NCBI RefSeq assembly: GCF_029051645.1
Contig: NZ_JAACFS010000002.1
Coordinates: forward strand, 372,001-436,000
Length of the DNA: 64,000 bases
Source of the DNA: Bradyrhizobium sp. CSA112
GTDB taxonomy: Bacteria > Pseudomonadota > Alphaproteobacteria > Rhizobiales > Xanthobacteraceae
Direction of reading: 5' to 3'
The notes below the pieces were generated by a model. That model had not been told where the DNA came from. It did not search any database and saw only the letters and a program-made list of their open reading frames with translations. Positions 1 through 64,000 of the stretch are shown in pieces. A program made the translations under genes and the position numbers. The stretch's first letter is position 1, and each line of letters opens with the position of its first letter.

Positions 1-183
1 TCGTAACAATGCGTCTTACGAAGGTCGATGGATGCCCGGGTCAAGCCCGGGCATGACGAGAAGGGAGGCGGCAACGCTTCCAAAGAGCCGTGGAAGGGGA
101 CTGACGGTCGCCAGCCGTCATGCGAACCGTACCACGGTCCTGTGAAGCTTCCGGATTGTCCGGAGCAACATGAGGAGCAATAC
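1..183 (+). promoter_or_regulatory. rplK-rplA leader region
   Basis: This is the untranslated region before rplK. It holds a perfect 9-bp hairpin with a 5-nt loop at 32-54, a palindrome type I recall as common between rhizobial genes. Smaller hairpins follow at 103-119 and 126-138, and TCCGGA palindromes lie just before the ribosome binding site. L1 is known to repress the L11-L1 mRNA in several bacteria, so the small hairpins could form its target, but no L1 site was positively identified. Positions 14-24 carry an 11-mer that recurs in the rplJ leader at 4806-4816. Confidence 0.4.
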
Positions 184-612
184 ATGGCAAAGAAAGTGAC
201 CGGATACCTGAAGCTTCAGGTCCCGGCCGGTGCGGCGAATCCTTCGCCCCCGATCGGTCCCGCGCTTGGTCAGCGCGGCCTCAACATTATGGAATTCTGC
301 AAGGCGTTCAACGCGCAGACGCAGAAGGAAGAAAAGAACACCCCGATCCCGGTGATCATCACCATCTATGCGGACCGTTCCTTCACCTTCGAGATGAAGA
401 CGCCGCCGATGTCCCACTTCCTCAAGCAGGCCGCCAAGATCCAGTCCGGTTCGAAAGCTCCGGGCCGCGACAAGGCCGGCCAGGTGACCAAAGCGCAGGT
501 GCGCGAGATCGCCGAGAAGAAGATGAAGGATCTCAATTGTGATTCCATCGAGGCGGCCATGAAGATGGTCGAGGGCTCCGCCCGTTCGATGGGTCTGGAA
601 GTTGCGGGGTAA
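184..612 (+). CDS. rplK: 50S ribosomal protein L11
   Basis: L11 binds 23S rRNA at the GTPase-associated centre and takes part in factor binding and the stringent response. The 142-residue product has the usual length and begins [12 protein letters not shown]. It shows the N-terminal proline-rich stretch ([16 protein letters not shown]) and the rRNA-binding C-terminal domain. The ATG at 184 is chosen over an upstream in-frame start at 28 because GAGGAG lies at 172-177 and the family starts here. rplA follows 6 nt downstream, so the two are almost certainly co-transcribed and translationally coupled. Confidence 0.98.
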
Positions 613-618
613 CGGACC

Positions 619-1311
619 ATGGCAATCGGAAAACGTTTGAAGAAGGTCCGCGAGGGCATCGACCGCGAGAAGCTCTATCCGCTCGCGGATGCCATCAAGA
701 TGATCAAGGAACGCGCCACGTCGAAGTTCGACGAGACGATCGAAATCGCGATCAATCTCGGCGTCGATCCGCGTCACGCCGACCAGATGGTTCGTGGCGT
801 CGTCAACCTGCCGAACGGCACCGGCCGCACGCTGCGCGTCGGCGTGTTCGCCCGTGGCGCCAAGGCGGAAGAAGCCAAGGCAGCGGGCGCTGATGTCGTC
901 GGCGCCGAAGACCTGGTCGAGAAGGTGCAGGGCGGCAATATCGATTTCGATCGCTGTATCGCCACCCCCGACATGATGCCGCTGGTCGGCCGCCTCGGTA
1001 AGGTGCTCGGCCCGCGCGGCATGATGCCGAACCCGAAGATCGGCACCGTGACGATGGACGTCACGTCCGCCGTAAAGGGCGCCAAGGGCGGCTCGGTCGA
1101 GTTCCGCGTCGAGAAGGCCGGCATTGTGCAGGCCGGTGTCGGCAAGGCGTCGTTCTCCGAGGAAAAGCTCGTGCAGAATGTGAAGGCGCTTGCCGATGCG
1201 GTGTCGAAGGCAAAGCCCGCCGGCGCCAAGGGCACCTATATCCAGCGCGTGGCGGTTTCCTCCACCATGGGCCCGGGCGTCAAGGTCGAGCCGGGCACGC
1301 TGCTCGGCTAG
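619..1311 (+). CDS. rplA: 50S ribosomal protein L1
   Basis: L1 forms the mobile L1 stalk that helps release deacylated tRNA from the E site, and it often represses its own operon mRNA. The 230-residue product matches the family in length and order of blocks. It includes the conserved [16 protein letters not shown] segment and a [11 protein letters not shown] strand near the C-terminal half. It sits 6 nt after rplK. A strong hairpin at 1336-1369 follows, so the rplKA unit ends here instead of running on into rplJL. Confidence 0.98.
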
Positions 1312-1335
1312 TTCATTGCGGTTTACGTGAATAGA

Positions 1336-1369
1336 AAAGGGCGGAATCGGGAAACCGATTCCGCCCTTT
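1336..1369 (+). terminator. Perfect 15-bp hairpin after rplA
   Basis: Two 15-nt arms (1336-1350 and 1355-1369) are exact reverse complements closed by a GAAA tetraloop. The 3' arm ends in TTT and is followed by a weak T-rich stretch. It lies 25 nt past the rplA stop codon and most likely terminates the rplKA transcript. Confidence 0.8.
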
Positions 1370-1406
1370 GCGTTTGACGACGCTTTGCGTAATCGTCGCC
1401 TGTGCC

Positions 1407-1446
1407 GGACTTGGCAAGAGGACTTGACAAGAAGGACTTGGCAAGA
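1407..1446 (+). repeat. Three tandem copies of a 13-nt unit before the dehydrogenase
   Basis: The unit GGACTTGGCAAGA occurs at 1407-1419, with one change at 1420-1432, and again at 1434-1446. It ends 11 nt before the chosen ATG at 1457 and contains or abuts the A/G-rich ribosome binding region. Copy-number slippage here could alter the leader. Confidence 0.85.
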
Positions 1447-1456
1447 AGGAAGAACA

Positions 1457-2410
1457 ATGCCCGAGAAGGTCCTGATCTATTCGCGTTTTCCAAAGGCCCA
1501 GATGGAGCGTTTCGGCGAACGGTTTGAACTCCTGAACGCCGCTGGCAAGCCGCCCAATGAAGTGTTTTCTGCCGAACAGCTCGCGGACATTCGTGCGATG
1601 ATCACGGCCGGCGGCACGCCGCTCGGCGCTGGCGCCATGGACATGCTGCCCAGGCTCGGCGCGATCATCTGCTACGGCACCGGCTATGACGGCGTCGATC
1701 TGGCTGCGGCGGCGAAACGCAACATTGCGGTCGGTCACAGCCCGGGGGCCAACGCGGCGTCGGTCGCCGACATCGCGGTTACTTTAATGCTGGCGGCCAC
1801 ACGGCGACTGCTCGTCGCGGACGACTACGTGCGGGGCGGGAGCTGGGCGGCTGCAAAACCATCGCCGATGATGCGCCCGCAGGCGGGCATGCTTGGCCGC
1901 AGAATAGGCGTCTACGGCATGGGCGAGATCGGCCGCAAGATTGCCGCGCGCGTCGCCGCCTTCGAGACCGAGGTCGGCTATTTCAGCCGCAGGCAGCACG
2001 ACGTGCCGTACCGATATTTTCCGAGCCTCGATGCGCTGGCCGAATGGTGCAGCGTCTTGATGATCGCGGTGCGGGCGGGGGCGGATACTAATCACGCTGT
2101 CGATGCCGATATCCTGCGCAAGCTCGGCAAGGACGGTTACGTCGTCAACATCTCGCGGGGCTCGGTCATCGATCAGACGGCGCTGATCGCAGCACTGACG
2201 GATCAGACCATCGCCGGCGCCGGTCTCGACGTCTACGCGAAGGAGCCGCATGCGCCTGATACGCTGACGGCGCTGCCTAACGTCGTGCTCTCTCCGCATA
2301 TCGGCGGCCATACGCTGGAGTCGCATGTGGCGATGCAGAACTGCGTGCTGGCCAATCTGGATGCGTTTTTCGCGGAGAAACCGCTGCCATACAGGGTGGC
2401 CCTCGGCTGA
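1457..2410 (+). CDS. D-isomer-specific 2-hydroxyacid dehydrogenase
   Basis: A cytoplasmic NAD(P)-dependent enzyme of the family that reduces 2-oxoacids such as glyoxylate or hydroxypyruvate to D-2-hydroxyacids. The 317-residue product has the Rossmann motif GMGEIG at 154-159, the catalytic Arg in NISRGSVID (R234), Glu in YAKEP (E263) and His in SPHIGG (H281). The ATG at 1457 is preferred to a TTG at 1385, because the upstream codons come from the tandem repeat and AAGGA lies at 1446-1450. It sits between rplA and rplJ, where many bacteria have no gene. It ends 5 nt from the convergent sigma factor gene. The exact substrate cannot be told. Confidence 0.9.
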   Translation: MPEKVLIYSRFPKAQMERFGERFELLNAAGKPPNEVFSAEQLADIRAMITAGGTPLGAGAMDMLPRLGAIICYGTGYDGVDLAAAAKRNIAVGHSPGANAASVADIAVTLMLAATRRLLVADDYVRGGSWAAAKPSPMMRPQAGMLGRRIGVYGMGEIGRKIAARVAAFETEVGYFSRRQHDVPYRYFPSLDALAEWCSVLMIAVRAGADTNHAVDADILRKLGKDGYVVNISRGSVIDQTALIAALTDQTIAGAGLDVYAKEPHAPDTLTALPNVVLSPHIGGHTLESHVAMQNCVLANLDAFFAEKPLPYRVALG

Positions 2411-2415
2411 CGGCG

Positions 2416-3309
2416 TCAGTGCAACCCGGCAGGCGGCAGATGGCGCAGCTTGTCGGGATTTCGGACGATATAGATCGCGGCGATTTTCTCGCCGTCGATC
2501 GCCATGCTCATGGTGTTGTCGAGTTCGCCGTCCAGGTAGAGCAGGGCGCCGAAGGCGCCGTTGATCATGGCAGGCTCGATGCGCATGTCGTGGCCGGCGT
2601 TCTTGGCGGCAACACCGATGAAGAAACGCGCGATCTTGTCGGCGCCGATGATCGGATTGCGCGCTGCCGTCTTGCGGCCACCGCCATCGGTCAGCGCCAC
2701 GGCATCCTCGCGCAGCAGCGCGGCGAGCTGCGCAACGTTGCCGCTGGCGACCGCTTCACTGAAAGCCTGCAGCAGACGGGCGTGATTGTCGGGCGCTCGC
2801 GCCGGCGCTGGGCGATTGTCGCGCACCGCACGGCGCGCCCGTGACGCCAGTTGCCGGCAGGACGCCTCGGTGCGACCGAGCATGGCGGCGATCTCGGAAA
2901 ACGGCGTGTCGAATACGTCGTGGAGGAGGAAGGCCGCGCGTTCCATTGGCGACAGCCGGTCCAGCGCCAGCAGCAATGCGAACGATAGGTCGTCGGCCAG
3001 TTCGGTGGCGGCGTCGGCCGACAGGCTCTCCGCATCGAACACCGGCTCCGGCAGCCACGGCCCGACATAGACCTCCCGCTGCGCCCTCGCGCTCTTCAGG
3101 CGATCGAGACAAAGCCGGGTCACCACGGTGACGAGAAAAGCCTCCACGTTGTGGACGTCCTGCGCGCCGGCAAAGCGGAAATAGGCGTCCTGCACGACGT
3201 CTTCCGCGTCGCTGCGGCTGCCGAGCATGCGATAGGCGAGCCCGAGCAGGCGCCCGCGATGAGGCGCCAGCGGGTCGTGGTCATGCGGCCTGTTTGATGA
3301 CATCGACAT
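2416..3309 (-). CDS. ECF41-family RNA polymerase sigma factor
   Basis: An extracytoplasmic-function sigma factor with a fused regulatory C-terminus. Region 2 (around residues 20-50, RMLGSRSDAEDVVQDAYFRF) and region 4 (around 115-165) are clear. The remaining roughly 130 residues form a SnoaL-like domain. That domain carries DGGG(R)K and the C-terminal NPDKL motif, both known hallmarks of ECF41 sigma factors. No anti-sigma gene is present, as expected, since the C-terminal domain sets activity in this group. The 297-residue start at 3309 overlaps the upstream carboxymuconolactone decarboxylase-like gene by 29 nt; ATG 3303 or 3348 are alternatives. ECF41 genes are characteristically linked to such partner genes. 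Confidence 0.93.
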   Translation of the reverse strand: MSMSSNRPHDHDPLAPHRGRLLGLAYRMLGSRSDAEDVVQDAYFRFAGAQDVHNVEAFLVTVVTRLCLDRLKSARAQREVYVGPWLPEPVFDAESLSADAATELADDLSFALLLALDRLSPMERAAFLLHDVFDTPFSEIAAMLGRTEASCRQLASRARRAVRDNRPAPARAPDNHARLLQAFSEAVASGNVAQLAALLREDAVALTDGGGRKTAARNPIIGADKIARFFIGVAAKNAGHDMRIEPAMINGAFGALLYLDGELDNTMSMAIDGEKIAAIYIVRNPDKLRHLPPAGLH

Positions 3310-3826
3310 TGTGTCCACGGACAGTGACGCGGCGGCACTCCTTGGCATAGCCGAGTCCGGCCTTCACCATCGGGAACATGCGGCCCATCTGCAGCGCCAG
3401 GGTCAGATCTATCACGCCTTTCGGGCCCCATTGGGCTCGGACGGCGTCGCGAAACTCGTCATCCTCGCCGGAGCGGCGCACCACGGCGTCGGCAAACCTG
3501 AAACCCAGCGTGGTCGCGTCGTTCATTGCGCGCGGATCGCGGCGGAGGACCGCCTCAATCTGGTCCTTGGCCATGCCGGCTTCCAGCGCCATGTCGACGA
3601 CCAGTTGGGTGCAAGGGCCGCAATCCTCGGCCAACGCGCCGACGATCTTGGCCGCGAAACTCGCGTCGATCGGGACCGCCTCGCGGTGGGCGGCCGCCTT
3701 CATGAGGGGCGCGAATTTGAAGAAGGCGGAAGGGGACACGTTCAGCATCATTTCGAGATAGCCGACGTCGTACCCGTAACGCTTGGCAAATGCGCGCAAG
3801 CTGCGGCGCGCGATCCAACTACGCAT
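3281..3826 (-). CDS. Carboxymuconolactone decarboxylase-like / AhpD-fold protein
   Basis: A 181-residue protein of the carboxymuconolactone decarboxylase/AhpD fold. The motif EDCGPCTQL places a CxxC pair at C69 and C72, as in the peroxidase-type members that use two cysteines in redox chemistry. Its place directly upstream of an ECF41 sigma gene, with a 29-nt overlap, fits the known linkage of these sigma factors to carboxymuconolactone decarboxylase, oxidoreductase or epimerase genes. It overlaps the preceding membrane protein gene by 8 nt, so the three genes form one transcript. The substrate is unknown; a role in redox or stress handling is an inference. Confidence 0.88.
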   Translation of the reverse strand: MRSWIARRSLRAFAKRYGYDVGYLEMMLNVSPSAFFKFAPLMKAAAHREAVPIDASFAAKIVGALAEDCGPCTQLVVDMALEAGMAKDQIEAVLRRDPRAMNDATTLGFRFADAVVRRSGEDDEFRDAVRAQWGPKGVIDLTLALQMGRMFPMVKAGLGYAKECRRVTVRGHNVDVIKQAA

Positions 3827-4196
3827 GATGTTCTCCTTGGCTGGGGAAGGCGGAATAGAGGGCGGCTGCCGACGGCAGCACGATGGCGAGGAGGTCGAAG
3901 GCGGGGTAATGGGCGTGGCCGCCCGCCATGATCACCACATGGAGCAGGGCGTGGACGGCGAGGAATCCGGCACCCGCGACAGCCGCCGGCCAGTACCGTG
4001 GCCGCCATGCCCGCGCGGCCAGCGCCAGACCGGCCACGAGGAACGCGGCGCCGATGTCCTGAACGAAATGTGGGTTGAACGGGCCGGTGTCCGGCACGCC
4101 CGGCACGGTTTGGTACCAGAGCGGGCCGGCCACGAGCATGATCAGCCCGTTCAGAACCGTAAGTATCGCAAGAAAGGCCGCTAACGGACGCCGCAT
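3819..4196 (-). CDS. Small four-helix membrane protein of the ECF41 operon
   Basis: A 125-residue integral membrane protein with about four hydrophobic segments (roughly residues 6-25, 48-64, 69-90 and 101-117). The ATG at 4196 is chosen because AGGAGG lies at 4202-4207 on the minus strand with 5-nt spacing; the open frame continues upstream without homology-like content. It is first in the operon, overlaps the CxxC gene by 8 nt and is preceded by an ECF41-type promoter. I do not recognise a named family. Its position suggests it is part of, or controlled by, the sigma factor regulon. Confidence 0.75.
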   Translation of the reverse strand: MRRPLAAFLAILTVLNGLIMLVAGPLWYQTVPGVPDTGPFNPHFVQDIGAAFLVAGLALAARAWRPRYWPAAVAGAGFLAVHALLHVVIMAGGHAHYPAFDLLAIVLPSAAALYSAFPSQGEHHA

Positions 4197-4215
4197 GGGA
4201 ACCTCCTGCGGCCAA

Positions 4216-4242
4216 GACGAGCCTGATGACCCCGGTGTGACG
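4216..4242 (-). promoter_or_regulatory. Predicted ECF41 autoregulatory promoter
   Basis: On the minus strand CGTCACA (4242-4236) is followed by exactly 16 nt and then CGTC (4219-4216). The known ECF41 consensus is TGTCACA-N16-CGTC, so only the first base differs. It lies 9 nt before the AGGAGG of the first gene of the sigma operon, in the right orientation. This would let the sigma factor drive its own operon. Confidence 0.75.
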
Positions 4243-4839
4243 GGGCCGTCAAAGAATTTCAAGGATTCGGGGCGAAAATTTTTGTTCCAGCCAGTCAGCG
4301 AACTGGTGTGAATTTTGCCCTTGGCAAGTCGGGTGAGACTCGGTAAACAACCGGCCTCCGGGCGTGCTGGCCGTAGCTGGCACGTCCGTGCGCGCATTCC
4401 GAAAACCCGGCACGGTAGGAGATCATTCCTTTCAGGACATCCGCATGGATTGCTCGAAAGGAAGGAAAACTCATCGCTTCGGTGGAATGCGGCAGGGGTC
4501 TTTCGGCTTGCCGGATGACCTCGATCCTGTCCGAGACTGCAGGCGCCCAAGTCGAAATTTGTACTGAAATGCAAATTTCTTCAACGGCTTAATCTTACGG
4601 CCTGCATAGACGGGTGAAGACCGGATTTTGCTTTAACGCCGCCCTTCGCGGCGCCGTAGCTGATTTGGTTCGAACCTCGACACCCCGCGCCATCTGGCTC
4701 GGGAGGGCAGGCTTATCAATGTCGTCTTGCCCGACGTGTCCTTGAGACTGGTGTCTAGAGGTCAGGTTTTGGGTGAGACGATGGGTGCAACCCGGCGGTC
4801 TCGCTTCTTACGAAGGCCGCCAACCGGAGAGAGCTTGCT
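4243..4839. promoter_or_regulatory. Gene-free interval including the rplJ (L10) leader
   Basis: About 600 nt without a convincing gene. A GC-rich 6-bp hairpin is at 4637-4653. The part next to rplJ looks like an L10 leader. One folding pairs 4775-4779 with 4798-4802 around an inner stem at 4783-4793, and an alternative pairs 4794-4798 with 4817-4821; the two exclude each other. L10(L12)4 autoregulation through such leaders is well known. The 11-mer at 4806-4816 is shared with the rplK leader. No clear sigma-70 promoter could be assigned. Confidence 0.45.
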
Positions 4840-5358
4840 GTGGAAAGAGCGGCAAAAAAGGACGCGGTTGAGGCGCTGAACGAGGTCTTCAAGACCACGA
4901 GCGTCGCAGTCGTCGCCCACTATTCCGGCCTCACCGTGGCCCAGATGCAGAAACTGCGTATGCAGATGAAGCAGGCGGGCGCGTCGGTGAAGGTCTCGAA
5001 GAACCGTCTCGCCAAAATTGCTCTTGAAGGCACGGATGTCGTTGCCATCGGTTCCCTGCTGAAGGGGCCGACCGTGATCGCGACTTCAAACGATCCGGTA
5101 GCGGCGCCGAAGGTTGCCATGGAGTTCGCCAAGACGAACGAAAAGTTCGTCATTCTCGGCGGCTCGATGGGTAAAACCGTCCTGGACGTGAACGGTGTTA
5201 AGGCGCTTGCCTCGCTGCCGTCACTCGATGAACTGCGCGGAAAGCTTGTCGGCCTCCTGGTGGCGCCGGCGACCAAGATCGCTCAGCTCTCGACTGCGCC
5301 CGCGGCCAAGCTCGCGCGCGTCGTCCAGGCCTATGCCTCAAAGGGCGAAGCGGCCTGA
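4840..5358 (+). CDS. rplJ: 50S ribosomal protein L10
   Basis: L10 anchors the L7/L12 dimers to the ribosomal stalk base, and with them it represses its own mRNA in many bacteria. The 172-residue product has the family's N-terminal rRNA-binding domain ([28 protein letters not shown]) and the C-terminal helix that binds L7/L12. Translation starts at a GTG at 4840, with GGAGAGAG just upstream. rplL follows 54 nt downstream. It is separated from rplKA by the inserted dehydrogenase and sigma factor block. Confidence 0.98.
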
Positions 5359-5412
5359 CCCTTCGCTAATCTCAAAACTGGTTCGAAACCAAACGCTTAA
5401 GGAAATAGATCA

Positions 5413-5790
<378 letters not shown>

Positions 5791-6157
5791 GCGTACTACA
5801 CAGAAAAGTGTGGGGATTCGCGGGGTTAGCCCCTCGAATCTCCATGGTTCTGCCCCATATCGGGGCGGCAGCAGGAAAACACGGCAGGCGGCGGGACGGC
5901 AGGGTTCCGGGCGTAAGCCGTTGGGAGACAGTCAGATTTCGGGCTTTTTCAGTCCGTGAAGCGACCAGTTGTGACGGGCGGGTGCAGTCATGCGCCCGCG
6001 CGTCGTTTTGCGTTTTGAGGGTCTAAAGAACGGGTTCAGGACTTAATTCCTGAAAGTGGGCTTGGTTCCTTTGAGCGATTCGAAATTCAACCCGGGGGCG
6101 ATGGCAGTCGCGCTTCGGAAGGTTCGCCCACAAGGGCGACGAAAATGAGAGGCCACG
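5791..6157. promoter_or_regulatory. rplL-rpoB intergenic region with processing or attenuation hairpin
   Basis: This 367-nt interval has no gene. Positions 5812-5843 fold into a long hairpin: arms 5815-5825 and 5830-5840 with one mismatch, extended by outer G-C pairs, and a TTAG loop. There is no T-tract, so partial termination or RNase cleavage between rplL and rpoB is more likely than complete termination. I see nothing else clear in the remaining 300 nt apart from the purine-rich GAGAGG before rpoB. Confidence 0.5.
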
Positions 6158-10276
<4,119 letters not shown>

Positions 10277-10290
10277 CATCAAAGATTCCA

Positions 10291-10334
10291 TGTCCGGCCC
10301 CAGCGCGAAGACAACTTCGCACCTGGGCCGGACA
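10291..10334 (+). promoter_or_regulatory. Nested hairpin between rpoB and rpoC
   Basis: The outer arms 10291-10303 and 10322-10334 pair with one bulge. The inner arms GCGAAG (10305-10310) and CTTCGC (10315-10320) enclose an ACAA loop. No T-tract follows, so it looks more like a processing or stability element than a terminator. It lies 14 nt after the rpoB stop. Confidence 0.6.
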
Positions 10335-10424
10335 TTCGCGCTTCGCTCGGACGTTGAGCGGGGCGTGGGCCAAGAAGAATTTCGAATTTGCTGCCGGTGA
10401 CGATCGGCACGCGAGGAGAAGACG

Positions 10425-14624
<4,200 letters not shown>

Positions 14625-14646
14625 GGGCTCCACGCCAATCAACAGG

Positions 14647-14680
14647 AAAGCCGGCTGCGAAGCCGGCTTTTTCTTTTTAC
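14647..14680 (+). terminator. Rho-independent terminator of rpoBC
   Basis: A perfect 10-bp stem (14647-14656 with 14661-14670), closed by a GCGA tetraloop, runs into TTCTTTTT. It is 22 nt after the rpoC stop codon. This is a textbook terminator and isolates the RNA polymerase genes from the accessory block downstream. Confidence 0.93.
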
Positions 14681-14771
14681 GAGCGAGGATATTGCTTCAC
14701 CCGGATGGGTGACCGCTGCTATCAAGTCAGGAAATGGCCTCCTGCCATAACGGTAATGTTTGCAATTCCCC

Positions 14772-15869
14772 ATGAGCGGCTCGGCTCATTTTGAACCCCT
14801 GATCGACCGCATTTACGAAGCGGGGCTCATTCCGTCGCTTTGGCCGGCTGTGCTCGGCGAACTCAGCGCAGCGATTGGCGGCAACGGCGGCTTTCTGTTC
14901 GGCGTGCGCGATGGCTACACGAGTGCGGTCAATTCTGTCGAATATGACCAGCTCATGCCGGTGTTCTTGGGAGACGGATGGAGCGAACGCGATCCAAATC
15001 TACCGCGCGCCATCGCCCTCAATCATGCAGGCTTCGTCACTGATTATGATCTCCTCTCGGAGGAGGAGATTGCGACCAACGACGTCTATTGCAACTTTTA
15101 CCGCAAACACGGCCTTGGCTACCGCGCCGGGACGATCATTCCGATGCCGAGCGGCGATTCAATCGCGATCGTGATGCCGCGGCATCAGGATCATGGCCCG
15201 GTACCCCGCGAAGTCGTCGCCTTGCTGGATGGATTGCGTCCGCATCTGGCCCGGGCTTCGCTTGCGGCAAACCGCTTCGGCTTCGAGCGCGCCCGTGCGC
15301 AGGCTGATGCGTTGCAGGTGTTGGGGCTGCCGGGCGCGGTGCTGCACGGGCGCGGCCGGGTGTTCGCCGCAAACGATCTGTTCGAAGCGCTGGTCCCTTC
15401 GCTGTTTCAGGATCGTATCGAGCGCGTAATGGTGACGGATGCCACGGCGGACGCGCTGCTTGCGGAGGCGCTCGGTACGCAGTCCCTTGCCGGCGGCCAG
15501 ACTGTCAAATCGATACCGATCGCTGCGACGGCAGACCGCGTGCCGATGGTATTGCATGTCATCCCCGTGCGCGGCGATGCGCGCGATATCTTCACCCAGG
15601 CCACTGCGCTGTTGGTGGTGACGCCGGTCGATCGCGCCGTGGTGCCGACGGCGGAAGTCCTGCAAGGCTTGTTCGACCTGACGCCGGCGGAGGCGCGTGT
15701 GGCGCGGGGCATCGGCCAGGCTGTCACCATCGATGCGCTTGCGGATGCGACCGGCGTCAATCGCGAGACGGTGCGCAGCCAGCTCAAGGCCGTGCTATCG
15801 AAGACCGGCCTGTCGCGCCAGCAGGAGCTTGTCAGCCTGCTCGCCGGCAAGGCGTTCCGTGGCGAATAG
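14772..15869 (+). CDS. LuxR-type HTH transcriptional regulator
   Basis: A 365-residue protein with a GerE/LuxR-type helix-turn-helix at the C-terminus (from about residue 301: LTPAEARVARGI, then TGVNRETVRSQLKAVLSKTG). The preceding roughly 300 residues have no recognisable receiver or autoinducer domain; this long uncharacterised N-terminus is common among rhizobial LuxR-type orphans. The ATG at 14772 is chosen over an upstream TTG at 14760; neither has a strong ribosome binding site. It lies alone between the rpoC terminator and a hairpin at 15958-15979. It may control the neighbouring oxidoreductase-exporter genes, but nothing in the sequence proves that. Confidence 0.85.
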   Translation: MSGSAHFEPLIDRIYEAGLIPSLWPAVLGELSAAIGGNGGFLFGVRDGYTSAVNSVEYDQLMPVFLGDGWSERDPNLPRAIALNHAGFVTDYDLLSEEEIATNDVYCNFYRKHGLGYRAGTIIPMPSGDSIAIVMPRHQDHGPVPREVVALLDGLRPHLARASLAANRFGFERARAQADALQVLGLPGAVLHGRGRVFAANDLFEALVPSLFQDRIERVMVTDATADALLAEALGTQSLAGGQTVKSIPIAATADRVPMVLHVIPVRGDARDIFTQATALLVVTPVDRAVVPTAEVLQGLFDLTPAEARVARGIGQAVTIDALADATGVNRETVRSQLKAVLSKTGLSRQQELVSLLAGKAFRGE

Positions 15870-15957
15870 ACAACCGCGCCGTGCAGCACTGGACTCGAAA
15901 CGGCCGACCGTGCTGCTGCCAGAATAGCGCACCCGCAAGAATACGGTGCGAAGACAA

Positions 15958-15979
15958 AAGGTCGGCGCAAGCCGGCCTT
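15958..15979 (+). terminator. Hairpin after the LuxR-type regulator
   Basis: Arms 15958-15966 and 15971-15979 pair over 9 bp with one G-U and a GCAA tetraloop, followed by a T/C-rich run. It is a probable terminator, about 90 nt after the regulator's stop codon. Confidence 0.65.
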
Positions 15980-16117
15980 CTTGCTGCTTTCTTTCATTGC
16001 TGCGTTGCGAGGGCCTGCTTTGTTCATCTTCCCTTCAGGGTGAAAAGGGCTTTTGCTAGCGGTTTAGACCGGCTGCTTTACTAAAAGCATGGGGAGCCGG
16101 AGGGCGACGGAAAAGAC

Positions 16118-18172
16118 ATGTTGGATCTTGCGATTGTAGGGGGCGGCCCGGGCGGCTTGATGAGCGCCTGGTATTTGAAGAAAAAGCTCGGCGATCTCTG
16201 CCGCATCACGATCTACGAGGCGTCCGACCGTGTCGGGGGTAAGATCGTTTCGCGCAAATTCGATACCGCGCCGGCGATGTACGAGGCAGGCGTCGCCGAG
16301 ATCTACGATTATTCGATGACCGGCCCGGATCCGCTGCGGGAACTGATCCAGCATTTCGGCCTGCAGACGATACCGATGGACGCCGAGCAGGTGCATATCG
16401 ACGGCGAACTGCTCCACGACGTGCCGGGCATGCGCCGCAAGTATGGCGAGAAGACCGCGGCTGCGATTGAGGCGTTCCGCAAGCGTTGCAGCGATATGGT
16501 GTCGCCAATCGAATATTATGAAGGCGTCGGCGCCCACGACAACGAGCATCCCTGGGCCTACAAGACCTGCGAGGAAGTGCTGGACGAGGAAGTCGACGAT
16601 CCCACGGCCAAGCGGTTCTTCAAGGTGATGGCGCGATCGGATATCGCGACCGAGAGCCACAACACCAACGGGCTGAACGCGCTGAAGAATTTCGTGATGG
16701 ATGTCGACGGCTATATCAGCCTGTACTCGATCCAGAACGGCAACGAGCAGTTGATCGACTGCCTGCGCTCGGAAGTCGATGCCGACATCCAGCTCAATCA
16801 TCGCGTGCTCAAGGTCGGAAAGACCTCCTCGGGTCGCTATCAGCTCAACATGATGAACGGGAAGGGGCCGGAGACACGGGATTTCGATCTGGTGCTGATG
16901 TGCCTGCCGCATTCCTGGCTCGCCACCATGCGCTGGGACGGCGAAGACCTGCGCAAGTCGATGGTCAAGCATGTCGCCTATTTCGACCGTCCGGCGCATT
17001 ATCTGAGGGTTTCGATCCTGTTCGACGAACCGTTCTGGGGCGAGAAGATCGCCGGCGCCTGGTTCATGTCGGAAGCGTTCGGCGGCTGCTGCGTCTACAA
17101 CGAGGGCGCCCGCCACGACGTCGGCAAGCACGGCGTGCTCAACTGGTTGATCGCCGGGTCGGACGCGCTGGCATTTGCCAACCTCAGCGACCAGGAACTG
17201 ATCGACGCCGCGCTCAAGTCGCTGCCGGCTTCGTTCGGCGATGCGCGCGATCATTTCCTGGAAGGCAAGATCCACCGCTGGTTGTCTTCGGTCAACGCGA
17301 TTCCCGGCGGCCTGCCGGTGCGTGACGTCATGACCAACCACCGCCCGGAGCCGAAGCAGCATCCGGGGATCGTCGTGGTCGGCGACTACCTGTTCGATTC
17401 GACGCTAAACGGTCTGCTCGACTCCTCCGACGCCGCCACCGATATCATTCTGACCGAGATGATGCGGTTGCGCCGTGCCCGTGCACAGCAGGGCGAGGTG
17501 TCGTCCGACAAGATCGACCGCAGCTATTTCGAGAATTACCGCGGCCTTGGTCCTTACAGCGAAGTCTGGAGCAAGTTTACCGATCCGGCTTATCTCACCG
17601 ACCTGATCAAGATCGTCTGGGACAGGGCCAAGGGCTACAAGCTGCTCGTTGCAGGCTCGGCCAGCGGCGAACTGGTCGGCGCGCTGCGCGAGCGCGGCAT
17701 CGATGCCTGGGGCATCGAGAACAACCGAGCGATCCACGCAAAAACGCCGAAGGCGGTGCGGAAGTTCAACAAGCTCGGCTCCATCGTCGACATGCCGTTC
17801 AAGGACGATGAGTTCGATTTCGTGTTCGAGACCAGCCTGTGTCACGTTTCCGAAAAGCAGGTCCCGCGCGCGGTGCGCGAGCTCAACCGCGTCGTGAAGA
17901 CCGGACTGGTGTTCGGGTCGGTGACGTCGGACATGGCGCCCGCGCTGATCGACCGCTACGACCTGTTGCGCGGCGTGAAGAAGCTCGGCACCTGGTGGGA
18001 GTGGTCTGAATTGTTCTTCGGCAACGGGTTCGACCTCTCGATGCACCGCCGCGACTGCACCGATGCGGTGTGGGCCGCGACGCTGGCCGCCAACAAGGGG
18101 CCGGGCCAGTGGTACGCCGACTCCGACAGCCTGCGCTATTCGTTTTTTGACAAGGTCGAATCAGACGATTGA
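16118..18172 (+). CDS. Flavin amine oxidase-like / SAM methyltransferase fusion protein
   Basis: A 684-residue two-domain protein. Residues 1 to about 450 form an FAD-dependent amine oxidase/desaturase-like domain: IVGGGPGGL at 6-14, then EASDRVGGKIVS, and near the end VVVGDYLFDSTLNGLLDS, which resembles the C-terminal FAD contact. Residues from about 465 form a class I methyltransferase-like domain. It shows LLVAGSASGELVGALRERG (motif I-like), an acidic position in IENN, and IVDMPFKDDEFDFVFETS (motif II/post-II-like). The glycine-rich loop is atypical (AGSASGE). A fusion of oxidation and methyl transfer suggests tailoring of one small molecule. The ABC exporter gene follows 176 nt downstream. 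The substrate is unknown. Confidence 0.8.
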   Translation: MLDLAIVGGGPGGLMSAWYLKKKLGDLCRITIYEASDRVGGKIVSRKFDTAPAMYEAGVAEIYDYSMTGPDPLRELIQHFGLQTIPMDAEQVHIDGELLHDVPGMRRKYGEKTAAAIEAFRKRCSDMVSPIEYYEGVGAHDNEHPWAYKTCEEVLDEEVDDPTAKRFFKVMARSDIATESHNTNGLNALKNFVMDVDGYISLYSIQNGNEQLIDCLRSEVDADIQLNHRVLKVGKTSSGRYQLNMMNGKGPETRDFDLVLMCLPHSWLATMRWDGEDLRKSMVKHVAYFDRPAHYLRVSILFDEPFWGEKIAGAWFMSEAFGGCCVYNEGARHDVGKHGVLNWLIAGSDALAFANLSDQELIDAALKSLPASFGDARDHFLEGKIHRWLSSVNAIPGGLPVRDVMTNHRPEPKQHPGIVVVGDYLFDSTLNGLLDSSDAATDIILTEMMRLRRARAQQGEVSSDKIDRSYFENYRGLGPYSEVWSKFTDPAYLTDLIKIVWDRAKGYKLLVAGSASGELVGALRERGIDAWGIENNRAIHAKTPKAVRKFNKLGSIVDMPFKDDEFDFVFETSLCHVSEKQVPRAVRELNRVVKTGLVFGSVTSDMAPALIDRYDLLRGVKKLGTWWEWSELFFGNGFDLSMHRRDCTDAVWAATLAANKGPGQWYADSDSLRYSFFDKVESDD

Positions 18173-18192
18173 GCTCCGCCCGGTTGTATTAA

Positions 18193-18241
18193 GGCGCGAC
18201 TGGCTCTGGACTGGCTCTGATGAATCAGAGTCAGTCGCGCC
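18193..18241 (+). promoter_or_regulatory. Two alternative hairpins sharing one 3' arm
   Basis: An 11-nt direct repeat (18198-18208 and 18209-18219) precedes a single complementary arm at 18225-18241. The outer copy can pair with 18226-18241 over 16 bp with one G-U; the inner copy can instead form a 12-bp hairpin (18209-18220 with 18225-18236). These are mutually exclusive. There is no T-tract. It lies between the fusion gene and the ABC exporter gene and could terminate, protect or attenuate. Confidence 0.6.
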
Positions 18242-18348
18242 AAATGTTTGCCGAATTCATCCCGATCGCATAGAATCCTTTGCGGTAGCGCTCGCCGCTG
18301 CCGCGTTCGATTTGCGGTCATGCCGGCCGTGCAGCATCGGTTGGTTTC

Positions 18349-20385
18349 ATGGCGCCCAAGCCTCCTTCCTCGGATGATCAGAATCCCGCGCCGGCGGACG
18401 ATCCTGAGCTTGCGAAGAAGCTCGCGGTTGAGGCTGCCGCTGCGCCCCTGGCTGGTGGCAAGGCGGCCGGTGCGCCTCCTGACGACGAAAAGGACAGCGA
18501 AGAGGACGAGCTGGAGCTCGACGACGATGATGATGACGAGGACCTCGTCGTCTTCACCGCCAAGGAAGCCGCCGGCGCGATGGCCACCGTCTACGGCTTC
18601 GTCAAGCCGTATCTGGGCAATTACAGGAAGCTGCTTGTCTTCGTGACCTTCGGCGTTCTCGTTGAGACGCTGTTCAACGTCATCATGCCGCTGAGCCTGA
18701 AATTCCTGATCGACGACGCGCTCGGCGAAGAGGATTTTCAGGCGCTCTACAAGATCCTTGGCGTGCTTGCGGTCGCCGGCATCATCACCTCGATCATTGC
18801 GGTCTGGTACGAGCGCTGGGATGCGCGGCTGGCGGCATGCATCATTGCCGATGTGCGGACGCGGCTGTTCGAACACGTCCAGAACCTGCCGGCGTCGTAT
18901 TTCGCCCGGACCAAGCGCGGTGAAATCCTCTCGCGCTTCTCAATCGACCTTGCGGCCTTCGAGGGTTCGATCAAGACCTTCGCCAACAGCGCTGCCTTGC
19001 CGTTCCTGGAACTGATCGCCGGCATCATCCTGATGCTGTTTTTGAACTGGCAGCTTGCGGCCGTGGCGCTCCTGGTGTTTCCGATCACGCTGATCGGGCC
19101 GCGGATTTTGACGCCGAAGGCGGTGCAGGCGAATTACGAGCAGAAGCTCAACGAATCGGCGCTGCTCGGCACCGTGCAGGAAAACGTGGCGGCGCAGGCG
19201 GTGATCAAGGCATTCAGCCTGCAGCGCCGCACGCTCGGCTGGTTCACCATGCGCAACCAGCAAGTCCGCATCAAGACCGCGTCCGCCGTCTTCCTCTCCA
19301 CGATGGTGGAACGCACCGTCACCATTTCAGTATTGCTGCTGCACCTCGTGGTGCTGGCGATCGGCGCCTATCTCGCCACCAAGGGCCAGATCACCATCGG
19401 CACCTTCGTCACCTTCGAAAGCGCGTTCTGGGAGGTGTCCTACAACATCGCCCATCTGATGCATTTCATTCCGGTGTCGATCCAGTCGGCGGCGGCGGTG
19501 CGGCATATGCAGGAGCTGCTGGATGAGCCGACGCGCGGTGCTGATCGTCCGGGCGCGCCTGACTTGCCGCGCATCACCAACGACATCACCTTCGACCGCG
19601 TCACTTTCGCATACGAAGGCAGCGAGACGCCCGTGCTCGACAATTTCAGCCTCAAGCTTGGCGTCGGCAAGCGTATCGCAATCGTTGGTCCCAGCGGCTC
19701 GGGCAAGAGCACGCTGCTCAACCTGATCTTGCGTCTTTACACGCCGGACGAGGGGCGGGTGGCGATCGACGGCGTCGACATCCGCCGCGTGACCCGCGAA
19801 TCCCTGCGGGCGAGCATGGCGATCGTGTTCCAGGAGAACATGCTGTTCAACATGTCGATCCGCGAGAACATCCGGCTCGGCAAGGAAGGCGCCAGCGACG
19901 CGGAAGTCGAGGAAGCGGCGCGCAAGGCCGAGATTCACCGCTACATCATGAGCCTGCCGCAGAAATACGACACGCCGGTCGGCGAACGCGGCGATACGCT
20001 GTCGGGTGGCCAGCGTCAGCGCATCGCGATCGCGCGCGCGATCATCCGCAATCCCTCACTGCTGCTGCTCGATGAAGCGACGTCGGCGCTCGACCAGACC
20101 ACGGAAGCCGCGATCAACCGCACGCTTCTGAACGTGGCGGAAGGGCGCACCATGATCTGGTCGACACACCGCCTGACGTCGGTGGTCGAGATGGACGAGA
20201 TCATCGTGATTTCAGGCGGCAAGGCGATCGAGCGCGGCTCGCATGCGCAGTTGCTGGCAGCCAACGGTGTCTATCGCAAGCTCTGGGACGACCAGGGCCG
20301 CCACACACCGCACAACGCCGCCGCTGAGGCCGACGACGACAATGAAGACGATGACGATGAAGAGGATGATGACGCGAAGGAGTGA
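18349..20385 (+). CDS. ABC exporter (fused TM and ATPase) with acidic tails at both ends
   Basis: A 678-residue type IV (MsbA/LmrA-like) half-transporter. After an acidic N-terminal tail (residues 45-66 almost all Asp/Glu) come six transmembrane helices at about 80-380. The nucleotide-binding domain has Walker A GPSGSGKST (about 445), the LSGGQ signature (about 550), Walker B LLLLDEATSALD (about 571) and the H-loop STHRL. The C-terminal 19 residues are again almost all Asp/Glu. It should work as a homodimer in the inner membrane, exporting a lipid or small molecule. It lies downstream of the oxidase-methyltransferase, which suggests that enzyme's product as cargo. The two acidic tails are not usual in this family. 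Confidence 0.92.
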   Translation: MAPKPPSSDDQNPAPADDPELAKKLAVEAAAAPLAGGKAAGAPPDDEKDSEEDELELDDDDDDEDLVVFTAKEAAGAMATVYGFVKPYLGNYRKLLVFVTFGVLVETLFNVIMPLSLKFLIDDALGEEDFQALYKILGVLAVAGIITSIIAVWYERWDARLAACIIADVRTRLFEHVQNLPASYFARTKRGEILSRFSIDLAAFEGSIKTFANSAALPFLELIAGIILMLFLNWQLAAVALLVFPITLIGPRILTPKAVQANYEQKLNESALLGTVQENVAAQAVIKAFSLQRRTLGWFTMRNQQVRIKTASAVFLSTMVERTVTISVLLLHLVVLAIGAYLATKGQITIGTFVTFESAFWEVSYNIAHLMHFIPVSIQSAAAVRHMQELLDEPTRGADRPGAPDLPRITNDITFDRVTFAYEGSETPVLDNFSLKLGVGKRIAIVGPSGSGKSTLLNLILRLYTPDEGRVAIDGVDIRRVTRESLRASMAIVFQENMLFNMSIRENIRLGKEGASDAEVEEAARKAEIHRYIMSLPQKYDTPVGERGDTLSGGQRQRIAIARAIIRNPSLLLLDEATSALDQTTEAAINRTLLNVAEGRTMIWSTHRLTSVVEMDEIIVISGGKAIERGSHAQLLAANGVYRKLWDDQGRHTPHNAAAEADDDNEDDDDEEDDDAKE

Positions 20386-20459
20386 GCAGGGCGGTTTGAC
20401 CCTGCGCTGATTCCATTGCGCATCCGCCGCAAGGCGCCTTCGCCGAACCACGCCAGGAA

Positions 20460-20819
20460 GCGCGCGCAGCGCTATGCACGCCGGCCGGGGCTACGATCTC
20501 CGCCTGGACCGCGCCGATCAGCGCGTCATACATGATGCCGTATTGGCGGCTGGGCGGCTTCTTCTCCAGCAGGTAGCCGAATCGCGAGATCCAGTTTTCG
20601 CCGTCATGGGTGGCCGAGCGAAGCACCGAATCGGCGATTCCGGTCTGGTAGAAGCGACCGAGCTGCTCGTCGCCGCTGATTTTTTCGACGCGGAGGTCGA
20701 ATGGATAGGCCTGATGCGGATCGATCAGAACAGTCGGGATGCCCGCGCGTCCGAGCATGGCGGCCGCGGTCGAGCCGGCAAGGCCGCCCGCCGATGATCG
20801 CGATGTCGGCGTATTTCAT
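20460..20819 (-). pseudogene. Frameshifted N-terminal remnant of an FAD-dependent oxidoreductase
   Basis: On the minus strand the start MKYADIAIIGG (ATG at 20819) runs out of frame at about 20785. One base too many there breaks what would be the dinucleotide-binding motif GGGLAGST. The next frame continues with AAAMLGRAGIPTVLIDP and a further stretch including GDEQLGRFYQTGIADSVLR. This is typical of the first 110-120 residues of FAD-binding hydroxylases. After about 20460 the resemblance stops and the frame runs antisense into the ABC gene. The rest, several hundred residues, is missing. The left boundary is approximate. Confidence 0.72.
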
Positions 20820-21485
20820 GGGCAATCCCGGCCGTGTTGCGCCAGTTTTGCGCCCGGAAAGGCAAATAAAGGCTTAGCCGGGAAAAACTGGAACCGGAGA
20901 TCGGTGCCCTCGGTCTTATTTATCCGGGTAAAAACAAGCCGAGTCGGTACGCCGCGGGAGGGCAGGGCATCGCCATTTCGGACCTCCCGAACTCGCGCGA
21001 AACGCTGAATCCGCAGACGCCGTAGGCGTTTCCAGCGTTCTCGTTTCGCTTGACTTAGCTATCCACCGCTTATAGAAGACGGCCACTTAACGACAGGCGG
21101 TGAGCAACGCCAGCGTCGGAACGGAACACCCTTTCAAATCCTTCTGGACTGAGACGGGCACCAACCTCGACGAATGCCGCTCAAACGCTGTCGATCATAT
21201 TGCTAGGCAATGCCAGGACGATTTTAGTTCTCTTGAGCACGTCCTCTTGAGAGTGAACTCGGATGCATGACCTCGAAAGCAGGCCGGACAGCGAGCGCTG
21301 ATCGGTCTTCATTCGCGGTCCTCTGTGGCGTCGAAGCGCTTTCCGCTCAGCGATGAGTGGTTGGCGCGATTTCGTTTTGCGTGGATGTTTTTTCACGCAA
21401 GGCGGGCCGAACGGAACGGCTAGTTCCGAGAAGAATTTGCGAGGCCATTCCAAGGTTTCGCGCGAACTAAAGGGTGAAGGCTGAC
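20820..21485. promoter_or_regulatory. Gene-free leader of the str operon
   Basis: This 666-nt interval holds no convincing gene. An inverted repeat at 21001-21039 (outer arms 21001-21007 and 21033-21039, inner arms 21016-21021 and 21025-21030) lies immediately before the likely promoter at 21049-21076. That leaves a leader of about 400 nt ahead of rpsL. A long leader is compatible with post-transcriptional control of the str operon, but no specific S7-type site was recognised. A purine-rich GGGTGAAGG precedes the rpsL start. Confidence 0.4.
21049..21076 (+). promoter_or_regulatory. Probable sigma-70-type promoter of the str operon
   Basis: CTTGACT (21049-21055) resembles the alphaproteobacterial -35 element. 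TATAGA follows at 21071-21076 (15-nt spacing; ATAGAA gives 16). The site is upstream of rpsL and downstream of all accessory genes, where the operon needs a promoter. Confidence 0.45.
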
Positions 21486-21857
21486 ATGCCGACGATCAAC
21501 CAGCTGATCGCAAAACCGCGTACGGTACAGAAGTCGCGCAAGAAGGTGCCGGCGCTGCAGCAGTCGCCGCAGAAGCGCGGCGTTTGCACGCGCGTCTACA
21601 CCACGACCCCGAAGAAGCCGAACTCGGCGCTTCGTAAGGTCGCCAAGGTGCGCCTGACCAACGGCTTCGAAGTGATCGGCTACATCCCGGGTGAGGGTCA
21701 TAACCTTCAGGAGCACTCGGTGGTGATGATCCGCGGCGGCCGCGTCAAGGACTTGCCCGGCGTGCGCTACCACATCCTCCGCGGCGTCCTCGATACCCAG
21801 GGCGTCAAGAACCGTAAGCAGCGTCGTTCGAAGTACGGCGCGAAGCGTCCGAAGTAA
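21486..21857 (+). CDS. rpsL: 30S ribosomal protein S12
   Basis: S12 sits at the decoding centre and controls accuracy. The 123-residue product has the conserved [11 protein letters not shown] and [12 protein letters not shown] blocks. The lysines corresponding to E. coli K42/K43 and K87 are present, so it is a streptomycin-sensitive type by sequence. The start at 21486 (MPTINQL) is the family start; an in-frame upstream codon at 21474 adds residues absent from the family. It is the first gene of the str-S10-spc-alpha run. Confidence 0.98.
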
Positions 21858-22343
<486 letters not shown>

Positions 22344-22373
22344 CGGCGAAACACGGATTTTAAGGAACAGCCC

Positions 22374-24446
<2,073 letters not shown>

Positions 24447-24486
24447 TTGTCGTTGGTTCAAAGCTAACGACTGAACGGAGAGTCAA

Positions 24487-25677
<1,191 letters not shown>

Positions 25678-25689
25678 GCGAACAGGGAA

Positions 25690-25730
25690 TGGCGAGTAGC
25701 GAGTGGATTTAATCCATTCGCTATTCGCTA
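25690..25730 (+). repeat. 18-bp hairpin repeat between tuf and rpsJ (GAATGGCGAATAG family)
   Basis: Arms 25690-25707 and 25713-25730 pair along 18 bp with three G-U wobbles and a 5-nt loop. The arm sequence (alternating TAGCGA/TGGCGA words) matches the family seen again at 38311-38371, including a following CACTCGC word. No T-tract is present here. It lies inside the ribosomal run and may act on mRNA stability. Confidence 0.8.
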
Positions 25731-25770
25731 CGCACCACTCGCCCTACGCGACAAAGAAAGACAAACGGCA

Positions 25771-26079
25771 ATGAACGGCCAAAATATTCGCATCCGTCTC
25801 AAGGCGTTCGACCATCGTATCCTCGATACGTCGACCCGCGAGATCGTGAACACGGCGAAACGTACCGGTGCCCAGGTTCGCGGACCCATTCCGCTGCCCA
25901 CCCGCATCGAGAAGTTCACCGTCAACCGTTCACCGCACGTCGACAAGAAGAGCCGCGAGCAATTCGAGATGCGCACCCACAAGCGCCTTCTCGACATTGT
26001 CGACCCGACCCCGCAGACCGTCGATGCTCTCATGAAGCTCGACCTGGCCGCCGGTGTCGACGTCGAGATCAAGCTCTAA
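25771..26079 (+). CDS. rpsJ: 30S ribosomal protein S10
   Basis: S10 is a 30S head protein that also serves as the NusE antitermination factor. The 102-residue product begins [19 protein letters not shown] and includes [20 protein letters not shown], as expected. It opens the S10 part of the operon, 93 nt after tuf, with the hairpin repeat in between. Confidence 0.98.
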
Positions 26080-26129
26080 ATTTCAGGATCGTCCGAAGTT
26101 AGCGGACAGAAAGAACAGGAAGCACGCCG

Positions 26130-26849
26130 ATGCGCTCCGGAGTGATCGCACAAAAGGTCGGGATGACGCGGGTCTTTACGGAGACCGGCGAACATATCCC
26201 TGTGACCGTGCTGAAGCTGGGCAATTGCCAAGTGCTGGGCCACCGCACGACCGAGAAGAACGGTTACGTTGCGCTGCAGCTCGGGGCCGGTAGCCGCAAG
26301 ACCGTCTATCTGCCGAAGGCAGAGCGCGGCCAGTTTGCAGTCGCCAAGGTCGAGCCCAAGCGGAAGGTCACCGAGTTTCGCGTGTCCGAGGACGCGTTGA
26401 TCCCGGTTGGCGCCGAGATTCAGGCCGACCATTTCGTCGTCGGCCAGTTCGTCGACGTCACCGGCACCTCGGTCGGTAAGGGTTTTGCCGGCGGCATGAA
26501 GCGCTGGAATTTCGGCGGTCTGCGCGCCACCCACGGTGTGTCGGTTTCGCATCGTTCGATCGGTTCGACCGGCGGACGTCAGGATCCCGGCAAGACCTTC
26601 AAGAACAAGAAGATGCCCGGTCACATGGGTGTCGATCGCATCACCACGCTCAACCTGCGTGTGGTGCAGACCGACGTCGAGCGCGGCCTGATCCTCGTCG
26701 AAGGCGCCGTTCCCGGCTCCAAGGGCGGCTGGATCTCGGTGCGCGATGCCGTGAAGAAGCCGTTGCCGAAGGAAGCTCCGAAGCCCGGCAAGTTCAAGGT
26801 CGCCGGCGGCGAGCAGGCTCAGGCTCCGGCCGAGCAGGAGGGCGCGTGA
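26130..26849 (+). CDS. rplC: 50S ribosomal protein L3
   Basis: L3 nucleates 50S assembly and has a long extension reaching toward the peptidyl-transferase centre. The 239-residue product starts [16 protein letters not shown] and contains the [20 protein letters not shown] loop, which carries the usual methylated-Gln region. The C-terminus ends in a short Ala/Gln-rich tail (about 25 residues beyond the core), common in this order. The stop is separated by 1 nt from the rplD start. Confidence 0.98.
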
Positions 26850-26850
26850 G

Positions 26851-27471
26851 ATGGAACTGAAAGTCACGACGCTAGAAGGCAAGGAAGCTGGATCCGTCCA
26901 GCTCTCGGACGCGATCTTCGGTCTCGAGCCGCGCGCCGACATCATCCAGCGTTGCGTGCAATGGCAGCTCAACAAGCGCCAGGCCGGAACGCACAAGACG
27001 CAGGGCCGCGCCGATGTCTGGCGCACCGGCAAGAAGATGTACAAGCAGAAGGGCACCGGCGGCGCCCGTCACGGCTCGGCCCGCGTGCCGCAGTTCCGCG
27101 GCGGTGGCCGTGCGTTCGGCCCGGTGGTCCGCTCGCACGCGACCGACCTGCCGAAGAAGGTGCGCGCGCTGGCGCTCAAGCACGCTTTGTCGGCGAAGGC
27201 CAAGGACGGCGGCCTGATCGTGATCGAAAGCGCACAGGTCAAGGACGCCAAGACCAAGGCGCTGGTCGGCCATTTCTCGGGTCTCGGCCTGACCAATGCG
27301 CTGATCATCGACGGCGCCGAGCTGCACACCGGTTTCGCAACCGCTGCGCGCAACATTCCGAATATCGACGTGCTGCCGATCCAGGGCATCAACGTCTATG
27401 ACATTCTGCGTCGTCAGAAGCTCGTGCTGACGAAGGCGGCAGTCGATGCGCTGGAGGCGCGCTTCAAATGA
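26851..27471 (+). CDS. rplD: 50S ribosomal protein L4
   Basis: L4 lines the nascent-peptide tunnel and in some bacteria represses the S10 operon. The 206-residue product has the loop rich in basic and Gly residues ([20 protein letters not shown]) and the normal C-terminal domain. It overlaps rplW by 4 nt (ATGA), a sign of translational coupling. Confidence 0.98.
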
Positions 27472-27767
27472 AGAATATCGATCCGCGCCATTACGACGTG
27501 ATCGTAGCTCCTGTCGTCACCGAAAAGGCGACGGTAGCATCCGAGCACAACAAGGTCGTGTTCAAGGTCGCCAGCAAGGCGACCAAGCCGCAAATCAAGG
27601 AAGCCGTCGAGAAGCTGTTCGACGTTAAGGTGAAGCGCGTGAATACGCTGGTCCGCAAGGGCAAGACCAAGGTGTTCCGCGGCAATTTCGGTTCGCAGTC
27701 GGACGTGAAGCGGGCTGTCGTGACCCTCGAAGAGGGCCACCGCATCGACGTCACCACCGGACTATAA
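27468..27767 (+). CDS. rplW: 50S ribosomal protein L23
   Basis: L23 lies at the tunnel exit and docks trigger factor and SRP. The 99-residue product starts [20 protein letters not shown] and has the standard length. It overlaps the end of rplD by 4 nt and is followed by rplB after 12 nt. Confidence 0.98.
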
Positions 27768-27779
27768 GGCGACACAGCG

Positions 27780-28613
27780 ATGGCATTGAAAACATACAAT
27801 CCGACGACGCCGGGCCAGCGCCAGCTGGTGATGGTCGACCGTTCGGCGCTCTACAAGGGCAAGCCGGTGAAGGCTTTGACCGAGGGCAAGCTCGGCAATG
27901 GCGGCCGCAACAACACCGGCCGCATCACCGTGCGTTTCCGCGGCGGCGGCCACAAGAAGTCCTATCGCATGGTGGACTTCAAGCGGAACAAGGTTGACGT
28001 TCCCGCTGTCGTCGAGCGGCTGGAATACGATCCGAACCGCACCGCGTTCATCGCGCTGATCAAGTATCAGGACGGCGAGCAGGCCTACATCCTGGCGCCG
28101 CAGCGGCTCGCCGCAGGCGACACGGTCGTTGCCGGCAACTATGTCGACGTGAAGCCCGGCAATGTCATGCCGCTCGGCAACATGCCGGTCGGCACCATCG
28201 TCCATAACATCGAGATGAAGATCGGGAAGGGCGGCCAGATCGCGCGTTCGGCCGGCACCTACGCCCAGATCGTCGGCCGCGATCAGGACTATGTCATTCT
28301 GCGCCTGAACTCGGGCGAGCAGCGCCTGGTGCACGGCCGTTGCCGCGGCACCATCGGTGCGGTGTCGAACCCCGATCACATGAACATCTCGATCGGCAAG
28401 GCCGGCCGTACCCGCTGGCTGGGCTGGCGTCCGCATAACCGCGGCGTCGTCATGAACCCGATCGACCATCCGCACGGCGGCGGCGAAGGCCGCACCTCGG
28501 GCGGCCGCCACCCGGTTACTCCGTGGGGCAAGCCGACCAAGGGCAAGAAGACCCGTTCGAATAAGTCGACCAACAGATTCATCCTCCTAAGCCGCCATAA
28601 GCGGAAGAAGTAA
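27780..28613 (+). CDS. rplB: 50S ribosomal protein L2
   Basis: L2 is one of the largest, most conserved 50S proteins; it joins the subunits and supports the peptidyl-transferase centre. The 277-residue product begins [17 protein letters not shown] and carries the C-terminal [20 protein letters not shown] block with the essential His. It is in the classical order between rplW and rpsS. Confidence 0.99.
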
Positions 28614-28625
28614 GGAACGCCGGAC

Positions 28626-28904
28626 ATGGTTCGTTCAGTCTGGAAAGGCCCGTTCGTCGAAGCCTCTCTGCTCAAGAAAGCAGACGCTGCGCGCGCGTCC
28701 GGCCGTCACGACGTCATCAAGATCTGGAGCCGCCGCTCGACCATCCTGCCGCAATTCGTCGGCCTGGTTTTCGGCGTCTACAACGGCCAGAAGCACGTGC
28801 CGGTCTCGGTCAACGAGGAAATGGTGGGTCACAAGTTCGGCGAGTTCTCGCCGACCCGTACCTTCCATGGCCACTCTGGCGACAAGAAAGCCAAGAAGGC
28901 TTGA
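28626..28904 (+). CDS. rpsS: 30S ribosomal protein S19
   Basis: S19 pairs with S13 in the 30S head. The 92-residue product shows [12 protein letters not shown] at the N-terminus and [15 protein letters not shown] near the C-terminus. It is spaced 12 nt after rplB and 10 nt before rplV. Confidence 0.98.
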
Positions 28905-28914
28905 GGAATAGACG

Positions 28915-29301
28915 ATGAGCAAACCAAAGCGCGAACGTAGCCTCGCGGACAACGAGGCCAAGGCGGTTGCCCGGATGCTGCGCGTCAGCCCGCAGAAGCT
29001 CAATCTTGTCGCGCAATTGATCCGCGGCCGGAAGGCGTCGGCTGCGCTCGCCGACCTGCAGTTCTCGCGCAAGCGGATCGCGGTCGACGTCAAGAAGTGC
29101 CTGGAATCGGCGATTGCGAACGCCGAGAACAACCATGACCTCGAGGTCGACGATCTCGTCGTCGCCGAGGCCCATGTCGGCAACGGCATCGTCATGAAGC
29201 GTTTTTCGCCGCGCGGCCGTGGCCGTTCGGGGCGTGTGTATAAACCGTTCTCGCACCTGACCATCGTGGTTCGTCAGGTCGAGGCCGAGGCTGGCGCTTA
29301 A
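28915..29301 (+). CDS. rplV: 50S ribosomal protein L22
   Basis: L22 reaches from the 50S surface to the tunnel, where its loop forms the constriction with L4. The 128-residue product has the usual [18 protein letters not shown] start region and the hairpin loop near [18 protein letters not shown]. It lies in the standard order before rpsC. Confidence 0.98.
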
Positions 29302-29318
29302 GGGCGCGGGAGAAAACG

Positions 29319-30020
29319 ATGGGTCAAAAGATCAATCCAATCGGACTGCGTCTCGGCATCAACCGCACCTGGGATTCGCGGTGGTTCGCCGGCAAGAACG
29401 AGTACGGCAAGCTGCTGCATGAAGACGTCAAGATCCGCGAGATCCTGCACAAGGAGCTCAAGCAGGCGGCCGTCGCCCGCATCGTGATCGAGCGTCCGCA
29501 CAAGAAGTGCCGCGTGACGATTCATTCGGCGCGTCCCGGCGTCGTGATCGGCAAGAAGGGCGCCGACATCGACAAGCTGCGCAAGCGCGTTGCCGACATT
29601 ACGGCTTCCGACGTCGTCATCAACATCGTCGAAATCCGCAAGCCCGAACTCGATGCCACCCTGGTCGCCGAATCGATCGCCCAGCAGCTCGAGCGCCGCG
29701 TCGCGTTCCGCCGCGCCATGAAGCGGGCGGTGCAGTCGGCGATGCGTCTTGGCGCCGAAGGCATTCGTATCAACTGCTCGGGCCGTCTCGGCGGCGCGGA
29801 AATCGCGCGCATGGAGTGGTACCGCGAGGGGCGCGTGCCGTTGCACACGCTGCGCGCCGACGTCGATTACGGCGTGGCGACGGCGTTCACCACGTTCGGC
29901 ACCTGCGGCGTCAAGGTCTGGATCTTCAAGGGCGAGATCCTCGAGCACGATCCGATGGCCCAGGACAAGAAGATGGCCGAAGGCGACACTGCACGGCCGC
30001 GCCGCGACGCCGCTGCGTGA
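29319..30020 (+). CDS. rpsC: 30S ribosomal protein S3
   Basis: S3 helps form the mRNA entry tunnel and the ribosomal helicase. The 233-residue product starts [20 protein letters not shown] and has the KH-domain loop [14 protein letters not shown] plus the C-terminal GEILEHDP region. It is followed by rplP 32 nt on. Confidence 0.98.
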
Positions 30021-30052
30021 GACATCAGAAGAAGGTTTGAGGGCTTAAAGCC

Positions 30053-30466
30053 ATGATGCAACCAAAGAAAACGAAGTTCCGGAAGGCGCATAAGGGCCGT
30101 ATCCACGGCGTTGCGACTTCGGGTGCGACGTTGTCGTTCGGTCAATTCGGTCTGAAGGCGATGGCGCCCGAGCGCATCACCGCCCGCCAGATCGAAGCCG
30201 CACGCCGCGCGCTGACCCGTCACATGAAACGCGCCGGCCGCGTCTGGATCCGCGTGTTCCCGGACCTGCCGGTGTCGAAGAAGCCCGCCGAAGTCCGCAT
30301 GGGTTCCGGCAAGGGCACGCCGGAATTGTGGGTGGCGCGGGTCAAGCCCGGCCGCGTGATTTTCGAAATCGACGGCGTCAACGTGCAGACCGCGAAGGAA
30401 GCGCTCACGCTCGCCGCCGCCAAGCTGCCGATCAAGACGCGCTTCGTCGCGCGCATTGCGGAGTAA
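30053..30466 (+). CDS. rplP: 50S ribosomal protein L16
   Basis: L16 organises the A-site side of the peptidyl-transferase region. The 137-residue product has the conserved [14 protein letters not shown] and [20 protein letters not shown] blocks. Two adjacent ATG codons (30053 and 30056) could start it; the first gives the usual MMQPKKTK. Confidence 0.98.
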
Positions 30467-30471
30467 CCGTC

Positions 30472-30678
30472 ATGGCCCCGATGAAAGTTGAAGACATCCG
30501 CGCGATGAGCGACGACCAGAGGGAGGACGCCGTCCTCAATCTGAAGAAGGAGCGTTTCAATCTGCGTTTCCAGCGCGCCACCGGGCAGTTGGAGAACACC
30601 TCGCGGCTGCGTGAAGCCCGCCGCGACATCGCCCGCATCAAGACCATCGCCGCGCAGGTTCGCGCGAAGAAGAAGTAA
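30472..30678 (+). CDS. rpmC: 50S ribosomal protein L29
   Basis: L29 is a small two-helix protein near the tunnel exit. The 68-residue product ([12 protein letters not shown]...) has the typical NLRFQ and [13 protein letters not shown] helices. The ATG at 30472 follows rplP by 5 nt; an ATG at 30481 is possible. A longer frame starting inside rplP is not the real start. Confidence 0.96.
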
Positions 30679-30690
30679 GAGGCCTTTATT

Positions 30691-30939
30691 ATGCCGAAAC
30701 GTACCCTTCAGGGCGTGGTCGTGAGCGACAAGCAAGCCAAGACGGTGGTGGTGCGCGTCGATCGCCGCTTCACCCATCCGATCTACAAGAAGACGATCCG
30801 CCGCTCCAAGAACTATCACGCGCACGACGAGAACAACGAGTTCAAGCCGGGCGACATGGTGTGGATCGAGGAGAGCAAGCCGATCTCGAAGTTGAAGCGC
30901 TGGACCGTGGTCCGGGGCGAGCAGAAGAAAACGGCCTGA
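30691..30939 (+). CDS. rpsQ: 30S ribosomal protein S17
   Basis: S17 is an early-binding 30S protein of OB fold. The 82-residue product ([21 protein letters not shown]) contains the conserved [16 protein letters not shown] segment. It ends 85 nt before rplN, one of the larger gaps in this run; no terminator is visible there. Confidence 0.98.
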
Positions 30940-31024
30940 GGTTCGTTCGGCTAGGCCGGACGGGTTATCAGGGAAAATTTTAGGCGCTAATTCGAGCGCA
31001 TCAGAAAGAGGACGAGGTGCATCA

Positions 31025-31393
31025 ATGATTCAGATGCAGACCAACCTCGACGTGGCCGACAATTCAGGCGCACGCCGTGTCATGTGCATCAAGGTGCTGG
31101 GGGGCTCCAAGCGCCGCTATGCCACCGTGGGCGACGTTATCGTCGTGTCGATCAAGGAAGCCATCCCGCGCGGGAAGGTGAAGAAGGGCGACGTGATGAA
31201 GGCCGTCGTGGTGCGGGTCCGCAAGGATATCCGCCGCGCCGACGGTTCGGTCATCCGTTTCGACCGCAACGCCGCAGTGCTGATCAACAACCAGTCGGAG
31301 CCGGTCGGCACCCGTATCTTCGGGCCGGTGCCGCGCGAGCTGCGCGCCAAGAACCACATGAAAATCATCTCGCTTGCGCCGGAGGTGCTGTGA
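31025..31393 (+). CDS. rplN: 50S ribosomal protein L14
   Basis: L14 lies at the subunit interface and is the binding site of the silencing factor RsfS. The 122-residue product starts [19 protein letters not shown] and ends with the FGPVPRELR... block of the family. It opens the spc part of the run. Its TGA overlaps the rplX ATG by one base (TGATG). Confidence 0.98.
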
Positions 31394-31699
31394 TGGCTGC
31401 CAAGATCCGGAAAGGTGACAAGGTCATCGTGCTGAGCGGCCGCGACAAGGGCCGTACCGGCGAGGTATTCGAGGTCCGCCCCGCCGAGAACAAGGCGCTG
31501 GTGCGCGGCGTCAACATGGTGAAGCGTCACCAGAAGCAGACCCAGAACCAGGAAGGCGGCATCATCTCCAAGGAGTCGCCGATCCACCTGTCCAACATCG
31601 CCTATGTCGGCAAGGACGGAAAGCCGACCCGCGTGGGCTTCAAGATTCAGGCTGATGGCAAGAAGGTACGCATTGCCAAGAGCTCGGGAGCAGAGATCG

Positions 31700-31707
<8 letters not shown>
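31393..31707 (+). CDS. rplX: 50S ribosomal protein L24
   Basis: L24 starts 50S assembly with L3. The 104-residue product ([20 protein letters not shown]) has the KOW motif near its N-terminus and the standard length. The start at 31393 overlaps the rplN stop by 1 nt, and its end overlaps rplE by 8 nt, so the three are translationally coupled. Confidence 0.98.
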
Positions 31708-32257
<550 letters not shown>

Positions 32258-32301
32258 GACGCAGTTAAAGCCTCTCAAACGCGGAAACCCAGGAGCCAAG
32301 C

Positions 32302-32607
32302 ATGGCAAAGAAGAGTTCGATCGAGAAGAACAACCGGCGCAAGCGGATGGCCAAGAACGCCGCGCCTGCGCGCGCGAAGCTGAAGGCGATCATCGCCGAC
32401 AAGACCCGGCCGATGGAAGAGCGGTTTGCGGCGACGCTGAAGCTTGCCCAGATGCCGCGCAATTCGTCGACGACGCGCATCCGCAACCGTTGCGAACTGA
32501 CCGGTCGTCCGCGCTCGAACTACCGCAAGAACAAGCTCAGCCGCATCGCGCTGCGTGAACTCGGCTCCAAGGGCCTGGTTCCCGGGCTCGTGAAGTCGAG
32601 CTGGTAA
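32302..32607 (+). CDS. rpsN: 30S ribosomal protein S14 (long, non-zinc form)
   Basis: S14 belongs to the 30S head. The 101-residue product is the long form without the CxxC zinc pairs of the short type. It has [17 protein letters not shown] at the start and [19 protein letters not shown] near the C-terminus. It lies between rplE and rpsH as expected. Confidence 0.98.
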
Positions 32608-32621
32608 GGAGGGTCGTCAAG

Positions 32622-33020
32622 ATGTCAACGCACGATCCGATCTCCGATCTCATCACCCGCATCCGCAACGCGCAGATGCGTTCCAAGTCCAAGGTCTCGA
32701 CCCCGGGCTCGAAAATGCGCGCCAGCGTGCTCGAAGTGCTGAAGTCGGAGGGCTACATCCGTGGCTACGCCAGCGTCGAACACGCCTCGGGCCGCAGCGA
32801 GCTCGAGATTGAGCTGAAGTATTTCGACGGCGAGCCGGTCATTCGCGAGATCGAGCGGGTCTCCAAGCCGGGCCGCCGGGTTTACGCTTCGGTGAAGAAC
32901 CTGCCGCGCGTGAACAACGGTCTCGGCATTTCGGTGTTGTCGACGCCGAAGGGAATCATGGCTGACCACGAAGCGCGCGACGCGAACGTGGGCGGCGAAG
33001 TTCTCTTCACGGTGTTCTGA
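32622..33020 (+). CDS. rpsH: 30S ribosomal protein S8
   Basis: S8 binds 16S helix 21 and, in E. coli, represses the spc operon by binding near the L5 start. The 132-residue product has [17 protein letters not shown] and the C-terminal [20 protein letters not shown]. Its spacing to rplF is 15 nt. Confidence 0.98.
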
Positions 33021-33035
33021 GGAAGGATTTGAGCC

Positions 33036-33569
33036 ATGTCACGTGTTGGCAAACGGCCTGTGGCGATCCCGTCCGGTGTGACGGCGACCGTCGAGGGACA
33101 GACCGTCAAGGTGAAGGGGCCGAAGGGCCAGCTTCAGTTCGTCGTGCATGACGACGTCGAGGTGAAGTTCGAAAGCGGTGAGGTCAAGGTCGCGCCGAAG
33201 TTCAAGACCAACCGCGCGCAGGCCATGTACGGCACCGCGCGTGCGCAGGTCGCGAACCTGGTCGAGGGCGTCACCAAGGGCTTCGAGAAGAAGCTCGAGA
33301 TCACCGGCGTCGGCTACCGCGCCGCGATGCAGGGCAAGAACCTGCAGCTCGCGCTCGGCTACAGTCACGACGTGGTCTACGCGATCCCGGAAGGCATCAC
33401 CATCGCAGTGCCGAAGCCGACCGAGATCACGATCACGGGCACCGATTCGCAGCGCGTCGGCCAGGTCGCGGCCGAGATCCGCGCCTACCGTCCGCCGGAG
33501 CCCTACAAGGGCAAGGGCGTGAAGTACGCCAACGAATTCATCTTCCGCAAGGAAGGCAAGAAGAAGTAA
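33036..33569 (+). CDS. rplF: 50S ribosomal protein L6
   Basis: L6 sits beside the factor-binding site and supports EF-G action. The 177-residue product ([17 protein letters not shown]) has two repeated domains and ends with the conserved [14 protein letters not shown] block. It is in the standard spc order. Confidence 0.98.
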
Positions 33570-33580
33570 CGGAGCCGGTC

Positions 33581-33940
33581 ATGTCACTCAAGGTCACGAA
33601 TGCCCGGCGCAAGCAGCGCGTGCGCAACGCGCTGCGCCGGTCCGCCAATGGACGCCCGCGTCTATCGGTATTCCGTTCGTCGAAGCACATCTACGCCCAG
33701 GTCATCGACGACCTGAAGGGCGAGACGCTGGCTTCCGCCTCGTCGCTGGAAAAGACCATGCGCGAGGGCGGCAATACGGGCGCCAACATCGATGCGGCCA
33801 AGGCCGTCGGCAAGCTGCTGGCGGAACGCGCCGTGCAGAACGGCGTCAAGGAAGTGGTGTTCGATCGCGGTCAGTATCTGTATCACGGGCGCGTCAAGGC
33901 GCTTGCGGATGCGGCCCGCGAAAGCGGACTGAGCTTCTAA
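33581..33940 (+). CDS. rplR: 50S ribosomal protein L18
   Basis: L18 binds 5S rRNA together with L5. The 119-residue product shows [18 protein letters not shown] and the C-terminal [21 protein letters not shown] small hairpin lies in the 62-nt gap before rpsE, within 33967-33985. Confidence 0.98.
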
Positions 33941-34002
33941 CGAACCGGTTTTGGATAATTACGAGGACAGGGGCTTTCTTCCCCTAAAGATTGGAAAACA
34001 CC

Positions 34003-34578
34003 ATGGCAGGTGAACGCGAACGCGGCGGACGCGAACGGAGCAGGGATCGCGATGAGCGCGACAGCGAGTTCGTCGACAAGCTGGTCCACATCAATCGCGT
34101 GGCGAAGGTCGTCAAGGGCGGCAAGCGCTTCGGCTTTGCGGCGCTGGTCGTGATCGGCGACCAGAAGGGCCGGGTCGGTTTCGGCCACGGCAAGGCGCGC
34201 GAAGTTCCCGAGGCGATCCGCAAGGCGACCGAGTCGGCCAAGCGCAACCTGACGCGCGTGGCGCTGCGCGAAGGCCGCACGCTGCATCACGACATTGCCG
34301 GCCGCCATGGCGCCGGCCGCGTCTACCTGCGCGCCGCTCCGGCCGGTACCGGCATCATCGCCGGCGGCCCGATGCGCGCGGTATTCGAAACGCTCGGCAT
34401 CCAGGACGTGGTGGCGAAGTCGATCGGCTCGTCGAATCCCTACAACATGGTTCGCGCGACCTTCGATGCGCTGAAGCATCAGGATTCGCCGCGTTCGGTG
34501 GCCGCCCGCCGCAACATCAAGGTGTCCACGCTGCAGTCGCGCCGCGTCGGCGGCGATGCCGAAGTGGTGGCTGAATAA
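34003..34578 (+). CDS. rpsE: 30S ribosomal protein S5
   Basis: S5 lines the mRNA entry and influences decoding fidelity. The 191-residue product starts [20 protein letters not shown]; the basic, charged N-terminal tail is typical in this order. The double-stranded RNA-binding core follows ([20 protein letters not shown]). ATG 34003 is preferred to a TTG at 33991. Confidence 0.98.
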
Positions 34579-34615
34579 CCGGCGCGATTTTTAAGCGCTC
34601 TTTGGAGTTAAGACG

Positions 34616-34810
34616 ATGGCCAAGGCCGCAAAGACGATCAAGGTCGAGCAGACCGGCAGCGCAATCCGCCGCCATCACTCGCAGCGTGCGACGCTGATCG
34701 GCCTCAAGCTCAACAAGATCGGTCGTGTCACTGAGCTGCAGGACACGCCTGCAATTCGCGGCATGATCGCCAAGGTTCAACATCTCGTCCGCGTCGTCGG
34801 CGAGAAGTAA
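34616..34810 (+). CDS. rpmD: 50S ribosomal protein L30
   Basis: A small 50S protein of 64 residues, with [21 protein letters not shown] and [13 protein letters not shown] typical of the family. It lies between rpsE and rplO in the standard order and has GGAG before its start. Confidence 0.97.
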
Positions 34811-34826
34811 GTAAGGAGACAGGGCG

Positions 34827-35315
34827 ATGAAGCTCAGCGATATCGCCGACAACGCCGGCTCGCGCAAGAAGCGCATGCGCGTCGGCCGTGGCATCGGTTC
34901 GGGCAAGGGCAAGACCTCGGGCCGCGGCGGCAAGGGCCAGACCGCGCGTTCGGGCGTGCGCATCAAGGGCTTCGAGGGCGGCCAGATGCCGCTGCATCGC
35001 CGCCTGCCGAAGCGCGGCTTCAACAACATCTTCCGGCTCGACTTCGCCGAGATCAATCTCGACCGGCTGCAGCAGGCGATCGATTCCAAGCTGGTCGACG
35101 TCAAGGAAACCGTCACCGTCGAATCGCTGGTGAAGGCCGGCGTGATCCGTCGCGCCAAGGACGGCCTGCGGCTGCTCGGCCGCGGCGAGCTCAAGGCCAA
35201 GCTGGCGATCGAGGTGCATGGCGCCTCGAAATCCGCGATCGCGGCGGTCGAGAAGGCCGGCGGCACGGTGAAGATCCTGGCCCCGGCCAAGAAGGATGAA
35301 GGCGAGGCGGCGTAA
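34827..35315 (+). CDS. rplO: 50S ribosomal protein L15
   Basis: L15 is a late-assembly 50S protein. The 162-residue product has the Gly/Lys-rich N-terminus ([20 protein letters not shown]) and [18 protein letters not shown]. It has AAGGAG before its ATG. A 146-nt gap with a hairpin at 35326-35349 separates it from secY. Confidence 0.98.
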
Positions 35316-35325
35316 CATCTGCGTC

Positions 35326-35349
35326 ATCGCCCGCTCAATCGCGGGCGAT
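35326..35349 (+). repeat. 9-bp palindrome between rplO and secY
   Basis: Arms 35326-35334 and 35341-35349 are exact complements around a 6-nt loop. Its place just after the rplO stop suggests partial termination or mRNA processing before secY. There is no T-tract. Confidence 0.6.
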
Positions 35350-35461
35350 CCGCACGGTAGGATGATGGACTTATCGAAGCCGAGCACCAAATAATGTCCG
35401 GCGTCTGCCGATCGCCCCGCCAGGGGCGACGGCCTGAGGGACGGCGGGAGAAAGCCTGAAC

Positions 35462-36793
35462 ATGGTCTCAGCAGCAGAACAACTTGCGGCAAACCTCAAC
35501 TTCGGCGCACTGGCGAAAGCCGACGAACTGAAGAAGCGCATCTGGTTCACGCTGGGTGCGCTGCTTGTTTATCGGCTCGGCACCTATATCCCGCTGCCCG
35601 GCATCGATCCCGCGGCCTGGGAGCAGGTGTTCAAGTCGCAGGCCGGCGGCATCCTCGGCATGTTCAACATGTTCGCCGGCGGCGGCATCAACCGCATGGC
35701 GATCTTCGCGCTGAACATCATGCCGTACATCTCGGCATCGATCATCATCCAGCTCTTGACCACCGTATCGCCCAAGCTCGAAGCGCTGAAGAAGGAAGGC
35801 GAGGCTGGCCGCAAGACGCTGAACCAGTATACCCGCTACCTCACGGTGATCCTCGCCACGTTCCAGGCCTACGGCATCGCCGTCGGCCTCCAGGGCGCCG
35901 GTAACGTCGTCAGTGAACCCGGGCTGTTCTTCCTGATTTCCACCACGGTCACGCTGACCGGCGGCACCATGTTCCTGATGTGGCTCGGCGAGCAGATCAC
36001 CTCGCGCGGCATTGGCAACGGTATTTCGCTGATCATTCTGGCCGGCATCGTTGCCGAGCTGCCGTCTGCTCTCGCCAACATGCTGGAACTGGGACGCCAG
36101 GGCGCGCTCTCGACCGGGCTGATCCTGCTGGTGATCGCGATGGCGATCGTCGTGATCGCCTTCATCGTGTTCATGGAGCGCGCGCAGCGGCGGCTTTTGA
36201 TCCAGTATCCGAAGCGACAGGTCGGCAACAAGATGTTCGAGGGCCAGTCCTCGCATCTGCCGCTCAAGCTGAACACCTCGGGCGTGATCCCGCCGATCTT
36301 TGCCTCCTCGCTGTTGCTGCTGCCGGCGACGGTTGCGAACTTCAATGCCGGCCAGGGCCCGGAATGGTTCCAGTGGCTCAACACCCAGCTCAGCCACGGC
36401 CGTCCGCTATTTCTGATCCTCTACCTGAGCCTGATCGTGTTCTTCGCCTTCTTTTACACCGCGATCGTGTTCAACCCGACCGAGACCGCCGACAATCTGA
36501 AGAAGCATGGCGGCTTCATCCCGGGCATCCGTCCGGGCGAGCGCACCGCCGAATATATCGATTACGTGCTGTCGCGCGTTACGGTGCTCGGCGCGATCTA
36601 TCTGGCGATCGTCTGTCTGATTCCCGAGATCCTGATTTCCTATGCGTCGGTGCCGTTCTACTTCGGCGGCACATCGCTTCTGATCGTCGTCAGCGTGACC
36701 ATGGATACGGTGGCGCAGGTGCAGGGCTATCTCCTGGCCCATCAGTATGAGGGGCTGATCAGGAAATCCAAGCTGAGGGGTCGCCGCCGCTGA
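35462..36793 (+). CDS. secY: Protein translocase subunit SecY
   Basis: The channel-forming subunit of the SecYEG translocon in the inner membrane. The 443-residue product has ten hydrophobic segments in the expected pattern, including GIDPAAWEQVF, FNMFAGGGINRMAIFAL, MWLGEQITSRGIGNGISL and the cytosolic loop PKRQVGNKMFEGQSSHLP with its ribosome/SecA-contacting basic residues. It ends the spc block; rpmJ, which follows secY in many bacteria, is absent here. Confidence 0.98.
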   Translation: MVSAAEQLAANLNFGALAKADELKKRIWFTLGALLVYRLGTYIPLPGIDPAAWEQVFKSQAGGILGMFNMFAGGGINRMAIFALNIMPYISASIIIQLLTTVSPKLEALKKEGEAGRKTLNQYTRYLTVILATFQAYGIAVGLQGAGNVVSEPGLFFLISTTVTLTGGTMFLMWLGEQITSRGIGNGISLIILAGIVAELPSALANMLELGRQGALSTGLILLVIAMAIVVIAFIVFMERAQRRLLIQYPKRQVGNKMFEGQSSHLPLKLNTSGVIPPIFASSLLLLPATVANFNAGQGPEWFQWLNTQLSHGRPLFLILYLSLIVFFAFFYTAIVFNPTETADNLKKHGGFIPGIRPGERTAEYIDYVLSRVTVLGAIYLAIVCLIPEILISYASVPFYFGGTSLLIVVSVTMDTVAQVQGYLLAHQYEGLIRKSKLRGRRR

Positions 36794-36861
36794 TCGGCGG
36801 ACTCTGAAATTCAATACAGGGTGCGCGGGGTTTCGCTCACCAAGCCGGGGGGCGAATAGTC

Positions 36862-37740
36862 ATGAGATTGATCCTTTTGGGTCCGCCGGGCGCGGGCAAG
36901 GGGACCCAGGCACAGCGGCTGGTTCAGAAGTACGGCATCGTCCAGCTCTCGACCGGCGAAATGCTGCGTGCGGCGGTCGCCGCGCAAACGCCGGTCGGCC
37001 TGCAGGCCAAGGACATCATGGCCAGCGGCTCCCTGGTGCCGGATGAGATCGTGATCGGGATCATCTCCGACCGTCTCGACCAGCCCGACATGAAGAACGG
37101 TTTCATCCTCGACGGCTTTCCGCGCACGGTGCCGCAGGCGGCGGCGCTCGACGATCTCCTGAAGAAGAAGCACATCAAGCTCGACGCCGTGATCGAATTG
37201 CGCGTCAACGAGAGCGCGCTTCTGAACCGCGTCGAGACGCGCGTCGCCGAGATGCAGGCCCGCGGCGAGGAAGTGCGAATCGACGACACTCCGGAAGTGC
37301 TGTCGAAGCGGCTGGCGAGCTACCGCTCGATGACCGAGCCGCTGATCCACTATTATTCGGAGCGGCGGAAGCTGGCGACGGTCGACGGGATGATGACCAT
37401 CGAACAGGTTACCCGCGAGATTAACCGGATCCTGGCTGCCGTCGGCGCGGTGGAACCCAGGGCGGTACCGGCCCGGAAGGCCAGGGGAGCCGCCAGGAGG
37501 ACCGCCAGGCCCGCGGGCAAAAAGGCTGCCAAAACCGCCAAGAAGGCCGTCAAGCAGGCGCGTAAGGCCGCCAAACCCGCCTCTAAGGCTTCCAAGGGGG
37601 CCAAAAAGGTGGGCAAGACGGCGGGCCGGAAGGCCGCTTCGCCGGTCAGGGGCCGGGGAGCCGGGACGGCCAAAAAGGCGACAAAAAAGGCTGTCCGGAA
37701 GGCTGCCAAAAAGGTCACGAAAAAGCGAGCTAAACGGTAG
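36862..37740 (+). CDS. adk: Adenylate kinase with histone H1-like C-terminal tail
   Basis: Adenylate kinase interconverts ATP + AMP and 2 ADP. Residues 1 to about 198 are a complete short-LID enzyme: P-loop GPPGAGKGT (7-15), LSTGEMLR, the AMP site [10 protein letters not shown] (84-93) and the short LID region without a zinc insertion. Residues 200-292 form a tail almost entirely of Lys, Ala, Arg, Gly, Pro and Thr in AAKK/AKKA repeats, like bacterial histone H1-like domains. The tail uses AGG arginine and AAA lysine codons more than the core. The family is normally about 190-220 residues. No frameshift is needed to make it. DNA or RNA binding by the tail is an inference. Confidence 0.96.
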
Positions 37741-37927
37741 AGGCGGTTGACGAAACCGAGTTGAATCCTTTAATAAGCCCCGCATCCAAGTCGGATAGTT
37801 TTTTGACGACGCCGGGCCCCGAAGCAGATGAGGGGAAGGGCGTCGTGTTCGCGTTTGCGGACACCTGCCCGAGATAGCAAGAACTTAAGGCCGTTTCCAT
37901 GAAGGATCGGCGACAGGAGAGAAGTCC
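37741..37927. promoter_or_regulatory. adk-rpsM leader with a long-range hairpin
   Basis: In this 187-nt gap ACGACGCC (37806-37813) can pair with GGCGTCGT (37839-37846), enclosing a GC-rich inner stem. It could be an operator for a ribosomal protein of the alpha block, or simply a stabilising fold; nothing decides. AGGAGA before 37928 is the rpsM ribosome binding site. Confidence 0.35.
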
Positions 37928-38296
37928 GTGGCCCGTATTGCCGGCGTGAATATCCCGACCAACAAGCGCGTTCTGATTGCGCTCCAGTACATCCATGGCA
38001 TCGGCCAGAAGAATGCGGCCGAGATCGTTGAAAAGGTCAAGATCCCCCTGGATCGTCGTGTCAGCCAGCTGAGCGACCAGGAAGTCCTGCAGATCCGCGA
38101 AGTGATCGACCGTGACTATCTCGTCGAAGGCGACCTTCGTCGCGAGACCGGCATCAACATCAAGCGTCTGATGGACCTCGGCTGCTATCGCGGCCTGCGT
38201 CATCGTCGCGGCCTGCCGGTGCGCGGCCAGCGCACCCACACCAATGCGCGCACGCGCAAGGGCCCGGCCAAGTCGATCGCTGGCAAGAAGAAGTAA
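37928..38296 (+). CDS. rpsM: 30S ribosomal protein S13
   Basis: S13 forms bridges from the 30S head to the 50S subunit and contacts the P-site tRNA. The 122-residue product starts with a GTG codon ([19 protein letters not shown]), after AGGAGA. It ends with the basic [19 protein letters not shown] tail. A hairpin repeat with a T run separates it from rpsK. Confidence 0.98.
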
Positions 38297-38310
38297 GGTT
38301 GGCGAATACG

Positions 38311-38371
38311 AAATAGCGAATGGCGAATAGGGGTCGAGCCTTACTATTCGCTATTCGCCACTCGCTTTTTT
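38311..38371 (+). repeat. Hairpin repeat with T-tract between rpsM and rpsK (same family as after tuf)
   Basis: The arms 38316-38330 and 38344-38358 pair over 15 bp with one G-U and a 13-nt loop. A T run follows at 38366-38371, which makes it look like an intrinsic terminator inside the alpha block. The words AATAGCGAATGGCGAATAG and CACTCGC are shared with the hairpin at 25690-25743. Confidence 0.8.
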
Positions 38372-38428
38372 AGGTGTAGCCGCTGGCACTACGGCGGCGT
38401 CTGAGATCACAGGAAAGGTTTTTAGGTA

Positions 38429-38818
38429 ATGGGCAAGGAAGCCACCCGCGTACGCCGCCGCGAACGCAAGAACATCGCCTCCGGCATCGCGCACGTGAAT
38501 TCGTCCTTCAACAACACGACCATCACCATCACCGACGCGCAGGGCAACACGATCGCCTGGTCCTCGGCCGGCACGATGGGCTTCAAGGGCTCGCGCAAGT
38601 CGACCCCCTATGCCGCGCAGGTCGCGGCCGAAGACGTTTCCAAGAAGGCGCAGGAACACGGCATGCGTACGCTGGAAGTGGAAGTTGCCGGCCCCGGTTC
38701 GGGCCGCGAATCGGCGCTTCGTGCGCTGCAGGCGGCGGGCTTCACTGTGACGTCGATCCGCGACGTGACGACGATCCCGCACAATGGTTGCCGTCCGCGC
38801 AAGCGCCGGCGGGTCTGA
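38429..38818 (+). CDS. rpsK: 30S ribosomal protein S11
   Basis: S11 lies on the 30S platform at the E site. The 129-residue product contains [20 protein letters not shown] and ends with [18 protein letters not shown], both conserved. In alphaproteobacteria rpsD is not between rpsK and rpoA, and it is absent here too. Confidence 0.98.
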
Positions 38819-38923
38819 TGTTCGATTGCGGGCGGTTTTGCCGCCCGCGATTGCTTTTGGAATTTTCCGCGGACTGATCCGCGATCTCCAACGCCGGTGA
38901 TTTGAAGGCAGATTGACTGGCCC

Positions 38924-39955
38924 ATGGGTGACAAAGTGACGATCCAGAAAAATTGGCAAGAACTCATTCGACCGAACAAGTTGCAGGTAACGCCGGGCTC
39001 CGACGCGACCCGGTTTGCGACCGTCGTTGCCGAGCCACTCGAGCGCGGCTTCGGTCAGACGCTCGGTAATGCGCTGCGCCGTATCCTGTTGTCGTCGCTG
39101 CAGGGCGCGGCCGTGCAATCGGTGCACATTGACGGCGTGCTGCACGAGTTCTCCTCGATCGCTGGCGTTCGCGAGGACGTCACCGACATCGTGCTCAACA
39201 TCAAGGACATCTCGATCAAGATGCAGGGCGAAGGCCCCAAGCGCATGGTCGTGAAGAAGTCGGGTCCGGGCGTTGTCACCGCCGGCGACATCCAGACCGT
39301 CGGCGACATCGTGGTGCTCAATCCCGATCTGCAGATCTGCACGCTGGACGAGGGCGCGGAAATCCGCATGGAGTTCACGGTCGCCGCCGGCAAGGGCTAT
39401 GTCGCCGCCGAGCGTAACCGCCCCGAGGACGCGCCGATCGGCCTGATCCCGGTCGACAGCCTGTTCTCGCCCGTGCGCAAGGTCTCCTACAAGGTCGAGA
39501 ACACCCGCGAGGGCCAAATCCTCGACTACGACAAGCTGACCATGACGATCGAGACCAACGGCGCGATCTCGCCGGAAGACGCGGTGGCCTATGCCGCCCG
39601 CATCCTGCAGGATCAGCTCAACGTGTTCGTGAACTTCGAAGAGCCGCGCAAGGAAGTGGCGCAGGAGATCATCCCCGATCTCGCCTTCAACCCGGCGTTT
39701 CTCAAGAAGGTCGACGAGCTCGAACTGTCGGTGCGTTCGGCAAACTGCCTGAAGAACGACAACATCGTCTATATCGGCGACCTCGTGCAGAAGTCGGAAG
39801 CGGAAATGCTCCGCACCCCGAACTTCGGCCGCAAGTCGCTGAACGAGATCAAGGAAGTGCTGGCCCAGATGGGTCTGCATCTCGGCATGGAAGTGCCGGG
39901 CTGGCCGCCGGAGAATATCGACGAGCTCGCCAAGCGCTTCGAAGATCACTACTGA
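38924..39955 (+). CDS. rpoA: RNA polymerase alpha subunit
   Basis: The alpha dimer scaffolds RNA polymerase assembly, and its C-terminal domain reads upstream promoter DNA and activators. The 343-residue product has the dimerisation domain ([20 protein letters not shown]) and, from about 255, the C-terminal domain with [12 protein letters not shown] and [19 protein letters not shown] strong terminator-like hairpin follows, ahead of rplQ. Confidence 0.99.
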
Positions 39956-39969
39956 TCGAACAATAAGTC

Positions 39970-39999
39970 AAAGCGCGATGATGTTTCATCGCGCTTTTT
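39970..39999 (+). terminator. Terminator-like hairpin between rpoA and rplQ
   Basis: A perfect 12-bp stem (39970-39981 with 39986-39997) is closed by a TGTT loop, and the 3' arm runs into a T5 tract ending at 39999. It is 14 nt after rpoA and should reduce or end transcription before rplQ. Confidence 0.85.
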
Positions 40000-40078
40000 A
40001 ACGGGCGAACGCAGGCAGCCCACCTGAGCAGCAAGTCCGACGAACCGTCGCGACGAAGACAAATCAAGGAATAGATCA

Positions 40079-40495
40079 ATGCGTCACGGCAAGGTTCATC
40101 GTAAGCTCAACCGCACCGCCGAGCATCGCCGCGCGATGTTCGCCAACATGTGCGCCGCGCTGATCAAGCACGAGCAGATCGTCACCACGCTGCCGAAGGC
40201 CAAGGAATTGCGCCCGATCGTCGAGAAGCTGATCACCCTCGGCAAGAAGGGTGGGCTCGCCATGCGCCGCCAGGCGATCTCCGAGATGCGCGACAAGGAT
40301 CAGGTCCGCAAGCTGTTCGATACGCTGGCGCCCCGCTACAAGGACCGCCAGGGCGGCTACACCCGCATCATCAAGGCCGGCTTCCGCTACGGCGACAACG
40401 CGCCGATGGCGGTGATCGAGTTCGTCGACCGCGACGTCGACGCCAAGGGCCTGGATTCCGGCCCGGTGCAGGAAAAGTCCGCCGAAGCGGCGTAA
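40079..40495 (+). CDS. rplQ: 50S ribosomal protein L17
   Basis: L17 sits on the back of the 50S subunit near the tunnel exit. The 138-residue product ([20 protein letters not shown]) has the family start and the [20 protein letters not shown] block. It is the last ribosomal gene of the run and ends before a strong terminator. Because a terminator also precedes it, it may rely on read-through or a promoter in 40000-40078. Confidence 0.98.
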
Positions 40496-40517
40496 GTCTT
40501 TCAAAATCGCAAGTTTC

Positions 40518-40548
40518 AAAAGCGGCGCTTCCAGCGCCGCTTTTTTTA
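40518..40548 (+). terminator. Rho-independent terminator after rplQ
   Basis: A perfect 12-bp stem (40518-40529 with 40533-40544) has a TCC loop and continues into a run of T. It closes the ribosomal gene run. Confidence 0.93.
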
Positions 40549-40690
40549 TTTGGTGTTCAAAACGCATACGATCTTCCAAACCGATCCAATGCGGTGTGAC
40601 GATCGCGGGAGCATCATTCTCGTTCTCGATAGTTCCCAGCCGGTAAGCGCCGCTCCCCAATCGCATCGCTCGCCCTAGAATGCCCTTTAA

Positions 40691-41080
40691 CTACGGAGCA
40701 CTACCGGTCGGCGCGTTGATCATGACTTCGATGTTGTATCCGTCAGGATCTAAGACGAAGCACGCGTAGTAATCCTCGCTGTAGGCGGGGCGAGGCCCAG
40801 GTGGACCATTATCCTGTGCGCCTGCGTCAAGCGCAGCTCGATAAAATCCGACGACCTCTTCCTTACTCTTTGCCCGAAAAGCCACATGCACGCGCGTATA
40901 CGGAGGAGGGCGTTCTGCCATTGCCGAACTTATTTCGAACAACCCATCACCAATATCAAACGCCCAGAAGATCCCTTCTTTACCAAATGAAATACTGTAC
41001 CCTAAAGGAGCGAACGACTTTTCATAGAAGTGCTTGCTTCTTTGGAGATCGCTTACAGCAATGGTGATGTGGTCGATCAT
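40691..41080 (-). CDS. VOC (glyoxalase/dioxygenase-fold) family protein
   Basis: A 129-residue single-domain vicinal-oxygen-chelate protein. It begins MIDHITIAVSDLQRSKHFYE, has a central RVHVAFRAKS strand with a metal-ligand His, and ends DYYACFVLDPDGYNIEVMI, where the Glu is the usual last metal ligand. Members act in glyoxalase-like, epimerase, dioxygenase or fosfomycin-resistance chemistry; this one cannot be assigned. ATG 41080 is preferred over TTG 41086. It is convergent with rplQ across the terminator, with about 135 nt of gene-free DNA between. Confidence 0.88.
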   Translation of the reverse strand: MIDHITIAVSDLQRSKHFYEKSFAPLGYSISFGKEGIFWAFDIGDGLFEISSAMAERPPPYTRVHVAFRAKSKEEVVGFYRAALDAGAQDNGPPGPRPAYSEDYYACFVLDPDGYNIEVMINAPTGSAP

Positions 41081-41361
41081 GGCCAACCTGCCCGTTAAGA
41101 CGTTTGCACGAACATAGGGACCGTAACGACGAATATTACCACACTGGGCGTACCGAGCGACGGGTCGCTAACAAACCTTGTCTGCGGCGGCGTCCGGGTC
41201 TGACCCCGATGGGGGTTGCCTCCAGAGCCGGATTTTCATCGCCTCGTCTGACGGGAGGCTCGCAGAGTCTATCAAGCGCACTTTTATTGGCCGACGCACC
41301 CGCGGCCTGGTTACCCCTGCGGCTTCATAGGAACCGTCGGAGCCCGTAGACGTTGACAGGT
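41081..41361. other. Gene-free interval
   Basis: This 281-nt stretch lies between divergent genes. I see no credible gene or RNA. It presumably holds the promoters of the VOC gene (minus) and the Gre-like gene (plus), but no clear -35/-10 pair was found. Confidence 0.4.
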
Positions 41362-41820
41362 ATGAGCAGAGCATTCGTCAAAGAAACACAGGACGTCGAA
41401 GATCTGCCTGATCGGCCGATCTCCGATCTTCCGAATGACGTGACGCCTGGGGGTCTCCACCAGATCGAACAAGCGTTGGCCGCGGCCGAGGCCGCCCATG
41501 CCGCAGCGCAATCCGCTGGCGACCGGGCAGCCCTGACCAGCGCCCGCCGCGACCTCCGCTATTGGAGTGCGCGCCGCGCCACAGCGACGGTGATTCCGGA
41601 GCCAACGGACAATTCGGTCGTGCGGCTCGGCCACACCGTCACCATCGTGCGCGACGATGACCGGCGACAGACGTTCCGGATCGTCGGCGAAGACGAGGCC
41701 GACCCCGCACGTGGGACAATCTCGCACGCGTCGCCGCTGGCGCGCGCGCTGTTCGGCAAGGGTGTCGGCGATGTCGGCGTCGTCGCCGGAGGTGAAGCAG
41801 AGATCGTCGAAATACGGTGA
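41362..41820 (+). CDS. GreA/GreB-family (Gre-like) protein
   Basis: A 152-residue protein that begins MSRAFVKE, as GreB-type transcript cleavage factors of rhizobia do. A short Ala-rich helical N-terminal part follows (residues 30-75), where full Gre factors have a long coiled coil. It ends in a FKBP-like C-terminal domain (FRIVGEDEADPARGTISHAS, then PLARALFGKGVGDVGVV). Gre factors enter the RNA polymerase secondary channel. The altered, Ala-rich N-terminus raises doubt whether cleavage activity is kept; an Rnk-like or competing role is possible. ATG at 41362 is chosen over TTG 41353. Confidence 0.82.
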   Translation: MSRAFVKETQDVEDLPDRPISDLPNDVTPGGLHQIEQALAAAEAAHAAAQSAGDRAALTSARRDLRYWSARRATATVIPEPTDNSVVRLGHTVTIVRDDDRRQTFRIVGEDEADPARGTISHASPLARALFGKGVGDVGVVAGGEAEIVEIR

Positions 41821-41843
41821 TCAATTGTGGTCGGAGGTTTGCG

Positions 41844-42140
41844 ATGTCGGCCTATGTTATTTCCGAAGTTGAGATGCGCGATGCGGCGGGTTTCGAGGCT
41901 TATCGCATCATCGCCGCGAAGACGATCGCGCAGTATGGCGGGCGCTATTTAGTCCGCCGCGGCGTCGCAAATTTGATCGAAGGCGGCCCACCACCGAAAA
42001 CCATCATTGTCGTCGAATTTCCAACGATGGAGCGTTTGCGCGAGTGGTACGGCTCGTCGGAATACGCGGAGGCTCTGAAGGTGCGGCAGACAGCGCTGAA
42101 TCGACGACTGATTTTCGTTGAGGGCGTCGCGCCAACTTGA
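41844..42140 (+). CDS. DUF1330 domain protein
   Basis: A 98-residue protein of the dimeric alpha+beta-barrel DUF1330 family (MSAYVISEVEMRDAAGFEAY, then IIVVEFPTMERLREWYGSSEY). Its length is normal. The start at 41844 is supported by GGAGG just upstream. The function of the family is not known. It is 23 nt downstream of the Gre-like gene and may share its transcript. Confidence 0.88.
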   Translation: MSAYVISEVEMRDAAGFEAYRIIAAKTIAQYGGRYLVRRGVANLIEGGPPPKTIIVVEFPTMERLREWYGSSEYAEALKVRQTALNRRLIFVEGVAPT

Positions 42141-42288
42141 GCTGCAGTGCGATGTCGCGCTGAAAGCGGCGCGTCAGGCAATAGCTTTGCGCATTCAACG
42201 CCTTGCGGTGCGGCATTCTTCTCGGAACAAGAGGGCGAAGAATCTGTTTTTCCCGCAGCCGCGCTGATGCGGTTAGAGGAGGAACAAG

Positions 42289-42636
42289 ATGAAGAAGCTG
42301 TTCATGATTGCGGCCGCCGCGTCGCTGGTTGCGACGATGGCCAGCGCCCAAACCACCGTTGAAACCGAAACCACGACCGGAGTTGCGGGCGCGACGATCC
42401 GGATCGAGCCGGAATATCGCACCAAGATCAAGAGCTATGTGACCAAGCACAAGATCCGTCCGGTGGAAACACGGGAAAGGATCGTGGTTGGCGCCAGAGT
42501 GCCGACAGAAGTCGAACTCGAGCCGGTGCCTTCGGATTGGGGCCCGACAGTAACGAAGTATCGCTACGTCTACTCGAACAACCGCGTGATGCTGGTCGAT
42601 CCCGCCACACGCACCGTGGTGCATGAGATCGATTGA
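42289..42636 (+). CDS. Exported DUF1236 protein
   Basis: A 115-residue protein with a clear Sec signal peptide (MKKLFMIAAAASLVATMASA, cleavage after about residue 20). It is followed by a small DUF1236-type domain (RIEPEYRTKIKSYV, then VPSDWGPTVTKYRYVYSNN). GAGGAGG precedes the ATG. The family is frequent in rhizobial periplasms, with no established role. It ends just before a bidirectional-looking terminator. Confidence 0.87.
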   Translation: MKKLFMIAAAASLVATMASAQTTVETETTTGVAGATIRIEPEYRTKIKSYVTKHKIRPVETRERIVVGARVPTEVELEPVPSDWGPTVTKYRYVYSNNRVMLVDPATRTVVHEID

Positions 42637-42660
42637 ACAATCGATTGACGCCCTTCATAA

Positions 42661-42687
42661 AAAGGGCCGCCTTGTTGGCGGCCCTTT
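42661..42687. terminator. Terminator between convergent genes
   Basis: A perfect 11-bp stem (42661-42671 with 42677-42687) has A-rich sequence on one side and TTT on the other. It can serve the DUF1236 gene (plus) and the Gly/Tyr-rich gene (minus). Confidence 0.8.
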
Positions 42688-42699
42688 CGACTTGATGCA

Positions 42700-43071
42700 T
42701 CACCAATGATGCCAGTGGCGGCGATGGTAAAACCGCGGACCATAGAATCGCGGACCGCCATAGTAGGCGAATGCCGGGCGAACCACGCGACGGTAGCGAA
42801 CGACAGGGTAATAAGGCTCGTCGTAATATCCGCCATAGTAAGCCGGCGCATACCCGCCATAATAGCGCGGGTAGCCATAATATCCGTAACCCGGACCATA
42901 GGCGTAGGCGCTCGAGGCCAGTCCGCCAATTACGGCGCCCGCGATCAGTCCGCCAGCCACGGCCGGGAAAAATCCCCCGCCGCGCCAGTGGGCTTCCGCC
43001 GGCGACGGTGCGGTTACCGCCGTCAAGCCCAGGACCGCCGCTGCGGCCAAAGCCAAAGGTGCTTTCCTCAT
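42700..43071 (-). CDS. Exported Gly/Tyr-rich protein
   Basis: A 123-residue protein with a signal peptide (cleavage near SPAEA, residue 27) and then a short glycine-zipper-like hydrophobic stretch (VAGGLIAGAVIGGLASS). It then has about 60 residues of Tyr-, Gly- and Pro-rich low complexity (YGPGYGYYGYPRYYGG and similar), ending in a His/Arg-rich tail. It resembles small exported proteins common in Bradyrhizobiaceae. Surface or envelope association is likely; no function is known. Confidence 0.82.
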   Translation of the reverse strand: MRKAPLALAAAAVLGLTAVTAPSPAEAHWRGGGFFPAVAGGLIAGAVIGGLASSAYAYGPGYGYYGYPRYYGGYAPAYYGGYYDEPYYPVVRYRRVVRPAFAYYGGPRFYGPRFYHRRHWHHW

Positions 43072-43264
43072 GGATAACTCCTTTCCGTAATTCAGACGCC
43101 CAATACTTTACATTCGAGCGAAGTTCGCTCTTTCGCAAAAACGGACACTTGCTAAACACATTCGAGTGAAGTTCGTTGCCCAAGTGCCGGCTTCAAGACC
43201 GCCCTGGCGTCAGATTTAACTTTGATGAACGAACGTTCAGGCGACGGCTTCGAATGGAGCCGGA
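43072..43264. other. Gene-free interval
   Basis: A relatively AT-rich 193-nt interval, upstream of the Gly/Tyr-rich gene and downstream of the amidase. The word TTCGAGCGAAGTTCG / TTCGAGTGAAGTTCG occurs twice (near 43113 and 43162), which could mark a regulatory site. No gene is seen. Confidence 0.4.
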
Positions 43265-44758
43265 TCAATCGAAATCCAGAAAGCCGGGCCGGCCGGACAT
43301 CGGCGGCTGGCGGCGCAGCCAGGCGAGATCCGGCATCGGACGGGCCGTCTCCGGATTGGCGCCAAGCAGCGCCTCGATTTCGCGGGCAACCGAAAGCGTC
43401 GCGACATCGCCGCCTCGCGGGCCGATGATCTGGATGCCGAACGGCAATCCGGCACCGTCGCGACCGGCCGGTATCGCCACCGCCGGGTGTCCGGCATTGG
43501 TCACGGCATAGGCCAACGCCAGCCAGTGAAAATAGCTTTTGGTCGGCGTGCCATCGATAGCGGCCGGGTAGAGCTCCGACCAGGGCCGCGGGCTGATCGT
43601 GACCGTCGGCGCAATGACAAAATCATGCTCGCCGAAGAATGTCTGCCAGCTTCGGTAAAGCGCGGTCTGCAGCGAGAGCGCACGCGCCACGTCGAGGGCG
43701 GAATAGCCAAGTCCCTCGGCGACGTTGTCGCTGATATTGGGACCCACCTTGTCGGGATATTTCTCCGCAAGCTCCCGGTGCCGGCCCAGAAATGCGACAG
43801 CGCGCAGGATCCGGAACACCTCGTCAGCGTGGCTGCAATCAGGATGGGTCCATTCGAGGCTGCGGAATGCCGATCCGAACGTCGCGAGCTTCTTCTTGAA
43901 CGTCTCGGCGATCGCGCGCTCCGTCGGGGCAAATCCGAAATCGCATGTCGCCGCGATGCGCAAGGTGGCGAGATCGGTCCGTGGCGGATCGCGATAGGTC
44001 TCGCGCACGGGCGTTCCGCCGGCGTGAAGGATGGCCGACAGCGGATCGCGCGCGTCGCGATCCAGCATGCAGGAAAGCATAAGACACGCGTCCGATACAT
44101 TTCTTGCCATCGGCCCGAGCTGTGAGATCTGCAGCCAGGCCATGTTGCGGCTGTTGCTGGCGATCAACCCGGGCGAGGGGCGGAATCCGACGACCCCGCA
44201 AAACGCGGCGGGGTTCCTGACCGACCCCCCGGTATCCGAACCGGTCGCCAGCGGTACCATGCCGGTGGCGAGTGCCACCGCCGATCCGCCGGACGAGCCG
44301 GCGGCGGAGCGCTCGGGGTCGAACGGGTTGCCGGTGGCACCATGAAGCGCATTGCGGGTGTTACCGCCCGCGCCCCATTCGGGGACGTTGGTCTTGCCGA
44401 CGACGATGGCGCCCGCGCGCTTGAGCATCGCGACAACAGCTTCATCCTCGGCTGCGACGTTGTCAGCAAACAGCACGCTGCCGAAGCTCGTCGGTAGCCC
44501 CTTGGCGTCAATCAGATCCTTGACCCCGAGCGGAAGTCCGTGCAGCGGGCCAAGCGCGTCGCCCCGCATGACGGCGGCCTCGCTCTCCTGTGCTGCCGTG
44601 CGCGCGCTGTCAAACGAGCGCGCGATGATCGCATTGACGGAGGGATCGATCTCCTCGATGCGCCGGATGCAACTGTCCATGAGCTCGACCGGCGAAAGCT
44701 TGCGCTCGCCGATCAGCGCCCGGGCGGTCACCGCGGGCAGATCGCACGGCTCGGTCAT
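43265..44758 (-). CDS. Amidase-signature family hydrolase
   Basis: A 497-residue amidase of the Ser-cisSer-Lys class. The triad is visible: K80 in LPLGVKD, cis-Ser S155 in GSSGGS and nucleophile S179 in DTGGSV. The rest of the AS core is intact (NPAAFCGVVGFRPSPG). It hydrolyses an amide; the substrate is not deducible, and GatA is unlikely since no gatB or gatC is nearby. The Bug-type binding protein gene lies 7 nt upstream on the same strand, so uptake and hydrolysis of one compound is plausible. Confidence 0.9.
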   Translation of the reverse strand: MTEPCDLPAVTARALIGERKLSPVELMDSCIRRIEEIDPSVNAIIARSFDSARTAAQESEAAVMRGDALGPLHGLPLGVKDLIDAKGLPTSFGSVLFADNVAAEDEAVVAMLKRAGAIVVGKTNVPEWGAGGNTRNALHGATGNPFDPERSAAGSSGGSAVALATGMVPLATGSDTGGSVRNPAAFCGVVGFRPSPGLIASNSRNMAWLQISQLGPMARNVSDACLMLSCMLDRDARDPLSAILHAGGTPVRETYRDPPRTDLATLRIAATCDFGFAPTERAIAETFKKKLATFGSAFRSLEWTHPDCSHADEVFRILRAVAFLGRHRELAEKYPDKVGPNISDNVAEGLGYSALDVARALSLQTALYRSWQTFFGEHDFVIAPTVTISPRPWSELYPAAIDGTPTKSYFHWLALAYAVTNAGHPAVAIPAGRDGAGLPFGIQIIGPRGGDVATLSVAREIEALLGANPETARPMPDLAWLRRQPPMSGRPGFLDFD

Positions 44759-44765
44759 GTCAGGA

Positions 44766-45743
44766 TTACTCTTCCTTGATCCCGCCCTTGCGGGCCAGTT
44801 CCTTCATCTCGGCGGTTTCCCTGGCGATGAATCCCGGCCAGTCCGAATAGCGCTTGAAGCCAGCTTCGTACCCGACTTTCTGGAAGCGTTCGATCACCTG
44901 GGGGCTTGCGATCGCCTCTTCCAGCACCGAGGCCAGCCGGTCGCGAATGGCCGGGGGGATTTTCTTGGGCGCCACCACGGTACCCCATGAGACAAGGTCG
45001 ATATTGGGGTAGCCGAGTTCGGCGAGTGTCGGAACGTCGGGAAGGAACGGCGAGCGTTTAGCCGAGAACACCGCCAGCGGACGAACCGTGCCGGATTCGA
45101 GCAGCGGCCTGATCGCGATGACGGTGTCGACGTGGTACTCGATATGCTTGCCCATCAGGTCGTTCATCGCGGGCGCGCTTCCCTTGTAGGGCAGGTGCAC
45201 CATCTTGACCCCGGCACTCGATTTGAAGAGCTCGCCGGCAAAATGCGAAATGGTCGCCACGCCAAAGGAAGCCAGCGACAGCTTGTCGGGATTAGCCTTG
45301 GCCGCAGCGACCAGCGCCGCGACGTCCTTGATTGGATTGTCGCGATGGGTAACCAGCACCATGGCCAGGGTGCCGGTCTGGCCGATCGGCTCGAAATCCC
45401 TGGCGCTGTCGTATGGCACGGTCTCCTTCACCGCATGCTGCAGGGTAAAGGTCGAATTCGAGCTGGCGAACAGGGTGTATCCATCGGCAGCCGCGTTGGC
45501 AGCCTCCTTGGCCGCGATTGTGGTGCCGCCGCCAGGGCGATTGAGCACAATCACGGGCTTGCCCAGACGCGCCTCTAGCTCGCCGGCAATGATGCGCCCG
45601 ACGACGTCGGAGGCTCCGCCCGGCGGGAAGGGCACGATCAACTGCAGCGGTTTTTCGGGGTAGCCAGCTTGCGCTACTGCGATCGACGCGCAGCCTACCA
45701 CGCAGGCCGACGCTATCGCGGCCGTCAAAAACATCCGGATCAT
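44766..45743 (-). CDS. Tripartite tricarboxylate transporter (Bug-type) periplasmic binding protein
   Basis: A 325-residue periplasmic solute receptor of the Bug/TctC family. It has a signal peptide ending near AVAQA (residue 26), then YPEKPLQLIVPFPPGGASDVVGRI, the first ligand loop, and GYTLFASSNSTF, the second. No tctA or tctB genes lie here, so it is an orphan receptor, as in many rhizobia and Burkholderiales. Such receptors bind carboxylates or amides. It is co-transcribed with the amidase. Confidence 0.92.
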   Translation of the reverse strand: MIRMFLTAAIASACVVGCASIAVAQAGYPEKPLQLIVPFPPGGASDVVGRIIAGELEARLGKPVIVLNRPGGGTTIAAKEAANAAADGYTLFASSNSTFTLQHAVKETVPYDSARDFEPIGQTGTLAMVLVTHRDNPIKDVAALVAAAKANPDKLSLASFGVATISHFAGELFKSSAGVKMVHLPYKGSAPAMNDLMGKHIEYHVDTVIAIRPLLESGTVRPLAVFSAKRSPFLPDVPTLAELGYPNIDLVSWGTVVAPKKIPPAIRDRLASVLEEAIASPQVIERFQKVGYEAGFKRYSDWPGFIARETAEMKELARKGGIKEE

Positions 45744-45872
45744 ATCGAAACAGGTCTCCTGTCTTCCGTGTGCCCCGGCAATTCGCGCCGGGGGTTTCGG
45801 CGACAGCCATCCCGGATCGATGGGACAGGGTCCCTTGAATCGACTTTCCGATCAACCCTGTTTATTGGGCCG

Positions 45873-46886
45873 CTACCACCCCTCCAGCACGATCTTGCCG
45901 CGCGACTTGCCGCTTTCCAAAAGCGCATGGGCGCGCTTTAGATTGGCCGCGTTGATGGTGCCGAAAGTTTGGTCGAGCGTGGTGCGCAGCACGCCCTTGT
46001 CGAGGAGGTCTGCCACATCGTTGAGCAGATGGTGCTGGGCGATCATGTCCGCCGTCTGGAATGACGAGCGAGTGAACATCGACTCCCAATGGATCGAAAC
46101 CGCCTTGCCCTTGAATGCACTAACGGTGAATTCCGGGGGATCATCGATCAGGCCGAACTTGCCTTGCGGGGCGATGAAGTCGGCGATCGCCTTGTAATGC
46201 TGGTCGGTGAAGGTAAGGCTCGCGACCAGCGCCACCGGCGGCGCCTTTAGCTGCTCGATCTGCTCCTTCATCGGTTTGGAATGATCGATCACGGCGTGCG
46301 CGCCGAGGTCGAGGCACCATTTTTGCGACTCCGGCCGTGTGGCGGTGGCGACCACCGTCAGGCCAGTGAGGCGGCGCGCAAGCTGGATCAGGATCGAGCC
46401 GACGCCACCGGCGCCGCCGGTAATCAGCAGGGTGCGCGGATCGAGGCTCTTGCCCGGCACGGCGCCGAGCCGGTCGAACAACAATTCCCAGGCGGTGATC
46501 GAGGTCAGCGGCAGTGCGGCGGCCTGTGCGAACGACAGCGATTTCGGCTTCTTGCCGACGATCCGCTCGTCGACCAGGTGAAATTCCGCATTCGTGCCCT
46601 GGCGCAGGATCGAGCCCGCGTAAAACACTTCGTCGCCCGGCTTGAACAGGGTCACGTCGGGGCCGACGGCATCGACGATTCCTGCGGCGTCATAGCCCAG
46701 GATCTTGGTCTCGCCCTCGGGCGGGGCGGCGCGCTTGCGGACCTTGTAATCGACCGGGTTGGCGGAGATCGCCTCGACGGCGACTCTGATGTCGCGGCCC
46801 TTCGGTTCCGGTTTGGCGGCCTCGAAATCGATCAGCGATTGCGCGTCCTCGATGGGGAGCGATTTTTTGTACCCGACAGCTTTCAT
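45873..46886 (-). CDS. Zinc-type alcohol dehydrogenase / quinone oxidoreductase family protein
   Basis: A 337-residue MDR-superfamily oxidoreductase that starts MKAVGYKKSLPIEDAQSL. It has PVDYKVRKR and KILGYDAAGIVDAVG in the catalytic domain and LLITGGAGGVGSILIQLAR as the NADPH-binding loop. The structural-zinc cysteines are absent. It belongs to the subgroup of the ZADH/YhdH-like reductases acting on quinones or enals. ATG 46886 has AGGAGG at 46894-46899. It is divergent from an HxlR-family regulator 189 nt away, which suggests control by that regulator. Confidence 0.9.
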   Translation of the reverse strand: MKAVGYKKSLPIEDAQSLIDFEAAKPEPKGRDIRVAVEAISANPVDYKVRKRAAPPEGETKILGYDAAGIVDAVGPDVTLFKPGDEVFYAGSILRQGTNAEFHLVDERIVGKKPKSLSFAQAAALPLTSITAWELLFDRLGAVPGKSLDPRTLLITGGAGGVGSILIQLARRLTGLTVVATATRPESQKWCLDLGAHAVIDHSKPMKEQIEQLKAPPVALVASLTFTDQHYKAIADFIAPQGKFGLIDDPPEFTVSAFKGKAVSIHWESMFTRSSFQTADMIAQHHLLNDVADLLDKGVLRTTLDQTFGTINAANLKRAHALLESGKSRGKIVLEGW

Positions 46887-47075
46887 GTCAGTGCCTCCTG
46901 CGTCGTTTGAAAAGGTCTCTATTTCTGACGCGTTTTCTTCACGCGAACCGGCTCCACTTCGCTTGAAAACGCTTTCGCCGCCTAACTGTCGCGCTGGCAT
47001 CCACTTGGCAAGTACTGTAAATATGGGGAACTAGTCCCTGTTTGGATACTATTGGGAAAACCCCCAGGAAAACTC
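46887..47075. promoter_or_regulatory. Divergent control region of the oxidoreductase and HxlR genes
   Basis: A 189-nt intergenic region. Near the HxlR gene, GGGA-N5-TCCC (47026-47038) sits within a less GC-rich stretch that also has TTGGCA at 47005-47010. HxlR regulators bind short dyads in such divergent regions. The operator call is tentative. Confidence 0.4.
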
Positions 47076-47453
47076 ATGAAACGGCGAGATTTTGCCCGTC
47101 GGCCGGGCTGCGCGGTTGAAGCCACGCTCGATCTGATCGACGGCAAGTGGAAAGGGGTGATCCTGTTTCATCTGCAGGCCGGCACCCAGCGCTTCGGGGA
47201 GTTGCGGCGGCGGATGCCCGGGATTACCCAGCGCATGCTGACCAAGCAGCTTCGGGCGCTCGAGGACGACAAGCTCGTGGTTCGCAAGGTCTATGCCGAG
47301 GTGCCGCCGCGGGTCGAGTATACGCTGTCGGAGATCGGCGAGAGCCTGCGTCCTGTCATCGAGACGTTGCGGGCGTGGGGCGAGGGCCATCAGGAGCGGC
47401 TATCCTGTGCGCCGGCGCCGGACGCCGCCAAAGTGCCCGATCGCGCGGCGTAG
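47076..47453 (+). CDS. HxlR-family transcriptional regulator
   Basis: A 125-residue winged-helix regulator of the HxlR (MarR-like) family. C11 lies in GCAVEATLDLIDGKWK, and the recognition region reads LRRRMPGITQRMLTKQLRAL, followed by the wing VPPRVEYTLSEIGESL. Members such as YodB and QorR sense electrophiles or quinones with that N-terminal Cys and repress a divergent reductase. The arrangement with the divergent reductase matches. ATG at 47076 is preferred over TTG 47052. Confidence 0.92.
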   Translation: MKRRDFARRPGCAVEATLDLIDGKWKGVILFHLQAGTQRFGELRRRMPGITQRMLTKQLRALEDDKLVVRKVYAEVPPRVEYTLSEIGESLRPVIETLRAWGEGHQERLSCAPAPDAAKVPDRAA

Positions 47454-47535
47454 CTGCCGGTATTGTATGCCGCTTTATCTTCTCTCGTTGCCGCCTCGCA
47501 TCTATATGTGGGGCGCTGAATTCCGGGATTTTCGC

Positions 47536-48926
<1,391 letters not shown>

Positions 48927-48930
<4 letters not shown>

Positions 48931-50264
48931 GTCCGAAGCGACCACGCGAGGTAGCCAACCTCTTCGCTGCGGCGGGGATGGAGCAGGATGCGCCGCATCC
49001 GCTGCCGGACAGGCTGCGCCCGCGTTCGCTTTCCGACGTCGTCGGGCAGGATCATATCCTCGGTGCCGACGGCGCGCTGACGCGCATGCTGGAGACGCGC
49101 ACGCTGGGCTCGCTGGTGTTTTGGGGGCCGCCCGGTACCGGCAAGACCACGGTGGCGCGGCTGTTGGCTGACGCCACCGAACTGCATTTCGAGCAGATTT
49201 CCGCGGTGTTTTCCGGCGTCGCCGACCTGAAGAAGGTGTTCGACGCGGCGCGCGCCCGGCGCGAAATGGGCAAGGGCACGCTGTTGTTCGTCGACGAGGT
49301 GCATCGTTTCAACCGTGCGCAGCAGGATTCGTTTCTGCCCGTGATGGAAGACGGCACCGTGGTGCTGGTCGGCGCCACCACGGAAAATCCGTCGTTCGAG
49401 CTCAACGCCGCGCTTCTGTCGCGGGCGCGCGTGCTGGTGTTTCATTCGCTCGATGCTGCCGCGATCGAAAAACTCTTCGTGCATGCCGAGAAGGTCGAGG
49501 GGAGGAGGCTGCCGCTCGATGCGGAGGCGCGCGCCGTGCTGGTGCGGATGGCCGATGGCGACGGCCGCGCGGCGCTGACCTTGGCCGAAGAGGTCTGGCG
49601 GGCCGCGCGCAAGGACGAAATCTTCAATGCCGCACAATTGCAGGAGATCCTGCAACGACGCGCGCCGATCTACGACAAGTCCGCCGACGGCCATTACAAC
49701 CTGATTTCGGCGCTGCATAAATCGGTGCGCGGCTCCGATCCCGATGCGGCGCTGTATTACCTCGCGCGCATGCTGGACGCCGGCGAGGATCCGCTGTTCC
49801 TGGCGCGGCGCGTGGTGCGAATGGCGGTGGAGGATATCGGCCTTGCCGATCCGCAGGCGCTGGTGATCTGCAATGCCGCCAAGGATGCCTTCGATTTTCT
49901 TGGGTCTCCCGAGGGCGAACTCGCGATCGCGCAGGCCGTGATCTATCTCGCCACCGCGCCGAAATCGAACGCCGCCTACACGGCCTTCGGTGCTGCGATG
50001 CGTACGGCGAAAGAGGGCGGCTCGCTATTGCCGCCAAAGCATATTCTCAACTCGCCGACCAAGCTGATGAAGTCGGAAGGTTATGGCTCGGGTTACGCAT
50101 ACGACCACGATGCGCCCGACGCCTTCTCCGGGCAGGACTATTTTCCGGAAGCGCTGGGGCGGCAGACCTTCTATGATCCGCCGGACCGCGGGTTCGAGCG
50201 CGAAATCCGCAAGCGGCTGGATTACTGGGCGAAGCTGCGCAAGGAACGAGGCCATCGCGAATGA
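48927..50264 (+). CDS. rarA: Replication-associated recombination protein A (AAA+ ATPase)
   Basis: RarA (MgsA) is a tetrameric AAA+ ATPase that acts at stalled replication forks. The 445-residue product has Walker A GPPGTGKTT (about residue 67), Walker B LLFVDEVHRF (about 119), sensor VGATTENPSFELN, and the C-terminal tetramer domain with KSVRGSDPDAALYYLARM and VYLATAPKSNAAYTA-like segments. It overlaps the protease upstream and the TPR gene downstream by 4 nt each (ATGA), so the three genes form one operon. Confidence 0.95.
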
Positions 50265-50977
50265 GACGTTTAGGTACCTTTCTCAAACAGACCATTCGGG
50301 CTGTCGCCTGCGTGGTGATGCTGGCGTCGCCGCTGCCTGCAGCCGCCGAGACGGTCGAGGTTGCGCCGGGCGTGCAAGTGACGAAGCGGACCTATATTGC
50401 GCCGGCCAACGAGCAGCCGTTCTTCGGATTTGCGGCCAAGAGTGCGGAGCAGAAGGCCGGGGATGAGAAGTTTGTAAGCGCCATCATCGGGGCCACCGGG
50501 TCGCGCGAAAAGGCGTTCGAGGAAACGACCAAACGTGCGTGGATGGCGATACAGGGCGGCAAGGTGCGGGAAGCCGCGCTTCGATTCAATCAGGCGTTTC
50601 TCGTTTCACCTGAACAGAGCAGCGTCTATCATGGTTTTGCGGTGATCGCTCAAGCTCGCTTCAATGATCTGGATGCCGCCGACGAACTGTTCAGGATCGC
50701 GCTCAAGCAGCCTAATCCGGTGAAGGCGCTCAAGGCCGACTATGGCCGCCTGCTCTTGATCGCCAAGCGGCCGCGCGATGCCCAGGCGGTGCTGGACCTG
50801 GCGGTCAAGGAGGCCCCCGACTTCGGCGATGCCTGGACCAATCTTGCCTGGGCCAGGTTCCAGAACGGAGATGCGGCGGCGGCCTGCGCCGCAGCGGAGG
50901 AGGCCGCCAAAAAGCGTCCCTCCAACAATTCCAGCAGTGATTTGACCGCGGTGAGAAGCGTCGCACAGTGCAAGTAG
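50261..50977 (+). CDS. Exported TPR-repeat protein
   Basis: A 238-residue protein with a signal peptide (cleavage near PAAAE, residue 30) and about three tetratricopeptide-like helical repeats between 85 and 215 (AALRFNQAFLVSPEQSSVYHG, DAADELFRIALKQPN, AQAVLDLAVKEAPDFGDAW). TPR proteins mediate protein contacts, here in the periplasm. It overlaps rarA by 4 nt. No specific partner can be named; the protease at the head of the operon is a candidate. Confidence 0.82.
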   Translation: MRRLGTFLKQTIRAVACVVMLASPLPAAAETVEVAPGVQVTKRTYIAPANEQPFFGFAAKSAEQKAGDEKFVSAIIGATGSREKAFEETTKRAWMAIQGGKVREAALRFNQAFLVSPEQSSVYHGFAVIAQARFNDLDAADELFRIALKQPNPVKALKADYGRLLLIAKRPRDAQAVLDLAVKEAPDFGDAWTNLAWARFQNGDAAAACAAAEEAAKKRPSNNSSSDLTAVRSVAQCK

Positions 50978-51070
50978 CGCCTGGGGCGCCCCGGCACAGT
51001 GCGAGCGGGCGGCCAATTGAGGCGACCGCTCCGCGTGTTGACAGCTCCTCGCGCGCGGCCGAGCGACCGG

Positions 51071-52006
51071 CTATTTCCCTGTCTTCACGAAATCCAGGAT
51101 CTGATCGGTCAGCCGGGTGTCGGCGGTGTTGATCGAATACACCTCCGACATGTGACTGTGTTGCGGCAGCAGGATAGCGCGTGCGCATCCGGCGGCGCGT
51201 TTGCAGCTTGCATCTTTCGCGAGATCGAATTGCAGCACGAAGCCTTCCGGGTCCAGTTCGGCGGCGGCCATCATCAGCGGGATATCCGTTGTTGCCAAAC
51301 CGGACAGTGAGGATCGTTCGGCGTAGCGCGCGGGATCGGCACCGAAATAGGCGCGCCCGGTATCGGCGAGCGGTGTCGCGGTCAGGTCGTAAACTCCCGA
51401 GAGCATGATCGCGCCGGCCAGGCCGCCACCCTTCACCTTGTGGAATTCCGGATGCGAGACATAGTTCGCGACGTGAACCGCGCCGGCGGAATGTCCCATC
51501 AGGTAGATGCGCGCCGGATTGCCGCCATGCTCGCCGATCTTGTCGGTGATCCACTTGACCGCGGCGGCGATATCCTCGGTGCCCCCCGGCCAGGGTGCCA
51601 GTGGCGCGAGCCGATAGGTGACGTTGACGCCGACGAAGCCGTTCCTTGCCGCCCATAGCATGATGTTGTCGTAGAACGGGCTGGTCGGTGTGGTCCGCTT
51701 GTTGCCGCCGACGAAGGCGCCGCCGTGAACAAAGATCAGCACCGGCCGGGCCGATGTCACGTTATCCGGTGCGAAGATATCGAGCAGGTTGCGGTCGGCA
51801 GGGCCGTATTTGATGTCCCGCTCGACCTTGACGCCCTGATACGGCTCTTTTTCCTGCAGCGGCGCGTAGAGCTCCACCGTCTTGGGTGGATCGATGACGC
51901 GGCCGAGTTCCAGGAGCTTCCAGGCCAGATCCTCCGGCATCTGCGCCCACGCTGGGCTCGCGACCATTGCCGCCAGAACGGTCAAAGCCGACCTTGAGAA
52001 TTTCAT
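51071..52006 (-). CDS. Exported alpha/beta hydrolase (carboxylesterase, HSL type)
   Basis: A 311-residue esterase with a signal peptide (cleavage after AWA, about residue 21). The oxyanion-hole motif is HGGAF (94-98), the nucleophile S173 lies in GHSAG, the acid is probably near D252, and the His is in QHSHMSE (283 or 285). It acts on small carboxylic esters in the periplasm. ATG 52006 begins the signal peptide; the frame opens further upstream. It is convergent with the TPR gene and divergent from the pseudouridine synthase gene. Confidence 0.88.
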   Translation of the reverse strand: MKFSRSALTVLAAMVASPAWAQMPEDLAWKLLELGRVIDPPKTVELYAPLQEKEPYQGVKVERDIKYGPADRNLLDIFAPDNVTSARPVLIFVHGGAFVGGNKRTTPTSPFYDNIMLWAARNGFVGVNVTYRLAPLAPWPGGTEDIAAAVKWITDKIGEHGGNPARIYLMGHSAGAVHVANYVSHPEFHKVKGGGLAGAIMLSGVYDLTATPLADTGRAYFGADPARYAERSSLSGLATTDIPLMMAAAELDPEGFVLQFDLAKDASCKRAAGCARAILLPQHSHMSEVYSINTADTRLTDQILDFVKTGK

Positions 52007-52138
52007 CCGGACTGCCCCACGTTTCTTGGTCGTTTGGCCTAGCATGGCCGATCCGCCGCCTGATTTGTACTGAATTCACCGTGACGGTTCGCTGCTTTTG
52101 CGCTACCCAACCGCATAACTTTCGGAGCAGCAGCCATC

Positions 52139-53335
52139 ATGAGCCGACGCGTCAAGAGACCTCTCCGCCCGGCGGGCGATCGCCCGAAGGGCGCGCGTCC
52201 TTATCGAGGATCGTCAGCCGAGCGGCCGCCGGCACATCGCCCGGGCGGAAAGCCAGCGGCGCGGTTTGCCGCCTCGCCACCCCGTGCTTCAAAGCCTCTT
52301 GTCGCCGAGCCAGCGAAGGTCGCGCCCGAGCCGCCGCCGCTGCCCACCAAAGTCCAGACCGTCGTCGTCACCGCGGACGAGAACAACATGCGCGTCGATC
52401 GCTTCCTCGAGGCGCGTTTCCCCGGCCTGTCGTTCTCCCATATCCAGCGCATCGTCCGGAAGGGCGAGCTGCGCGTCAACGGCAAGCGCGCCGACAGCAA
52501 GGACCGGCTCGAAGAGGGTCAGAGCGTTCGCATTCCGCCGCTGCGGCTCGATGCGCCGAAGGGCGCGGGTCCGCTTTCTGAAGCCGCGACCAAGACGCTG
52601 CAGGCCCTGAAGGAGATGACGCTTTACGAAGACGCCGACGTCGTGGTGCTGAACAAGCCGGCGGGGCTGGCGGTGCAGGGCGGCTCCGGCATCACGCGAA
52701 ATGTCGACCAGATGCTGGAGGTGATGCGCGACGCCAAGGGACAGAAGCCGCGGCTGGTGCATCGGCTGGATCGGGAAACGTCGGGCTGTCTTCTGGTCGC
52801 CAAGACGCGCTTCGCTGCCACCGCACTGACCGGCTCGTTCCGCCACCGCTCGGCGCGCAAGATTTACTGGGCGCTGGTGGCGGGCGTGCCGAAGCCGAAG
52901 CAGGGCCGCATCTCGACCTATCTCGCCAAAGAGGAGAGCGAGGAGGACAGCATCATGCGGGTCGCAAAACATGGCGACGAGGGCGCGAGCCACGCGGTGA
53001 CTTATTATGCCGTGGTCGAGACCTCGGCGCAGAAACTTGCCTGGGTGTCGCTGAAGCCGGTCACCGGGCGAACCCATCAATTGCGCGCGCATATGGCGCA
53101 TATCGACCACGCGATTGTCGGCGATCCCAAGTATTTCAACAAGGAGAATTGGGACCTGCCGGGCGGCCTGCAGAACCGGCTGCATCTGCTCGCGCGACGG
53201 CTCGTGATCCCGCATCCGCGCGGCGGCGTGATCGATGTCAGCGCGCCGCTGCCGCCGCATATGCTGCAATCCTGGAATCTGCTCGGGCTTGAGCACGACC
53301 GGTTCGATCCGATCGAGAACGCGCCGGAGGAATGA
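52139..53335 (+). CDS. RluC/RluD-type 23S rRNA pseudouridine synthase
   Basis: A 398-residue RluA-family enzyme. Residues 1 to about 70 are a basic, Pro/Ala-rich extension absent from the short members. An S4 RNA-binding domain follows at about 84-130 (RVDRFLEARFPGLSFSHIQR). The catalytic domain has HRLDRETSG with D211. It isomerises uridines in 23S rRNA. The last 57 nt before the final codons are repeated at 54755-54811, with the same last 20 codons apart from synonymous changes. Confidence 0.93.
   Translation: MSRRVKRPLRPAGDRPKGARPYRGSSAERPPAHRPGGKPAARFAASPPRASKPLVAEPAKVAPEPPPLPTKVQTVVVTADENNMRVDRFLEARFPGLSFSHIQRIVRKGELRVNGKRADSKDRLEEGQSVRIPPLRLDAPKGAGPLSEAATKTLQALKEMTLYEDADVVVLNKPAGLAVQGGSGITRNVDQMLEVMRDAKGQKPRLVHRLDRETSGCLLVAKTRFAATALTGSFRHRSARKIYWALVAGVPKPKQGRISTYLAKEESEEDSIMRVAKHGDEGASHAVTYYAVVETSAQKLAWVSLKPVTGRTHQLRAHMAHIDHAIVGDPKYFNKENWDLPGGLQNRLHLLARRLVIPHPRGGVIDVSAPLPPHMLQSWNLLGLEHDRFDPIENAPEE
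53272..53328 (+). repeat. 3' end of the pseudouridine synthase gene, copy A
   Basis: These 57 nt are identical to 54755-54811. They encode the C-terminal peptide beginning WNLLGLEHDRFDPIEN of the synthase. Beyond this point the two copies stay similar but not identical for about 55 nt. Confidence 0.95.
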
Positions 53336-53435
53336 CGCGGACGCTTAGTGCCGCAGGTTGGCGCAACAACTATCAAGCTGGAAGTGCGCCAGTTCGGTAT
53401 GCCCCTGCCTGATCGCAATTTCAGAGGTGCTGCAT

Positions 53436-54662
53436 ATGAACGGAAATATTGTCCGCGTCGCGCTTTGCTTTTTCCTTTTGACCGCGGTTTCAGGCGCACG
53501 CGCGCCAGCCAGCGCCCAGACGCTCGCCCTTGTGGGCGGCAGCGTATACGCTTCGCCTGACGCCGCACCGCTTCCCGATGCCGTGGTTCTCAGCGCCAAT
53601 GGCGTCATCACCTCGGTCGGAAGCCGCAGCGAGGTGCAAATCCCCAGCGATGCGCGCCTCATTGATTGCGCCGGCAAGACCGTGGTCGCCGGCTTCTGGA
53701 ACAGCCACGTCCATTTCTCGCAGGCCGTGTGGAAGAACGCAGGCTCCGCGCCCGCCGCGCCGCTGGCCGAGCACATGCAGGCGATGCTGACGCGGTGGGG
53801 TTTCACCACCGTATGGGACCTCGGGTCCGACGGACGCGATACCTTGCCGTTGCGCCGTCGCGTCGATTCCGGCGAAGTACCGGGCCCGGCCATCCATATG
53901 GCTGGCAGCATTTTTCCCAAGGACGGTCATCCAGCCTATCTGCCCGCCGAGATCAAGCTGCCCGAAGCCTCCACGCCGGAAGAAGCCACGCAATTGGCGC
54001 GCACCTATATGGGCTTCGGTTTGGACGGCGTGAAACTGTTCACCGGCTCCTTCAAGGGCACCGATAAGCCGGTCGTAAACATGGACCCGGCCATCGCCAA
54101 GGCGGCTGTCGATGTGGGGCATGCCGCGGGCAAGCCGGTGTTCGCCCATCCGCAAAACATGGCGGGCGTGGACGCCGTGATCACGGCCGGTGTCGACATC
54201 ATGGCTCACACGGTGCCTGGCGAACCGGCCTATTCGCCCGAGCAGCTCGCGCGATTCAAGCAGCAGGGCATTGCCCTGGTTCCGACGCTGTCGCTGTTTG
54301 CGAAGCTTCCTGTTGCGCCCGATATCGCTACGCGCCTCGTTGCGACGACCGTCAATCAGGTCAAGGCGTTCTCCGACAATGGCGGTCCAGTGCTGTTCGG
54401 TACCGATGTCGGCTTCACCGCCTATTACGACACCACGCTCGAATACGAGCTGATGCATCGCGTGCTATCGGCGCGCCAGATCCTGGCGTCGCTGACGACC
54501 AGTCCTGCGCAGTATTTCAAGGCGGCGAAGAAGGGCCGGGTTGAAAAGGACTTTGACGCCGACGTCGTGGTGCTCGACGGCGACCCCACAGCCGACGTCA
54601 CGAACCTCGCCAAGGTCGTCTACACGATCCGGGCGGGGAAGGTAATCTATCAAAAGCCCTGA
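53436..54662 (+). CDS. Exported amidohydrolase-superfamily enzyme
   Basis: A 408-residue metal-dependent hydrolase with a signal peptide (cleavage near ASA, residue 27). Its metal motif HVH is at H91/H93, a lysine K199 lies in DGVKLF that may be carboxylated, and further ligands are H237 (AHPQN), H257 (MAHTV) and D323 (FGTDVGF). The C-terminal small domain has FDADVVVLDGDP. It likely cleaves an amide or peptide in the periplasm. ATG 53436 follows AGAGGTG. It is the only gene between the two copies of the synthase 3' end. Confidence 0.9.
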   Translation: MNGNIVRVALCFFLLTAVSGARAPASAQTLALVGGSVYASPDAAPLPDAVVLSANGVITSVGSRSEVQIPSDARLIDCAGKTVVAGFWNSHVHFSQAVWKNAGSAPAAPLAEHMQAMLTRWGFTTVWDLGSDGRDTLPLRRRVDSGEVPGPAIHMAGSIFPKDGHPAYLPAEIKLPEASTPEEATQLARTYMGFGLDGVKLFTGSFKGTDKPVVNMDPAIAKAAVDVGHAAGKPVFAHPQNMAGVDAVITAGVDIMAHTVPGEPAYSPEQLARFKQQGIALVPTLSLFAKLPVAPDIATRLVATTVNQVKAFSDNGGPVLFGTDVGFTAYYDTTLEYELMHRVLSARQILASLTTSPAQYFKAAKKGRVEKDFDADVVVLDGDPTADVTNLAKVVYTIRAGKVIYQKP

Positions 54663-54668
54663 GCTGGA

Positions 54669-54755
54669 GTACGTGGGATGGGTGGAGCGAAGCGATACCC
54701 ATCATCGCAATCATGACCGCGATGGGTTTCGCTTCGCTCTACCCATCCTACATTC
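54669..54755 (+). repeat. 87-bp palindromic element, copy 1
   Basis: This 87-nt element is 85/87 identical to the one at 55725-55811 and in the same orientation. Each has arms of about 30 nt that pair with one mismatch (GGATGGGT...ACCCATC and its complement) around a 17-nt centre. It directly abuts the duplicated synthase tail. I recall similar sequences as widespread in Bradyrhizobium intergenic DNA. Confidence 0.92.
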
Positions 54756-54811
54756 TGGAATCTGCTCGGGCTTGAGCACGACCGGTTCGATCCGATCGAG
54801 AACGCGCCGGA
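54755..54811 (+). repeat. Duplicated pseudouridine synthase 3' end, copy B
   Basis: Identical to 53272-53328 for 57 nt. In the same frame the sequence continues GAA GAG TAG where copy A has GAG GAA TGA, so the C-terminal amino acids are kept with synonymous changes. Up to about 54870 similarity continues at a lower level. There is no start, so it is a gene fragment. Confidence 0.93.
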
Positions 54812-55002
54812 AGAGTAGCGGGCACGCAGTGCCGGTCGCGCAATGACTTTCAAACCGGAAGCGCAGAGCGGAATAGCTTTAGGCTGGTTCGATTGGGGAC
54901 CCCCGAATCGAGGTGGGTTTGATTCAACATGCTGGCTGCGGCGCTTCAGTTGCGCCGCAAAGTCATTTTAATGTTCTTCCCTGGAAAAAATTCCGCTAAG
55001 AG
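54812..55002. other. Gene-free interval before the isochorismatase-like gene
   Basis: After the weaker copy-B similarity (to about 54870) there is nothing recognisable. The last part is richer in AT and should hold the promoter of the downstream gene. Confidence 0.4.
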
Positions 55003-55653
55003 ATGGCTATGAAAAACGCTCACGGTCTCGATATTCCACAAACGCTTGAAGAAATCTGCACCCCCGCGCGACTAGCGCTGGTCGTCTATGACATGCAGAT
55101 CGGGATTCTAAGCCAGCTCAAGAACGCCGACGAGATCGTTGCGCGGGTATCGAACGTCCTTGCGGCGGCGAGAGATGCCGGCGCCCGCATCTTCTTCATG
55201 CGGCATCTGTCGTTGCCCAAGGAATTGATGGGCGTCTTTCAATATCGCATGGCGATGGCCTGGCAACGGGTCGACGATCCGGCCAAGGTCAGCCCATGGT
55301 TTTTGCGCGACTCGCCGGGATTTGCGATCACGCCCGAACTAGCTCCGCGTCCGAGCGAGGCGATCTTCGACAAAATCACGATGTCCGCATTTGAAGGCAC
55401 GCCGCTGTCCATTGCATTGCGCGACTGCGGCATCTCGACGGTCGCACTCGTCGGCGTTGCCATGGAAATCGGTATCGAGCCAACCGCGCGCCACGCCGCC
55501 GACCTCGGAATGATCCCTGTCGTCATTACCGACGCGTGCGGTGCCGGACACGCCGATGCAGCACAGCGTTCGATCGACTCGCTGAAATTCGCAGGAGACG
55601 CGATGTTGACCGATACGAGCGCGTTCTGCCAGGCGATCCTTTCACGTCGCTAG
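55003..55653 (+). CDS. Isochorismatase-fold hydrolase without the catalytic Cys
   Basis: A 216-residue isochorismatase-family protein with D30 (VVYDMQ) and K124 (FDKITMSAF). At the position of the nucleophilic Cys in cysteine hydrolases of this fold it has G157 (GVAMEIGIEPT). EntB-type isochorismatases also have Gly there and use Asp/Lys to cleave a vinyl ether. It is therefore either a true isochorismatase-type enzyme or an inactive amidase-like protein. The start at 55003 has only a weak ribosome site; ATG 55009 is possible. It lies between the two 87-bp palindromes. Confidence 0.85.
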   Translation: MAMKNAHGLDIPQTLEEICTPARLALVVYDMQIGILSQLKNADEIVARVSNVLAAARDAGARIFFMRHLSLPKELMGVFQYRMAMAWQRVDDPAKVSPWFLRDSPGFAITPELAPRPSEAIFDKITMSAFEGTPLSIALRDCGISTVALVGVAMEIGIEPTARHAADLGMIPVVITDACGAGHADAAQRSIDSLKFAGDAMLTDTSAFCQAILSRR

Positions 55654-55724
55654 TCTAGGCGTTGCGCACCGGCGATTCTGATGAGCGGAACCCGGCATAA
55701 GCAGGCCGGGACGACCAGCCGCCA

Positions 55725-55811
55725 GTACGTAGGATGGGTAGAGCGAAGCGATACCCATCATCGCAATCATGACCGCGATGGGTTTCGCTTCGCTCTACCC
55801 ATCCTACATTC
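55725..55811 (+). repeat. 87-bp palindromic element, copy 2
   Basis: Same orientation as copy 1 with two differences (G to A at element positions 7 and 16, both in the left arm). Together with copy 1 it brackets the synthase fragment and the isochorismatase-like gene. Confidence 0.92.
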
Positions 55812-55979
55812 ATGCCTCTCTCCCTGTTATTCTGGGGTCGAGCGGAACCCGGCATGAACCGGCGAAACGCCAGCATAACCAGAGTGGCAAGTCGTGGCCG
55901 CAACTTCCTCATCGGCTTTATTTGCACCCGCCGGCATCGTATTGTCGGGCCTCGATTATCACCGACCACCGGAAGCCGC

Positions 55980-56753
55980 ATGCGTGAACTATTTGATGAA
56001 GTCGCCGGACATTCTCCGCTCGATCCGGAAGAGGCGGTGCGACGCGCCACGCGCGTTCCCCAACGTAAGCGCTTCTACAAGGAGGCCGGCATCGCGCCAG
56101 CCGATGGCGGGTTTGCCGTTACGCTTGACGGCAAGCCGATCCGCACGCCTTCCGGCCGCCAGGTCGTTGCGCCCACCAGCAGGCTCGCCGAGCAGATTGC
56201 TGCCGAATGGAATGCGCAAGGCGAGACCATCGATCCCCTGACCATGCCGCTGACGCGCTTTGCCAACAGCGTCGCTGAGGTCACCGATCGCGTCGATGCC
56301 GTGGCCGAGGACGTGGCGAAATATCTCGGTTCCGACCTGCTGTTCTATCGTGCGGGCAATCCCGAGGCGCTGGTCGCCCGGGAAGCTGCGCATTGGGACC
56401 CCGTGCTGTCCTGGGCTGCGAACGATCTTGGCGCCCATTTCATTCTGTCCGAAGGGATCGTGCATGCCGCCCAGCCGGAGCAGGCGATCAAGGCGGCCCG
56501 CGACGTATTCCCTGATGACCCCTGGTCCGTGGCCGCCCTGCATGTGGTGACGACGCTCACGGGTTCGGCGCTGCTGGCCCTGGCGCTGCTGCACGGCGTC
56601 CGCGATCCCGATCAGGTCTGGACCGCCGCCCATGTCGATGAGGACTGGAACGCCGAAAAATGGGGCGTGGACGAGGAGGTGGCGGCCCGCCGGGCCGCCC
56701 GGCTGGTCGATTTTAAGGCCGCCGTGAGCATTTTGGCCGCCCTGAAGGCCTGA
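55980..56753 (+). CDS. ATP12 family chaperone (F1-ATPase assembly)
   Basis: A 257-residue member of the ATP12 family, which in mitochondria assembles the F1 alpha subunit and is shared with alphaproteobacteria. It contains RKRFYKEAGIAPADGGFAVT, LDGKPIRTPSGR and LAEQIAAEWNAQGETIDP, and later WGVDEEVAARRAARL. ATG 55980 is chosen because the upstream frame (from 55812) runs into the repeat region and has no conserved sequence. It lies downstream of the rluC patch. Confidence 0.92.
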   Translation: MRELFDEVAGHSPLDPEEAVRRATRVPQRKRFYKEAGIAPADGGFAVTLDGKPIRTPSGRQVVAPTSRLAEQIAAEWNAQGETIDPLTMPLTRFANSVAEVTDRVDAVAEDVAKYLGSDLLFYRAGNPEALVAREAAHWDPVLSWAANDLGAHFILSEGIVHAAQPEQAIKAARDVFPDDPWSVAALHVVTTLTGSALLALALLHGVRDPDQVWTAAHVDEDWNAEKWGVDEEVAARRAARLVDFKAAVSILAALKA

Positions 56754-56823
56754 GCGCCTGCCGTCGGTTAAGCAGAGGTTTACGACGCCGGGTTAGCCTC
56801 TAGCCTGGCCGAGACCCTAGGAT

Positions 56824-58416
56824 ATGGCGATTTCAATCAATCCCGTTGTGCCGGTGCTTGCCGCCCAAGAGGTTGGCGGCGTAGCGCCCGAACTCGTGCT
56901 GCAGCCGGGCAGCGTGGTCAACGCACAGGTCCTGAAGGTGCTCTCCGCCGATCTGGTGCGGATTGCAATCGCCAGCCTGTCGATCGACGTGGCCACCGAA
57001 ATTCCGCTACAGCAAGGCCAGAACCTGCAGCTTGCGGTGTCACAGACCAAAGACGGCATTCGCCTCGCCGTGGTCGGGCAGGGCGGCGATGCTTCAGGCG
57101 CCGCGGCCGACGCCGTGACGCTTTCGCCCGATGCGCTGGCCGATGCCGTGGCCAACCGTCCGACCATCGTGGCACCGAAGAACGTGCTGACGCCGCTGGA
57201 GCGCGCAGCCGTCTCCGCGGCGGCGCAGGCCGCGGCGACCGAACAGGACAGCCTGGCGCCCTTGTTTGCCAATCTCGGCGCCGCGGTTTCGTCAGGTAAT
57301 TTGCCGCCGAAACTGCAACAGGCCATCGCGCAGGTGCTGGCGCAGCAAACCAGCCTTGATCAGAACCTCGACGGTAGCGACATCAAAACGGCGTTCCAGA
57401 AGTCGGGCATTCTCCTCGAAGCATCGCTGGCGACAGGTTCGCTCCCAACGGCCGGCGCTCCCGATCTCAAGGCCGCGCTGATCGTGCTTCGCCAGACGCT
57501 GCAGTCGGCGCTTGGCAGCAACGCAACAGCCGCGACACCGGCCGGGGCACAGCAAGCCGCGTCGCCGCAGGCCGCCGCCGCGAGCCTCGCGCCGTCCTTG
57601 TCGCCTGCCTTCGATGCGCAGGAAATCCTGCTGCCGCAGGCGCGATTGCCCGCCGCCGCGAATTTTGCGCTGGCAGGCCAGGCCGCCCGCAATCCGCTGG
57701 CGGCGGCGCTCGACGCGGGACCTTCGGCCGGTGCGACCTTGAACCTGCTGCAGGAAGCGCTGCAGGAGCTTGGCAACCCGGTGCGGGCCGCCGCCACGCC
57801 GAAAGACGTTCGCGGCGCGGACATGACCTTTCACACCAACACGCCGCCTCCGCCCATCCGCGGCGCGCTGCCGGCCGCGCAACCGATCGCCGCGCCTACG
57901 ATTGCCCCGCATGCGCCGCTCGAAGCCACCGCGCATCATCTGCTTGATGACACCGATGCCGCCATCGCACGGCAAACCCTGCTTCAGGTGGCCTCCTTGC
58001 CGGATCGCGTCGATACGTCAGCGCCGAAAGCCGACGCGACGGCGCCACGCTGGAATTTCGAGATTCCCTTTGTGACGCCGCAGGGCACGGCGATGGCGCA
58101 GTTCGAGATTTCCCGCGATGGCGGCGAGCAGGAAGTCGAAGCGGCCAAGCGGGTGTGGCGCGCACGATTTTCGCTCGACGTCGAGCCGGCCGGTCCGGTT
58201 CATGCGCTGATATCGCTTAACCGCGACAAGACCTCGGTGCGGATCTCGGCAGAGCGGCCTGCGACGGCAGAACAACTGCGCGCCGGCGCGTCCGACCTGA
58301 GCCAGGCGCTCAGCCGGGCCGAATTGCAGCCCGGCGATATCGTGATCCGCGACGGCGCGCCGCCGCAGGCCGCGCCCGCCGCCCGTGCCGGCCATTTCCT
58401 GGACCGCGCGCTATGA
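56824..58416 (+). CDS. FliK-like hook-length control family protein
   Basis: A 530-residue protein, Ala/Pro/Gln-rich and largely unstructured between about 100 and 400. The compact C-terminal part (about 410-510: [20 protein letters not shown], then [20 protein letters not shown]) resembles the FliK substrate-specificity domain. FliK measures hook length and switches the flagellar export gate through FlhB. There is no signal peptide and no flagellar cluster nearby. It overlaps the next gene, an FlhB C-domain protein, by 4 nt. Confidence 0.8.
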
Positions 58417-58679
58417 GCGTCGAGACCAGGAACAAGCTTGCGGTCGCGCTGCACTATGACAAGACCGGCGCCCCGCGGGTGGTGGCGAAGGGCAAGGGCG
58501 TCATCGGCGCGAGGATCATCGAACTCGCTCGGGAACACGACATCCCGATCGAGGAGAACGAAGTGCTGGCGGGCGCGTTGTCTCATGTGGAGCTTGGCGA
58601 CGAAATTCCGCCGGAGCTTTACAAGGCGGTTGCCGAAGTGCTGATCTTCGTGCTGCGGCTGTCGGGCCGGATCCGCTAG
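58413..58679 (+). CDS. Orphan FlhB C-terminal domain protein (FhlB type)
   Basis: An 88-residue protein matching only the cytoplasmic FlhB/EscU C-terminal domain. [19 protein letters not shown] corresponds to the residues just after the autocleaved NPTH site, followed by [13 protein letters not shown] and [16 protein letters not shown]. It has no transmembrane part and no NPTH, so it resembles the already cleaved fragment. With the FliK-like partner (ATGA overlap) it may form a free specificity-switch module. Confidence 0.9.
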
Positions 58680-58710
58680 CAACTCTTCCCATTGTCATTG
58701 TTTTACCACG

Positions 58711-59577
58711 ATGCCATCTGCATCGTTTCTGCATCCCTCAACCAGTTCGGATAGAGCCGTGATCAATCGCCGCCATGCGCTCGGCCTTCTCACCGCCGCG
58801 AGCATTCTTCCCAACCGCAGTTTCGCCAATGTCTCCTACCAGCGCAGCGAGTTTCGCGACGATCTGGCCAAGCGCTTTTTCGATCTCGGCACGACAGGTA
58901 CCTTCGTCGGCTACAAGGTGGACGATTATTTGATCATCGCCAGCGACAAGGTCCGCTCGGGCGAGGGCAGGCTGCCGGCCTCGACGTTCAAGATTCCGAA
59001 TTCGCTGATCGCGCTGGAGACCGGCGTGGTCGAGGACCCCGACAAGGACGTCTTCAAGTGGGACGGCGTGACGCGCAACATCGAGGCCTGGAACAAGGAT
59101 CACACGCTGCGCTCGGCGATCGCTGCCTCCGTGGTGCCGGTCTATCAGGAAATTGCCCGGCGCATCGGGGCCGAGCGCATGCAGAAATATGTCGACCTGT
59201 TCGACTACGGCAACCGCGACATCGGCGGCGGCATCGATCAGTTCTGGCTGACGGGAAATTTGCGCATCGACCCGGTGCAGCAGATCGATTTCGTCGACCG
59301 GCTGCGGCGCGGCGTGCTGCCAGTGTCCAAGCGCAGCCAGGAGCTGACACGTGACATCTTGCCGGTGACGAAGGTCGGCGACGCCACCATCCGCGCCAAG
59401 AGCGGGTTGCTCGGCGCGGAGCAGGGCAAACCGTCATTGGGCTGGATGGTCGGCTGGGCGGAGAAGGGATCTTCCGCCACCGTGTTCGCCATGAACATGG
59501 ACTGCAAGGAGCAAAGCCACATCGCGGCGCGCATGACGGTCGTGCAGCAATGCCTCGCCGACATCGTGGCCTATTGA
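58711..59577 (+). CDS. Class D (OXA-type) beta-lactamase
   Basis: A 288-residue serine beta-lactamase of class D. It has STFK (S91, K94), SVV (140-142), YGN (166-168) and KSG (230-232), the four class D motifs in order. A twin-arginine-like signal (NRRHALGLLTAAS) precedes the mature part; it suggests periplasmic export. A GTG at 58759 just before INRR is an alternative start, as neither start has a good ribosome binding site. It lies in the chromosome with no mobile genes nearby, so it is likely intrinsic. Activity range cannot be told. Confidence 0.9.
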   Translation: MPSASFLHPSTSSDRAVINRRHALGLLTAASILPNRSFANVSYQRSEFRDDLAKRFFDLGTTGTFVGYKVDDYLIIASDKVRSGEGRLPASTFKIPNSLIALETGVVEDPDKDVFKWDGVTRNIEAWNKDHTLRSAIAASVVPVYQEIARRIGAERMQKYVDLFDYGNRDIGGGIDQFWLTGNLRIDPVQQIDFVDRLRRGVLPVSKRSQELTRDILPVTKVGDATIRAKSGLLGAEQGKPSLGWMVGWAEKGSSATVFAMNMDCKEQSHIAARMTVVQQCLADIVAY

Positions 59578-59600
59578 CGGGTCGATCCGGCGCATTCGCA

Positions 59601-59676
59601 AGGATGAGGACCATCGCTGCGCGCATGACGCTGACGCAACCATGCCTCGCTTACCTTGTATCGTGGCGCTTCTTTG
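59601..59676 (+). pseudogene. Probable fragment of a second class D beta-lactamase 3' end
   Basis: Reading from 59613, the translation IAARMTLTQPCLAYLVSW resembles the C-terminus of the beta-lactamase just upstream (IAARMTVVQQCLADIVAY), 11 of 18 residues. About two thirds of the nucleotides agree over 51 positions. It starts only about 35 nt after the intact gene ends. It could be a deleted paralogue, or an old partial duplication. Boundaries are approximate. Confidence 0.5.
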
Positions 59677-60165
59677 CTAACGCCGGTTCAGCGCGAGCGA
59701 GACGGACGTGACGTTAGTGCCCTGAGGTTGGATGGACACCGTCTGCCGACCGCCACGCGTCGTCAAAGACAAGTTAGCTGAAAAGCTGTCGCCTCTCGCC
59801 GCAGCCTGGACACGATCGCCGGAGGCGCGTCCGGAAAGCGTTCCGGAAGCGTTGCGGCTGGTTTCGCTCCATGAACCTGAGATCGCGCCGCCACGGTATT
59901 CAACGTCGCTTGCGAGATCGAAGTTATAGCTTGGGCTGGCACATCTTATATTGAGCCGAAGCTGCTCGCCGGCTCCGGCGACATTGTACGCTGCGCGGCA
60001 ACGCAATTGCTCCTGTTGTCCGTCCGTGGTGCTGAGCACGCCGCCACCGGACCATGTACCCGCCATGGCGGCAAAGGGGGAGACGGGTGCGGCTAGGGCC
60101 GCGCTGCCCGGCAGGGTTAGCGATGCGAGCAGCAACGCCGTTCGGGTGAGACTGGATCCAGACAT
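59677..60165 (-). CDS. Exported protein of unknown function
   Basis: A 162-residue protein with a Sec signal (MSGSSLTRTALLLASLTLPG..., cleavage after AALA). The rest is rich in Ser, Gly and short strands (FAAMAGTWSGGGVLST, then RCRAAYNVAG), like a small beta-barrel, lipocalin-like in feel. The two Cys after the signal could form a disulfide. The ATG at 60165 is preferred over an upstream extension because GGAGGG precedes it. I do not recognise a named family. Confidence 0.72.
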   Translation of the reverse strand: MSGSSLTRTALLLASLTLPGSAALAAPVSPFAAMAGTWSGGGVLSTTDGQQEQLRCRAAYNVAGAGEQLRLNIRCASPSYNFDLASDVEYRGGAISGSWSETSRNASGTLSGRASGDRVQAAARGDSFSANLSLTTRGGRQTVSIQPQGTNVTSVSLALNRR

Positions 60166-60395
60166 CTTGATGGCCCTCCATTCGGTTAGGCAATCAACGC
60201 CCAAAACCCGAGCCGGTTCATTGTTTGCGGCGCCGCCCTCGGGTCATGTGGGCGGGTTCCACCGCCACTACCCGAGCTTGAACAGCGCCAGCAGGAATTC
60301 GCTCACGGCTTTCTGCGCTTCCTTTGCGGTTACCGGATGCCGGCAGAGACGATCACGCGACGGCCGCGTTCACTTACTTTAAGCGTGCCGCCTGC
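60166..60395. other. Gene-free interval
   Basis: A 230-nt interval with no convincing gene. It contains the start region of the exported protein (minus) and the 3' flank of the DUF4260 gene. No clear terminator or repeat was found. Confidence 0.4.
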
Positions 60396-60809
60396 CTAAG
60401 CCTTGGTGGACGGCTTCCCGATCCGCCCCAGATGGGTGAAGCCGAAACCGCTGGCATATTTCAGGCCGTAGCCGAGCGCGCGGTCGAAGCCGATATGGGC
60501 CAGCCAGATCATGGCGATCGAGAGCACCAGCGGCGAGGCTGTGGCAAATCCGGTCGTCATCATCGCCATCGGCGCGAGGTAGCTATGCACGGCGTTGTAG
60601 ACGAGGGCGCCGAAACGCGGTCCCGACAGATAGGCCGCAAAGCTGAGATCGGGCACGAAGAACACCAGGGCGTAGACCCACCACGATCCGTCCCAGATAT
60701 AGTAAAGCAGCGTCATGCCGATAAAGAGCGCTAACCCCTCGAGCCGAAGCACCGCTCGCAGGCCTCCGGTAACGGCGCCTGACGTCTCGGCGCTTGCGGT
60801 ATCGGTCAT
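60396..60809 (-). CDS. DUF4260 membrane protein
   Basis: A 137-residue integral membrane protein with about four transmembrane segments (around 24-36, 45-61, 70-88, 93-110). It contains GPRFGALVYNAVHSYLAP and WLAHIGFDRALGYGLKY, characteristic of the DUF4260 family. The function is unknown. It is divergent from the propionyl-CoA carboxylase gene. Confidence 0.85.
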   Translation of the reverse strand: MTDTASAETSGAVTGGLRAVLRLEGLALFIGMTLLYYIWDGSWWVYALVFFVPDLSFAAYLSGPRFGALVYNAVHSYLAPMAMMTTGFATASPLVLSIAMIWLAHIGFDRALGYGLKYASGFGFTHLGRIGKPSTKA

Positions 60810-60943
60810 TCCATTCCCCTGATCAGGATGGGCATATAGGGCGTGCCGGATGGCGGTACCAGAGGCCGGAAGGGGGTGTTTCCCGTTCAGAAAAGGCCGT
60901 GTTAGAAGGCCCCCAAATTGTCACCTGACGGGGCGGAAGCAGC

Positions 60944-62476
60944 ATGAAGGATATCCTGGACACCCTTGAAGCACGGCGCGCCGGCGCCAAGCTCGGCGGC
61001 GGCGAGAAGCGTATCGAGGCGCAGCACGCCCGCGGAAAACTGACCGCGCGGGAGCGCATCGAGTTGCTGCTCGACAAGGGCTCGTTCGAGGAATTCGACA
61101 TGTTCGTCGAGCACCGCTCGACCGAATTCGGCATGGAAAAGACCAAGGTGCCGGGCGACGGCGTCGTCACCGGCTGGGGCACCGTCAACGGCCGCAAGAC
61201 GTTTGTCTTCGCCAAGGACTTTACCGTGTTCGGCGGCTCGCTGTCGGAAACCCACGCGCTGAAAATTACAAAACTGCAGGACATGGCGATGAAGGCGAGG
61301 GCGCCGATCATCGGCCTCTATGACGCCGGCGGCGCGCGCATCCAGGAGGGCGTTGCGGCGCTCGCCGGCTATTCCTATGTGTTCCGCCGCAACGTCATCG
61401 CCTCCGGCGTGATCCCGCAGATCTCCGTCATCATGGGCCCGTGCGCCGGCGGCGACGTCTATTCGCCGGCGATGACCGACTTCATCTTCATGGTGAAGCA
61501 CACCAGCTACATGTTCGTCACCGGTCCCGATGTGGTGAAGACCGTCACCAACGAGGTGGTCACGGCCGAGGAACTCGGCGGCGCCTCGGTGCACGCCACG
61601 CGCTCCTCGATTGCGGACGGCGCGTTCGAGAACGACGTCGAGACGCTGCTGCAGATGCGCCGGCTGATCGATTTCCTGCCATCCAACAACACCGACGGCG
61701 TGCCGGAATGGCCGAGCTTCGACGACATCGAGCGCGTGGACATGTCGCTCGACACGCTGATCCCCGACAATCCGAACAAGCCCTATGACATGAAGGAGCT
61801 GATCAGCAAGGTCGTGGACGAGGGCGACTTCTTCGAGATCTCGGAGGCGTTCGCGAAGAACATCGTCACCGGCTTCGGCCGCATCGCCGGCCGCACCGTC
61901 GGCTTCGTCGCCAACCAGCCGATGGTGCTGGCGGGCGTGCTCGATTCCGATGCGTCACGGAAGGCCGCGCGCTTCGTCCGCTTCTGCGACGCCTTCAATA
62001 TCCCGATCGTGACGTTTGTGGACGTGCCGGGCTTCCTGCCGGGGACCGCGCAGGAATATGGCGGCCTGATCAAGCACGGCGCAAAGCTGTTGTTCGCCTA
62101 TTCGCAATGCACGGTGCCGCTCGTCACCGTCATCACCCGAAAAGCCTATGGCGGCGCGTTCGACGTCATGGCCTCAAAGGAAATCGGCGCCGACATGAAC
62201 TACGCCTGGCCGACCGCGCAGATCGCCGTGATGGGCGCCAAGGGCGCGGTCGAAATCATCTTCCGCAGCGACATGAACGATCCTGGTGCGATCGCCAAGC
62301 GAACCAAGGAATACGAAGATCGCTTCCTGTCGCCGTTCATCGCCGCCGAGCGCGGCTACATCGACGACGTCATCATGCCGCATTCAACAAGGAAGCGGAT
62401 CGCCCGCGCGCTGGCGATGCTCAGGGATAAGAAGGTCGAGATGCCGGCGAAGAAGCACGACAATTTGCCGTTGTGA
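60944..62476 (+). CDS. pccB: Propionyl-CoA carboxylase beta subunit (carboxyltransferase)
   Basis: The beta subunit transfers the carboxyl group from biotin to propionyl-CoA, giving methylmalonyl-CoA in propionate and odd-chain or branched amino acid catabolism. The 510-residue product has the biotin-side oxyanion loops GGARIQEGV and [13 protein letters not shown] and the CoA-side domain with [16 protein letters not shown] and [11 protein letters not shown]. Length matches PccB rather than other ACC beta chains. The biotin-bearing alpha subunit (pccA) is not in this window. Confidence 0.92.
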
Positions 62477-62549
62477 GGGGCGGTAGATGCTAGGGGACAA
62501 TGCTACTGCGGTTTAGGATACCCGGGCGGCTTGGTCATGGAGCCGAAAG

Positions 62550-63077
62550 ATGGATGAGGTTGAGATTGTTAACTACGATCCGCGCTGGCCGTCATTGTTC
62601 GACGAAGAGGCCAAACGGTTGCGCGCGACACTCGATTCGTCCTTCGTATTGGGACTTGAGCATTTCGGAAGTACGGCCGTTCCCGGCTTATCCGCCAAGC
62701 CGATCATAGATATTCTGATTGCGGTCCGATCACTGGCAGACGCGCGGGCTAGCTTTGTCGAAGCCCTTCGAAATCTTGATTATATCTACTGGGCCGACAA
62801 TCCGAAGAAGGATCGAATGTTCTTCGTTAAAGGCATGCCACCCTTTGGATCGAAGCGCTCCCACCATGTGCATGTGACGGAGGTGCATGGAGAGATGTGG
62901 CAGCGGTTGGCGTTCAGAGACTATTTGCGCGTTCATCCAGAGGAAGCTGGGATTTACGAGCAGCTCAAGAGACGACTTGCAACCGAATATCAAACGGATC
63001 GCGAGGCTTATACCGACGCTAAATCCGCCTATATTGAAAGTGTGATGCGAAAGGCAATCAGCATTAGGGTGGATTAG
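62550..63077 (+). CDS. GrpB family (UPF0157) nucleotidyltransferase-fold protein
   Basis: A 175-residue GrpB/UPF0157 protein with the hallmark HFGSTAVPGLSAKPIIDI in the N-terminal third and SHHVHVTEV in the middle. The fold is of the nucleotidyltransferase type; the reaction is not known. The last codons and the stop lie inside a hairpin repeat (63067-63094), so the C-terminus SIRVD derives from the repeat. The start is the ATG at 62550, with a purine-rich stretch before. Confidence 0.87.
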   Translation: MDEVEIVNYDPRWPSLFDEEAKRLRATLDSSFVLGLEHFGSTAVPGLSAKPIIDILIAVRSLADARASFVEALRNLDYIYWADNPKKDRMFFVKGMPPFGSKRSHHVHVTEVHGEMWQRLAFRDYLRVHPEEAGIYEQLKRRLATEYQTDREAYTDAKSAYIESVMRKAISIRVD

Positions 63078-63249
63078 CGAAGCGTAGTCCGCCCTCGTGT
63101 GTGTTGGAGCTGTCGAACGGTGAGCTACGGCTTCCGCCCAGTTTAGCCGAAGGCGTAACCCACCAACATGTCTGGTGCAGATTGATTGCAGGGCAGGCTA
63201 CGCATCCGCCTTCGCTCTCCCGAGCGTCAACGGACACGCTAACCCACCC
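63067..63249 (+). repeat. Miniature inverted-repeat element overlapping the grpB 3' end
   Basis: The left end GGGTGGATTAGCG (63067-63079) matches the complement of the right end CGCTAACCCACCC (63237-63249) in 12 of 13 positions. Within it the left end also forms a 10-bp hairpin, loop GCGAAGCG, at 63067-63094. No coding sequence is inside. The element is 183 nt long. Confidence 0.65.
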
Positions 63250-63273
63250 CGCATTATTCTACAGCGAGGCGCG

Positions 63274-63735
63274 CTACGCCGCCTTGTTTTGCTGCTTCAT
63301 GAATTCCGCCGCGCGCTTCTTGAGCTCGGCAGGCGCAACGTCCTCGACGTGGGTGCCGATGTGCCAGTGATTGCCGGCCGGGTCCACCACGCCGCCGCTG
63401 CGGTCGCCATAGAACATGTCCGCGGGCTCCATCACCGACGTCCCGCCGGCCTTCAGCGCCATCTGGTAAACCGCATCCACATTGGGCACGTAGACGTGCA
63501 GCATGGCCGAAGTGGGCTTTGCGCGTTCGGAAGCATCGGAAATCATCACGACGGAATCGCCGATCTTGAGCTCCGCGTGCATGATCTTGCCGTCGGGCCG
63601 CATCATCGGCTCTAACACGAATTGCGCGCCGAATGCGTTCTTCATGAACTCGACGATCCTTTGCGCGCCGTCGACGACGAGATAAGGGGTGAGGGTGTGA
63701 TATCCTTCAGGAATGGGCTTTACTTTAGTTGCCAT
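63274..63735 (-). CDS. VOC family protein (PhnB-like)
   Basis: A 153-residue vicinal-oxygen-chelate protein of the PhnB-like subgroup. It begins MATKVKPIPEGYHTLTPYLVV and shows EFMKNAFGAQFV, LKIGDSVVMISDA and DPAGNHWHIGTHVED; the two His are consistent with a metal site. The ATG at 63735 is supported by AAGGAG upstream on the minus strand. Members include glyoxalase-like and demethylubiquinone-like proteins; no specific function is assigned. Confidence 0.9.
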   Translation of the reverse strand: MATKVKPIPEGYHTLTPYLVVDGAQRIVEFMKNAFGAQFVLEPMMRPDGKIMHAELKIGDSVVMISDASERAKPTSAMLHVYVPNVDAVYQMALKAGGTSVMEPADMFYGDRSGGVVDPAGNHWHIGTHVEDVAPAELKKRAAEFMKQQNKAA

Positions 63736-63928
63736 CGCTGTCTCCTTTGGTTTGGATGACGCCTGCAGCAGAACGACCCAACATCCCCTTGTCTTTTGGA
63801 TTTTCACGCGGTTGTTTGTAGAAAGTGTGACGGGCCGCGACGGCGGGTCGGGTACGTGGGCGCTCGCGCTAGAGGGGTTCCGCGTTATCTTGCTTCTCGG
63901 AACAATAGGAAGTCGCGCTGACCATTCC
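63736..63928. other. Gene-free interval
   Basis: The 193-nt region upstream of the VOC gene, presumably with its promoter. I see no RNA gene, and no repeat matching those elsewhere in the window. Confidence 0.4.
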
Positions 63929-64000
63929 TCAACGCGACACCAGCGGAACAAAATCGTATTCGCCGACGCCTTGCAGAACCAGGAAGGTGAGCGACGTCGT
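63929..64000 (-). CDS. C-terminal end of a gene cut by the window edge
   Basis: On the minus strand the open frame ends in TGA at 63929-63931 and gives TTSLTFLVLQGVGEYDFVPL plus VSR. The composition is protein-like and GC-rich at third positions. Too little is present to name a family. It would be the upstream neighbour, in the same direction as the VOC gene. Confidence 0.45.
   Translation of the reverse strand, partial: TTSLTFLVLQGVGEYDFVPLVSR

Follow-up and report, generated by a model that had tools for sequence, protein, structure and literature searches.

In the 64-kb window, which is the whole stretch of DNA that was analysed, adk lies between secY and rpsM. The adk open reading frame runs for 292 codons without an internal stop, and its product consists of an adenylate kinase core that continues in the same frame into a strongly basic C-terminal tail. 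The features of the locus, by position in the window, are as follows.

35462–36793, + strand: secY, the upstream neighbour of adk (named from sequence and operon order)
36862–37740, + strand: adk, encoding a 292-aa adenylate kinase with a C-terminal polycationic tail (whole open reading frame including the stop codon)
36862–37437, + strand: short-form adenylate kinase core, residues 1–192 (Pfam, NCBIfam, alignment and AlphaFold2)
37438–37737, + strand: Lys/Ala/Arg-rich tail, residues 193–292, net charge +37 (composition, AlphaFold2, and constraint on charge and reading frame)
37928–38296, + strand: rpsM, encoding S13, the downstream neighbour of adk (named from sequence and operon order)

The secY match ends 71 nt before adk and rpsM begins 187 nt past the adk stop codon. 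Across the loci examined, secY was found 5′ of adk in most of those that reached far enough, and rpsM was found 3′ of adk in most of the alphaproteobacterial ones. Four Bradyrhizobium genomes (L007, L045, L055 and L080) have an additional SecY-like gene between secY and adk, with about 42% identity to the SecY of the window, and judged by spacing so do L047 and L048; the 64-kb window has no second SecY-like gene.

The core matched the Pfam family ADK (PF00406; E 2.7e-56, 190.4 bits against a cut-off of 26.8) and the whole protein matched the NCBIfam model NF010381/PRK13808 (435.6 bits, cut-off 426). In an alignment of 25 sequences, the P-loop, the DGFPR stretch and a set of arginines were invariant (G7, G12–A17, D84–R88, R36, R123, R127, R139 and R150), and we take these P-loop, NMP-binding and arginine residues to be the catalytic ones. 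The long LID insertion is absent, this region being about 20 residues shorter than in L088, L099 and L112. The core otherwise appears to be an ordinary adenylate kinase, intact as judged from its sequence. The reading frame, the Pfam and NCBIfam matches and the composition together bear out the initial annotation, which had described a full-length short-type adenylate kinase followed in frame by a Lys/Ala/Arg tail. An earlier stop near residue 200, masked by a sequencing error, was looked for and none was found. The source genome contains two further adk paralogues (L002 and L003, at G000:C88:61576 and G000:C108:527834, respectively), both without such a tail and neither found beside rpsM or secY. 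The product of L003, at 179 aa, is the shorter one and has a divergent end.

Composition of the tail and its distribution

The 100 residues past residue 192 include 25% Lys, 13% Arg and 29% Ala with only 1% Asp and Glu, giving the net charge of +37, and proline accounts for about 4–5% (median 4.3% over the 104 tails described below). When 90-aa stretches in all six frames of the window were surveyed, 37420–37737 was the sole place with this make-up. AlphaFold2, run with the 25-sequence alignment, gave pLDDT values mostly of 83–95 in the core and of 42–49 per block, with no secondary structure, for residues 201–292, and the tail is predicted to be intrinsically disordered. It is therefore Lys/Ala-rich, poor in acidic residues and predicted to be disordered, as are the H1-like tails of other bacterial proteins, and in make-up the H1-like label given to it initially was appropriate. 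The description of the tail as AAKK repeats held only in a wider form. The exact tetrapeptides AAKK (once, P 0.40) and AKKA (twice, P 0.09), whose excess over composition is the further mark of H1-like tails, were no more frequent than composition gives, whereas the broader pattern [AT]KK[AVT] occurred five times against 0.9 expected (5000 shuffles, P 0.0004). Over the 104 tails, basic residues are spaced about four residues apart (lag 4, +0.34).

No Pfam family matched the tail, and a PDB search returned one match only, to a designed protein (E 0.5). The tail alone matched positions 251–335 of NF010381 (E 8e-4), and no homology beyond this Adk model was detected in Pfam, NCBIfam or the PDB, searches that are blunted by low complexity. 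Inside the tail, the heptamer A_AAA_AAG (37683–37689) matches the slippery sequence of dnaX frameshifting, and may well be a chance occurrence in Lys-rich DNA.

An alignment of adk from relatives, which had been proposed as a check, revealed the tail in 104 of 110 distinct complete adk genes with a core identity of at least 72%. The loci for this set were best matches and chosen regions rather than a random draw; rpsM had to lie downstream, and exact duplicates, genes cut by contig ends and loci without rpsM in reach were excluded. The 104 tails range from 69 to 229 aa (median 102), with 33–49% Lys and Arg, 20–37% Ala and 0–4.1% Asp and Glu. Named carriers include Bradyrhizobium valentinum, B. 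elkanii, B. retamae, Afipia birgiae and a Rhodopseudomonas MAG. An adk match was found in 289 of 295 sampled genomes of the same family, and in the genus of the source genome 25 of 26 genomes carry the tail, judged by an open frame of at least 286 aa. These numbers rule out a tail confined to this strain, and a tail created by a sequencing error was rejected on the same grounds.

The six untailed genes among the 110 were L033 and those of five genomes of a second genus (g20). L033, from G281, is the exception in the source genus: the frame is broken by one base near codons 183–186 (placed by eye) with the frame of the tail intact downstream, and the break, in a genome assembled as one contig, is either genuine or a sequencing error. 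In g20, adk is tailed in two other genomes (L011 and L020), and two more (G102 and G119), outside the loci read, have short adk open frames of 224 aa. Since five g20 genomes do without the tail, it is dispensable there.

A tree was built from 118 thinned adk cores, excluding L033. All 65 tailed rows fell on one side, which had 83 rows in total and 18 untailed ones, and the other side consisted of 35 more distant cores, all untailed, some with the same family code. The tail label changes 13 times over the tree and the starred branches force only three changes; as the root was not inferred, gains and losses of the tail are in general not separable. The three untailed rows of g20 that the tree includes are nested within tailed ones, which suggests that in this case the tail was lost. 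Further away, NF010381 scored above its cut-off in seven of 299 genomes sampled across the phylum, all seven in the family of the source genome, and in 20 further regions, one of them a paralogue in a genome of the source genus and the rest belonging to other families and classes, Adk extends only 0–9 residues past the core.

Selection on the tail and its codon usage

Selection was examined in 30 independent pairs of close relatives, with the last 12 tail codons excluded. Substitutions in the tail at codon positions 1, 2 and 3 numbered 265, 296 and 562, against 48, 58 and 54 in the noncoding rpsM leader, and a position-specific mutation bias would need to be extreme to give this pattern. In the same pairs, 84 of 105 gaps in the tail were multiples of 3 compared with none of 39 in the leader, a difference to be read with the caveat that slippage of short codon repeats alone can give such gaps; the commonest gap lengths in the tail are 3 and 12 nt. 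Synonymous changes made up 396 of 721 single-base changes in the tail (55%, against 32% under random placement in the same tails), and the nonsynonymous/synonymous ratio was approximately 0.38. Protein-guided counts over 329 non-independent pairs returned this tail ratio again, with 0.10 in the core, and so constraint on the tail is weaker than that on the core; dS was 0.59 and 0.33, respectively, in these pairs.

The nature of the changes is more informative. One and the same transition, A↔G, converts Lys (AAR) to Arg (AGR) at codon position 2 and to Glu (GAR) at position 1, and the tails contained 55 Lys↔Arg exchanges but a single Lys↔Glu exchange (P 1.6e-15). Changes between Ala and Asp or Glu numbered four. 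What is kept is therefore positive charge and the lack of acid and not the sequence: the length and sequence of the tail drift, while its positive charge, its near-absence of acidic residues and its reading frame are shown to be maintained in these genes.

The codons of the tail differ from those of the core, as had been noticed at the outset. AAA encodes none of the ten Lys in the core of this gene and 36% of the 25 in its tail, and AGG none of the 16 Arg in the core and 46% of the 13 in the tail; in seven flanking genes the proportions were 5% (AAA) and 2% (AGG). Over all tails they were 34% and 25%, compared with 10% and 4% in the cores. The suggestion that this shift marks a tail joined later was not supported. 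Where a tail AGG codon differed between relatives (992 cases over the twelve commonest partners in the 329 non-independent pairs), it was aligned to AAG 627 times, to AAA 148 times and to CGG 72 times. Most tail AGG codons thus appear to be Lys/Arg exchanges made in place, one transition away from AAG, and relaxed codon choice can explain the rest of the shift, the higher dS of the tail pointing likewise. As AGG aligns mostly to AAG and the tail is common to most of the lineage examined, the codon shift is no evidence of recent joining, and late joining was rejected.

The end of adk and the rpsM leader

The last part of the tail differs from the rest. Most of the 104 tails share one 15-residue ending or close variants of it, with VTKKRAKR as the common end, and this segment together with the DNA following it contains these features.

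37708–37733, + strand: DNA block AAAAAGGTCACGAAAAAGCGAGCTAA, coding (KKVTKKRAK) and also conserved as DNA (from conservation)
37747–37776, + strand: promoter-like element of rpsM, consisting of TTGACG (37747–37752), 16 nt and TTTAATAA (37769–37776) (from conservation only)
37806–37846, + strand: conserved hairpin of the rpsM leader (base pairing maintained in nearly all of 24 sequences)

The block, which covers the last nine or so codons, is nearly fixed at synonymous sites. The Arg codon in the end motif is CGA in 66 of the 75 motif-bearing tails; of the 643 Arg codons in other parts of the tails, 35 are CGA. The DNA of the block is also unchanged in L038, where a single-base difference immediately 5′ of it shifts it out of the reading frame. 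Nothing else of the tail can be recognised in the five g20 genomes that lack it, and there the block persists as noncoding DNA with the same spacing.

The block lies directly 5′ of CGGTTGACG...TTTAATAA. This promoter-like element starts 6 nt past the adk stop codon in Bradyrhizobium-like rows; in Afipia and others it lies within the final codons, and the LTK of RLTKRR is there TTGACGAAA itself. It was found in 113 of the 129 loci tried. Among the matches listed it mostly precedes rpsM by 169–182 nt, and exceptionally by as much as 295 nt. The 16 misses included three of the 104 tails (L146, L156 and L157) and also the tailed L151; in L029, the wrong site was picked. A consensus promoter scan reported no promoter for this element, and the promoter reading therefore rests on conservation. 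The end block is apparently the upstream part of a putative rpsM promoter region, and the final codons of adk would then have a second role at the level of DNA. This constraint on the DNA would explain the common VTKKRAKR ending. The idea that this ending is a conserved protein-binding motif is weakened, given that its codons are nearly fixed and that its DNA is retained even in noncoding or out-of-frame positions. Annotators should be aware that this common C-terminal motif represents, at least in part, a DNA signal of a promoter region, and not only a protein motif.

The rpsM leader (37780–37927) is strongly conserved in 24 relatives and contains the hairpins ATCC..GGAT, ACGACGCC..GGCGTCGT (37806–37846) and TTCGC..GCGGA. 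No compensatory changes were found among the 24 sequences, and the nearest Rfam match in 30000–42000 was a sub-threshold Alpha_RBS at 37906–37960 (24.5 against 38 bits). The leader is possibly an autoregulatory leader of a ribosomal protein. In L040, L128, L132 and L140, insertions within it extend the distance between adk and rpsM to 226–280 nt, compared with the usual 160–190 nt or so. Between rpsM and the next ribosomal gene, 38301–38366 contains an inverted repeat of GCGAATA/CGAAT units (GGCGAATACGAAATAGCGAATGGCGAATAGG ... CTATTCGCTATTCGCCACTCGC).

Possible function of the tail and comparison with known systems

Other H1-like sequence was sought in the same genome. Besides the tail itself, a search by sequence returned three matches, with E values of 0.3–1.6 and stops inside. 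The degenerate pattern A-K-K-x-x-K-K-x, which misses looser tails and had no match in a reversed control, had nine matches in four places, namely adk and the following.

L234, nt 1315 onward: Lys/Ala-rich stretch in frame before methionyl-tRNA synthetase (enzyme named from sequence)
L242, 807–1754, − strand: N-terminal H1-like extension of endonuclease III
L239, 1282–1755: stand-alone H1-like open reading frame

The two other enzymes marked in this way thus act on nucleic acid.

By composition, the tail would fit binding to RNA, DNA, polyphosphate (polyP) or membrane, or self-association, equally well. Its H1-like make-up, predicted disorder, wide spread and selection for basic charge make the tethering of Adk to polyanions the best reading. 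We consider it probable that the tail serves as a polycationic, intrinsically disordered tether for an adenylate kinase that is otherwise ordinary and apparently intact, and that the tail binds polyanions electrostatically, most likely RNA and ribosomes or the nucleoid. By analogy with other basic tails, it should hold Adk near such polyanions, with RNA or the ribosome and DNA as the first choice of partner and polyP as the second. Tethering could concentrate the conversion of ATP and AMP to two ADP where AMP arises, in aminoacyl-tRNA synthesis and in DNA and RNA transactions. The position of adk in a ribosomal protein operon had also been read as a pointer to the ribosome. Untailed relatives share the order secY-adk-rpsM, so operon position adds nothing to the case for tethering and was rejected as evidence for it.

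A wider proposal, which we put forward tentatively and regard as rather less likely than the tether itself, is that this lineage organises its adenylate balance in space, with tailed Adk docked on ribosomes, nucleoid or polyP and recycling AMP on the spot, and with tail-less paralogues, where present, serving the cytosol. Adenylate kinase is a textbook soluble enzyme. If the tether is real, a core metabolic enzyme has been given an address in the bacterial cell, and this in a lineage to which nitrogen-fixing symbionts belong. Because both tailed and tail-less relatives occur naturally, the tether can be tested directly by truncation.

Among the alternatives, the one that survives best, though we think it unlikely, is that the tail targets Adk to polyP granules or polyP-rich regions of the nucleoid and helps to interconvert polyP and adenylate pools, rather than binding RNA or DNA. 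In favour of this reading, Adk and polyphosphate kinase act together in E. coli, and the selection for charge fits any polyanion. The histone H1-like protein AlgP, which has a KPAA domain of 154 aa, is reported to associate with polyP granules, the spacing of which requires its C-terminus (PMC9239181). Nothing in the sequence of the Adk tail singles out polyP, however; its proline content is low where AlgP has KPAA repeats, and the two other enzymes with such stretches are those acting on nucleic acid.

Slightly less likely again is that the tail is a tolerated low-complexity appendage with no job of its own, which grew in high-GC DNA as short codon repeats underwent slippage. The range of tail lengths, the gap lengths, a dS above that of the core and the lineages without a tail would all suit such an origin. 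It was already disfavoured by the under-representation of nonsynonymous changes and the near-absence of Lys↔Glu beside Lys↔Arg exchanges, and the presence of the tail in nearly all of the 110 genes, every tail being so poor in acidic residues, also speaks against it. Least probable is that the stretch is kept chiefly as nucleic acid, either as A-tract or UP-like DNA preceding the rpsM promoter or as a stretch of mRNA on which ribosomes are slowed between adk and rpsM: the nearly fixed codons of the end block, its CGA codon and its survival out of frame in L038 and as noncoding DNA in g20 agree with this for the end of the tail, but in the body upstream third positions vary most, the charge of the amino acids is what is kept and length varies more than threefold.

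With respect to known systems, NF010381/PRK13808 (335 positions) shares this architecture, to the extent that the match reveals it, and tailed Adk is already captured by this NCBI model and is not new to databases. The record gives a name and a model and has no word on the tail or its function. Among the papers listed from the open-access literature, which misses most subscription journals, none was on the tail or its function, judged by title or the opening of the abstract, and the one paper naming PRK13808 does so for a domain resemblance in a fungal protein. What is added here is a map of the tail over the lineage, a test of selection on its charge, an account of why codon usage shifts and the observation that the end of the tail overlaps the putative rpsM promoter region.

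The best family models for this Adk were bacterial adk models. Fap7, AK6 and hCINAP, which presumably belong to a different adenylate kinase family, provide a precedent for an Adk on the ribosome. They are reported to work in ribosome assembly (PMC4019466). In yeast, lysine-rich disordered regions are reported to concentrate snoRNPs near nascent rRNA (PMC11528048).

Closer in form are the C-terminal domains of AlgP and PhaF from Pseudomonas, which, like the Adk tail, are disordered, Lys/Ala-rich, of high net charge and joined to another domain. The reported net charges of these KPAA domains are +55 for AlgP and +35 for PhaF, and KPAA peptides are reported to bind DNA (PMC9239181). Unlike the Adk tail, they consist of KPAA repeats with much proline, and their carriers are granule or nucleoid proteins and not a metabolic enzyme. 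HupB and HbhA from Mycobacterium (AKKA/PAKKA) also have a Lys/Ala-rich C-terminal tail, and the AKKA-rich tail of HbhA is reported to be necessary and sufficient for DNA binding (PMC10665949). Their carriers, in contrast to Adk, are nucleoid-associated proteins, and AKKA in the Adk tail is not above composition. As no homology to known families beyond the Adk model was found for the tail, it may work in the way that the tails of AlgP, PhaF, HupB and HbhA do, and is not classed as a member of any of them.
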